Virus record (IMG/VR): IMGVR_UViG_3300046535_000597
Coordinates: 1-36,757 of that record
Origin: a virus
Strand: one strand, 5' to 3'
DNA length: 36,757 nt
Below, in pieces: positions 1 to 36,757 of this stretch (positions are counted from its first letter, which is position 1; each line of letters starts with the position of its first letter). The notes under the pieces were generated by a model, which searched no databases, was not told where the DNA came from, and saw only the letters and a program-made list of their open reading frames with translations. The position numbers were made by a program, and so were the translations under genes.

Positions 1-385
1 CGGCGTGCCGATACCGCTCGTCGATGATCTTGAGAGCACCGTCACGGTAGCCCTGCTCGAGATCGTCGAGCGAGTTGGTGCGGTTGCGGTACTCCTCGAG
101 TGCGGTCGGGTCGTCAGGGACGACCGACTGCTTCCTCGTGTTGAACGAAGCCCTGGTCGGCTCCTTCTCGACGTTCGCGACGCTACCTTCGAGCTCGTCG
201 ATGCGAGCGCGGCGAGCCTCCAACTGCCTGATGAGGTCCTCCTTCTCCTCGAGCTGCTCGTTGTAGCCGTTCCAACGCAGCTTCGCGTCGTCGTCGAACG
301 CCTCGCCGGCGTACTCGGCTTCCATGTCCTTCAAGGAGGAACGGATCTCTCCGCACTCCTCCTGAAGCTGGCTTACAGACGCCAT
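1..385 (-). CDS. Major capsid protein, N-terminal part (gene continues across the circular join)
   Basis: This is the 5' end of the capsid gene. The ATG at 385 is preceded by a strong AGGAGG ribosome site and overlaps the end of the protease gene by 13 bases. The reading frame stays open to base 1 and continues at 36643 of the overlapping end, giving a 477-aa protein. The N-terminal ~70 residues are rich in Glu, Lys, Leu and Arg and look like a coiled coil. This matches the delta (scaffold) domain of HK97-type capsid proteins, which the upstream prohead protease normally removes during maturation. The cleavage site cannot be fixed from sequence alone, but should lie before the conserved GGFAVP segment of the mature protein. 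Confidence 0.9.
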   Translation of the reverse strand, partial: MASVSQLQEECGEIRSSLKDMEAEYAGEAFDDDAKLRWNGYNEQLEEKEDLIRQLEARRARIDELEGSVANVEKEPTRASFNTRKQSVVPDDPTALEEYRNRTNSLDDLEQGYRDGALKIIDERYRHA

Positions 386-1269
386 GTTGGCGCCACCTCC
401 TCTTCGTCCCGATCGAGACCCCAGAGCGGGGTCGATGACGTGTCCTTTGCGGCTCTCCATAGTTCGGACGTGCCCGTCGGGACGGCGTCGGGGGAGGGTG
501 CGGATGTTTCCTCTGTGGTGGTTTTGATCTCGTCGAGCATGGCGACAATAGCCCGCATCGCTTCCGCGTCGGTTTCGTCGGATGCGAGGAACTTCTCGGC
601 GAGGAGTCTCATCTCACCGACAAGGTCGGGCTCGTTGCTGCGGATCGCCGCTTCGGCGACGAGATCCTCTGCCGGGAACCTTCCCAGCATGATCGTGTCT
701 GTGAGGCTGCGAACACCTGCCGTTGTTCCACCGTAGGCTGGGAACGGTGTGGGGCCGAGTTCGCGCATGGACGCTTCACGGATCGTGCGCTCCAGCAAAC
801 CTTTCTCGTTGGAGACGCGGCGCCGTTCGTCGTCCTTTTTGATGATCCCGAACCGGAAGCTGGATCCGTAGAGGCCAGCCTCAAGTCCTGGGACGAGCGC
901 CCGGTTGTAGTCGGTGTCGAGGAGCGGCACGTCGTATTCGACGCCGCGGCCCCGTTCACCGAGGAACTCGAGTGGTCCGAGAACCTTGACCCCGATCGAG
1001 GGATCTTGTCCGTGGTGGAAGATGCAACGGATCCGGTCTCCGCCTTCTTGGATCGTCTTCTTGAACGATCCGCCGGCGAACCGCTCCATGAAGTGTCCTT
1101 CCACTCTGGATGGGCCGATCTCGGTCCATTCGCCGTAGACGGCGCCGACTCCGTGGAGTGTCGGCATCCCGTCCTCGGTGGTGCGGGTCAGTTCGAGCGG
1201 AAGGCCGATGCGGACGAGGTCGTCGCGCGGCGGGATGTCGACCTGTTGGTCTTGGGTCAGTTCTTCCAT
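373..1269 (-). CDS. HK97-family prohead serine protease
   Basis: This 298-aa protein matches the caudoviral prohead protease family, which digests scaffold and delta domains inside the procapsid. Visible hallmarks are an early GVGAVYGEW segment, the catalytic-His region FHHG (residues 84-87), the catalytic-Ser region YGSSFRF (residues 134-140), and the later ELGPTPFPAYGG block typical of the family. The start at 1269 was chosen over the in-frame ATG at 1305 because it follows a purine-rich AAAGGGGG ribosome site and lies just after an intrinsic terminator. It sits directly upstream of the capsid gene and overlaps its start, the usual protease-capsid pairing. Confidence 0.9.
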   Translation of the reverse strand: MEELTQDQQVDIPPRDDLVRIGLPLELTRTTEDGMPTLHGVGAVYGEWTEIGPSRVEGHFMERFAGGSFKKTIQEGGDRIRCIFHHGQDPSIGVKVLGPLEFLGERGRGVEYDVPLLDTDYNRALVPGLEAGLYGSSFRFGIIKKDDERRRVSNEKGLLERTIREASMRELGPTPFPAYGGTTAGVRSLTDTIMLGRFPAEDLVAEAAIRSNEPDLVGEMRLLAEKFLASDETDAEAMRAIVAMLDEIKTTTEETSAPSPDAVPTGTSELWRAAKDTSSTPLWGLDRDEEEVAPTWRL

Positions 1270-1293
1270 TCGTGAGCCCCCTTTCGCGGGCGT

Positions 1294-1315
1294 AAAAAAA
1301 CCCACTTGCGGTGGG
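1294..1315 (-). terminator. Intrinsic terminator after the appendage gene cluster
   Basis: Read on the minus strand, a CCCAC/GTGGG stem with a CGCAA loop is followed by seven T residues. This is a standard Rho-independent terminator. It lies between the last appendage-like gene (stop at 1337) and the prohead protease start (1269). It should reduce read-through from the portal and appendage genes into the protease and capsid genes, unless antitermination occurs. Confidence 0.8.
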
Positions 1316-1336
1316 CTGGATGGATGACTGTCCCGG

Positions 1337-2002
1337 TCATACGGTGTCGTAGATCACGACCTTGTCGATCAGGTCGCGTTTGCTGTGTGGCAGTTCGCCG
1401 AGCGTCTCGCTGGAGACGGCTGCGGCTTGGAAGATGAGGGTCGGAATCGGCGCCAGCGGGCGTGTCCTGATGACGGGTGCTCCTGGCGTTTCGGTGATGG
1501 TGAGATGCGGAGCGAACGCGGTGACGCTGACAGTTGCGTGTCCTGGGCGAAGACGGCGCGTTGTTGTGGTTTTGCGCGGTGGCCGCTTTTGGAAGACGAA
1601 GCCTCCGGTCTGCGGAGTGACCGCCGCTGACGGCAGCGACGCTGTGACGGTGGTACTGCCGTTCGCTGTCGCCGTGAAGAACTTGGTGCCGGAGGTCGTG
1701 AAGACGCATGTGACCGCAGTGGATCCTGTGACTGTCGCGGAGCGTGCGCGTGTCCTGACGATGCTGGCGGTGACAGTCGTGGATCCGTGGACGACACCGA
1801 TCTCGCCTCTGATGCGAACGAGCGATGCGGTGACTGTTGTTGAGCCGTTGACTGTGGCTGCCCGTGCCCTGGTTCGGTGAACCGAGCATGAGACGGCTGT
1901 GGCGCAGTTGGCGGTAGCCGTGAAGGTGACTGTGGCCCCGCCTGTCGTGCCGGCGTAGGCTTGTCCGAAGTACGGCCATGCGAATGCGTTGGCTCCGAAC
2001 AT
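1337..2002 (-). CDS. Thr/Ser-rich repeat protein, probable virion appendage
   Basis: This 221-aa protein is unusually rich in Thr, Ser, Val and Ala. It contains several imperfect repeats of the form GSTTVTAS followed by a VRTRA-like segment, spread over roughly residues 24-125. The repeats probably form stacked beta structure, as in phage fibre or surface proteins. The C-terminal ~90 residues are non-repetitive and Pro/Arg/Thr-rich. The ATG overlaps the upstream stop codon. It is the last gene before the terminator at 1294-1315. I do not recognise a named family. The many exposed Thr and Ser would be plausible O-glycosylation targets for the phage's own glycosyltransferases, but that is inference. 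Confidence 0.6.
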   Translation of the reverse strand: MFGANAFAWPYFGQAYAGTTGGATVTFTATANCATAVSCSVHRTRARAATVNGSTTVTASLVRIRGEIGVVHGSTTVTASIVRTRARSATVTGSTAVTCVFTTSGTKFFTATANGSTTVTASLPSAAVTPQTGGFVFQKRPPRKTTTTRRLRPGHATVSVTAFAPHLTITETPGAPVIRTRPLAPIPTLIFQAAAVSSETLGELPHSKRDLIDKVVIYDTV

Positions 2003-2505
2003 CAGCGAACCCCGAAGACGAAGACGGGAGCTGTGGCGGCGACAACCGTGACGGGAGCCATAGTGGACGGCAGCGGTAGGGCACTCGTCTGTTCGCCCAT
2101 ACCGCAGAGAATCGCGTTAGCCACCGACCCTGTGTTCGTTCTGATGTGCGTCCCGCCCGTGCTGCTAATCGCCAACGCCCCGTAATAGAGTCGTCCCGCA
2201 TCAACGCGGAGGGGCTGGGTAAAGGTGAGCATCTTCCCCCCAGCCGCTGTCATTGCGGTGCTCGTGGTAGACGCCATCCTGAGTTTTGAATATCCGTCGT
2301 AGAATCCGAGGTCATAGTTGCCTGTGCCGTTGCCGGCGATGAAGCTGATAGACGTAATAGTCGCCGGATAGCGGAAGATAACCGGGACATAGATCGCCTT
2401 GTTCGCCACAGGCCATGAGGCTGCTGTATGTGCGGCCTGTCCAGCGTAGGCGGCAAGGTCGGTGTAGATGTCGGGGATGTAGAAGTCTGGTGTCCGAGGC
2501 TGCAC
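2002..2505 (-). CDS. Putative virion appendage protein, paralogue of the upstream gene
   Basis: This 167-aa protein starts at a GTG that overlaps the upstream TAG. Its middle resembles the protein encoded just upstream: WPVANK against WPSANK, then a beta-rich stretch with YDLGFYDG against FDIGVYDA, and later GRLYYGALA against GKYYLVGAG. The two look like a tandem duplication of one beta-sandwich (jelly-roll-like) domain. This kind of domain is common in phage surface or receptor-binding proteins. No enzyme motif is visible. Function as a head or tail decoration is inferred from its place among structural genes. Confidence 0.6.
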   Translation of the reverse strand: MQPRTPDFYIPDIYTDLAAYAGQAAHTAASWPVANKAIYVPVIFRYPATITSISFIAGNGTGNYDLGFYDGYSKLRMASTTSTAMTAAGGKMLTFTQPLRVDAGRLYYGALAISSTGGTHIRTNTGSVANAILCGMGEQTSALPLPSTMAPVTVVAATAPVFVFGVR

Positions 2506-3125
2506 TAGAAAGGAACTCTGGCCCCGATCATCATTAGCGGGATGGCCGTGAACGTCGCACAGGCCACCATGTTCGTGAGAGGATCAGGGAGAGGGTAGGC
2601 ATTGGTTGCCGAGTCCTGAAAGCCAAGCGCCGCATTGGCGGTGACTGTCCAACCGCTTCCGCTCATAAAGTCTGTGAATTGGTTGGCGGTTGTATTATTG
2701 CCAGCCCCGACTAGGTAGTATTTGCCGACTTGTAGGAACGTGTCGGTCACGTCTACCCATTGGATCGCAGATGCGCCGCTTCTGGCTGTACCGCCGCCGG
2801 AGACCTTTCTGTTGAAGCTGGCGTCGTAGACGCCGATGTCAAAACTGTCGGTCATAATGCCCGTCCCGTTTTGCCAGCCGAGCTGGTAGACAGTCATGCC
2901 GACAAAGACGCGGAACGGGATGGCGACAGGCTTGTTAGCGGACGGCCAAACCGTCGAGCCGTTATTCGCGGTTGCTGTAACCATGTTCGCGATACCGAAC
3001 TCTGGCGATTGCATGTGGACGATGCGTTCGCGGCTCGAGCCGACATGATCGGGCCACTCCTTGTTGAACACCTCCGCGGAGACGGCGTCACGGACATGGA
3101 GACGTCTGGGGGATGCGCGCAGCAT
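2505..3125 (-). CDS. Putative virion appendage protein (beta-rich)
   Basis: This 206-aa frame starts immediately after the upstream TAG. A second start at 3014 (MQSPEF) would give a 169-aa product whose N-terminus lines up better with the paralogue encoded downstream. The first 37 residues are Arg-rich and may not be translated. The body has WPSANKPVAIPF, FDIGVYDA and GKYYLVGAGN segments that parallel the next gene, pointing to a shared beta-sandwich domain. No catalytic motif is seen. Its neighbours are all structural or appendage-like. The exact start is uncertain. Confidence 0.55.
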   Translation of the reverse strand: MLRASPRRLHVRDAVSAEVFNKEWPDHVGSSRERIVHMQSPEFGIANMVTATANNGSTVWPSANKPVAIPFRVFVGMTVYQLGWQNGTGIMTDSFDIGVYDASFNRKVSGGGTARSGASAIQWVDVTDTFLQVGKYYLVGAGNNTTANQFTDFMSGSGWTVTANAALGFQDSATNAYPLPDPLTNMVACATFTAIPLMMIGARVPF

Positions 3126-3488
3126 CTAGGCGACGATGTTCGCGTAGCCGTGAACGGTGACAACATTGGCCGCGTCACAGGCGGCTTTGACGATCAGCGT
3201 GTTCCAGAGGAACATGTCCGCCGCGACGAGGATCAAGCCGCCGCCCTTCGGTTGCAGGATCACGTCGATCAGATCGTCAGGGCTGGTGGTGCCTCCCCAG
3301 CCGAGCGTGAGCGTCCGGTCGACGGTGTCGCTGTTGTACGCGAACAGGGTGATGTGATCTCCGAGTCCGCTTGTCGTCGTCGCCGAGGCTGTGTGAATCG
3401 TCGTACCAGACCCGATCGAGGTCGCCACGACCTTGATGCCTCTGCCGTCCGTGGAGCCGGAGAGTTTGACGCGACTGTAGGTGCTCAA
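3126..3488 (-). CDS. Small structural-type protein, unknown
   Basis: This 120-aa protein starts at a TTG that overlaps the upstream TGA (TTGA). It is beta-rich, with Gly, Ser, Thr and Val throughout. Segments such as LTLGWGGTTSPDDLI and PKGGGLILVAADMFLWN look like a compact beta domain of a virion protein. It has no Cys pair, membrane span or catalytic motif. It lies in the run of appendage-like genes between portal and protease. I do not recognise a family, and a virion role is inferred from position only. Confidence 0.55.
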   Translation of the reverse strand: MSTYSRVKLSGSTDGRGIKVVATSIGSGTTIHTASATTTSGLGDHITLFAYNSDTVDRTLTLGWGGTTSPDDLIDVILQPKGGGLILVAADMFLWNTLIVKAACDAANVVTVHGYANIVA

Positions 3489-3850
3489 GCGTAGACCTCC
3501 ATCGCGAGCACGAGATTCGAGTTCTCAGGCGCCTCTGCCGTCTCCACGTCGGTCAGAGTCTTGGCCGTGATCGTCGCGGCTATCTGGTCACCGACAACGA
3601 CGGTGCGCGCGCTCGAGGACTCCTGCGCACGTGTGATCGTGAACGTGTCCGTGGAGATGACTGTGACACGGACGATCTCGGCGTTCGATGTTGTCGGCTG
3701 TGTCGAGACCGGCCAGATCGTCGCATTGAACGGGGCAGTCGGAAACTTGAGTCCGTCCGCGGACTGGACAACGAGAGATGTGCCGGAGGATGCCGGTGAT
3801 GGTGCTGTGAGGACTGTCGAGTAGGCGAAGTTCTTGTGTGCGTCGGCCAC
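3485..3850 (-). CDS. Fibre/appendage-type beta domain protein
   Basis: This 121-aa protein has a GTG start overlapping the upstream TAG. It carries the pattern FPTAPFNATIWP, then NAEIVRVT, TDTFTITRAQES and VGDQIAATITAKTL. This pattern recurs in phage tail-fibre and head-fibre proteins, where it forms a small beta domain that connects or anchors fibres. It probably serves as an adaptor or decoration protein of the virion. It is flanked on both sides by other small beta-rich genes with overlapping ends, consistent with a set of co-translated virion parts. Confidence 0.6.
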   Translation of the reverse strand: MADAHKNFAYSTVLTAPSPASSGTSLVVQSADGLKFPTAPFNATIWPVSTQPTTSNAEIVRVTVISTDTFTITRAQESSSARTVVVGDQIAATITAKTLTDVETAEAPENSNLVLAMEVYA

Positions 3851-4281
3851 TAGTCCTCCACCAGTGTCAGGGCGGCGGCGTTAATCTTCGGTGTGTCACC
3901 GAGCGAGATCGGCGTTGAGGTGACTGATGCCCAGTAGAGGACGTTTCCCGTTGAACTGGCGTCAACGACAGCGATACCGACTATCGGGTTCGTTGAATTT
4001 CCGAGTGCGATCGGGAACGTGACGGCCGCCTTGTTCGTCACCGTTGCCGTCGTCGTTCCTGTGGCTGCGTTCCACGCGGTCGACTGGTCGTTCGCTGTCC
4101 CAATCTCGGTACGCGCGTAAGCGCTGTAATCGGTTTCGACGATCGTGCTGCCCGTTGATGTGTCATCGGGGAGTGTGGTGCAAAGGGCGACATAGACGTG
4201 GCCTGCCGCTGAATAGGCGACACCGCCGGCGGGGAGCTCAACTAGTTTCTTGGACAGGTAGTTGCTTTTGGAGCCTGACAT
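3850..4281 (-). CDS. Phage structural protein with fibre-like domain
   Basis: This 143-aa protein has an N-terminal segment (about 25 residues) and then a domain beginning VYVALCTTLPDD. It continues with ETDYSAYART, NKAAVTFP and ending GDTPKINAAALTLVED. This arrangement is familiar from small phage virion proteins annotated as tail-fibre or head-decoration proteins. The ATG directly follows the upstream TAG. It shares general design with the 145-aa product of the gene at 4474-4911 (YERGG and YSAYART regions, a similar central Trp-containing strand), so the two may be distant paralogues. The exact role in the virion is not known. Confidence 0.6.
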   Translation of the reverse strand: MSGSKSNYLSKKLVELPAGGVAYSAAGHVYVALCTTLPDDTSTGSTIVETDYSAYARTEIGTANDQSTAWNAATGTTTATVTNKAAVTFPIALGNSTNPIVGIAVVDASSTGNVLYWASVTSTPISLGDTPKINAAALTLVED

Positions 4282-4473
4282 CTATTCGCTCCCCGGCTCG
4301 AGCACGGTTTCGCTGCCTTCGATGTGGTCGTTGTGGAAGCCTTCTCCGGGTTCGGCGTCCCTGTAGCCGCTGTCATCCCAGCGCAACGGCTTGTCCTTGT
4401 TCGCGTGTCCGTCCTTGCCGACCGCGTAGTGGACGCCTTCGACGAAGACGACGTCTCCCTTGTATTTCGCCAT
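4282..4473 (-). CDS. Small acidic protein of the appendage cluster
   Basis: This 63-aa protein begins MAKYKGDVVFVEGVHYAV and is acidic towards its C-terminus (EGSETVLEPGSE). The N-terminal VVFVEG-HYAVGKDG part resembles very short phage proteins often encoded beside capsid or fibre genes. The family function is not established as far as I know. It directly follows the upstream TAG and directly precedes the next ATG, so it is tightly coupled to both neighbours. A virion or assembly role is inferred from context only. Confidence 0.5.
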   Translation of the reverse strand: MAKYKGDVVFVEGVHYAVGKDGHANKDKPLRWDDSGYRDAEPGEGFHNDHIEGSETVLEPGSE

Positions 4474-4911
4474 CTAGTCCTCCTCGTCGGGTGCGAACAG
4501 GCAGACGCCGTCCGCTGAATAGGCGAGCAGCACTCTGGCGTTCTCGACGTGCTGGTCTCCCATGTCAGAGACGCTGACTAGCGTGTCCTGTGAGCGGTTG
4601 CCGTTGTCCTGGCACACGACGGCGTAGCGGAAGTCTCCGGTGAAGCCGTCCCAGGTGACGTCGCCGGCGGCGAGCATCACTCCGTTCGGTTCGTTCTGTT
4701 CGATCTGTCGGCCGCGGAGTCTCATGCCGCCACGTTCGTAGCCGCTGCTGGTGCCGAGCTCGAAACCTCCAAGGTCGGAGCGTGTCCTGTGCGCCAGCGT
4801 GTCGGGTTGGTAGTCGCCAGTTACGAGCACGACCTTGAAGTTGTCTTGGACCCAGTCGACGGTGCGAAGGAAGTAACCCATCAGGAACGAGTCATAAACC
4901 ATCGCATTCAT
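4474..4911 (-). CDS. Putative head decoration/minor structural protein
   Basis: This 145-aa protein is encoded immediately after the portal gene, with its ATG overlapping the portal stop. It contains VLVTGDYQPD, a GYERGGMRLRGR segment, a WDGFTGDFRYAVVCQDN strand region and an acidic C-terminus (APDEED). Short beta-rich proteins of this type occur among phage structural genes. It may be a distant paralogue of the product of 3850-4281. No membrane span or enzyme motif is present. Its place at the head of the appendage cluster suggests a decoration or connector-associated protein, at moderate confidence. Confidence 0.55.
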   Translation of the reverse strand: MNAMVYDSFLMGYFLRTVDWVQDNFKVVLVTGDYQPDTLAHRTRSDLGGFELGTSSGYERGGMRLRGRQIEQNEPNGVMLAAGDVTWDGFTGDFRYAVVCQDNGNRSQDTLVSVSDMGDQHVENARVLLAYSADGVCLFAPDEED

Positions 4912-6755
4912 TCGTCTTCGTCCTCCGGCATGTCGGTGATCGTCACGCTGTCGCCATCGTCGAAGTCGATCCGTTTCGCCTCGCCGTCAGTCACCACTGC
5001 CGAGCGACCATCGCCGTAGTCGACGCGACGCTTCTTCGACCGTTCGATCGTCACATCCACGTCGGGCGGTTCGACGTTCACCTGAATCGCACCCTCTTCG
5101 ATCCGGGTCGGCTCAACCGTCACGTTCGCCGGCGGCGGAGCCTCCACTGTGATGTTCGGCTCGACCTTCACGTCAGCGGGTTGCACATCCACATGGACGT
5201 CTGGTGTCGTGATCTCGGTGCGGATCGCGCCCTCGTTGATGTTCACGTCGGGGGCACCTGGGAGCTGGAACGCGCCGTAGTCGAAGTGGACGTGAGTGTC
5301 GGAGCGCGTCGGAACGGCAGGAGGCGCGCTACCGTTTCCGTTCGTTGGCGCGGTCTGCGCGGCAGACGGAGCGCCAGGCTCCGTGTTCGGGACCGGTACA
5401 CCAGCGAACAATCCCTGCTTCGGAGCTGTCGCCGCCTGGAGCTGGACACTGAACAGGCCACTATGCTCGAGAAGTGAGAGGTCGTTGTTGGTTACAGCAA
5501 GGATCACGGTGTCCGGCTTGTAGCCGGCGTCCACCAGATAGCGGATGGTGATGGACTCTTTCTGGAGGATCTCGGCCTGCTCTACAGCGTCTTCCTTGAG
5601 GAAGCTGATGTCGCGCGGGTCGGTGGCAAGGTTCGCGTCACCAGGGACCGCGATGATGTTCGAGAGGGCGCCGGCGGCTGAATTCCAGAGGTCCAAGATG
5701 ACTCCGTCGACGAAGTTGCGGCGTGCCGCCTGATAGTTGCCGGTGTTCAGGCTCGAGCCCTGCAACCCTTCGGACAGTCCGACTATGACGGGCGGCGTGC
5801 CGGCGGCGGCGGCGATCCTGGTTTCGCCTGCGCCGGTCACGAGCCGGTAGTCGAGCTGCTGCATGTTCGCTCCCACCGGGGTCGCGTCCACACCAGCCGC
5901 CGTGAACATCCACTTGAAAGCGTTGCGCGGCCCCTTATGGGCATCCTTGAACGCGGCAACCTGTTGTTCGTATTCCTTCAAGTCGGGCGTGTCGAACTTG
6001 ACGACCATGTTCGGTGTCGGGTTCTCGAAGAACCGCAGCTTCGATTCGGTCGCGGCCTTGTCCGCCATCACTTCACGGATCAGAGGTGTCAGCCAACTCA
6101 TGCCGCGGAAACGGGCTTCCGGGTCGGCGATCGGCGCCCAGTGGGCTACGTCTTCCGGCAGGAACGTCTCAGTCTCATAACCCTGTGTTCCATAGCCTCC
6201 AGGCGAGTACACGTAACCGAGAACCTCTGCGTCTGTCGCCCAGGCGCCAATCTCCGGGTTCGTGTTCGATCCGATCACGATCGTCACCCAATCCGGCCTG
6301 AGGAGTGCTAGTCCGTCGCCTTTGCGGACGACGAAGCAGTTGCCGCCAAGATCGACGTGCATGATCATCCGGGTCAGGAGTGACTGTGTCGTGCCACCAA
6401 CCCATGGCTTCTCCAATACTTGTAGTTCGGGTGTGCCGAAGTAGTCGCCGAGCCGGCCGTCACGCAACCTGCGAAACTGGAAGCGCGCCTGATTGAAGTG
6501 GCGCGCCCGCGTCTGCATACATGAGAACACGACGCTGTCGGATTTGTAGGCGAGGTCGGTGATCGCCCGATATGCGGGTCCGATGACCTCCTGCTTCTGT
6601 CCGGGCTGTGTTTGTTGCGGCCCCTGGGTGAAGTAAGCGTTGCCGTTGTAGATGAACTCGTTGAGGTAGGCGATATACCCATCGAGGCTGAACTCGGTCT
6701 GGTCGCGTGTGGCTTCGAGATCCTGCGACTGGAAGCGAGCGGGCAGGAACCTCAT
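4908..6755 (-). CDS. Portal protein (HK97/phi-type phage portal family)
   Basis: This 615-aa protein forms the dodecameric ring through which DNA enters and leaves the head. The N-terminal ~420 residues follow the phage portal family pattern: SDSVVFSCMQTRA, a GNCFVVR strand, DVAHWAP, GMSWLTPLI, an ENPTPNMVVKF segment and the LQGSSLNTGNYQAARRNF helix region. The C-terminal ~190 residues are an extension. It has a Pro/Ala-rich linker, beta repeats alternating Val with acidic residues (DVHVDV, DVKVEP, DVDVTI), then paired RVDYGDGRS and RIDFDDGDS segments and an acidic end. The gene lies downstream of the terminase and overlaps genes on both sides. Confidence 0.9.
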   Translation of the reverse strand: MRFLPARFQSQDLEATRDQTEFSLDGYIAYLNEFIYNGNAYFTQGPQQTQPGQKQEVIGPAYRAITDLAYKSDSVVFSCMQTRARHFNQARFQFRRLRDGRLGDYFGTPELQVLEKPWVGGTTQSLLTRMIMHVDLGGNCFVVRKGDGLALLRPDWVTIVIGSNTNPEIGAWATDAEVLGYVYSPGGYGTQGYETETFLPEDVAHWAPIADPEARFRGMSWLTPLIREVMADKAATESKLRFFENPTPNMVVKFDTPDLKEYEQQVAAFKDAHKGPRNAFKWMFTAAGVDATPVGANMQQLDYRLVTGAGETRIAAAAGTPPVIVGLSEGLQGSSLNTGNYQAARRNFVDGVILDLWNSAAGALSNIIAVPGDANLATDPRDISFLKEDAVEQAEILQKESITIRYLVDAGYKPDTVILAVTNNDLSLLEHSGLFSVQLQAATAPKQGLFAGVPVPNTEPGAPSAAQTAPTNGNGSAPPAVPTRSDTHVHFDYGAFQLPGAPDVNINEGAIRTEITTPDVHVDVQPADVKVEPNITVEAPPPANVTVEPTRIEEGAIQVNVEPPDVDVTIERSKKRRVDYGDGRSAVVTDGEAKRIDFDDGDSVTITDMPEDEDE

Positions 6756-6859
6756 TTGAGATACCAGGGGCGGCGACGAAGCTTCTGCAACTCAGTGACG
6801 CGCCTCGCGACTCGTTTTCCGCTGAGATGAACTGTGGTCGTGATCTTGATGGGTCTCAT
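6752..6859 (-). CDS. 35-aa basic protein between terminase and portal
   Basis: An ATG at 6859 overlaps the terminase TGA, and the stop overlaps the portal ATG, so the short frame fits exactly between the two genes. The product is 35 residues long and very basic (SGKRVARRV and KLRRRPWYLK). It has no membrane span or cysteines. The exact double overlap supports it being a translated gene. Its function is unknown. A nucleic-acid-binding role or simple translational coupling between terminase and portal are both possible. Confidence 0.55.
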   Translation of the reverse strand: MRPIKITTTVHLSGKRVARRVTELQKLRRRPWYLK

Positions 6860-8286
6860 CCGAACGACACCGCCAACAGCTTCTTCTTCTCCTGTGTCGC
6901 CTCAGACCGATAAGCAATCGTCGCAGCAACAAGCGGCGTGATATCCGAACGCGAGTGCTTCCGCGACCAAGCCCAAGCATCCGCAAGCGTCCGCTGGGCG
7001 GCACCACGAACAGCCGCCTCGAGCGCCTGATCTCCGTCATGGACGATCGTTCCCTGCTCCACAGCGTCGAAGAACGCCCCGCAGGCGCGCGTGTATTCAA
7101 CGGTTCCGATGGTCTCCACCTCGATTCCAGCCTCTTCGAGCTCGTCGAGGAGCGAAGCAGCGGGTCCGCGCTCGTCACAGACGATCCGCACCGGGCGCAA
7201 CTCCTCGATCAACTCCAAGAGGCGCTCCACGATCCAGCCTGTCCCGTCCTCACGGTGAACAAGGCCGATATGGACCTTGTCGCCGACCCTTTTGGCACCC
7301 ATGATCGTCGCCCACGTCCGGATCGGCGACACATCCAGGGACAGGGTCGGCTCCTCCAACTCCACGTCGCCGGCGAGCGAGGACCAATGCTTCACATCGA
7401 ACAAACCCGAGACGGAAGCGTCCGTTGGGGGCCAGTCACCCATCCCGTACAGCTCCACGGCCGCCGTTCGGGGCGGCATACCCGAAATCTCGTCCAAAAC
7501 GGTGTCCTCCGAGATCAAACCGTCGTCCATCGACGGGTTCCCGGCCCTCGCGAGCCGCATATCGCTCAACATCTCGACTGTGACCTCGGATGGGTCGCCT
7601 TCGGCAGACCATTCGTGCCAGGAGACGCGCGGATCGTGCTCGATCCCGCGTTTTCGCATCCTCGCGAAGTTCACGCCGTGCTCATGGACGAACCGATCGA
7701 CCGCCGAACCCGCATAAATCGTCTTTGAGCCGTACTTAGCGGTGGACGCGCGCGTCATCGGCTTCTGCGCGCCAACAACCTTGTCGTTGATGACCATCGC
7801 CTCATCCCAGACCAGCAGATCAGCCGAATAACCGCGCCCAGAGCCCGTCGTGCGCGACTTGAACAGGATCCGGCAGCCCGATTTCAGGTTGATCGACTCC
7901 TGGCCGTTCGCGTGACGGTAGCCACCATGATCCTTCACCTTCGCATGGAGATGTGGCGTGTCCTGAACGAACAGCTCGAGCCGCAAACGGTGATCCTGCG
8001 CGGTCGCAACCTCATGCGCGGTATGAATCACGAGCGGATAGTCGAGCACGAACGCGAAAAATCCCTCGATCACTTGGAGAATGACGCCTTTGCCGTTCTG
8101 GCGGGCGACGTTCAAGCCGTCGTCGGCGCTCGCCCACCGATCTTCGGCGTCCAGGGCGAGCATCGACCGGATAACAAGCTTCTGCCAGTCGAAAAGGTGG
8201 CCGCCAGCCGCCTCCCACCACGCGATCGCGGCGTCGCCGAGAGTTCTAGCGTGTTCTGGCGCCCACGCGAACCGCGGCTCGATCAA
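6856..8286 (-). CDS. terL: Terminase large subunit
   Basis: This 476-aa protein is the ATP-driven DNA packaging motor and nuclease. The ATPase has a Walker A variant RQNGKG (residues 62-67), typical of actinophage terminases, and a Walker B segment LLVWDEA (157-163). The nuclease half has the acidic residues expected of the RNase H fold in SLDVSP, CDERGPAAS and a late SDITPLVAA segment. The start is a TTG that overlaps the HNH gene stop (TTGA). Length is within the usual 450-560 aa range, slightly short at the N-terminus. No small terminase subunit was recognised nearby. Confidence 0.92.
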   Translation of the reverse strand: MIEPRFAWAPEHARTLGDAAIAWWEAAGGHLFDWQKLVIRSMLALDAEDRWASADDGLNVARQNGKGVILQVIEGFFAFVLDYPLVIHTAHEVATAQDHRLRLELFVQDTPHLHAKVKDHGGYRHANGQESINLKSGCRILFKSRTTGSGRGYSADLLVWDEAMVINDKVVGAQKPMTRASTAKYGSKTIYAGSAVDRFVHEHGVNFARMRKRGIEHDPRVSWHEWSAEGDPSEVTVEMLSDMRLARAGNPSMDDGLISEDTVLDEISGMPPRTAAVELYGMGDWPPTDASVSGLFDVKHWSSLAGDVELEEPTLSLDVSPIRTWATIMGAKRVGDKVHIGLVHREDGTGWIVERLLELIEELRPVRIVCDERGPAASLLDELEEAGIEVETIGTVEYTRACGAFFDAVEQGTIVHDGDQALEAAVRGAAQRTLADAWAWSRKHSRSDITPLVAATIAYRSEATQEKKKLLAVSFG

Positions 8287-8837
8287 CTCGAGCGCCTCCG
8301 ATCCCGTTTAGCCGTCGCACAGTTACAACGAACATGTTCCGGACCCGCGATCCGCGTCGGATCACCATCGACATGGCCAAGATGCCACTTCTCACCGGCC
8401 AAAATCCTTGTCTTGCAACGCCAACAGTCGACCAGGCCGGCATCGACAGTGGCCGCGAACTCGCGGCGAGCCTTCCTGTACTGCGGCCCATAGACGACAG
8501 TGTCGTAGCGGCGCTTCTCAACCGTCCGCACCCGATACCGCTCCCGGAGCTCCGCCGCCACACTCGGCGACTTCGGCCGCGAACCAGGACGACGCAACCG
8601 CCTATCCAACATCTCCTCACGATGCCGCTTGCAATACCAATGATGGTTCGACAGGACAGGCTCGTCACAGTCGCCCATCCGGCACAGCTTCACGATCTGA
8701 GGCATCACCCTCGAACAGCCCAGACACATCCCGTCCAACAGATCGCCATGGACGAAGTGCAAGCCGCAGCTCGAGCAGCGAAGCGAACTCTGAACGACAA
8801 AACCGGCTTCCGCCGGCTCAACAGGTGTCTGACGCAT
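8283..8837 (-). CDS. HNH endonuclease, first gene of the late operon
   Basis: This 184-aa protein has an N-terminal zinc-ribbon-like part (CSSCGLHF, CLGC, then CRMGDC and YCKRH). Its C-terminal HNH nuclease domain has a WRCKT Cys pair, the WHLGHVDGD core and the GPEHVRCNC segment. HNH enzymes encoded directly before terminase are common in long-tailed phages. In several they act with the terminase to cut DNA at packaging. That fits the repeat-rich region just upstream. No good ribosome site precedes the ATG at 8837, so the start is less certain than the domain call. Confidence 0.85.
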   Translation of the reverse strand: MRQTPVEPAEAGFVVQSSLRCSSCGLHFVHGDLLDGMCLGCSRVMPQIVKLCRMGDCDEPVLSNHHWYCKRHREEMLDRRLRRPGSRPKSPSVAAELRERYRVRTVEKRRYDTVVYGPQYRKARREFAATVDAGLVDCWRCKTRILAGEKWHLGHVDGDPTRIAGPEHVRCNCATAKRDRRRSS

Positions 8838-8940
8838 ATGTGGGTGTGAGCGTCCCGTCCCAAAACACCGTCACTCAGGACGTACCTCAACATCCCGCAA
8901 CCTACCAGACGAAACCCTAAAACCGGCATCGACTGGAACC

Positions 8941-9146
8941 GGGAAGTGGACTTTTCAGAATCCGCTGACTGCTTCCCGGGTCGCCCTAGAGGGCGACACC
9001 GGGAGCGGGAAGTGGTCGAATAGTGGCCCCCGGGAAGTAGTGGGGAAGTCAGGGAAGTGGTGGGAAGTCCCAGTCATAGACCCAACCGTTCGGGAAGTGG
9101 TCGGGAAGTGGTCGACCCAAACCAGGCCGGGAAGTGGTCGGGAAGT
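8941..9146 (+). repeat. Array of ten GGGAAGT direct repeats
   Basis: Copies of GGGAAGT start at 8941, 9007, 9032, 9043, 9052, 9062, 9092, 9103, 9129 and 9140, all in the same orientation. Four of them (9007, 9092, 9103, 9129) extend to the longer form CGGGAAGTGGTCG. Five of the nine spacings are 9-11 bp, that is one helical turn, which would place bound proteins on one face of the DNA. Such phased arrays are typical of origins, terminase (pac/cos) recognition sites and multi-site operators. Which of these applies cannot be decided from sequence alone. Confidence 0.85.
8975..9003. repeat. Long hairpin within the repeat region
   Basis: GTCGCCCT and AGGGCGAC form an 8-bp perfect stem around a two-base AG turn. 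Flanking CCCGG and CCGGG arms extend the stem to 13 bp with one unpaired A. There is no T-run on either side, so it is not a standard intrinsic terminator. It lies between the first and second GGGAAGT copies. It may be a cruciform or protein site at an origin or packaging region, or a structure in the 5' leader of the late transcript. Confidence 0.65.
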
Positions 9147-9155
9147 CAAACACGA

Positions 9156-9185
9156 ATTATCGTCACAAGCGTCGCCAAACAAGAA
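9156..9185 (-). promoter_or_regulatory. Candidate late promoter
   Basis: On the minus strand a GATAAT hexamer (9156-9161) is a near-consensus -10 element. A weak -35-like TCTTGT lies 17 bases upstream. Transcription would start near 9149, run through the GGGAAGT array as leader, and then enter the HNH and terminase genes. The -10 is good but the -35 is poor, as expected if an activator is required. Confidence 0.4.
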
Positions 9186-9266
9186 AACTACATTCACCCC
9201 TTGACAAAACCGAGCTCGAACCGGTTCTGAGGCATCGTTGACACCACCAACCATTGGGGGGAGGCC

Positions 9267-9662
9267 TCAAAAGCGCGGGCTAGGAGAGCATGGTTTGTAA
9301 CCCGTAAAAGCCCTGCCCCCCGGTAGGAATGCCTGCGGAGCCGTGCGCTGGTGGGAGTGGCGGCGGCGGCTGGTGTGGCGTCTGTGGGGTTGTGGTGGCG
9401 TCGTGCGGCGTTTGTGGTTGGGCGCCGTGGTCTGGGTGGTGGTGCCGGTGTGCTGCTTGGTGGGTGGCGGATCGCGGCCGTCTAGACTTGGGCCCGTGGT
9501 GCGGCGTTGCCCGAGTTCGTCGGCGTGCCTGGCGCCAGCGCCGGCGCTCGAGCTGCGCGACCGGTTGGCGATGGGGTGGCGATGCTGCAGCGACGGGTTG
9601 GCGACTTGCTCGCGACCTACTGGCGACGCGCCGGCGCTCGAGCTGCGCGCGCATAGCAAGAA
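9267..9662. other. GC-rich, strand-biased non-coding stretch
   Basis: About 400 bases lie downstream of the early-operon terminator and have no credible gene. Frames on both strands give Trp/Cys/Gly-rich or Arg/Pro/His-rich products without domain character. From about 9340 to 9500 the plus strand is strongly enriched in G and T over C and A. The stretch contains a 22-bp exact direct repeat (9538-9559 and 9628-9649). I see no tRNA. It may be part of an origin or contain an untranslated RNA. Confidence 0.5.
9538..9649. repeat. Pair of 22-bp exact direct repeats 90 bp apart
   Basis: Bases 9538-9559 and 9628-9649 are identical over 22 positions. Each copy begins GCGCCGGCGC, has a central CTCGAG palindrome, and ends CTGCGCG. 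The copies contain self-complementary segments and could bind a dimeric protein or pair in single-stranded form. The second copy ends 13 bases before the terminator hairpin. I found no third copy in the window. Confidence 0.75.
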
Positions 9663-9678
9663 GCCCGCTTTCGCGGGC
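9658..9678 (-). terminator. Intrinsic terminator of the early operon
   Basis: On the minus strand GCCCGC and GCGGGC form a 6-bp GC stem with a GAAA tetraloop, followed by TTCTTGC. It lies about 35 bases past the stop of the last early gene (9713). The T-rich tail is short, but the GAAA-capped stem is typical. The hairpin is symmetric, so it could also act on plus-strand transcripts. Confidence 0.7.
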
Positions 9679-9712
9679 CTCTTGGTGGTGCGGCTATGAG
9701 GGGGGTGGTGGC

Positions 9713-9979
9713 TTAGCGGCTTATGATCCAATCGTCCAGGCGCTCCCGGTGTTCTTGCGTGAGGATGCCACGGCCTACGGCTTCGGCGGTGACTGTGAGT
9801 AGCGTTCGCTGCTCGCTGTTTAGGTAGGCGTGTTCTTCTGGTACTCCTGCCCATTCGAGCAGCTGCACGTCGCCCGGGTCAATCGCTGCGGTGAGACCTT
9901 GTAGCTCAGCGATTTCGCCATAGCTGATCTGTTCGGCATCGATCTGTGAGCGTAGGTACTCGAGCCGGTTGCTGCTCAT
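9713..9979 (-). CDS. Hypothetical protein, last gene of the early operon
   Basis: This 88-aa protein is mainly helical and acidic, with YGEIAELQGL and GDVQLLEWAGVPEE segments and a C-terminal LTQEHRERLDDWI helix. Its ATG overlaps the TGA of the 28-aa membrane peptide gene upstream. It precedes the terminator at 9658-9678. I recognise no family. Mycobacteriophages and relatives encode many small helical proteins of this size whose role is unknown. Confidence 0.65.
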   Translation of the reverse strand: MSSNRLEYLRSQIDAEQISYGEIAELQGLTAAIDPGDVQLLEWAGVPEEHAYLNSEQRTLLTVTAEAVGRGILTQEHRERLDDWIISR

Positions 9980-10062
9980 TTCTTGCCGCCTTTCACTTTG
10001 AGTAGGTCTGCGAGGGCGATGAGGGCGATGACGCCGATGGTTATGTCGGCTGGCGCGCTCAT
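9976..10062 (-). CDS. 28-aa single-span membrane peptide
   Basis: An ATG at 10062 overlaps the upstream TGA, and the stop overlaps the next ATG. The product is 28 residues: a short N-terminus, a hydrophobic stretch (ITIGVIALIALADLL, roughly residues 7-21) and a basic KVKGGKK tail. It is one of several tiny membrane proteins in this genome. The double ATGA overlap supports real translation. Function is unknown. Confidence 0.55.
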   Translation of the reverse strand: MSAPADITIGVIALIALADLLKVKGGKK

Positions 10063-10403
10063 GCCTGCACCGTTTCTGCTGCTTCGTGCGCCGTGGTGAT
10101 GCCGGCGTCTAGTCCTTCGATGTAAGCGAACATGAGGTTCCGGAGCTCGCGCTTGGGAACGTGCCCGACGTTGAAGACATCGGTGACGCCTCCGCCTTCG
10201 TTCATGATCCGGTAGAGGGCTACGCCTCCATAGGCGCCGTCGATGTAGAAGACACCGATATTTGCACGGGACGCGAGATTGGTATGACCATCTCCCGTTA
10301 GCTGGGCGGGACTCCAAACCGGCATCTCGTCGGTCCCATTCACCGTGCGATTGATCCGCCGGCAGACTGCTTCCAGGTCGCTGTTTGTGATGCGGTCGCT
10401 CAT
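10059..10403 (-). CDS. Hypothetical early protein (114 aa)
   Basis: The ATG at 10403 overlaps the upstream TGA (ATGA), so it is preferred over the longer in-frame start at 10484, which would lie inside the upstream gene. The product begins MSDRITNSDLEAVCRRIN and has a beta-rich middle (RANIGVFYIDGAYGGVALYRI) and a helical C-terminus. Short proteins with this layout occur in mycobacteriophage early regions without a known function. No catalytic motif is visible. Confidence 0.65.
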   Translation of the reverse strand: MSDRITNSDLEAVCRRINRTVNGTDEMPVWSPAQLTGDGHTNLASRANIGVFYIDGAYGGVALYRIMNEGGGVTDVFNVGHVPKRELRNLMFAYIEGLDAGITTAHEAAETVQA

Positions 10404-10750
10404 GGTGTCCTTTCCAGCGTGGCATGGCAGGCACGCTCGACTTCGTCGACGACACCCTGCGAGTAGCCATCCTCGTAAGCGCAAAGGATGCCATCGGCCC
10501 GATCGTCGTCTTCTGTGAAGCCGTACCAGCCGAGCACATCGCGCGGTAGGAGACCATCAGCCCATTCTCCGCTAAGCGGAGAGGAGGGAAGCTGGTCATA
10601 AACAGCAGGGTCTCCGTCCTCGAGTCCTTTAAGGATTGCCTGCTTGGTCTCGTCGGTTGTGGTTCCGTCGATGACCCAAGTTCCGGCGCAGCGGCCGTCT
10701 TCGTGGCCTTGTGCTTCGGCGAAGTCTTGGTAGGTGGGAAGCCAACGCAT
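10400..10750 (-). CDS. Hypothetical acidic early protein (116 aa)
   Basis: This 116-aa acidic protein begins MRWLPTYQDFAEAQGHEDG. It contains TTDETKQAILKGLEDGD and LPRDVLGWYGFTEDDDRADG, with a Glu-rich helical C-terminus ending HATLERTP. Its ATG lies two bases past the upstream stop codon, after a ribosome-site-like sequence that is repeated 200 bp away. Its stop overlaps the next gene. No known domain is recognised. Confidence 0.65.
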   Translation of the reverse strand: MRWLPTYQDFAEAQGHEDGRCAGTWVIDGTTTDETKQAILKGLEDGDPAVYDQLPSSPLSGEWADGLLPRDVLGWYGFTEDDDRADGILCAYEDGYSQGVVDEVERACHATLERTP

Positions 10751-10752
10751 CG

Positions 10753-10950
10753 TTACCGCCTGCCTTTCGGCGCGTCGGCATAGCGATTCCGCCCGGTCTC
10801 ATAGTCCCAGATCACATCTTCGGCGGTAAGAGCGAACCGAGAGGACCCGATGTAGAAGCGGAGGCTGTTCAGCCGGCGCCTGAGATCCAGCGCCATCTTC
10901 GGGTCGACGTTCAATGCGGCTAGCTGCTCGCCTAGCGTCGGATATGGCAT
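10753..10950 (-). CDS. Hypothetical protein (65 aa)
   Basis: This 65-aa protein is helical (LGEQLAALNVDPKMALDLRRRL), then has SLRFYIGSSRFALTAEDVIWDYETG and a basic end, APKGRR. That end and the bases that follow it match the end of the upstream 31-aa gene, because the segment is duplicated (10751-10772 and 10951-10972). The ATG follows the upstream TAA by two bases. Function is unknown. Confidence 0.6.
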   Translation of the reverse strand: MPYPTLGEQLAALNVDPKMALDLRRRLNSLRFYIGSSRFALTAEDVIWDYETGRNRYADAPKGRR

Positions 10951-10952
10951 GG

Positions 10953-11048
10953 TTACCGCCTGCCTTTCGGCGTCCGGGCAAACCGCGCCCAGACGAACAT
11001 GGGCACCGCGAGAGCGGCGCCGAGGATCAAATAGCTGATGGTTGACAC
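10953..11048 (-). CDS. 31-aa single-span membrane peptide
   Basis: A GTG at 11048 is preceded by a strong AAGGAGGAG ribosome site. The product has one hydrophobic span (YLILGAALAVPMFVWA, about residues 6-21) and a basic tail, RFARTPKGRR. It is the first gene after the iteron-bearing intergenic region and the candidate promoter at 11084-11112. Its strong ribosome site and promoter make it more likely than most to be a real small protein. Function is unknown. Confidence 0.6.
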   Translation of the reverse strand: MSTISYLILGAALAVPMFVWARFARTPKGRR

Positions 11049-11083
11049 TTGCTCCTCCTTATGTAGTGAACCTAGACAAGAGG

Positions 11084-11112
11084 AGTAAAGCACCGCGGCG
11101 CGCGCTGCGCAA
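11084..11112 (-). promoter_or_regulatory. Candidate promoter for the distal early genes
   Basis: On the minus strand TTGCGC (11107-11112) and TTTACT (11084-11089) are separated by 17 bases, giving an acceptable sigma-70-type promoter. The start point would be about 30 bases before the GTG at 11048, leaving room for its AAGGAGG site. The site TCTAGGTTCA, which resembles the iteron core, lies just downstream and could be an operator. Confidence 0.4.
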
Positions 11113-11123
11113 GGGTGCGCGAG

Positions 11124-11137
11124 CAGGCTTTACAAAG
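11124..11137. promoter_or_regulatory. Second copy of the 14-bp motif
   Basis: GCAGGCTTTACAAA differs by one base from the copy beside the early promoter at 20992-21005. Here it lies eleven bases upstream of the TTGCGC -35 element of the distal early promoter and about 100 bp from the iterons. Confidence 0.4.
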
Positions 11138-11182
11138 GCGCCGGCGGGCTCGCAGCGATGAGCCGGCAGCTCGGCTGGAATC

Positions 11183-11199
11183 CCTACCATTCCGGTAGG
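11183..11199. repeat. Small inverted repeat
   Basis: CCTACC and GGTAGG flank a five-base ATTCC spacer, forming a 6-bp stem. No T-run follows on either strand, so it is unlikely to be a terminator. It lies about 40 bp from the iteron cluster and may be a protein-binding site. Confidence 0.45.
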
Positions 11200-11236
11200 A
11201 AATAGGGGGAGACGATTCGCGCCCGGGGCGGATCCA

Positions 11237-11309
11237 TCAGAGGACTGCCTAGGTTTGGCGCTATCAGAGACGCGCCTAGGTTTCGCGACTCAGAGGACCG
11301 CCTAGGTTT
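11237..11309 (+). repeat. Three 20-bp iterons
   Basis: Copies at 11237-11256, 11264-11283 and 11290-11309 share TCAGAG followed by a six-base variable part (GACTGC, ACGCGC or GACCGC) and CCTAGGTTT-type ends. Start-to-start spacings are 27 and 26 bp, about 2.5 helical turns. The outer two differ at a single position. A degenerate fourth site with GTCTAGGTCCA lies at 11339-11350. An inverted GTCTAGGTTCA lies near 11070-11080. Confidence 0.85.
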
Positions 11310-11385
11310 GGAGGGCCGGCGCCTTGGTGCCAACGGGCTGTCTAGGTCCACGGAGGCGGCGCCGGCCGCTCCCTGCGAGTCTTGG

Positions 11386-11604
11386 TTATACCACGCTGGC
11401 GGGGTTCGTACCAAAGATGCAGCCGCTCACACCGCGCCCGATCGCAGGAATTCCACGCAACGTGCGACCATCAGCGGCTGTGTGCGCGAGTTTGAGCTCG
11501 CTCATGTTGCCACCGGATTCTCTGACAACGGCCTCGAGTTTGCGGGCGTGGTCTGCCCTGGTGGCGTGTGTTTCGAGGAAGCGTGGTAGCGCCACGTTAG
11601 CCAT
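11386..11604 (-). CDS. Hypothetical protein (72 aa)
   Basis: The ATG at 11604 overlaps the upstream TGA (TGATG), so it is preferred over the longer frame starting at 11736. The 72-aa product begins MANVALPRFLETHATRADHA and is followed by ELKLAHTAADGRTLRG. It ends in a Gly-rich part with GVSGCIFGTNP. No domain is recognised. It is the last gene before the iteron region. Confidence 0.55.
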   Translation of the reverse strand: MANVALPRFLETHATRADHARKLEAVVRESGGNMSELKLAHTAADGRTLRGIPAIGRGVSGCIFGTNPASVV

Positions 11605-11900
11605 CAGAAGATCTCTTTGACTGCCTTGATTGATGAGACTGGGCCTTTGATCCATGCCGAGTCCATTACATCGTTTCCGTTCGTGCTCGTAGCGACTTTC
11701 TTGCGGAACATGAATCCTAGAGCTGGGATGCCACACGATTCATAATCTCCGCCGCCCATCCGGGTTTCATCGTCGCCGTCGATGTATTCATATGAGTCGA
11801 GGTCGAAAGTGGAAATGCCTTTGTCATCCCAGACGACTGTGTGCCAGCCGTCCTCAAGCAGCACCTCGCGCACCTTGTCGATATCAATACAGAGGCTCAT
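11604..11900 (-). CDS. Hypothetical acidic protein (98 aa)
   Basis: This 98-aa protein is acidic in its first half (DIDKVREVLLEDGWHTVVWDD, then DSYEYIDGDDETRMGGGDY). The second half contains GFMFRKKVATST and a C-terminal SSIKAVKEIF helix. Its ATG overlaps the stop of the HTH gene. No catalytic or metal-binding motif is visible. It sits between a small HTH protein and the iteron region, so a part in replication control is possible but unsupported. Confidence 0.6.
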   Translation of the reverse strand: MSLCIDIDKVREVLLEDGWHTVVWDDKGISTFDLDSYEYIDGDDETRMGGGDYESCGIPALGFMFRKKVATSTNGNDVMDSAWIKGPVSSIKAVKEIF

Positions 11901-12103
11901 GTCCCGGTCCTTTCGTAGAAGTCCGACATCCGCTTCCCAGCAGCCTTGTAGTGACCTCTAATGGTGGCTGGATCTCGACCCATGGCTAGAGCGATCTTTC
12001 TCCAACTGAGTCCTTGTCGGTCATACGAGGTGACTACCTGAAATTGGAGGTCGGTGAGCACCTCCTTGGCGTCGACCCAAAAATCGGGGACAGCGACGAT
12101 CAC
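11897..12103 (-). CDS. Small helix-turn-helix protein (sigma region 4-like)
   Basis: This 68-aa protein (69 if translation starts at the adjacent GTG at 12106) has an LTDLQFQVVTSYDRQGLSWRKIALAM segment continuing into RDPATIRGHYKAAGKRM. This is the layout of a sigma-70 region 4 or LuxR-type helix-turn-helix: a first helix, a turn around GLSW, and a recognition helix beginning DPATIRGH. It probably binds DNA as a regulator. Neighbouring iterons and the RepA-like ATPase make replication or transcription control plausible. GTGA overlap with the upstream stop supports the chosen start. Confidence 0.7.
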   Translation of the reverse strand: MIVAVPDFWVDAKEVLTDLQFQVVTSYDRQGLSWRKIALAMGRDPATIRGHYKAAGKRMSDFYERTGT

Positions 12104-13266
12104 CACGGAATCCCATCGCCGGAGCCATTGTCGTCAGCGTGGTCGTCGTCCTCACGGTACGGCCTCAACGACTCCACAAACTTCGCGCCGCGTGCACCCT
12201 CGATTGCGCGTGCGTAGCCTTCACGGATCAGCGAGTCGATCGCCGCTCTCACGTATTGGCCTTTGCCTCCGATCGCGTCACAGATCGTGTTGCGCCCTTG
12301 CGGGTCGGCACAGTTCTCGATGAAGATGCTCACTCGTTCCATCTTGCCGGTGTACCGGAACGCGCCGTCAGCGGCGAGCTCATGGGTGTGTTCAACCTTC
12401 TCCCAGGAGCCGAACTTGCCGGCGCCGAGGCTCATCTCCCACCGTCCTGTGTCGCCGAACCGTGAGTCTGTGATCTCGAGTCGCACCTTCCCAATATGGT
12501 CTAGGCCGTAGCGTTCGATCGTTTCCAGCGTGAACAGCACCTCGTTCAAGTCGCCTTTGGAACTCGCACCGCGGCCGCGCTTGCTGTCACCATGCCCTGT
12601 GTTGTCGAGGATGAGGGTAGCGATGCCAGCGGCGAACAGCGGATCCACAAGGGCGGCCATGAATTCGGCGTAGTCGTCCGATGAGTTCTCCTCGAGGCCG
12701 AGGTCGCTGAGGTACATGCGCTGGCTGTCGAAGATGACGAGGTCGGCGTTCAGGCACAGCTTGACGAGTTCGTTGCCGTCGTCTTTGCGGAAGCGTGGGA
12801 ATTCGTAGTAGCTGAGGTTCGCTGAGAGCTGCGCTTGTTGGAGTGTGCTCATGTCGCGTCCGTTGATGATCGCCTCGAGCCTGGACGCATAAAGGTCGCC
12901 GCCGTTCTCACGGTCGAACACGACCACCGTGGCGCCGGCGAGCACCATGTCCCCAGCATGGATCAGAGCTCCCAGCGACTTGCCCACCTTTTTCGGTGCC
13001 GCCCAGTAGTGGCGCTTGCCACGTCTGAGCATCAGCTCGGATGCTGCCAGATATTCGGCTGGTGGGATGCCGTGCCGGATCCTGTCGACGAGGTCTAGCT
13101 GCCGTGACCGGACACGATCGGTGAAGTCGCCACGTTTAGCGTCCTCTGGGAGCACGCCGGCTTCTGGGACACGGTATGCGTCGACCTCTGCGTCTTCGAG
13201 GGACTGTCGGGCCGCTTCGTCGTCTGGCGCGAGACCGATCTCGTGGATGGGCCGTAGTTGCGTCAC
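12100..13266 (-). CDS. RepA-like RecA-fold ATPase, probable replicative helicase or loader
   Basis: This 388-aa protein has a Walker A motif APKKVGKS (about residues 90-97) and a Walker B strand ADLVIFDS (174-181). A later LILDNTGHGDSKRGRGASSKGD segment is typical of AAA_25/RepA-type hexameric helicases. The C-terminal ~90 residues look like a winged-helix domain (FIENC, AIDSLIREGYARAIEG). Such proteins unwind or load at phage and plasmid origins. No primase or polymerase is encoded, so it would recruit the host replisome. The GTG start overlaps the upstream TGA. Confidence 0.8.
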   Translation of the reverse strand: MTQLRPIHEIGLAPDDEAARQSLEDAEVDAYRVPEAGVLPEDAKRGDFTDRVRSRQLDLVDRIRHGIPPAEYLAASELMLRRGKRHYWAAPKKVGKSLGALIHAGDMVLAGATVVVFDRENGGDLYASRLEAIINGRDMSTLQQAQLSANLSYYEFPRFRKDDGNELVKLCLNADLVIFDSQRMYLSDLGLEENSSDDYAEFMAALVDPLFAAGIATLILDNTGHGDSKRGRGASSKGDLNEVLFTLETIERYGLDHIGKVRLEITDSRFGDTGRWEMSLGAGKFGSWEKVEHTHELAADGAFRYTGKMERVSIFIENCADPQGRNTICDAIGGKGQYVRAAIDSLIREGYARAIEGARGAKFVESLRPYREDDDHADDNGSGDGIPW

Positions 13267-13685
13267 CCTGTTTTGAGGAGGTCGATGGCGTGCATATCCA
13301 GACGCACCAGCAACCGCTGCTTCGCCCACTTCAACTGCTTATGGTCGATCCGGTCAGGATCCACAGGCTCGCCCTCGAGGAGCTCACAACACGTTCCGAC
13401 GTCCTTTGCGAGGCGCATGGCTACACCGACACGGGCGGGGTGCGGCCACCGCTCCTCTAGCGTTTCAGGACAACACTCCGCACACTCACATGGAACGCCT
13501 GTCTCCTCAGCCAGCAAGTCGGGAGCAATGAACCCGTGGGCTAGTAGCCCATCCACCTTGTCGCGGTGATAGTGGTCAGGGCGTCCACAGGACGGGCATG
13601 GTAGAGGCGTGCTCAAGGGCCGGTCATGGAGGAGGGAGTCTAAGCCACCCTCGGTTTGTGTGCCAACATGCCTGAGCCTTCGCAT
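13263..13685 (-). CDS. Zinc-binding hypothetical protein
   Basis: From the ATG at 13685 the product is 140 aa. A TTG at 13616 would give 117 aa and reduce overlap with the upstream gene. I cannot decide between them because neither has a clear ribosome site. The protein has LPCPSCGRPDHYHRDK followed by a PCECAECC cluster, giving at least two zinc-type Cys groups. Its C-terminus is helical and basic (KQLKWAKQRLLVRLDMHA). It directly precedes the replication ATPase with overlapping ends, so a replication-related role is possible. Confidence 0.55.
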   Translation of the reverse strand: MRRLRHVGTQTEGGLDSLLHDRPLSTPLPCPSCGRPDHYHRDKVDGLLAHGFIAPDLLAEETGVPCECAECCPETLEERWPHPARVGVAMRLAKDVGTCCELLEGEPVDPDRIDHKQLKWAKQRLLVRLDMHAIDLLKTG

Positions 13686-13816
13686 GGCATTCCAGGGTTG
13701 AACCAGTCGCGGTGGCGTTCGTTGTTGTTTCGTGTGGCGCGGCGGTGCTTCTCGATCCGGTAGTCCTCGCGGATGGGTTGTTCGCGGTGGCAGACGGGAC
13801 AGAGAGCACGGATCAT
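13640..13816 (-). CDS. 58-aa zinc-ribbon-like protein
   Basis: An ATG at 13816 overlaps the upstream TGA. The product begins MIRALCPVCHREQPI, giving one CxxC pair, and has a basic His/Arg-rich middle (KHRRATRNNNERHRDW). A further Cys (MPCEGSG) may complete a zinc site with nearby histidines. It belongs to the set of very small zinc-ribbon proteins in the early operon. It probably binds nucleic acid or protein; no specific function is known. Confidence 0.55.
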   Translation of the reverse strand: MIRALCPVCHREQPIREDYRIEKHRRATRNNNERHRDWFNPGMPCEGSGMLAHKPRVA

Positions 13817-13989
13817 GGCAGTAACCAGATGCCAAGCATGTGATCGAACCAAACGACTAGCAGTCCATAGATGATTCCGCCAGCTATGACATAGAGAGCA
13901 GCCCTGCTGGCAAAGGCGAAGCGGACACGGAGTCGTTCGACTGGATTCAGTTCGCGTGGTCCTCGCCACTGTTGCGGGTCTTCGTTCAT
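13813..13989 (-). CDS. 58-aa membrane protein
   Basis: The ATG at 13989 overlaps the upstream TGA. The product has a soluble, charged N-terminus (NEDPQQWRGPRELNPVERLRVR), then a hydrophobic span (ALYVIAGGIIYGLLVVWF, about residues 31-48) and a short end, DHMLGIWLLP. It is probably a single-span inner-membrane protein. It is one of a recurring set of small membrane proteins in the early operon. A longer in-frame start at 14157 would overlap the resolvase and was not chosen. Confidence 0.6.
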   Translation of the reverse strand: MNEDPQQWRGPRELNPVERLRVRFAFASRAALYVIAGGIIYGLLVVWFDHMLGIWLLP

Positions 13990-14084
13990 GTGACAGGAGT
14001 CGTCTTCGTCGCGCCACTTGTCGGGAAGCGAAAGGAACCCCACACACCGTAGGAGTCCCAGCGGCAGGCGTTCCTTTCGGTCAT
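13986..14084 (-). CDS. 32-aa peptide in the early operon
   Basis: A frame from the ATG at 14084 overlaps the resolvase TGA, and its stop overlaps the next ATG. This exact ATGA at both ends is the main support. The product (MTERNACRWDSYGVWGSF at its start) has no membrane span or clear motif. It may be a genuine microprotein or simply a coupling cistron that carries ribosomes to the next gene. I give it low confidence. Confidence 0.35.
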   Translation of the reverse strand: MTERNACRWDSYGVWGSFRFPTSGATKTTPVT

Positions 14085-14380
14085 GTCGGCCAATTCTGAG
14101 ACGGCACCCACGTAGCCGTCCCTCGAGGCGGCCAATGCACCAGCCAAGCATCCGCACCAGCCCACGCAGCCGTCTGCTTCAAATCGGCGCGCTTCGCAGG
14201 CGGAAACGCCGCATACGGGCCACGCGCAGTCGACTTCACCTCGATCATCATCGGCGTCCTCCCATCCTTCAACGCGACAAGGTCGGCGCAGCCGAGGCTT
14301 CCCGCGGCCCGGATGACGATCCAGTCGTCCGCTTCGAGGCTATGGCGGAGTTGCCTTTCGCGCTGTATGCCACGGCTCAT
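14081..14380 (-). CDS. Holliday-junction resolvase-like nuclease (Hjc/PD-(D/E)XK type)
   Basis: This 99-aa protein has the core of archaeal-type Hjc resolvases. Glu8 lies in GIQRERQLRH, then RAAGSLGCADLVAL has the active-site Asp at about residue 33, then MIEVKST supplies the E-x-K pair at 47 and 49. In phages these enzymes resolve recombination junctions and branched DNA before packaging. The gene overlaps the methyltransferase gene upstream. A VRR-NUC type nuclease is the closest alternative, with a similar fold. Confidence 0.75.
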   Translation of the reverse strand: MSRGIQRERQLRHSLEADDWIVIRAAGSLGCADLVALKDGRTPMMIEVKSTARGPYAAFPPAKRADLKQTAAWAGADAWLVHWPPRGTATWVPSQNWPT

Positions 14381-15738
14381 TCTGCGCCGTCTTTCATGCC
14401 GGCTGATTCGTCAACAACACACGCAAACAACGACTGCTGCTGCAACCTGCGCGCACACAGTTCCGCGTATTCGGGGTTGAGTTCGATGCCGATGCTGCGC
14501 CGGCCGAGCCTGCGGGCGACGAGGGCGACGGTTCCACTGCCCATGAAGGGATCGAGAACGACGCCGTCCTCTGGACATCCCGCAGCGATACACCTGCGCG
14601 GCAGCTCCTCCGGGAAGGTGGCGAAGTGTGCTTCGGCGTAGGGTTGGGTGGCGATCGTCCAGACCGAACGAGCATTACGGCCACGAGGATCAAAGGCGCG
14701 TTCGGTCATGGCAAAGGATGTTCGCGCTATTCCATCCTTCTCTCGGCCCCGGTAGCCGGGAAGTGACACACCGGACCGACCTTTGGACGGCATCGCCTCG
14801 GAACCGTCTAACGTCTCGGTTTGAGGAGCGGGACTTCCACTTAGATCGACCTTCTTGTTCGCACCGATCCAACCGGCGGCGCTCTCGGACCCCTCATACT
14901 TCCCGTTCGTCTGGTCGCCCCAGCGCGCCCACTCAGCAGCTTCCCTGATCGCGTCGGCGTCATAGAAATACCTCGCCTCCCGCGTCAACAGGAACACGTA
15001 CTCGTGGCTCTTGGTCGGCCGGTCCGTGACGGACTCGGGCATGGGGTTGGGTTTGGCCCAGATGATGTCGCTGCGGAGGTACCAGCCATCGGCTTGGAGG
15101 GCGAACGCGAGCTTCCACGGGATGCCGACGAGATCCTTCTGTTTCAGACCGTCGACGCGCATGTTCCCGGCCCGTGGCTTCGTGTAAAGGTCGCCGTGCA
15201 TCCCGTCTTTCGGACCATCAGCGAGGCTGGGTGGCAGTTCATCTTTCGTTTGCGGCTGCGCTTGTCCGCCTCCGGCGTAGCTGTCCCCGATGTTCAGCCA
15301 GCACGTCCCATCCCTCCTAAGCACCCTTCGCACCTCGCGGAACACTTCGACCATGCGCAGGATGTAGGCGTCGGGTGTGGGTTCGAGGCCGAGTTGTTGG
15401 TCTGTCCTGGTCGCACCACACTTGCCGCATTCGCGTTCGTACTGGCCGCCGCCAGCATGACCGTGAGCTTGGGCATCTAGCGCCAGAGTTCCGTCTTTGT
15501 TCTTCTTGGCGTTTAGGCCACTCTTGGCTGATCCACCCTGCGCTCCGCCTCGTGGTGGTGCGGTGTGGTCGCAGTCGGGGTCGCCGCCAGCCCACGAACC
15601 CGTTCCATAATCCCTCAGCCCCCAGTACGGCGGCGAAGTCACCACACAATGCACCGACTCAGCGGGCATGTCTCGCAGCACGTCGAGCGCGTCACCCACG
15701 TGCAGGGTGAAGTCGCCATCAGCGACGAACGGGGTCAC
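14377..15738 (-). CDS. DNA amino-methyltransferase (N4-cytosine/N6-adenine)
   Basis: This 453-aa protein has motif IV TSPPYWG near the N-terminus (residues 34-40) and motif I near the C-terminus (DPFMGSGTVALVARRLG), followed by GIELNPEYAELCARRL. This IV-before-I order is the beta-class arrangement of solitary phage DNA methylases. A CGKCGATRTD segment and LNIGDSYAGGG are also seen in relatives. It probably modifies phage DNA at a short motif, protecting it from host restriction. It starts at GTG 15738, 19 bp after the upstream stop. Confidence 0.88.
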   Translation of the reverse strand: MTPFVADGDFTLHVGDALDVLRDMPAESVHCVVTSPPYWGLRDYGTGSWAGGDPDCDHTAPPRGGAQGGSAKSGLNAKKNKDGTLALDAQAHGHAGGGQYERECGKCGATRTDQQLGLEPTPDAYILRMVEVFREVRRVLRRDGTCWLNIGDSYAGGGQAQPQTKDELPPSLADGPKDGMHGDLYTKPRAGNMRVDGLKQKDLVGIPWKLAFALQADGWYLRSDIIWAKPNPMPESVTDRPTKSHEYVFLLTREARYFYDADAIREAAEWARWGDQTNGKYEGSESAAGWIGANKKVDLSGSPAPQTETLDGSEAMPSKGRSGVSLPGYRGREKDGIARTSFAMTERAFDPRGRNARSVWTIATQPYAEAHFATFPEELPRRCIAAGCPEDGVVLDPFMGSGTVALVARRLGRRSIGIELNPEYAELCARRLQQQSLFACVVDESAGMKDGAE

Positions 15739-15757
15739 CAGACCTTCGCCGGACCCG

Positions 15758-16207
15758 CTAGCGGTAGCCCAAGCAGGGCGGAGACGTGTTCGGCCACTGG
15801 GACTCGAGCCACGCGACCGAGTAGCCCGACTGTCGGTAGCCGGTCTCCGCCGCTGCCATCTGAGCCTCGGGTGAGAGCAGGGCCGCGTTGCCGACCAAGC
15901 CGTCCCACCCGTAGGTCATCTGGAGTCCGCCGTAGTAGCCGTTTCCGGTGTTTGCGTTCCATGCCCCTTCTCCGTTATGGATGCACAACCACAGTGCGAT
16001 ATGGAGTGAACTCGGGGCAGTCACATTGGACGTGACCGGGTGGGAAACAGCTTGTGGGGACGTGGTGCCAGTAGGCGTGGCCGCATTCGCATATAGAGCT
16101 CGTGCTGCTACGGCTTTCTGTTGCGCGATAGCTGCGAGCTGCTTCGACGCCGACACGTACAACAAACGGCGCCTGTCCCTGCGTATCGCGTGCCGACGGA
16201 GTTTCAC
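15758..16207 (-). CDS. Resuscitation-promoting-factor-like transglycosylase
   Basis: The C-terminal ~80 residues form a transglycosylase-like domain of the Rpf type. They include HIALWLCIHNGEGAWNANTGNG (catalytic Glu expected at about residue 80), then YYGGLQMTYGWDG, and end with the usual AETGYRQSG segment. It would cleave peptidoglycan glycan strands. The first available GTG is 16207, with a weak AAGGCGG site, giving 149 aa. In frame upstream there is a hydrophobic signal-like stretch but no ATG, GTG or TTG, so the true N-terminus is unclear. It is unusual to find a muralytic enzyme among early genes. Confidence 0.75.
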   Translation of the reverse strand: MKLRRHAIRRDRRRLLYVSASKQLAAIAQQKAVAARALYANAATPTGTTSPQAVSHPVTSNVTAPSSLHIALWLCIHNGEGAWNANTGNGYYGGLQMTYGWDGLVGNAALLSPEAQMAAAETGYRQSGYSVAWLESQWPNTSPPCLGYR

Positions 16208-16311
16208 GTCCGCCTTGAGCGTGTAGTGATGCGTGATCGCCGGAGCTCGCGCTGTCTTGTGCGTCGCGGTGATCGCGACCAGGGTTGCTGCTGTAGTCAG
16301 TGTGAGTGCGG

Positions 16312-16494
16312 TTAGCGTACATCTGACGATGATGCCTCTGCCCTCTCGGTAGCTGACGTGTCCTCGGGGTTACGGCCCCGGCGTTCTTCGGTGCGAAGTT
16401 GGTGCATCTTCCAGAAGAGTCCTGTGTACACAGGGACTCCAAACGCTATGGGGATCCACCAGGGGTGAGGATCAAGGATTGCTAGCAGGCTCAT
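16312..16494 (-). CDS. 60-aa single-span membrane protein
   Basis: The ATG at 16494 overlaps the upstream TGA. The product begins MSLLAILDPHPWWIPIAFGV, with a hydrophobic span to about residue 27 (VPVYTGLFW). A basic and then Ser/Glu-rich cytoplasmic tail follows (RTEERRGRNPEDTSATERAE). It precedes the Rpf-like gene and could be linked to it in the membrane. That is inference from position. Confidence 0.6.
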   Translation of the reverse strand: MSLLAILDPHPWWIPIAFGVPVYTGLFWKMHQLRTEERRGRNPEDTSATERAEASSSDVR

Positions 16495-16904
16495 GTGTCC
16501 TCGCTCGGCGTACCGGCCAAAGTAGGAGGCGCAACGGTAGGCGGATTGAGCCGCCCCTCTTCAGCGGGTAGCCGACTCCCGCCCGTCGCGCCACGTTTGT
16601 CGCTCGGCGTACCGGACAAAGCGGCGCGAGCGACCGACTTGAGTTGCACCAAATGCGTGTAGTCGGGATTAGCGATCAGAGCCAGCGCGTCGCGTAGTTG
16701 TTGGATCTCCCCCTCTAGCCGATGAATCTTGCCGACGGCTTGTTCAAGCGCAGGAGGTCGCTCGCGTAGTTGTTGGTTCTCCGCCACAAGCGCGTCAAAG
16801 GCCCGGATGGCTTCTTGTCTGTTTACGGGCGGTGTCTGTGAGCCGTAGCCGCCGAGTCGGTAGTGGCCTCTAACCCAAATACGCAACGTGTTGGCGTGGC
16901 TCAT
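16491..16904 (-). CDS. Coiled-coil hypothetical protein (137 aa)
   Basis: The ATG at 16904 overlaps the stop of the 28-aa zinc-ribbon frame, which supports it over the longer in-frame start at 16967. The middle (FDALVAENQQLRER, then LEQAVGKIHRLEGEIQQLRDAL) is a strong coiled coil from roughly residues 35 to 85. The C-terminal ~40 residues are Pro/Gly/Thr-rich and probably disordered. It likely oligomerises, but its partner and function are unknown. Confidence 0.6.
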   Translation of the reverse strand: MSHANTLRIWVRGHYRLGGYGSQTPPVNRQEAIRAFDALVAENQQLRERPPALEQAVGKIHRLEGEIQQLRDALALIANPDYTHLVQLKSVARAALSGTPSDKRGATGGSRLPAEEGRLNPPTVAPPTLAGTPSEDT

Positions 16905-16987
16905 GCGCGCCACGATCGCCGGCAGACATAGCAATACGTCTTGAAGCCGAGGTTGCGTCCGCAGCATGGACAGAGGAGCCTCCTCAT
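16901..16987 (-). CDS. 28-aa zinc-ribbon peptide
   Basis: An ATG at 16987 overlaps the upstream TGA, and its stop overlaps the next ATG. The 28 residues contain a CPCC pair near the start and a CYVC pair near the end, separated by about ten residues (GRNLGFKTY), with a basic tail RRSWRA. This is a minimal treble-clef or zinc-ribbon arrangement. It is among the smallest candidate zinc proteins in the genome. Function is unknown. Confidence 0.5.
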   Translation of the reverse strand: MRRLLCPCCGRNLGFKTYCYVCRRSWRA

Positions 16988-17589
16988 GCGGTCACCCGGC
17001 CTGCGCTGCGAGCCATGTCGAGCAGAACATCACGGAAAGCCTCGGGTGTGCGACTCGCTTCCTTGGGGCGGACGCGGCGCGACTCGTCGGTGCCGGCGTG
17101 GTGGAGGAATCCTGAGACGATTACGTCCGATTCGGCTACGCGCCAGTCGAGGTCGGGTAGATCGGCTGCGAGCTGCCCGACCGCATAAAGCCAAGTGCGC
17201 TTTCGGGCTCCATGCCCATAGCGGCCTTGGTCGACCTCTGTCACCCAAGCGCCATGATCGAGGAGGCTGCTACTCCAGTAACGCCCCGGCTGCGCTAGGT
17301 CGAACTGTTTCCACGCAAGCGAGTCGGCTGGGTGTTCGAGCACGCCACCGTACGTCCGCACCGCATTGAGGGCCGCCTCGAAGCAGCCCCCGTCATCCCC
17401 GATTTCATAGCCGGAAATCCGCCGGCGATTGATGTACGCAAGCGGTGACCACTTGTTGCAGGGCGGGTGTGCGACGACCGGCCACGGCCCCGCATACAAT
17501 CGCGCGTCCCTCGCTTCGTCCCACGGGTCTACATCGTCCAAGCCGTAGTAGACGCCGTTGGTTTCGACGTACAGAGCTGCGACGGTCAC
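16984..17589 (-). CDS. Cytosine-C5-methyltransferase-like protein
   Basis: This 201-aa protein starts at a GTG overlapping the upstream TGA. It has a VAHPPCNKWSP segment resembling motif IV (Pro-Cys) of DNA C5-cytosine methyltransferases, and GVLEHPADSLAW in the place of motif VI. A GARKRTWLYAVG segment resembles the RKR motif VIII. A clear SAM-binding motif I (FxGxG) is not visible, and the protein is short. It may therefore be a divergent or partial family member with another activity. Similar proteins are common in actinophages without proven function. Confidence 0.5.
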   Translation of the reverse strand: MTVAALYVETNGVYYGLDDVDPWDEARDARLYAGPWPVVAHPPCNKWSPLAYINRRRISGYEIGDDGGCFEAALNAVRTYGGVLEHPADSLAWKQFDLAQPGRYWSSSLLDHGAWVTEVDQGRYGHGARKRTWLYAVGQLAADLPDLDWRVAESDVIVSGFLHHAGTDESRRVRPKEASRTPEAFRDVLLDMARSAGRVTA

Positions 17590-17693
17590 GTCAGCCACTC
17601 CACGAGCAGCACGATCCCGACCAGGGTGAGGATGGCGACGCCAGCGACGGCGGCCCATGCGCCTGCGAGGAGCCAATCAAACTGGCGGCTCAT
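17586..17693 (-). CDS. 35-aa single-span membrane peptide
   Basis: An ATG at 17693 overlaps the upstream TGA region, and the stop overlaps the next GTG. The product is MSRQFDW followed by a long hydrophobic span (LLAGAWAAVAGVAILTLVGI, then VLLVEW) reaching the C-terminus. It is predicted to be a small inner-membrane protein. It is part of the run of micro-membrane proteins in the early operon. Function is unknown. Confidence 0.55.
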   Translation of the reverse strand: MSRQFDWLLAGAWAAVAGVAILTLVGIVLLVEWLT

Positions 17694-17920
17694 GAGCGCG
17701 CACCTTCAATAAGACGATCGAACCTTTGCCCTCCGGGAAGCCGTCTCTTGACCCATCCTCCGTGCGCCACAGCCCAGAGAGCGGAGTCCACAGCCTTGGC
17801 GATAGGAACCTGTTGCCGCGGGAGTCGCGAGTCCGTCGGCTCGAGATACCACTTCCCTGTCCGGTCGTAGCGCACGATCTCCATACCGTCGTAGGCAGCG
17901 TGAATGGTCCGGTCACTCAT
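17690..17920 (-). CDS. Hypothetical protein (76 aa)
   Basis: The ATG at 17920 lies just inside the end of the upstream gene (8-bp overlap) and is preferred over the longer in-frame start at 17956. The 76-aa product begins MSDRTIHAAYDGMEIVRYDR. A WYLEPTD strand, a helical KAVDSALWAVAHGG part and a basic end, GGQRFDRLIEGARS, follow. It resembles small actinophage proteins with a short beta-beta-helix fold. No named function is recognised. Confidence 0.6.
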   Translation of the reverse strand: MSDRTIHAAYDGMEIVRYDRTGKWYLEPTDSRLPRQQVPIAKAVDSALWAVAHGGWVKRRLPGGQRFDRLIEGARS

Positions 17921-18041
17921 CGTCCGGTCCCCATATCTCGTCCAAGAACGCCTCATGGCAGGCCTCGGTCACGTCCACCCACATGGCGGCGATCATCGAG
18001 AGGAGGAGGGCGAGGATGAGGGTGCCCAGCAGGATGTTCAT
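17913..18041 (-). CDS. 42-aa single-span membrane protein
   Basis: The ATG at 18041 overlaps the upstream TGA. The product starts MNILLGTLILALLLSMIAAM, a typical hydrophobic N-terminal span (residues 2-20). A short acidic tail follows (DVTEACHEAFLDEIWGPDDE) that would face one side of the membrane. It directly follows another tiny membrane protein gene. Function is unknown. Confidence 0.55.
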   Translation of the reverse strand: MNILLGTLILALLLSMIAAMWVDVTEACHEAFLDEIWGPDDE

Positions 18042-18133
18042 CGTCCGCGTCTCCGCATTAGCATGACGAAACCGGCGCAGGCATCGAAGCCGAGGAAGAA
18101 GACGATGAGGAGAACGAAGACTTGGTGGATCAT
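18038..18133 (-). CDS. 31-aa membrane peptide
   Basis: The ATG at 18133 overlaps the TGA of the large gene upstream, and the stop overlaps the next ATG. The product is hydrophobic (IHQVFVLLIVFFLGFDAC, then AGFVMLM) with a basic RRRGR end, so it should insert in the membrane with the C-terminus inside. Two such genes stand in tandem here. Function is unknown. Confidence 0.5.
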   Translation of the reverse strand: MIHQVFVLLIVFFLGFDACAGFVMLMRRRGR

Positions 18134-19011
18134 TTGGCGTCCTGTAGCTTCGACAGCCGGTCGATAAGGTTGGACGCCTCATCCTTCGAGAGCGAATCAC
18201 GGAGTGGCCCCCAATGAACGCTGCCATCCTCATCGGCATCCGGCACGACGCCGTAACCGACATCGGCAACATCGGCGAGACCTCCTGTGCGTAGCGTCAG
18301 CACGGCTTGGTAGAGGTGTTCGGTGTGGAGTTTGTCGGCGTCGCGTAGCTGGCCTACGACCACGTCCAGCTTCTTCTTCTGGTTCACGGTCGCAGTTCCA
18401 CGGCCGGGTTCGGGTGGTCTTTCGCCGTCGAAGATGTCCTCGAACGTCTCACCCGGCAACACGGTCTTCTGAGCGGCGGCGCGTTTCTTGGGCTCATCGC
18501 GTGGCATCTCCTCTGCCGGCGTCGGATTGAACCCAGCCAACTGCATCACAAACCCCAGCGGCTGACGCAGCGCCTTCGACGTGGCGCGTGTTTGTGCCAT
18601 CGACCGGAGCGCGTAGTCGTCACGGTTGGCCCATGTCTTCTCGTCCTTCGTGCATTGAGACTCCGCAGCGCCGACGAGTTCTCCTAACCGCGTGCGCGCT
18701 TCCACCCGTGCCTCCCAGCCAAGGTGCTGGCCGTCGCGCTCGACCGGTCGCGTCCACTCACAGACGGGGAACACGCCGAGCATCGAACCCAGGAGCGTCC
18801 ACCCTTCGACGCGCACATGCTCGCTGGGTCCGATCTTGACGCTGAGTTTTTGTTTGCGGATGACGTCGACGAGCGGGATGGCTGCGGCTCGCGCTGCCTC
18901 GACGATTCCGGCGGGATCATTGGTGCCGAACAGCGAGACGGGCTGCGGCTGGTATGGGACGAGTTCGCCTTTGCCACCATCGATGACGACAGGCTCGATT
19001 ACGTCGGTCAT
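18130..19011 (-). CDS. Putative phage recombination/ssDNA-annealing protein
   Basis: This 293-aa protein starts at an ATG overlapping the upstream TGA. It has a core with VEGWTLLGSMLG, then EARTRLGELVGAAESQC. The segment DDYALRSMAQTRATSKALRQ follows, continuing into LGFVMQLAGFNPTPAEEMP. The SMAQTRATSKALR-LAG-TPAEEM pattern recurs in actinophage proteins that are thought to act in single-strand annealing or recombination. I am not certain which superfamily (ERF, RecT or Rad52-like) it belongs to. The C-terminal third is helical with a basic TVNQKKKLDVV segment. Its early position and a resolvase gene downstream fit a recombination role. Confidence 0.45.
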   Translation of the reverse strand: MTDVIEPVVIDGGKGELVPYQPQPVSLFGTNDPAGIVEAARAAAIPLVDVIRKQKLSVKIGPSEHVRVEGWTLLGSMLGVFPVCEWTRPVERDGQHLGWEARVEARTRLGELVGAAESQCTKDEKTWANRDDYALRSMAQTRATSKALRQPLGFVMQLAGFNPTPAEEMPRDEPKKRAAAQKTVLPGETFEDIFDGERPPEPGRGTATVNQKKKLDVVVGQLRDADKLHTEHLYQAVLTLRTGGLADVADVGYGVVPDADEDGSVHWGPLRDSLSKDEASNLIDRLSKLQDAK

Positions 19012-19448
19012 TTCGTCGTTCCGGTTCTGTCGACCATCTCGCAGAGCTTGCATTGGAACGGATCTCTGGCGTCACGAGAGGTCAATTCACGACCTAGTTC
19101 AGCGATGCCCGAGAAGTGGTTCCATTGCCACTGCTTGCCGCAGCCAACACAGATTTCGATGAGTGCCAATTGCTTGCGGCTGCCGTTGTAGGCGATCAGT
19201 TCGTCGTCCAAGTCGAAGGTAGGTGTCTCGGGATATAGAGCCTCGTCGTACTTGAACTCGATTTCCTTGTCATCGACTCCTGGGAGGACCTTGCGCGCGA
19301 GCAGACGAGCGTTGCGCTCCATCTGTGTGAGATAGACAGACTTCTTGACATCCCATGCGGCTCGCGCGTTCTCCGTCAGCGAAAGATCGCTGTTGAAGCG
19401 GAATCCCATAGGGAGCGGCGGAGCGGTTGCTACGGCGCTGCGTGACAC
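19008..19448 (-). CDS. Hypothetical zinc-binding early protein (146 aa)
   Basis: A GTG at 19448 follows a good GGAGG site. The 146-aa product has a Lys/Arg-rich helix (MERNARLLARKVLPGVDDKE), a central acidic EIEFKYDEALYPETP part and a C-terminal zinc-type pattern (ICVGCGKQW and FQCKLCEM). The Cys pairs are about 35 residues apart. A 17-codon frame from an ATG at 19483 overlaps its start and might be a leader, but I do not list it. Function is unknown. Confidence 0.6.
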   Translation of the reverse strand: MSRSAVATAPPLPMGFRFNSDLSLTENARAAWDVKKSVYLTQMERNARLLARKVLPGVDDKEIEFKYDEALYPETPTFDLDDELIAYNGSRKQLALIEICVGCGKQWQWNHFSGIAELGRELTSRDARDPFQCKLCEMVDRTGTTK

Positions 19449-19479
19449 TGAGTACCTCCGTGTTTGGGAACGAAAGTGG

Positions 19480-19629
19480 TCATGCGACCACCTTCAAGCG
19501 CCGCCTAGCCCGCTTCGTACAAGCGGTCAGGTTCGCGCAATAGTAGGAATGGGTGAACCTGCTATAGACGCGCAGAGTGGGGCCGATCCTGAGACGCCTG
19601 CCGCAGCGGGCGCACGTCCTGGGTTTCAC
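19480..19629 (-). CDS. 49-aa zinc-ribbon protein
   Basis: A GTG at 19629 overlaps the upstream TGA (GTGA). The product has CARCGRRL at residues 6-13, and Cys31 and Cys37 (YYCANLTACTKR), giving four cysteines in two pairs. Its C-terminus is strongly basic (KRARRRLKVV). It looks like a compact nucleic-acid-binding zinc ribbon. It belongs to the group of small zinc proteins in the first part of the early operon. Confidence 0.6.
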   Translation of the reverse strand: MKPRTCARCGRRLRIGPTLRVYSRFTHSYYCANLTACTKRARRRLKVVA

Positions 19630-19877
19630 GCGGTCGCCGCCCACTCGTTCAGTTCTTGCGCCTTAGACTCAGCCGCGGCTCGACGGTTGGCGTCACCGAT
19701 CTTCTTGAAGCGGTTTCCCGTGCTCTGACCGTCCATCGCCCAGACCGTGCGCCAGGCAAAGGCACTGTCGAGAACATAGAAGCTAGTCGGGGGTGTTCGT
19801 TTGCCGCATGGATAGCTGCCGGTGGCTGGGTTAATGTGGAAGCCGGTGGTGCTGCGGACGACGAATCGGTCAGGCAT
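19626..19877 (-). CDS. Hypothetical early protein (83 aa)
   Basis: This 83-aa protein begins MPDRFVVRSTTGFHINPATG and contains SFYVLDSAFAWRTVWAMDG. A basic helical C-terminus follows (NRFKKIGDANRRAAAESKAQ). The first half looks like a short beta hairpin domain, the second like a long helix. Its ATG overlaps the gene upstream by eight bases. No domain is recognised. Confidence 0.6.
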   Translation of the reverse strand: MPDRFVVRSTTGFHINPATGSYPCGKRTPPTSFYVLDSAFAWRTVWAMDGQSTGNRFKKIGDANRRAAAESKAQELNEWAATA

Positions 19878-20418
19878 TTAGCCACTCCTCGTCCATGAGC
19901 AGCCACGGCTGGAACCTCTTGGCCCATGCTTGGTGCGCTCGCATGAACGCGACACGTAGTTCGGGGTCGGACGGCTGCTCGCCACGAACGGCAGCCGAGA
20001 CGGAGGACTGCGAATCCAGCGTCGCCTGTGGTTCCGACCCCGAAGGTGGCTCTGGCTCGTAGTTCGACGAGCCGCACGCCTCACAATGCCAGCCGATGTT
20101 GTAGAACCGCCGCCCGCAGTCATTGCAGAAATAGGGTTGCGGTCGTTTGGGTCTATGCGGAGGGTCTGTGGCAAACGAACCGCGGTCGGACTCCCTCGAC
20201 AGGAATCGCGGATCGTCTCCTGCCGCCGGCATCCCTTCGCTGCGGCAAACGGGTTTGCTCGATTCGGGTGTCTCCGCCCCGGCATGGGGGTCTATGGCAC
20301 ACACGACTTCTGGCGGTCGTGTCGTGCCGGGATTGAAGGCACCCGAATCCAACAAACCACAATCCGGGCAAGGGCTGGCAAGGGTCGGTTGTTCGCGGCC
20401 ACAGCGAGGACAGATCAT
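19870..20418 (-). CDS. Double zinc-ribbon protein (182 aa)
   Basis: The ATG at 20418 overlaps the upstream TGA and gives 182 aa. At the N-terminus are two CxxC pairs (MICPRCGREQ and PCPDCGLL). In the middle are two more (YFCNDCGRRF and WHCEACGSSN). Between and after them are Pro/Ser/Glu-rich, probably disordered linkers. A C-terminal helix (LRVAFMRAHQAWAKRFQPWL) ends the protein. Twin zinc ribbons joined by linkers suggest binding to nucleic acid or to RNA polymerase, but there is no direct evidence of either. Confidence 0.6.
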   Translation of the reverse strand: MICPRCGREQPTLASPCPDCGLLDSGAFNPGTTRPPEVVCAIDPHAGAETPESSKPVCRSEGMPAAGDDPRFLSRESDRGSFATDPPHRPKRPQPYFCNDCGRRFYNIGWHCEACGSSNYEPEPPSGSEPQATLDSQSSVSAAVRGEQPSDPELRVAFMRAHQAWAKRFQPWLLMDEEWLNA

Positions 20419-20627
20419 GTGCGAACCCTGAACTCGGACCACTCGACAGCCGGCACGTCTCTTTCAAGGTCGACGTACTTTGCGCCGTTCTCGTTGAGTC
20501 TGAACTGCATGACCTCGCAGCGATCAGGGAAGAAATTGATGCGCCCCACGTTGTTCGGATCAAGTCCCAGGATCTCGCACAGCTTGTAGATCGGATCGTG
20601 CAGATCGATCCGGTAGACATAGCTCAT
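20415..20627 (-). CDS. Hypothetical early protein (70 aa)
   Basis: The ATG at 20627 overlaps the upstream TGA, so it is preferred over an in-frame start at 20681. The 70-aa product begins MSYVYRIDLHDPIYKLCEILG. A beta-rich GRINFFPDRCEVMQFRLNEN part and a final VEWSEFRVRT strand follow. It resembles small actinophage proteins of one alpha helix and a beta sheet. Function is unknown. Confidence 0.6.
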   Translation of the reverse strand: MSYVYRIDLHDPIYKLCEILGLDPNNVGRINFFPDRCEVMQFRLNENGAKYVDLERDVPAVEWSEFRVRT

Positions 20628-20785
20628 TTCGTGAAGGGCTTGTCGAAGAGGGCCGCAGCCTTGATCGCGTGCTGGCGGCAATAGCCGACAAGGTCTCCGC
20701 TGGCCGTGACCCTCGTGTATTCGGTGCCGGTGGTGCAGCCGTAGACCGCGCAGATCGTGTTCAGCTTCGGCGAGAGCATCGTCAT
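20624..20785 (-). CDS. 53-aa zinc-binding peptide
   Basis: The ATG at 20785 overlaps the end of the RHH gene (TGACGATG), and the stop overlaps the next ATG. The product has ICAVYGCTTG (Cys pair four residues apart) and YCRQHA, giving a likely C-C-C-H zinc site. It is the second gene of the early operon. The first genes of such operons often act on host functions, but nothing specific is visible here. Confidence 0.55.
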   Translation of the reverse strand: MTMLSPKLNTICAVYGCTTGTEYTRVTASGDLVGYCRQHAIKAAALFDKPFTK

Positions 20786-20952
20786 ACCGGCTTCTCCTCT
20801 GCGTCTAGATAGAATCGCAAAGCGAGCCGAAGGACTGCGGCTTCAGAGCGATAATGCTCCTCAGCGAAGATGGTGAGGCGTTCGGCTAGAGCCTCGTCGA
20901 GACGTGTCTTCGCCTCGCGTGTGAGTCCCGGTGTGTATTCCTTCTCGGCCAT
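20782..20952 (-). CDS. Ribbon-helix-helix regulator, first early gene
   Basis: This 56-aa protein has the RHH (Arc/CopG/MetJ-type) outline. A short N-terminal strand region (TREAKTRLDEALAERL) is followed by two helices (TIFAEEHYR, then SEAAVLRLALRFYLDAEE), with the Ser-Glu-Ala-Ala turn usual between them. Such proteins bind operators as dimers. It is the first gene after the early promoter, with only nine bases between the -10 element and the ATG, so it is probably translated from a leaderless transcript. It could be an autorepressor of the early operon. Confidence 0.65.
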   Translation of the reverse strand: MAEKEYTPGLTREAKTRLDEALAERLTIFAEEHYRSEAAVLRLALRFYLDAEEKPV

Positions 20953-20961
20953 GTGCGGGCC

Positions 20962-20991
20962 ACTTTAGGCACAACCGGCCCCCCGAGTCAA
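20962..20991 (-). promoter_or_regulatory. Early promoter producing a probably leaderless transcript
   Basis: On the minus strand TTGACT (20986-20991) and TAAAGT (20962-20967) are 18 bp apart. TAAAGT fits the actinobacterial -10 pattern TANNNT. The RHH start codon at 20952 begins nine bases after the -10, and no ribosome-binding sequence separates them. Transcription would thus start at or next to the ATG. This is the only good gap upstream of the long early operon. The motif GCAGACTTTACAAA abuts the -35 on the upstream side (20992-21005). Confidence 0.65.
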
Positions 20992-21005
20992 GCAGACTTT
21001 ACAAA
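20992..21005. promoter_or_regulatory. Shared 14-bp motif at the early promoter
   Basis: GCAGACTTTACAAA here matches GCAGGCTTTACAAA at 11124-11137 at 13 of 14 positions. Both lie just upstream of candidate minus-strand promoters, one base and eleven bases from the -35 element respectively. This suggests a common regulator or an upstream promoter element, though two copies alone are modest evidence. Confidence 0.4.
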
Positions 21006-21021
21006 CGCGGCGCGAGCATGG

Positions 21022-21108
21022 TCACGCTCTCAGGTGAGCAACGAGCATCACGATGAGCGACCCAAGCGCATAGCCGAGACCGATCTCGAGTACGAGCCAC
21101 CAGCTCAT
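21022..21108 (-). CDS. 28-aa membrane peptide after the endolysin
   Basis: An ATG at 21108 overlaps the endolysin TGA. The product (MSWWLVLEIGLGYALGSLIV at its start, then MLVAHLRA) is one hydrophobic span with a basic end. It closes the lysis cassette and may be a second small holin-like or antiholin-like peptide, or a late membrane protein of unknown use. It is followed by the early promoter region. Confidence 0.5.
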   Translation of the reverse strand: MSWWLVLEIGLGYALGSLIVMLVAHLRA

Positions 21109-21701
21109 GCTTTCCCCCAATCTGGGCGGAAACCGCCCCTATGGAACTCATACCGCACCAGGCCTGAGAACGCCGCCCACAGATGCGGGTCAGTGGTCGG
21201 ACATGAAGTGTGGCCGCCGCCCAACTGGCCGAGGTCGCCGTGACGGCAGAACCCGGAACCGTGAACGATCCCTGTCGAGTCGAGCTCGAACGGCGGCAGC
21301 TTGTGGTGATGCAATAGGTAGGCGGTGATCCTGGCGAGCTGGTGGAAGCCGGCCGGGTCATGGCCCAGCCAGATCGCGTCGGCTGATTCGATCTCAACGG
21401 CGTCTGGGTTGTAGTAGGCCTCCGCCCATGCCTTTTGATGCCACGGCACCATCTGTGTTGCCTCACCCGGTGCTGCGCTGCCGGGGTAGACGATGTGCGC
21501 CGAGACTTGGCTCGAGGGCTGCTTGAAGTAGTTGATGACGCCCTGATATGAGCGTGACTCTGCTTGTTCGTCGGTGAACCTGACGCCCCAGCGGTGAACG
21601 ACGACCAGCCGGATCTTGGCTCCGTTGCGGGTGCCGCAGTTCGGCGTCGACTGCCACTTCAACTCTGGGAGGACGTGTGGAAGAACCGCTGCGGCGGTCA
21701 C
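21105..21701 (-). CDS. Endolysin, N-acetylmuramoyl-L-alanine amidase
   Basis: This 198-aa protein has the Amidase_2/PGRP fold pattern. VVVHRWGVRF carries zinc ligand His36, SAHIVYPG is a core strand, and FCRHGDLG (about His154) with HTSCPTTDP (Cys167) supplies the other likely zinc ligands. It would cut the amide bond between MurNAc and L-Ala at the end of infection. It has no separate cell-wall-binding domain. It starts at a GTG next to the holin-like gene stop and forms a compact lysis cassette with the flanking membrane proteins. Confidence 0.88.
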   Translation of the reverse strand: MTAAAVLPHVLPELKWQSTPNCGTRNGAKIRLVVVHRWGVRFTDEQAESRSYQGVINYFKQPSSQVSAHIVYPGSAAPGEATQMVPWHQKAWAEAYYNPDAVEIESADAIWLGHDPAGFHQLARITAYLLHHHKLPPFELDSTGIVHGSGFCRHGDLGQLGGGHTSCPTTDPHLWAAFSGLVRYEFHRGGFRPDWGKA

Positions 21702-21877
21702 GACTTCGGAACCTTGGTGCCGGCAAGCGCGCCGCCGAGGAGGATGGCGAGGTCGCGGAGTCCTGTGGCGCCGATCGCGTCCGAACCGGAGACGATGACG
21801 ACGACGGCGAGTGCGGCGATGGTGACGACGAGCGCGAGAGCGATTGAGCCCTCGTTGAATGAGTCTTTCCAGTTCAT
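21698..21877 (-). CDS. Holin-like membrane protein (59 aa)
   Basis: An ATG at 21877 gives a 59-aa product. It has a charged N-terminus (MNWKDSFNEG), a strong hydrophobic span (SIALALVVTIAALAVVVIVS, residues 11-30), and a second, weaker span near LRDLAILLGGALAG (40-53). A KVPKS tail ends the protein. Its size, two spans and position directly before the amidase fit a small holin, which permeabilises the membrane and releases the endolysin. No sequence family was assigned. Confidence 0.65.
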   Translation of the reverse strand: MNWKDSFNEGSIALALVVTIAALAVVVIVSGSDAIGATGLRDLAILLGGALAGTKVPKS

Positions 21878-21904
21878 GTTGTCCCTACTTCCCGGTTGGG
21901 GTTA

Positions 21905-22417
21905 TCACGGCTTTCTTCTCTCGCCAAGGAGACCCAGAATCCTCTTCTGGTTTTCCATTCCTGTCTCCATTCTCAGCATTGACTCGTCGTGCTGTCTCGC
22001 GAGCAGATCCAACAGCGCGGAGAGGTCAGTCTTGGAATGCTCGAGCGCGAGGAGTGCTTTCACGGACGCGAGCTCGCTCTTCAAGTCATGACGAAGAAGT
22101 CGTTGCTGTTCCGCGGCTTCGGCAAGCTGAACGTGATACTGCTCCTGGAGTTCGAGCACCTGAGCCTCTCTCTCGTGCGCGTGGTCCTCTAGAACCTTGA
22201 TCTGCTCCTGCCTCTCTTCCGCGAGGTTGCGCCAGAAGGTACGCATGTTGTTGCGGAAGCTGAATATTCCGCCCGCGACGACGACCAATGAGGCGACAAC
22301 GATCGAACCGATGGTGATCGTGTCCGAGAAGCGGACGGTGCCGACCAGACCGGTGACCACTCCGAAGGATGCTAGTGCTCCAGACCAGCCCTTCGGAAGA
22401 AGTAGGTCCCACCCCAT
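21905..22417 (-). CDS. Membrane-anchored coiled-coil protein near the lysis genes
   Basis: This 170-aa protein has two N-terminal hydrophobic segments (WSGALASFGVVTGLVGTV and TITIGSIVVASLVVVAGGIF). A long, highly charged coiled coil follows (roughly residues 60-160, with EERQEQIKVLEDHAHEREAQ and similar). It resembles holin/antiholin or spanin-like accessory lysis proteins, but could also be a membrane-bound tail accessory protein. It lies between the tail fibre genes and the holin-like gene. A lysis role is the best guess. Confidence 0.55.
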   Translation of the reverse strand: MGWDLLLPKGWSGALASFGVVTGLVGTVRFSDTITIGSIVVASLVVVAGGIFSFRNNMRTFWRNLAEERQEQIKVLEDHAHEREAQVLELQEQYHVQLAEAAEQQRLLRHDLKSELASVKALLALEHSKTDLSALLDLLARQHDESMLRMETGMENQKRILGLLGERRKP

Positions 22418-22420
22418 CGG

Positions 22421-22981
22421 CTAGATGGATCCGTTGAGGCGCATAAAAGCGGCTTTAGCCACTACGAGGTTGGACGGCAACGGACTTATGGCTCCGCTCG
22501 CTCCTACCGCAAGCCACACGTCCTCGTTCGCAGCCGGAATGTTGAGAATGTCGGTGACGGAGAGGGTAAGAACCGTGTTGTTGGAACTGAGGGTTGACTG
22601 AAACGACTGGAACCCCGTTCCGTAGTTGTGCGATGTCTCGAACGCTAGGGATAGGAAGCTTGTTTTGGCGCTCCAGTCGGCCACTGTGTTGAAAGCGACG
22701 AATCCATATGCCAAGTAGTAGCCGCTCTGGAGTCTGGCTAGGCCGCTCGCCTCTGTGAAGTAGACGCTCCCGTCTGCGACGGTGCTCGCTGTGAAGGTGT
22801 CGAGGTCTATTGTCTCTGACGCGGAAGCGAAACTCGAGATCGGCAGGGCGGCGCTGGCGACATAAGTGGCAACCGGTAGCAGAGGCGCAATCAAGGGGGC
22901 GAAGAGGATCGGGTCCGTTCCACCGGGAAGGTGGCGGCTGCCGTGCTGTAGATACGGCCTGTTGCGTTGCGCTTCGCTCAT
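22421..22981 (-). CDS. Tail fibre/tip protein with HxxRHLPGGTDP motif
   Basis: This 186-aa protein begins with an N-terminal HGSRHLPGGTDPI motif. That motif is well known at the start of actinophage tail-fibre and minor tail proteins and probably forms a structural anchor. The rest is beta-rich, with Ser, Thr, Ala and Val (SETIDLDTFTASTVADGSVY, NTVLTLSVTDIL), and may form a trimeric head domain. Its ATG overlaps the upstream stop codon. It is the last tail gene and a good candidate for a receptor-facing protein. Confidence 0.65.
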   Translation of the reverse strand: MSEAQRNRPYLQHGSRHLPGGTDPILFAPLIAPLLPVATYVASAALPISSFASASETIDLDTFTASTVADGSVYFTEASGLARLQSGYYLAYGFVAFNTVADWSAKTSFLSLAFETSHNYGTGFQSFQSTLSSNNTVLTLSVTDILNIPAANEDVWLAVGASGAISPLPSNLVVAKAAFMRLNGSI

Positions 22982-24987
22982 CCGCGCGCCGGGAACACGC
23001 TATGGGTGTCAGCCGACCAGACGAACGGCGACAGCTCGAGGTTCAACTCCACATAATCAAACGTCTCGTTGGCTGGTCTTACGGTCATCTGTCGGCCTTC
23101 GACGAAGTAGTCGTCAGCGGTGCTGGAACCCGTGAACCCTGTCCCGTCCGGGTAGCCGACTTTCACGTTCACGACGTCGCTCACATCGGAGAGAGTCAGG
23201 CACGACCAGACGTTCGCAGCCCTTGGCGTCGATGGGTTGATCGATTTCAACTGGATCGAGGTGATCGACTCGCGCGGATCCTTCTGGTTCTTCACCAGCA
23301 GTTCCGCGAACATGAACGTCTCCGTGTAGCTGTCCGTGCTGTCGAAGACGGCCGTTGCGATGAGAAGGTCGCTCATCGGCGGAGCCTGGTGTTTCCCGTA
23401 GGCGGCGATGCTGGCCGTGTCCCCGTATACCTGTGACGCCATTTGAGGCGCCGGCGTGTTGGCTGGGTATCCGATCGCGACGTTCACGACTTCGGACCTG
23501 CCGCGCGCATAGGAGAGGACACGGATCTGGGTTCGTGTGGCGTCTGCATTGACAGCCTTGCCGTCCCCGAGCTTCCAGGTGTGGAAGTTCCAGGTGTCCG
23601 GTCCCGCGTCGGCTGCCACGCCGACAGGGTCAAAGCGCCCATAGCGCCCGTGGAACACGACTCGTCCGAACCGGTCCACGTACAAATTCGCGATGAAGGG
23701 CATCTCTGCGTCTGCCGCATCGCGCAACGCTGTGAGGGCAGCCTCATCGGCATTGTATTTTGACTCGAGCATCTTGTTGTTTCCGCTGAACACAACGCTG
23801 CGCGTCGAATCTACGCCGACGTCGGCGAGGATCTCGATGATCCGGTCGTCTACCGTTCCAGTGGTGGCCGCGTAGTAGACGCTGTCCTCTGAACCTGCTG
23901 GTGGGGCCGATCCGTTCGCGAACGGATCCACGCCGGCGAGTCCCGGCGTGAGTCCATATCCGGCCAAGTAGTCGAAAATGTCGACGCACTCCAACTGGAT
24001 GCTCGCGTTGATTGGGTCGCCGTTCTCGTCGTCGGCGTCATCGATGTCGTAGGTGACGTTGTCGATGTGGCCGCGGAACTGAGAGTTCCATGTTGAGGCT
24101 ATCGGGTCGTAGAGCTGCAACATGATCTGGTGTCCGTCTAGCTTCTGGTAGTACGGGCTCGAGGCATTACGGGGGTCGAACAGGGCTAATTCGTGGTCGT
24201 TGATGTAGACGGTCGCGGTCCCTGTGTCCGTCTGGGCGAGCAGTGTTTGTCGTCCGCTGGTCACGTCATAGCCTGAGACGAAGCTGTTGGGGAAGTCGCC
24301 TCCTTGGTCGATGACAGTCCATGTCGGGTCGGGTTCTAGAGGAAGATCGTCGAAGGCGATGAGGACACGCCCGGATGCTGGAGCGGGCGCGGAGCCGCGT
24401 CCGTCGTATCCTGCGCTTGCTACACCAGAGTCGAAGATCCGTTCGCCGTAATGAATAATCGGAGGAGTAGTTACCGAATCATGGTCGTATAGAGCTCCGA
24501 GCCAGCTCGTTTTTGTCCCGTAGCTGATGTCGGAGATGGTGAGTGTTTTGACGGTCCCGTCACCTGCAACTGTGGGTTGGGTGCTGCTAACGCCAATGGC
24601 GGACATCTCATAGTTCACACCGTTGACGCTGGGAAAGGTGACGCTTACGACTCCTGTCGAGCCGCCGCCTCCGTCATACGCCCACGTGGCCGGACCGAGA
24701 CTATGGTCGGCGCTGCCGGATGAGCCGTATTCGATGATGATGCAGGCAACGGGGTTGGCGTTCCCTGTGGTGTGTTGCACATCCGCGTAGGTGGTGTTTC
24801 CGGCGCTGAGTCCTCCTATGTCACTAACAGTGAGGGTGAGGTTGCCGGAGCCGTCCGAGGTCGCCGTGGCGATCGAAGAGTCGGGATCGTTGACGTACAG
24901 GTCGTAGCTTGTCGTCGGCGTCAGTCCCGCACAGACAGCGACGAGGGTAGTGGAACCGTTATAGGTGAAGGTGACGGTGGCGGCCAT
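22978..24987 (-). CDS. Minor tail protein (distal tail/tail-tip)
   Basis: This 669-aa protein lies directly after the tape measure. From about residue 215 it shows the pattern of actinophage tail-tip proteins: GRQTLLAQTDTGTATVYIND, then DGHQIMLQLYDPI, FRGHIDNVTYDI and VDIFDYLAGYGL. A long beta-rich C-terminus follows. The N-terminal ~210 residues form extra beta-sandwich domains (TYNGSTTLVAV, TVSDIGGLSAGN, SVTFPSVNGVNYEMSAIGV) before this conserved part. These could be additional binding domains. It probably combines distal-tail and tail-associated functions. Confidence 0.75.
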   Translation of the reverse strand: MAATVTFTYNGSTTLVAVCAGLTPTTSYDLYVNDPDSSIATATSDGSGNLTLTVSDIGGLSAGNTTYADVQHTTGNANPVACIIIEYGSSGSADHSLGPATWAYDGGGGSTGVVSVTFPSVNGVNYEMSAIGVSSTQPTVAGDGTVKTLTISDISYGTKTSWLGALYDHDSVTTPPIIHYGERIFDSGVASAGYDGRGSAPAPASGRVLIAFDDLPLEPDPTWTVIDQGGDFPNSFVSGYDVTSGRQTLLAQTDTGTATVYINDHELALFDPRNASSPYYQKLDGHQIMLQLYDPIASTWNSQFRGHIDNVTYDIDDADDENGDPINASIQLECVDIFDYLAGYGLTPGLAGVDPFANGSAPPAGSEDSVYYAATTGTVDDRIIEILADVGVDSTRSVVFSGNNKMLESKYNADEAALTALRDAADAEMPFIANLYVDRFGRVVFHGRYGRFDPVGVAADAGPDTWNFHTWKLGDGKAVNADATRTQIRVLSYARGRSEVVNVAIGYPANTPAPQMASQVYGDTASIAAYGKHQAPPMSDLLIATAVFDSTDSYTETFMFAELLVKNQKDPRESITSIQLKSINPSTPRAANVWSCLTLSDVSDVVNVKVGYPDGTGFTGSSTADDYFVEGRQMTVRPANETFDYVELNLELSPFVWSADTHSVFPARG

Positions 24988-27608
24988 TAGCCGCCCGCGT
25001 TAGGACCGCGCCGCTGATGCGGGTTACGCCGGCGGTGACGCTGCTGATGACGAGTCACATTGTTAGCGACACGCTTCCCGTCAATGTTCACATGAGTATG
25101 GACGATGAGCGGCCGACCATCGGTTCCGATGATGTAGCCGGCCGCTCCAACACCAGAACCGGGGATCGTGCCACCAGGGCCGATCTGGGAGATGATCTGC
25201 CGAACAGCGCGGCGTTCGGCATCGGTCAGGTTCTTGCCCTTGGTGAGTGCCCTAGTCGATGCCTGCCTGAACCCGCCGAGCGCTGATCCAACCGTCTGAC
25301 CAAGTTGCGCGTTCACCGCGCTCAATTGGTTGTAGGCGTCCGTGACAGCAGCGGTGTTCTTCTTATGAGTGGCGATGAAGCGGAGGATCGCCTTCTTCAA
25401 CTTGAGCAGATCCTTGTTCGGGTCCAAGCCGAGCGCCTGATCTCGAGCAATCGCCAACGTCAGCTTCGCCGAAGCGGCGAACGTCACCGTTGGCTGAGTC
25501 TGGGCTGCTTTGATCTGCTGTTTCAATGATGTGATCTGGTCAAGTGCCTGCTTCTGCAGGGCGAGCGACAGACCCTTCGACAGTTCCTTTCGAGCCGCCG
25601 CCAGCAGTTTTCTCAGCGCTGGTAGCGTCGAAGATCCTGTCGCTTGCGCGCGAGACAGTTCAACCTCAAGCTTGAGAGGATCGATCAGGTTTTGGATACG
25701 AGTCGTTGTGGCTTGTACCGCTGCAGCCTGAGCCGACTGAATAGTTCCAACCGCGCTTGCCTCCGCCTGCAACGCCTGAACTAGAGCAGCACCTTTCAGG
25801 TGCCCTGACGCGATCTCCCTCTTGATCTGTGCAATCTCCTGCTTAGCCGCAGCAACATCGTCCTGCGTGCCCTTCGTCAATGCAGCTCGAGCCTGCGCGA
25901 GCACGCTAGAGGCCGACTGCGTGAACGACTTGTAGATCGACGGTGCTGTTCTCGGACCACCCGCCGTTGGGATGACCGGAGGAGCAGCTAGTCCGCCGCG
26001 ATTCGGAGAGTCGGCCCCGGTGGCCGGGTTGCGGAAACTTGGCCCAAAGCCACGACCACCAGAGACGGCTTCTGCGGCCGCTGCCTCCTCAGGTGAAGCT
26101 GCGGCCAGAACGCCACGGCCGACCCTGTACCACCGCCCGTTCTTTTTCAGCATCGGACCGACGCCGGCGACGATCACTCGCTGCTGACTCCCAGTTATCC
26201 CTGTTGTTACCTGTGACGGGCCAGTCCCCGAAGTCAGCCCCTTGAACGCGACGAACCCAAGGGCCGCCGCCGCTCCAACAAGAGGAGTCGAAAGTGTGAG
26301 TCCTGCCGCTCCTACTGCCGCGCCAGCCCCTGCTGCGGCACCTTCTCCGGTTGCAATTGCTTCCGCCGCAGCAGCCGATCTGGCTGCGCCTGCCACGAGA
26401 CCCCATCTGGCCGCCAAACCCAACAGAGCATTCCCGAACAGGACGATCTTCTTGACCGCAAAGACAGCGAGGAGCGCCTCGAGCGTGTTCTGGAACGATC
26501 CTGTGATCTTGTCGACGGTACCGATGATTTTTCCGAACGCCTTGAAAGCTTCGGTAACGCTGTTGACAGTGTCTGCCACATCCTTCTGTAACCGGCCCGA
26601 TTCGTTCATCTTCGCCAACCAGTCACCGAACTGACGGGTGATCTTGTTCACGGTCGGCAGCAGAGCCTTGCCGATGATCTCCTCGGTGTCTACGAGGGTT
26701 GCGCTGAACCGCTGCTGGATCGTCGTGCCGACTCTCGCCTGCCCCGCATACTTCTCTTGGACGAACGCGAGAGCCTGCAACTTCGTGGCATGGAGCGGGA
26801 CAACGATGTTCAGGCGACGGAGTGCGCTGAACGATCCAGCCTGTGCTTTGGCGAGCGCGTTGGACGCCGCTGTGAGGCTGATGTTGCGTCCACGCGCCAC
26901 ATCGGCAGCGAGCGCGTTGAGGCTAAGAGCCTTGCTGACGTTCCCTGTGACTCTGAACAGAGTCGTGAATGACTGTAGGAGTGCTTGGTTCGTGAACCCG
27001 GAGACGTGGCTGAGTTTTAGGTCGGCCTGGTCGATCTGGTCGCCGTACTCGTTCCACGACTTGCCGGTCGTCTTCAATTGCTGAGAGACCTGGCGCTGCG
27101 TAACGGCAAGCGCGATGGACGCATCGATGCTCTTGCGGATCAGGGCAGCGCCGGATGCGAACAACAGGAACCCACCGGACGCGAACGCAAGCGATCGACC
27201 GAGACTGGTGAACGCGCCTGAGCCGGCGAGGATGCCGCGCGTCGTTTTGCCGAAGTCGCGTTCGGCTACCTTCCCCTTACCTGCGAACGCCGTGGTAGCC
27301 ACCGCAGTCTCACCAGTCAGAACCGCGAGCCGCTTCTGCGCGATCCCCAACTGATAGGCGGCTGCTATCTGCTGATCGGAACCCTTGACGTAACTCTCCG
27401 ACGCCAACTGGAACGAGGCGATGCTCTGCTTGGTAGCAGCGATCCTCGTCGCCGTACCGTCCAGGACGCTCTTTGTGACCTTCGCCTGAGCCTCAGTCGA
27501 AAGGGTCGCATATTGTTTCGTAGCGACCCCGACCTCGGTGAATGTCTTGTTGAGTGAAGCGGCGTCACCGTAGAACTCGACGCCGACCCTGCGGCTAAAC
27601 GTGTTCAA
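24987..27608 (-). CDS. Tape measure protein
   Basis: This 873-aa protein sets tail length and is expelled during DNA entry. It is Ala- and Gln-rich with coiled-coil segments, and has hydrophobic stretches around SFASGGFLLFASGAALI and GNALLGLAARWGLVAG, as usual in siphophage tape measures. Using about 1.5 angstrom per residue, the tail would be near 130 nm. It starts at a TTG directly after the frameshifted chaperone stop (27609). The C-terminal ~35 residues are His/Arg-rich. No peptidase or lysozyme domain is obvious. Confidence 0.85.
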   Translation of the reverse strand: MNTFSRRVGVEFYGDAASLNKTFTEVGVATKQYATLSTEAQAKVTKSVLDGTATRIAATKQSIASFQLASESYVKGSDQQIAAAYQLGIAQKRLAVLTGETAVATTAFAGKGKVAERDFGKTTRGILAGSGAFTSLGRSLAFASGGFLLFASGAALIRKSIDASIALAVTQRQVSQQLKTTGKSWNEYGDQIDQADLKLSHVSGFTNQALLQSFTTLFRVTGNVSKALSLNALAADVARGRNISLTAASNALAKAQAGSFSALRRLNIVVPLHATKLQALAFVQEKYAGQARVGTTIQQRFSATLVDTEEIIGKALLPTVNKITRQFGDWLAKMNESGRLQKDVADTVNSVTEAFKAFGKIIGTVDKITGSFQNTLEALLAVFAVKKIVLFGNALLGLAARWGLVAGAARSAAAAEAIATGEGAAAGAGAAVGAAGLTLSTPLVGAAAALGFVAFKGLTSGTGPSQVTTGITGSQQRVIVAGVGPMLKKNGRWYRVGRGVLAAASPEEAAAAEAVSGGRGFGPSFRNPATGADSPNRGGLAAPPVIPTAGGPRTAPSIYKSFTQSASSVLAQARAALTKGTQDDVAAAKQEIAQIKREIASGHLKGAALVQALQAEASAVGTIQSAQAAAVQATTTRIQNLIDPLKLEVELSRAQATGSSTLPALRKLLAAARKELSKGLSLALQKQALDQITSLKQQIKAAQTQPTVTFAASAKLTLAIARDQALGLDPNKDLLKLKKAILRFIATHKKNTAAVTDAYNQLSAVNAQLGQTVGSALGGFRQASTRALTKGKNLTDAERRAVRQIISQIGPGGTIPGSGVGAAGYIIGTDGRPLIVHTHVNIDGKRVANNVTRHQQRHRRRNPHQRRGPNAGG

Positions 27609-28192
27609 TTAGGCGCCTTCCTTGACGGCATCCCAGAGTGCGATGATCTCGAACAGGCTGATGTTGTCAGCCAAGATGTCGCCGCGGTGCAGGTTGAACT
27701 TCAACATCCACGGCGCCCACATCAGGCTGGGGTCTCGCTGGAAGGCTCTGATGTCGAGGGGGTCGGTTCGGGAGCAGATGTGTCCGCCGGGGTCGCAGAT
27801 GACTCGGATGCGTCGGATGGCGAGCCGGAGCTGCTTGCTTCGGATTCTGGCTTCGGCTCTTGCGGCAAAGGGTCAGTCCCGTTGGACTCCTCCTCTGCAC
27901 CAAGGAAGGTCATTTCAGGGATCACCACGTCATCAATGATCCGTGTGATCCGCTCGATCGTCCATTCGGGATGTTTCGCGTTGATGCTCGTTCCCATGAT
28001 GGCGAGAAGGATCGTTCCGCGTCCGCGCTGCACCGGATCGTTGGTGGCAGCCTCGAACTCCTCCAAAGGCATTTTCGTCACATAGTCGATGATTCTCAGG
28101 TCTCTGCCTCCGAAGGGGATAGGAGTGAACGGGATAAACTCCGCCACTCCCTCGTCCTCCACCGTCAACTCGAATCCTGGCTCTTGTGCCAT
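27609..28192 (-). CDS. Tail assembly chaperone, -1 frameshift product (gpGT-like)
   Basis: A -1 ribosomal shift at the slippery heptamer CCCTTTG (27866-27872) would join 109 residues of the upstream frame to 85 residues of a second frame ending at 27609. The zero-frame codons there are CCT TTG, matching the X XXY YYZ rule. The -1 frame opens exactly at this site, because a TGA in that frame lies immediately before CCC. The extension contains DPLDIRAFQRDPSLMWAPWM and ends just before the tape measure. This is the conserved G/GT arrangement of siphophages. Confidence 0.75.
27722..28192 (-). CDS. Tail assembly chaperone (gpG-like, unshifted)
   Basis: This 156-aa protein is the normal translation product of the chaperone gene. 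The first ~105 residues are folded (LTVEDEGVAEFIPFTPIPFG, ERITRIIDDVVIPEMTF). The C-terminal ~45 residues are Ser/Pro/Glu/Thr-rich and look disordered. Chaperones of this type coat the tape measure before the tail tube polymerises. It begins at an ATG with a GGAGACCGGG ribosome site and shares its N-terminus with the frameshift product. Confidence 0.75.
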   Translation of the reverse strand: MAQEPGFELTVEDEGVAEFIPFTPIPFGGRDLRIIDYVTKMPLEEFEAATNDPVQRGRGTILLAIMGTSINAKHPEWTIERITRIIDDVVIPEMTFLGAEEESNGTDPLPQEPKPESEASSSGSPSDASESSATPADTSAPEPTPSTSEPSSETPA

Positions 28193-28204
28193 GTCCCGGT
28201 CTCC

Positions 28205-28570
28205 TTAGATCGTCTCGAAAATGGTGGCGACCTTGTCGATCGCCTTCACGAACTCTGCTTCCAACTCAGGCATCGTCTTCGTCACCGCCGGCAGCAACGC
28301 CTTCCTCATCTGCAACGAGCCCCAGTCCGGCCGCTTCCCCGTCGTCTTGAGAAGCGACTGCTCGACTGCGACTCCGCGTTGGCGGACACGAACCTTGAAC
28401 CCTGCCGCCGACTTCGTACTGTATTTGGCGAGGCGCGGAACCGCGTCCACACGGACGATGTCGCCCGCTTCACGAAACGCGGCCCGCACCTCCTTGTTCG
28501 TTGCGCTGCCAGCAGCCTTCGACGCTTTCAACAACTCCGATAGGCCGCTGACTACGAACTCGTCAGGCAT
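28205..28570 (-). CDS. HK97 gp10-like tail completion/neck protein
   Basis: This 121-aa protein resembles the HK97 gp10-like family. It has an LSELLKASKAAG helix, AFREAGDIVRVDAVPRLAKY, a basic KVRVRQRG strand and a C-terminal helix AEFVKAIDKVATIFE. These proteins act in head-tail joining or tail completion. It follows the tail tube gene by one base, a common actinophage position. Its exact role here is inferred from the family and order. Confidence 0.6.
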   Translation of the reverse strand: MPDEFVVSGLSELLKASKAAGSATNKEVRAAFREAGDIVRVDAVPRLAKYSTKSAAGFKVRVRQRGVAVEQSLLKTTGKRPDWGSLQMRKALLPAVTKTMPELEAEFVKAIDKVATIFETI

Positions 28571-28996
28571 CTAGCTCGTCGCCCACGCCCAGACGGCACC
28601 CGACGCCGGCAGGATCGTCGCCGTGATCTCAGCGCGAGCGTCCAACTGTGCGTTCAGACCGTCGTATTCGTAGAGCTGGGCGGTCCCGCCATACCACGGG
28701 TTAGTTGCTGACCGTGCTCCAGAGGTCGGCCTGACCTCGAACGTGAACGTGGCCGTGCTGCTCGTGTAGAGCGGGTTCAGCAACTGGTGGATCTGGGTGT
28801 TGCCGAAGTCCTGCAAGATCTGGACGACCGCTGACTGGGTGCGGCGTCCGGTGACGAACTCCGATGTGCTGGTCGGGTTGAACCCCGACACATCGATCTG
28901 GGTGCGTGCATCCGGCGTATCAACGGACACGCACCAGTCGCTGATGTTCTGGCTGTTGATCAGCACTAGAACATCGGTTGCGGCAAACTTTGCCAC
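28571..28996 (-). CDS. Major tail (tube) protein
   Basis: This 141-aa protein begins at a GTG with an AAGGGAG ribosome site. It contains TDVLVLINSQNISDWCVSVD, VTGRRTQSAVVQILQDFGN, a PTSGARSATNPWYGG loop and a final ARAEITATILPASG strand. This matches small actinophage tail tube proteins, which stack as hexameric rings around the tape measure. Its placement before the chaperone pair supports the call. It is short compared with many tube proteins, but within the range of small ones. Confidence 0.7.
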   Translation of the reverse strand: MAKFAATDVLVLINSQNISDWCVSVDTPDARTQIDVSGFNPTSTSEFVTGRRTQSAVVQILQDFGNTQIHQLLNPLYTSSTATFTFEVRPTSGARSATNPWYGGTAQLYEYDGLNAQLDARAEITATILPASGAVWAWATS

Positions 28997-29043
28997 GGTC
29001 AGCTCCCTTCGGGACTATGGATGGATATGCACATGCGTCCCGG

Positions 29044-29463
29044 TTAGAGCTCGATCTGGATATGCCAAGTGGTTCCAAGAACTTCACCACCTGGGGTTTC
29101 AAAGAATTGCCATCCAGCGCATCTTGTGACGAAGGCGTCATCTACAACACCTCCGAGGGTTTTGTCTGACTCGATGGCCCTCCAAATATTAGTTGCACCT
29201 AACGGCGAAAGCCAAGTGTCAAGCCGCATCTGTGCCGACTCCTGTGTGGGAGCGCCCGCGAGTCCTTGGACGAGAAAATCGTCTATCTCCCATGACCCCA
29301 TGCCGATCTTCACCATCTCGCCGAACCCCATGACCTGAATTGTTGGTGGCGTCGGATTCTGACTCTTGTACGGAGAGACTTGGGCCGTATTTCCAATGAC
29401 GGCTTTGATGTTCGCGACAAGACCGGCGCGAATCTGGGAAATCTCGACTATGGACTGGGTCAC
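29044..29463 (-). CDS. Tail terminator-like protein
   Basis: This 139-aa protein has ISQIRAGLVANIKAVIG, a NPTPPTIQVMGFGE segment, a GLAGAPTQESAQMRLDTWLS helix and an IESDKTLGGVVDDAFV segment. These are characteristic of actinophage tail terminator proteins that cap the tail tube and bind the neck. The GTG start overlaps the connector gene stop. It precedes the tail tube gene, which is the expected order. Confidence 0.7.
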   Translation of the reverse strand: MTQSIVEISQIRAGLVANIKAVIGNTAQVSPYKSQNPTPPTIQVMGFGEMVKIGMGSWEIDDFLVQGLAGAPTQESAQMRLDTWLSPLGATNIWRAIESDKTLGGVVDDAFVTRCAGWQFFETPGGEVLGTTWHIQIEL

Positions 29464-30068
29464 AGGATGAGGAGTGGCTCGTCCGCGTCGAGGTTGTCGA
29501 GGAGGAAGCTGACATCAGGGTCGATCTTCCCGAGACGAGCTGCGGCTATCGCGTCGGTTCCCACGGTCAGGATCCCATACGGGGTCTCGCGTGCGCGTTT
29601 GAGGTAGCGGCCGGCGAGGATTGTTGTCGCCTGCGTCACCTGATATGGAGCCGTTGACCAGCCGAACGTGCCGCCGACCTGTACCCCGTAGTCGAACGGA
29701 GGCCAGATATCCCCACCCTGCGGTCTCAGCGTGACTTGGTTGTATGGCCTGCTGTCGAGGGCGGCGTTGATCGGCTCGAGGTAGAAGTCCACATCGACCG
29801 TCCAGGTCGTGTCATAGGTTCCGTCCCCCTGCATGTCGACCTTCAATGCGGTGAGGGTGATGAGATCATCGATCTGGATGCTGCGCTTGGTCTGGCTGGC
29901 CGTGTAACGGCGCGTCTCGGCGACGGGATAGAACTTGGTGTCCTTGTAGGCGTCGACAACCCTGCTCGCAGCAGCGATGGCGGTGGTGATGTCGTCGTCG
30001 GCGTATGTGGCTGTCCCGATCTCGAGCGTGTTCTTCAACTGTGTGCTGGTGATGTAGTTAGTTGGCAA
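29460..30068 (-). CDS. Head-tail connector (gp6-like adaptor)
   Basis: This 202-aa protein has an N-terminal helical part typical of gp6-like adaptors (ITSTQLKNTLEIG, DDITTAIAAASRVVDAYKDT). A beta-rich middle (TLTALKVDMQGDG, VDVDFYLEPIN) and C-terminal helices complete it. Adaptor proteins bind the portal and prepare the head for tail attachment. The start is a TTG within the end of the glycosyltransferase gene upstream. It is the first neck gene after the glycan module, so the connector is separated from the capsid gene by about 5.5 kb. Confidence 0.7.
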   Translation of the reverse strand: MPTNYITSTQLKNTLEIGTATYADDDITTAIAAASRVVDAYKDTKFYPVAETRRYTASQTKRSIQIDDLITLTALKVDMQGDGTYDTTWTVDVDFYLEPINAALDSRPYNQVTLRPQGGDIWPPFDYGVQVGGTFGWSTAPYQVTQATTILAGRYLKRARETPYGILTVGTDAIAAARLGKIDPDVSFLLDNLDADEPLLIL

Positions 30069-31176
30069 GCGTCAGCGCCTCCCTCGCTCGAGCGATGAAT
30101 CGTTCCCTATTCGCGGACCCTGCGCGCATAACGGCCGGGTCGGTTGGTTTGAGCGTCCCGTTACGGATGTGGTGAAGCGGCACACGAACTTCTCGGAGCG
30201 TCATGCCATCCATGCGAGCTCGAAGGCAAAGGTCGTTGTCTTCATAGTACGCGGGCGGCTGGAAGTCCTCGTCGAAGCCGCCGATCTCTAGGAGATCTTC
30301 TCTCATGCCGGCGATGCACCAGCCGTCAAGGTAGGGCATCGGGACGTCGTCGACTCTGCCGTGTGGGTCGTCGCGAAGCTGGGCTCCGACGAGGACGCCG
30401 GGTTCGACTGCTTCACGGAGTGGCTCAATCCAGCGCGAGTCGCGTGCGACCACGTCGTTGTTGAGGAAGAGAACGATGTCGGATGAGGCTGCTCGCAGAC
30501 CGCGGTTGCAAGTCCGCCCGAACCCTGTCGGAGTCTCTGTTCGGAGTTCCGCAAACGGGATCGGAGGATCGGAGCCGTCGTCCACCACGATCAGCTCGTC
30601 ACGATGACTGCGTCTGTTGACGGCGGCGAGGTAGGAGTCCGCGAATTCGTGACCGTTCCACCAGGGAGTCACGATGCTGATCGTCTTGAAATCTGGTCTG
30701 ACGGTACAGACGATCTCTTCGCGCCATACCGGGCGCCCCATCTTCTCGACGCAGCCGCTGATGAACGTGAAGTCGCCGCCGGGTTCCGCGAACCCTGGCG
30801 CGTGTTCCTTCCATTCGCCCAACTCCTCGGGTCGGTTCGGCACAAGGAACATGGGAGTGCCTACGTTGCCGAACTCGAGCCACGGATGCCGCCACATGAG
30901 ACCGTGATGAGGATGATCCATACGGAAGATGACCGGCACGTCACGAGCCTCCTGGCGCATCAGCTCGACTGCCCCTGGCGTGTAGACGTCGTCGTCGTCC
31001 AAGAAGGCTAGGTGCGTTCCTGTGGCCTTCTGGATGCCCCGCGTGCGCGCGGAGTAGCCGTGGTCTCCGTCCTGGTTCTCAATCACGATAACCTCGTCAG
31101 CATCGGCGGCGCTCGCCTTCGCGGCATCTAACGAGTCCCGGCCGATCGTCGGGATTACCACGCTTATCCGAACCAC
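30058..31176 (-). CDS. Tandem two-domain GT2-type glycosyltransferase
   Basis: This 372-aa protein appears to hold two GT-A-type domains. The first (residues 1 to ~160) begins ISVVIPTIGRD and carries an acidic LDDDD at 59-63. The second (from about 166) restarts with ISIVTPWWNG, has VVDDGS (197-202) and LNND (238-241), and a late YYEDNDLCLR. Each would use a nucleotide-sugar to extend a glycan. The first domain is shorter than usual and may be non-catalytic. It starts at a GTG directly after the upstream TAG and ends the glycan module. Confidence 0.8.
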   Translation of the reverse strand: MVRISVVIPTIGRDSLDAAKASAADADEVIVIENQDGDHGYSARTRGIQKATGTHLAFLDDDDVYTPGAVELMRQEARDVPVIFRMDHPHHGLMWRHPWLEFGNVGTPMFLVPNRPEELGEWKEHAPGFAEPGGDFTFISGCVEKMGRPVWREEIVCTVRPDFKTISIVTPWWNGHEFADSYLAAVNRRSHRDELIVVDDGSDPPIPFAELRTETPTGFGRTCNRGLRAASSDIVLFLNNDVVARDSRWIEPLREAVEPGVLVGAQLRDDPHGRVDDVPMPYLDGWCIAGMREDLLEIGGFDEDFQPPAYYEDNDLCLRARMDGMTLREVRVPLHHIRNGTLKPTDPAVMRAGSANRERFIARAREALTLAN

Positions 31177-31857
31177 CTAAACCGCCGACCCGTACTTCTG
31201 ACGCAACATGTCATGGCCCTGCTGGCCTTCACGATCCATGCCTTCCTGGCCGATCGTCACCAGATATGTCGCATGATGGTCGTGGTCGACCCAAGCGTCG
31301 TTCGCGATCCCCAGCTTCCAGCCGGCCTGCCGCATCCTGATGCAGTAGTCGTCGTCCTCTCCGTAGCCGAGTCCGTACTCCTCGCTGAGAGGGCCGACCT
31401 CTTCGAGTGCTTCGCGGCGGATGATCGCGCAGAAGAACGCGAGCAGACCGTTCGTGTAGAACAAGGTTTGGTGGCCGGGACCATCGGCGCGCTGTTCTGA
31501 TTCGCAACGGTTGGTGCGCGGCCCGACGATTCCGAGACTCTTGTCGATGCCGAAGTAGAACAGCATCTTGTCGAAGGCGTCATCGGCGACAACGGTGTCG
31601 TTGTTCAGGATGCAGATGAACGGTGCGGTGGTGCTCTGGATGCCTATGTTCATGGCTTTGGCGAACCCGTAGTTGTCGGGGAGCAGGATCATCGTGTCGG
31701 CCTCGAGCAGTTCCTTGCGAGCGTTCTCGATGTCCGTATCGGGGCTCCCGTTGTCGACGAGGATGACGCGAAAGTCTCTTGGGATGCTGCGGAGGCAGCG
31801 GACAGTCAAGTTGGAGAGGCCGCATTGGAGGAGGACGATGTCTAGCGTGGAGGCCAC
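31177..31857 (-). CDS. GT2-family glycosyltransferase
   Basis: From the GTG at 31857 this is a 226-aa GT-A glycosyltransferase. It has a DIVLLQCG strand, VDNGS (34-38), NYGFAKAMNIG for nucleotide binding, the LNND metal-binding motif (84-87), and a later YGEDDDYCIRMRQAGW acceptor-side segment. It resembles rhamnosyl or glucosyl transferases of surface polysaccharide pathways, but the sugar cannot be read from sequence. The longer in-frame start at 32205 would run into two upstream genes and was rejected. It overlaps the gene upstream by 16 bases. Confidence 0.85.
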   Translation of the reverse strand: MASTLDIVLLQCGLSNLTVRCLRSIPRDFRVILVDNGSPDTDIENARKELLEADTMILLPDNYGFAKAMNIGIQSTTAPFICILNNDTVVADDAFDKMLFYFGIDKSLGIVGPRTNRCESEQRADGPGHQTLFYTNGLLAFFCAIIRREALEEVGPLSEEYGLGYGEDDDYCIRMRQAGWKLGIANDAWVDHDHHATYLVTIGQEGMDREGQQGHDMLRQKYGSAV

Positions 31858-32042
31858 AGGCTCAACTCTCTCAGCCGTGTCATGAGCATGGCGCGGACAT
31901 CGGCTTCGCTCGCGCTCGTCGTCTTCGGACCGATCAGAGTATCGAGGTAGTCGCGGCGCTCGTCGGGAGTCATCGGTGAGAGTTTCCTGACATGGATGTT
32001 GACCTCGTTGCGAATCCCAGAGAGACGCGGACTGTGCTTCAC
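31842..32042 (-). CDS. 66-aa basic protein in the glycan module
   Basis: A GTG at 32042 overlaps the deacetylase TGA (GTGA). The 66-aa product is basic at its start (KHSPRLSGIRNEVNIHVRKL). It then has a helical TPDERRDYLDTLIG and a second helix ADVRAMLMTRLRELSLW. Nothing links it to a known family. The tight overlap on both sides supports it being a gene of the module. It may be an accessory or scaffold protein. Confidence 0.5.
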   Translation of the reverse strand: MKHSPRLSGIRNEVNIHVRKLSPMTPDERRDYLDTLIGPKTTSASEADVRAMLMTRLRELSLWPPR

Positions 32043-32599
32043 GCTGCCACCTTGGAGAACGGCTGCACGACTTCGCTGATGAGTTCGAACGACTCGGCGT
32101 TCGTGACGCGCTCCAATAGATAGTCCCAAGTCTCCGAGAGTCCGTTGCTTCCCCAATCTTGGATATGGGTGTGGACGTGGTCGCCATCGCCGAGCCGGTG
32201 GACACGCATCGCTTCGGGCCGGCGGTCGTCGTTGTATGGCTGGTCTGCGACCCACCAGCCGTAGTCCTCGAGAACCTCGTAGCACTCGTCCGAGATGATC
32301 CAGCCGGGAGCCTTGAATCCTCTGATCCAGCGACGGTTGTGTTCGAGTTGGTCTAAAACCGAACTCATCTGGTCGTAATTCCAGTCGCGACACTCGCCCC
32401 CGTCGTAGCCGGGGTCTCCGTGTAGCCAGCCGTGCGGCACAGTCTCGATCCAGTCGGGCAGAGAGTCGAGGTAGGTGCGGGAACACTTGGCCGGGATCGC
32501 GAACGCTGTCATGCGGAACAGAGGGTTCGCGGCATGGAGTTTCTCGAGGAGGTCCATGCGGTCGTGGCCTTCATACAGGTCGTCGCTGTCGAAGATCAC
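32039..32599 (-). CDS. NodB-like polysaccharide deacetylase
   Basis: This 186-aa protein shows the metal-dependent deacetylase layout. An early FDSDDLYEG provides Asp residues 4, 6 and 7, then VPHGWLHGD gives a His-x3-His pair (56 and 60). A GFKAPGWIIS segment (from 94) stands in the place of the RxPxx motif. Such enzymes remove N-acetyl groups from sugars such as GlcNAc. It starts at a GTG just after the methyltransferase stop. Within the module it would alter a sugar after or during transfer. A DUF2334-type member is the closest alternative. Confidence 0.65.
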   Translation of the reverse strand: MIFDSDDLYEGHDRMDLLEKLHAANPLFRMTAFAIPAKCSRTYLDSLPDWIETVPHGWLHGDPGYDGGECRDWNYDQMSSVLDQLEHNRRWIRGFKAPGWIISDECYEVLEDYGWWVADQPYNDDRRPEAMRVHRLGDGDHVHTHIQDWGSNGLSETWDYLLERVTNAESFELISEVVQPFSKVAA

Positions 32600-32600
32600 G

Positions 32601-33056
32601 TCACCACTCCCAGGTTTCGACAGGACATGAGAATCCGAACTCGTTATCGAACAGCGGCTTATGCCACTCGACGAGCATTTTGTCGATCAGAGAATCGGCG
32701 CCGGTCACCTTGAGCTGGGTGAGCAGCGCCCACTCCGCACCCTCGATATCCATCTTCACAGTCACGCGCTCGCCGAGAGCGAGCAGCCACTTTGAGAAGT
32801 CGAAGCAGGGAACGCCGCGGGCGCCTCCGATGTGAGAGCCGGTGTTGTCGTCGTGGAAGCCAACCTCTCCATCCCAGAGCCATGCGGCCTTCTGCTCGAG
32901 CTGGCAGGGGACGCCGGCTACCTCGGTGACGTTCTCGTCCAGGCGAGGTGACGGGTCGAAGCCGAAGATGAAGTCGGGCTGGAACATCTCGACGAGACGC
33001 TCGAGTGACGGAACGATGTTGTCATGGTCGGCGCAGCCAAGATCGACAACGATCAC
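32601..33056 (-). CDS. FkbM-family methyltransferase
   Basis: This 151-aa protein has a SAM-binding motif near its start (VVDLGCADHDN) and FGFDPSPRL for the next strand. The FkbM signature VKMDIEGAEW lies at 100-109. FkbM enzymes O-methylate sugars or sugar-containing compounds. It is shorter than typical members (about 200 aa), which suggests a minimal domain. The GTG start overlaps the upstream TGA. Its neighbours make methylation of a phage-made glycan the likely role. Confidence 0.75.
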   Translation of the reverse strand: MIVVDLGCADHDNIVPSLERLVEMFQPDFIFGFDPSPRLDENVTEVAGVPCQLEQKAAWLWDGEVGFHDDNTGSHIGGARGVPCFDFSKWLLALGERVTVKMDIEGAEWALLTQLKVTGADSLIDKMLVEWHKPLFDNEFGFSCPVETWEW

Positions 33057-33718
33057 GCGGGTCCTCCCTCACGGACTCGCCGCTCAAAGTATTCGGGGTA
33101 GCGTTCGTGCTGGCCGTCCGTTGTCTCGTAGTGCCAGCATTCCAGTCGCTTGACGTATCCACAGGTGCCGCCCTGTTGTCGGAACCAGCCGCAGATGTGA
33201 ACGTCGTCGTACATCATCTGGGACTGGTCGTAGCGGAACTCGTCGAAGACCCAGGCTGGGATCGCCATGCAGATGCCACCGATCTGCGGAACGTCCAGGA
33301 TGGTCTCGTCACCGATCACGAGCTCGCGCATCGCCTTGGGAGGATTGTTGAGTCCCAGGACGCGCGGCGAGAGGATGCAGCCACCTTCTTCGACGAGGGC
33401 GGAGAGGTCACGGATCGTGTTCTCCTGGGTGAGTTGGCAGTCGTTGTCGAAGGTGACGATGACGTCGTAGTCGGCGGCGCAAAGGTCGACTAGTCGTTGC
33501 ATGGCGCAGCAACGGCCAATGTTCTCCGGTTCAAGGATCAGGGTGTGGATCCGGTCATCGGTGAACTCCCCGTCTAGCCAATGCCTTGTTCCGTCGTTGG
33601 ATCCGTTGTCGAGGACGTAGTGGTCGAAGTCGCAGCCGGCGTATTCGTGGAGGGACGAGAAACAACGCTTCGTGTAGTCGAGCCGGTCGCGCGTCAAGGT
33701 GAGAACGGCGATCTTCAT
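33053..33718 (-). CDS. GT2-family glycosyltransferase (221 aa)
   Basis: This product begins MKIAVLTLTRDR and has LDNGS (36-40), an ENIGRCCAMQRLVDLC nucleotide-binding helix and FDND (90-93) for metal and sugar-nucleotide binding. A GGICMAIPAWVFDE acceptor-side region follows. The ATG at 33718 overlaps the tiny membrane gene upstream and is preferred over the longer in-frame start at 33832. It is probably a soluble or peripheral glycosyltransferase of the glycan module. Confidence 0.83.
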   Translation of the reverse strand: MKIAVLTLTRDRLDYTKRCFSSLHEYAGCDFDHYVLDNGSNDGTRHWLDGEFTDDRIHTLILEPENIGRCCAMQRLVDLCAADYDVIVTFDNDCQLTQENTIRDLSALVEEGGCILSPRVLGLNNPPKAMRELVIGDETILDVPQIGGICMAIPAWVFDEFRYDQSQMMYDDVHICGWFRQQGGTCGYVKRLECWHYETTDGQHERYPEYFERRVREGGPA

Positions 33719-33792
33719 GTCTTTGCTCTCACCAGAACGATGAGCACACAGGCGATGATGACCCCGATCAGAATGTATGCCCAGACGTTCAC
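33715..33792 (-). CDS. 25-aa membrane peptide in the glycan module
   Basis: A GTG at 33792 overlaps the upstream TGA, and the stop at 33715 overlaps the next ATG, filling the space between two genes exactly. The product (MNVWAYILIGVIIACVLIVL, then VRAKT) is one hydrophobic span with a basic end. Such a peptide could tether the glycosyltransferases to the membrane, where lipid-linked sugars are found. That idea is inference. Confidence 0.45.
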   Translation of the reverse strand: MNVWAYILIGVIIACVLIVLVRAKT

Positions 33793-33890
33793 TTGGTCGG
33801 CGGCTTCTTCGGTGGCTTCCCCTTCGACACATGCACGAGTAGCTGGTCGGGGACAGCGTTGTTCGCGGTTCCTGAGATGCTAAGAGGCAT
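33789..33890 (-). CDS. 33-aa peptide in the glycan module
   Basis: An ATG at 33890 overlaps the upstream TGA. The product begins MPLSISGTANNAVPDQLLVH and ends with a basic, Pro-rich KGKPPKKPPTK tail. It has no membrane span or cysteines. A longer in-frame start at 33986 exists but overlaps the zinc-ribbon gene. It is probably a real small gene because both ends overlap neighbours, but function is unknown. Confidence 0.4.
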   Translation of the reverse strand: MPLSISGTANNAVPDQLLVHVSKGKPPKKPPTK

Positions 33891-34069
33891 CAGGCTTCCG
33901 CCTTCCCCTTGAATGGGCGCAAGATGCGGCCAGCTTCGATGTCGCGTCTTCTGCGGCGGCGGGACTCCTTCAACCTCTTGTGGCAACGGTCAGAGCAAGT
34001 GACTTGCGTCATCGCTACGGGTTGATACAGGTCGCCACAATGCGAGCAGGTTCTTGGGATAATCGCCAT
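33890..34069 (-). CDS. 59-aa zinc-ribbon protein
   Basis: The ATG at 34069 overlaps the stop of the large glycosyltransferase gene (ATGA), and the stop overlaps the next ATG. The product has RTCSHCGDLY and VTCSDRCHKR, a clear four-Cys zinc ribbon. A long basic stretch (RLKESRRRRRRD) follows. Such proteins usually bind nucleic acid. Its presence inside the glycan module is odd and may reflect simple co-transfer. Confidence 0.6.
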   Translation of the reverse strand: MAIIPRTCSHCGDLYQPVAMTQVTCSDRCHKRLKESRRRRRRDIEAGRILRPFKGKAEA

Positions 34070-35304
34070 CAGGCTTTCATCTTTTCTTTAGCCCGACGCA
34101 TAGCCCGGTTGGGTCCGATCGGCTTCACCTCGCGCGGAGCATGAATCCGCTCGAGCGCCGGCACCCAATAGTCGGTCATCACTTTCTCGACGTCGTACTG
34201 GAGTGAGAACTCTCTGGCCTCCGCGCGCAACGTCTCATCGCCGCGCGTCACATAGGCGGTCTCAAGCGCAGCAACGATCCCGTCGACATCCGGCTTCATC
34301 CAGAACGACTCGGCCATCGGATGATCCCACGGGACACCGCCAACCTTCCAACCCGCACCCACCAGTTCCGGCATCGAAGTCCAGTCCGTCACAATCACCG
34401 GAGTCCCACAAGCCTGCGCCTCCACGATCGGGATACCGAACCCCTCGCCATAGGAGGGGTTGAGGAGCACGTCGAACGAGTTGTAAAGGCCGGACAGGGC
34501 GCCGGGAGGGAAGACGTGCTCGAGGTTCACCTGTTCCGTGAACCTGACCTGTTCGTCGTTCACCTCGAACCGTTCCAGCATCCGGTACAGGTTCAGGCCG
34601 TTACGGAAGCCGCTCATCTCACAGTGGAGATAGAGGATCGCCTCCGGGTGCGACTGCTGGAAGATCGAGAACGCGAGGAACGCCTCACTGAATCCCTTGC
34701 GTGCCGGCGACTGGCCCTGGTTGTTCGCGACCATCCCAACGACGAAGGCGTCCTCCGGAAAGTTGAGGAGCTTCCGCATCTCACCGCGGTCACGCGGCAC
34801 GAACATCTCCGTGTCGACGCCATGTGGAACGTAGAGCGGGTCGAGTCCTGCGTCTCGTAGCGCAGTCTCACCAAACCGTGACATGGCGATCGGGACTGCA
34901 CCCGTCTCTTTGAGGAAGTTCACGACCGCCGGAACAGCAGGGTTGTGATCGACCGGGCACCAGCACGCGAGACGGCCCTGCTGGTCGATGGCCCGGAACG
35001 TCTCAGGATCGAGCGGCCATACGTCGAACAGGGTGATCATCGTGCAAGGCTGGCCCTGGCCGTGATGCATGGCCCACTGGTAGGCGGTGCGGTTCCAGTC
35101 CTCGCCGGCGTAGATGTGGATGCCGCCGCCCCATTTGATCGGGCCGCCGTTCAACCCGAAGCCGCTTGAGATGGCGAGGTCGATGTTGTCGAGGGCGGCG
35201 ATCCGTGGCGCGAACAGGGCGGTCTGCTGGCCGTATCCGGTTGGCACCCACGGGCAGACGCTATGCCAAAGGATCTTCCTTGGTGTCCCGTTGGTGTCGC
35301 TCAT
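34069..35304 (-). CDS. GT4-family (GT-B fold) glycosyltransferase
   Basis: This 411-aa protein is a retaining GT-B glycosyltransferase. It begins with ILWHSVCPWVPTGYGQQTAL (acceptor-side N-terminal domain) and has YVPHGVDTEMF. In the C-terminal domain, GEGFGIPIVEAQACGTPVI gives the E-x7-E pair at about Glu287 and Glu295 that binds the nucleotide-sugar. The last ~20 residues are basic (RAMRRAKEKMKA) and may contact membrane or DNA. It is the first gene of the glycan module and overlaps the 72-aa gene after the capsid. Confidence 0.88.
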   Translation of the reverse strand: MSDTNGTPRKILWHSVCPWVPTGYGQQTALFAPRIAALDNIDLAISSGFGLNGGPIKWGGGIHIYAGEDWNRTAYQWAMHHGQGQPCTMITLFDVWPLDPETFRAIDQQGRLACWCPVDHNPAVPAVVNFLKETGAVPIAMSRFGETALRDAGLDPLYVPHGVDTEMFVPRDRGEMRKLLNFPEDAFVVGMVANNQGQSPARKGFSEAFLAFSIFQQSHPEAILYLHCEMSGFRNGLNLYRMLERFEVNDEQVRFTEQVNLEHVFPPGALSGLYNSFDVLLNPSYGEGFGIPIVEAQACGTPVIVTDWTSMPELVGAGWKVGGVPWDHPMAESFWMKPDVDGIVAALETAYVTRGDETLRAEAREFSLQYDVEKVMTDYWVPALERIHAPREVKPIGPNRAMRRAKEKMKA

Positions 35305-35519
35305 TCGTAGTTCTGTGACTGGTCGACGTCCTCGAGCTCGTCGAAGTAGTCGGGTGCATGGTCGATGATCTTGTCGCCCTCGTAGGCGCGAGTGCGGCCC
35401 TCATGGAACGCTTTGCTGATCCCTGATCCGTCGGTGGTGACGCGACCGTTGTCGTCCAGGTTCACAACGAACGACTGGTTAGCGATGTACACCTTTCCTG
35501 TCTTCCTGGGTCTTGGCAT
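35301..35519 (-). CDS. 72-aa protein following the capsid gene
   Basis: This 72-aa protein begins MPRPRKTGKVYIANQSFVVN and contains HEGRTRAYEGDKIIDHAPDY, with an acidic C-terminus (FDELEDVDQSQNYE). It has a good AAGGAG ribosome site and lies after a large hairpin that follows the capsid stop. Small proteins with this kind of sequence are often encoded beside phage capsid genes. They are sometimes called head decoration or head-fibre proteins, but no function is proven. Confidence 0.6.
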   Translation of the reverse strand: MPRPRKTGKVYIANQSFVVNLDDNGRVTTDGSGISKAFHEGRTRAYEGDKIIDHAPDYFDELEDVDQSQNYE

Positions 35520-35545
35520 TCTGGTTTCTCCTTATCCCGGTGGGT

Positions 35546-35578
35546 TGCGGGCTGGCCCCGGGACCGGACCAGCCCGCA
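35546..35578. repeat. Perfect 10-bp hairpin after the capsid gene
   Basis: TGCGGGCTGG and CCAGCCCGCA form a perfect 10-bp stem with a 13-base loop, starting 17 bases after the capsid stop codon. It has no following T-run on the minus strand, so it is not a strong terminator. It could stabilise the upstream capsid mRNA or partly attenuate transcription into the glycan genes. Confidence 0.65.
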
Positions 35579-35594
35579 CGATCCGCTGTCGTTT

Positions 35595-36757
35595 CTAGAG
35601 CACGACCAGCGACTGGAAGGCGGAGTTCGCGCTCACCAGGGGTGAGAGAACCTGCGAGCTCGTCCGCCAATACATGAACAGTCCACGCTGCCCGGTCGGG
35701 TAGCGGTTGATGCTGCCGAACAGGTGCGGGATGAACTCGATGTTCATTCCGACACGATCGACGATGGCGAAGTAGTTGAAGTCGCCCATGATCAGGATCG
35801 TCGAGTTCGACGACGTCGTCGTCGAGGCCATGTCCGACCACTCGTAGGCCGGATAACCGATCAGCTCCGGCGGCAAGTCGCCCTGCAACTGGACCCAGAT
35901 GTTCACGCCGTTGCTTGCGAACTGGCGCACCTTCTGGAACGTGGCCCTGTTGCCGACGATGCTGGCGTTCGGCCTGTACCTCGGCGAGAGTGCCCCGTCG
36001 AGCGAGAACAGGTCGGCGACAGCGAAGGTCGCGGTGGTGGCCGTCTTCGTGATTGCCGTGGCACCGCCGGCGGCGATCAGGCCCTGCGGCTCGTGTGATG
36101 CGTGACCGAGTCCCTTGAGGAACTTGGCGGACTCCAGTGTGTTCTTCGCGTCGGCGAAAACCATCGCCATGTCCTGCTGGATTCCGGCCCAGTCCTCCGC
36201 GATCTCGATCGACATCGGCACGAACGCCATCGCCTTCTCGATGTTCACGGTCGGCTGCGCGAGGACCGGTGCGTCGTCTCCGGCCTCCTGCGCCTCCGCG
36301 GTGAACATGGCGGTGGCTCCTGCCGTGTTGATGAACTCGACGGTATTGACGTTCGTCGTCCTTGTCCGGGCAAGGCCACGGATCGGGTTGACGACACCGG
36401 CGTTGGTGAGAAGCAGCGTCGTGTCGAGCTCGACGGGGACGGCGAAGCCGCCAGCCGTCGTCACGAGTGACGCGGTGCGCTGCATCTCCTGTCCGACGAC
36501 CATGCCCTGCGTGCGGACATACGTCTCGAACTCCTTGCTGTACCGCTTCGAGCTGGTCGTGATGAACCGGAGAGCGACCTCCTGGTCCATATTGACGAGC
36601 CTCTCCGCGTCGGCCTGTGCGTCCTCGCGGTTGATGCCGGGGACGGCGTGCCGATACCGCTCGTCGATGATCTTGAGAGCACCGTCACGGTAGCCCTGCT
36701 CGAGATCGTCGAGCGAGTTGGTGCGGTTGCGGTACTCCTCGAGTGCGGTCGGGTCGT
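35595..36757 (-). CDS. Major capsid protein, HK97 fold (C-terminal part; gene begins at 385 across the join)
   Basis: This is the body of the 477-aa capsid gene, which starts at 385 and crosses the circular join. HK97-fold features seen here are LVTTAGGFAVPVEL at the start of the mature domain and an FVPMSIEIAEDW E-loop/P-domain region. HEPQGLI and the long GDFNYFAIVDRVGMNIEFIP segment follow, leading into RYPTGQRGLFMYWRT near the C-terminus. It forms the icosahedral shell after the protease removes the N-terminal delta domain. It is read together with the feature at 1-385. Confidence 0.93.
   Translation of the reverse strand, partial: DPTALEEYRNRTNSLDDLEQGYRDGALKIIDERYRHAVPGINREDAQADAERLVNMDQEVALRFITTSSKRYSKEFETYVRTQGMVVGQEMQRTASLVTTAGGFAVPVELDTTLLLTNAGVVNPIRGLARTRTTNVNTVEFINTAGATAMFTAEAQEAGDDAPVLAQPTVNIEKAMAFVPMSIEIAEDWAGIQQDMAMVFADAKNTLESAKFLKGLGHASHEPQGLIAAGGATAITKTATTATFAVADLFSLDGALSPRYRPNASIVGNRATFQKVRQFASNGVNIWVQLQGDLPPELIGYPAYEWSDMASTTTSSNSTILIMGDFNYFAIVDRVGMNIEFIPHLFGSINRYPTGQRGLFMYWRTSSQVLSPLVSANSAFQSLVVL
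36644..36757. repeat. Terminal 114-bp copy of the window start
   Basis: Bases 36644-36757 are identical to 1-114. The capsid reading frame is uninterrupted across the overlap. This is the expected outcome of assembling a circular or terminally redundant phage genome and cutting it at an arbitrary point inside a gene. The unique length is 36,643 bp. It is not evidence for a natural short terminal repeat, because the overlap falls in the middle of a capsid gene. Confidence 0.95.

Follow-up and report, generated by a model that had tools for sequence, protein, structure and literature searches.

A conserved array of ten GGGAAGT repeats before the HNH and terminase genes of an uncultivated phage, most likely serving to dock the packaging machinery or to control the packaging genes

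Gene layout around the array

We have analyzed a virus contig of 36,757 nt, IMG/VR record IMGVR_UViG_3300046535_000597, which at its full length is called here the window. The two ends overlap by 114 identical bases, indicating that the contig represents a complete phage genome, circularised, with a length of 36,643 bp. The host of this uncultivated phage is probably an actinobacterium. A DNA-level search of a phage collection gave no match to the stretch; for comparison we used five related contigs from IMG/VR, three of which, G001 (42.7 kb), G002 and G003, have the repeat array described below.

All the main genes are carried on the minus strand. Starting from the array, the transcription order is an HNH gene (8837-8283), the gene of the terminase large subunit, TerL (8286-6856), the portal gene (6755-4908, phrog_12) and further head genes, after which it crosses the circle junction to the tail-side genes, an amidase and the early genes, the last one ending at 9713. 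TerL (476 aa, 6856..8286, phrog_9, E 2.9e-52), whose gene overlaps that of the HNH protein by 4 bp, is closest to the terminases of actinobacterial phages (ca. 32% identity), and a scan of genome contigs with it returned a single remote match, at 27% identity, in a Coriobacteriia MAG. The HNH endonuclease-like protein (184 aa, 8283..8837, minus strand) has a Cys-rich N-terminus and matched annotated actinophage HNH endonucleases by tblastn, with E values down to 2e-10; the Pfam HNH search gave no match, and the fold search was uninformative on an AlphaFold model with a pLDDT of 52. Within the first codons of this gene there is a terminator-like GCCGGCGGAAGCCGGTTTT hairpin (8797-8820), identical in four sequences, and G002 carries a 170-bp insertion right after it.

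The early operon is closed by another terminator-like hairpin, AAGAGGCCCGC-GAAA-GCGGGCTTCTT (9657..9683, minus strand), which was not picked up by a consensus terminator scan and is present with few base differences in G001. The array lies where the original prediction had placed it, past the early operon and immediately ahead of HNH and TerL. Among the early genes of interest, an AAA_25 (RepA-like) protein is encoded at 12100-13329. No family match to a small terminase subunit (TerS) was found among the scanned proteins, nor any such gene beside TerL; TerS diverges fast, so that one may have gone unrecognised. No RHH family was among 25 listed of the 32 Pfam families that matched in 52 small proteins (E <= 0.05), and the regulator candidates come down to one small HTH/sigma-r4-like protein, with no other obvious regulator gene.

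The ten-copy array and its conservation

The array consists of ten exact copies of GGGAAGT (core CCACTTCC) within 8941..9146, all on the plus strand, starting at 8941, 9007, 9032, 9043, 9052, 9062, 9092, 9103, 9129 and 9140. The HNH-TerL operon being on the minus strand, its transcript would carry ACTTCCC and not GGGAAGT, and on that strand the unit reads CCACTTCCC(GA). The word appears 15 times in the whole window, both strands counted, against 3.7 expected and a maximum of 11 in shuffled sequences (n=100). When 8841-9260 was shuffled locally 2000 times with its dinucleotides preserved, the highest count of any 7-mer was 8, short of ten, and the next densest 7-mer cluster of the window has four. 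The number, single orientation and place of the copies given in the original prediction are thus exact and far above what shuffling produces. The exact-word tandems found elsewhere are mostly coding repeats with a 12-bp period.

The distances between consecutive copies are 66, 25, 11, 9, 10, 30, 11, 26 and 11 bp, five of the nine falling in the 9-11 bp range, as had been claimed. They are arranged as two 11-bp doublets (9129/9140 and 9092/9103), a run of four copies (9032-9068) and two single copies at 9007 and 8941. Helical phasing, which had been proposed for the array, holds inside the doublets and the run of four but not over all ten copies (R = 0.21 at 10.5 bp, p ~0.65). Since the array as a whole is not in phase, the cooperative binding on one DNA face that had been deduced from it is not supported.

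The three relatives have ten copies each, with spacings of 11/10, 26, 11/10, 30, 10, 9/10, 11, 25/24 and 66 bp. In G003 most of the units have been altered together, from the 11-bp ACTTCCCGACC to the 10-bp ACTTCCGTCC (ACTTCCC-GACC to ACTTCC-GTCC), a change that leaves short spacings of 10 bp. Identity to the array of the window is 93% in G001, 98% in G002 and 71% in G003. The 103 bp that follow it down to the HNH start codon (8838..8940, minus strand) are the most conserved noncoding stretch, with 97, 94 and 91% identity respectively; they contain a 1-nt indel, indicating that they are noncoding. The fourfold-degenerate sites of TerL show only 69, 85 and 62%. Array and downstream leader evolve far slower than these sites, indicating that both stretches are under selection, with the unit itself replaced in G003. 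A constant copy number and nearly constant spacings, together with a concerted drift of the unit, are as would be expected of sites read by one protein.

A candidate cos boundary and the packaging machinery

Contig G001 starts and contig G002 ends at the homologue of window position 9273, with different terminal bases (CTTATTGG and CTTTTGGG). Strain mixing during assembly would hardly break both contigs at this point, and we discounted it because the two share no long terminal word. A landmark of this boundary is a G6 run (9316..9321, minus strand) located 48 nt before what would be the right genome end. When we compared the right ends of 14 actinophage records, mostly with a relative of the HNH protein, 11 of them had a G5/G6 run at 43-57 nt from the right physical end, and it was almost absent elsewhere in those end regions. 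Only about 0.1% of the points on the minus strand of the window would have a G-run at the distance seen at the candidate boundary. Besides, among the matches listed, 37 of 40 relatives of the HNH protein end within ~310 bp of the right end of the genome record. These data make 9273|9274 the probable cos boundary, 9273 being the left genome end reading on the minus strand. The G5/G6 run might possibly be a general cos landmark of actinophages. An Arthrobacter phage has been described with 9-nt 3' cohesive ends (PMC4205034).

Some candidates around the boundary were discarded. The right end of contig G001 differs from the junction sequence and has no G-run; it was rejected as a true right end for the absence of this landmark, and the contig probably stops short. 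As a second landmark we tried a C-run located +12 to +18 from cos, and dropped it because the window shares it with Sleepyhead only (one of ten references). Contig G003 has kept the array, but without the cos-proximal block and the G-run; this contig and the right end of G001 do not confirm the boundary. Across the candidate cos from the ten copies, at ~285-355 bp from it, there is a second array, array B (9557..9627, minus strand), made of seven [A/G]TCGC words exactly 11 bp apart. It is the only run of four or more in the genome, was also detected by TRF, and is partly kept in G001, with four exact copies at the matching place. Two copies of CAGCTCGAGCGCCGGCG flank it. Unrelated mycobacteriophages (L041, L299, L300, L301, L304 and L305) have at least one copy of GACCTGCGG/CCGCAGGTC within ~150 bp of their right cos end.

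Counted from the left genome end, the ten-copy array spans +127 to +333. It lies on the terminase side of the candidate cut, and the genes directly downstream are HNH first and then TerL. Among the functions that had been suggested for the array a packaging site is the best supported, at a likelihood that we place a little below even; the probable cos is 127 bp from the first copy. Our favored reading, held with the same reserve and based on the arrangements in lambda and SPP1 described below, is that the array would be an unusually large cosB-like part, i.e., the protein-binding part, of the packaging-initiation (cos) region. Its function is inferred, because no TerS was found and because reference cos sites have no such array. 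In ten reference actinophage left ends the first gene is mostly ~50-130 bp from the end and nothing comparable to the array is present, indicating that cos cutting does not need one.

According to the cosB-like reading, the terminase, its HNH partner or an unrecognised TerS would load cooperatively on the ten CCACTTCC sites at the left genome end. The loaded protein would keep TerL and HNH positioned at the cleavage site, at a distance of 127 bp, the concatemer would be cut at 9273|9274, and the HNH-TerL end would enter the capsid first. The same stretch would double as the leader of the terminase operon. We infer that the array is bound by a protein, and the candidates to read it may be the Cys-rich N-terminus of the HNH protein or the unrecognised TerS. 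To our knowledge, the recognition of cos or pac by terminases has hardly been tested in those actinophages that have an HNH partner but lack a recognisable TerS. The natural switch of the unit from ACTTCCCGACC to ACTTCCGTCC provides a ready specificity test, as a reader of the array should discriminate both arrays.

Possible operon control or replication origin, and known packaging systems

The most serious alternative is that the array controls the late (terminase-head) operon, either as an operator with multiple sites for a regulator of the phage, or as an RNA leader whose ACTTCCC repeats and hairpin would act on termination or translation. It occupies the stretch that must hold a late promoter, with the early-operon terminator on one side and the first late gene on the other. 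Just upstream of the first copy there is a conserved AT-rich GATAATTCGT (AATAATTCGT in the relatives; 9152..9161, minus strand), -10-like and made of invariant alignment columns. The conserved ATAATTCGT at this place would fit a -10 element and put the array in the leader. A hairpin, GCTCCCGGTGTCGCCCTCTAGGGCGACCCGGGAAGC (8971..9006, minus strand), of 15 pairs and -28 kcal/mol, separates copies nine and ten of the array as counted along the transcript. It is 100% paired in four sequences with four of its 15 pairs changed on both sides; when the arms were slid by 1-3 columns the full pairing with two-sided changes was lost. This is a conserved RNA structure with covariation, as is characteristic of cis-regulatory RNA leaders, if only over four sequences. 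The compensatory changes indicate that the array is probably in the leader of the terminase operon. The high conservation of the 103 nt before the start codon also speaks for operon control. The RNA-level role that had been advanced as a possibility is therefore favored by the hairpin and its four compensated pairs, but not by the global fold of the leader, which is no more stable than shuffles (z = -1.3, not significant). Against operon control, the sigma-70 consensus promoter/terminator scan found nothing, no obvious regulator gene is present beyond the small HTH/sigma-r4-like protein, and ten sites are many for a phage operator. Neither the Rfam scan nor the tRNA scan returned a match. All in all we regard operon control as possible, though less probable than the cosB-like reading. 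The two roles are not exclusive. The array could be an enlarged cosB and at once the operator or leader of the terminase operon, in which case the packaging proteins that read it would set their own expression, in a fast-evolving system where the units change in concert; we consider this full combination rather unlikely.

A replication origin, in which the repeats would be iterons for the AAA_25 (RepA-like) helicase or a partner, appears about equally unlikely. Scans with the array core retrieved many other viral contigs with noncoding arrays of GGCGGAAGT, at ~10-11-bp spacing and widespread in unrelated phages (52 loci; e.g., L049:2702-2811, L134, L147:3890-4024, L263 and L224). A RepA-like AAA_25/Prim-Pol helicase gene was found at 41 of the 52 loci with at least four copies, versus 1 of 133 control loci that had one copy or none, and these arrays are probably replication origins. 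In the Rhizobium phages RHph_N65 (L296:3470-3650) and RHph_Y3_1 (L295:4660-4860) an array comes directly after the primase/helicase gene. Their units, GGCGGAGAT and TGGGAACG, differ from GGCGGAAGT, and their AAGTCATTGAAA-like spacers are also found in L049. The unit sequence of helicase-linked arrays seems to evolve in concert.

The core of the G003 variant, CGGAAGTGG, resembles GGCGGAAGT, and the window does encode an AAA_25 protein. However, the likeness is partly selected, because the core of the window's array was itself the query that led to the motif, and the window has no copy of GGCGGAAGT. While these arrays adjoin the helicase gene and are co-oriented with it, usually close after the gene and on its sense strand (38 of 41), the array studied here does neither, being 3 kb away from the AAA_25 gene, antisense and beyond the early-operon terminator. 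The helicase of the window is moreover only weakly related. The common core is only GGAAGT, and as unit, distance and orientation differ we have not classified our array with them. Another candidate for an origin, or for a regulatory element, lies at 11236-11311, downstream of the AAA_25 gene, where a 27-bp unit with AACCTAGGC words is repeated in tandem 2.9 times. Finally, it is very improbable that the array is a remnant of local duplication that now has no function: tandem units can arise by slippage and those of G003 are homogenised, but copy number and spacing are preserved and the array is 93-98% identical in G001 and G002 against 69-85% at the fourfold TerL sites. In sum, the array exists as described and is conserved; most likely the packaging machinery docks on it or the packaging genes are controlled through it.

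The actinophages with a right-end HNH gene (Kumotta, Sleepyhead, BrayBeast and others) share with this phage HNH and TerL beside cos and the G-run ~48 nt before the right end, although their first gene is usually ~50-130 bp from the left end, with no repeat array. In HK97 there is also an HNH protein beside TerL, gp74, that stimulates cos cleavage, but its TerS needs a single 15-bp site (+15 to +29) and no array has been described (PMC11331095, PMC9410871). In SPP1 the pac region has three sets of direct repeats, which span the small terminase gene's promoters together with its start (PMC4737164). SPP1/SF6 and the present phage resemble each other in the direct repeats over the presumed promoter or leader of the terminase genes, in the possible arrays at both sides of the cut (here array B) and in repeats that drift between close relatives; however, SPP1 is a headful (pac) phage, while fixed ends are indicated here. 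The DNA-binding domain of the SF6/SPP1 terminase showed no preference for the pac repeats (PMC4737164), and we have counted this against the cosB-like reading. The cos of lambda consists of cosN and the terminase sites R3-R2-R1 of cosB, on the terminase side of the cut (PMC4856287). Here the predicted sites are ten rather than three, the first one 127 bp from the cut, and there is a hairpin within the array, an HNH gene and no TerS gene found; but as in lambda, short sites are repeated between the cut and the first packaging genes, on the side where the terminase genes lie.
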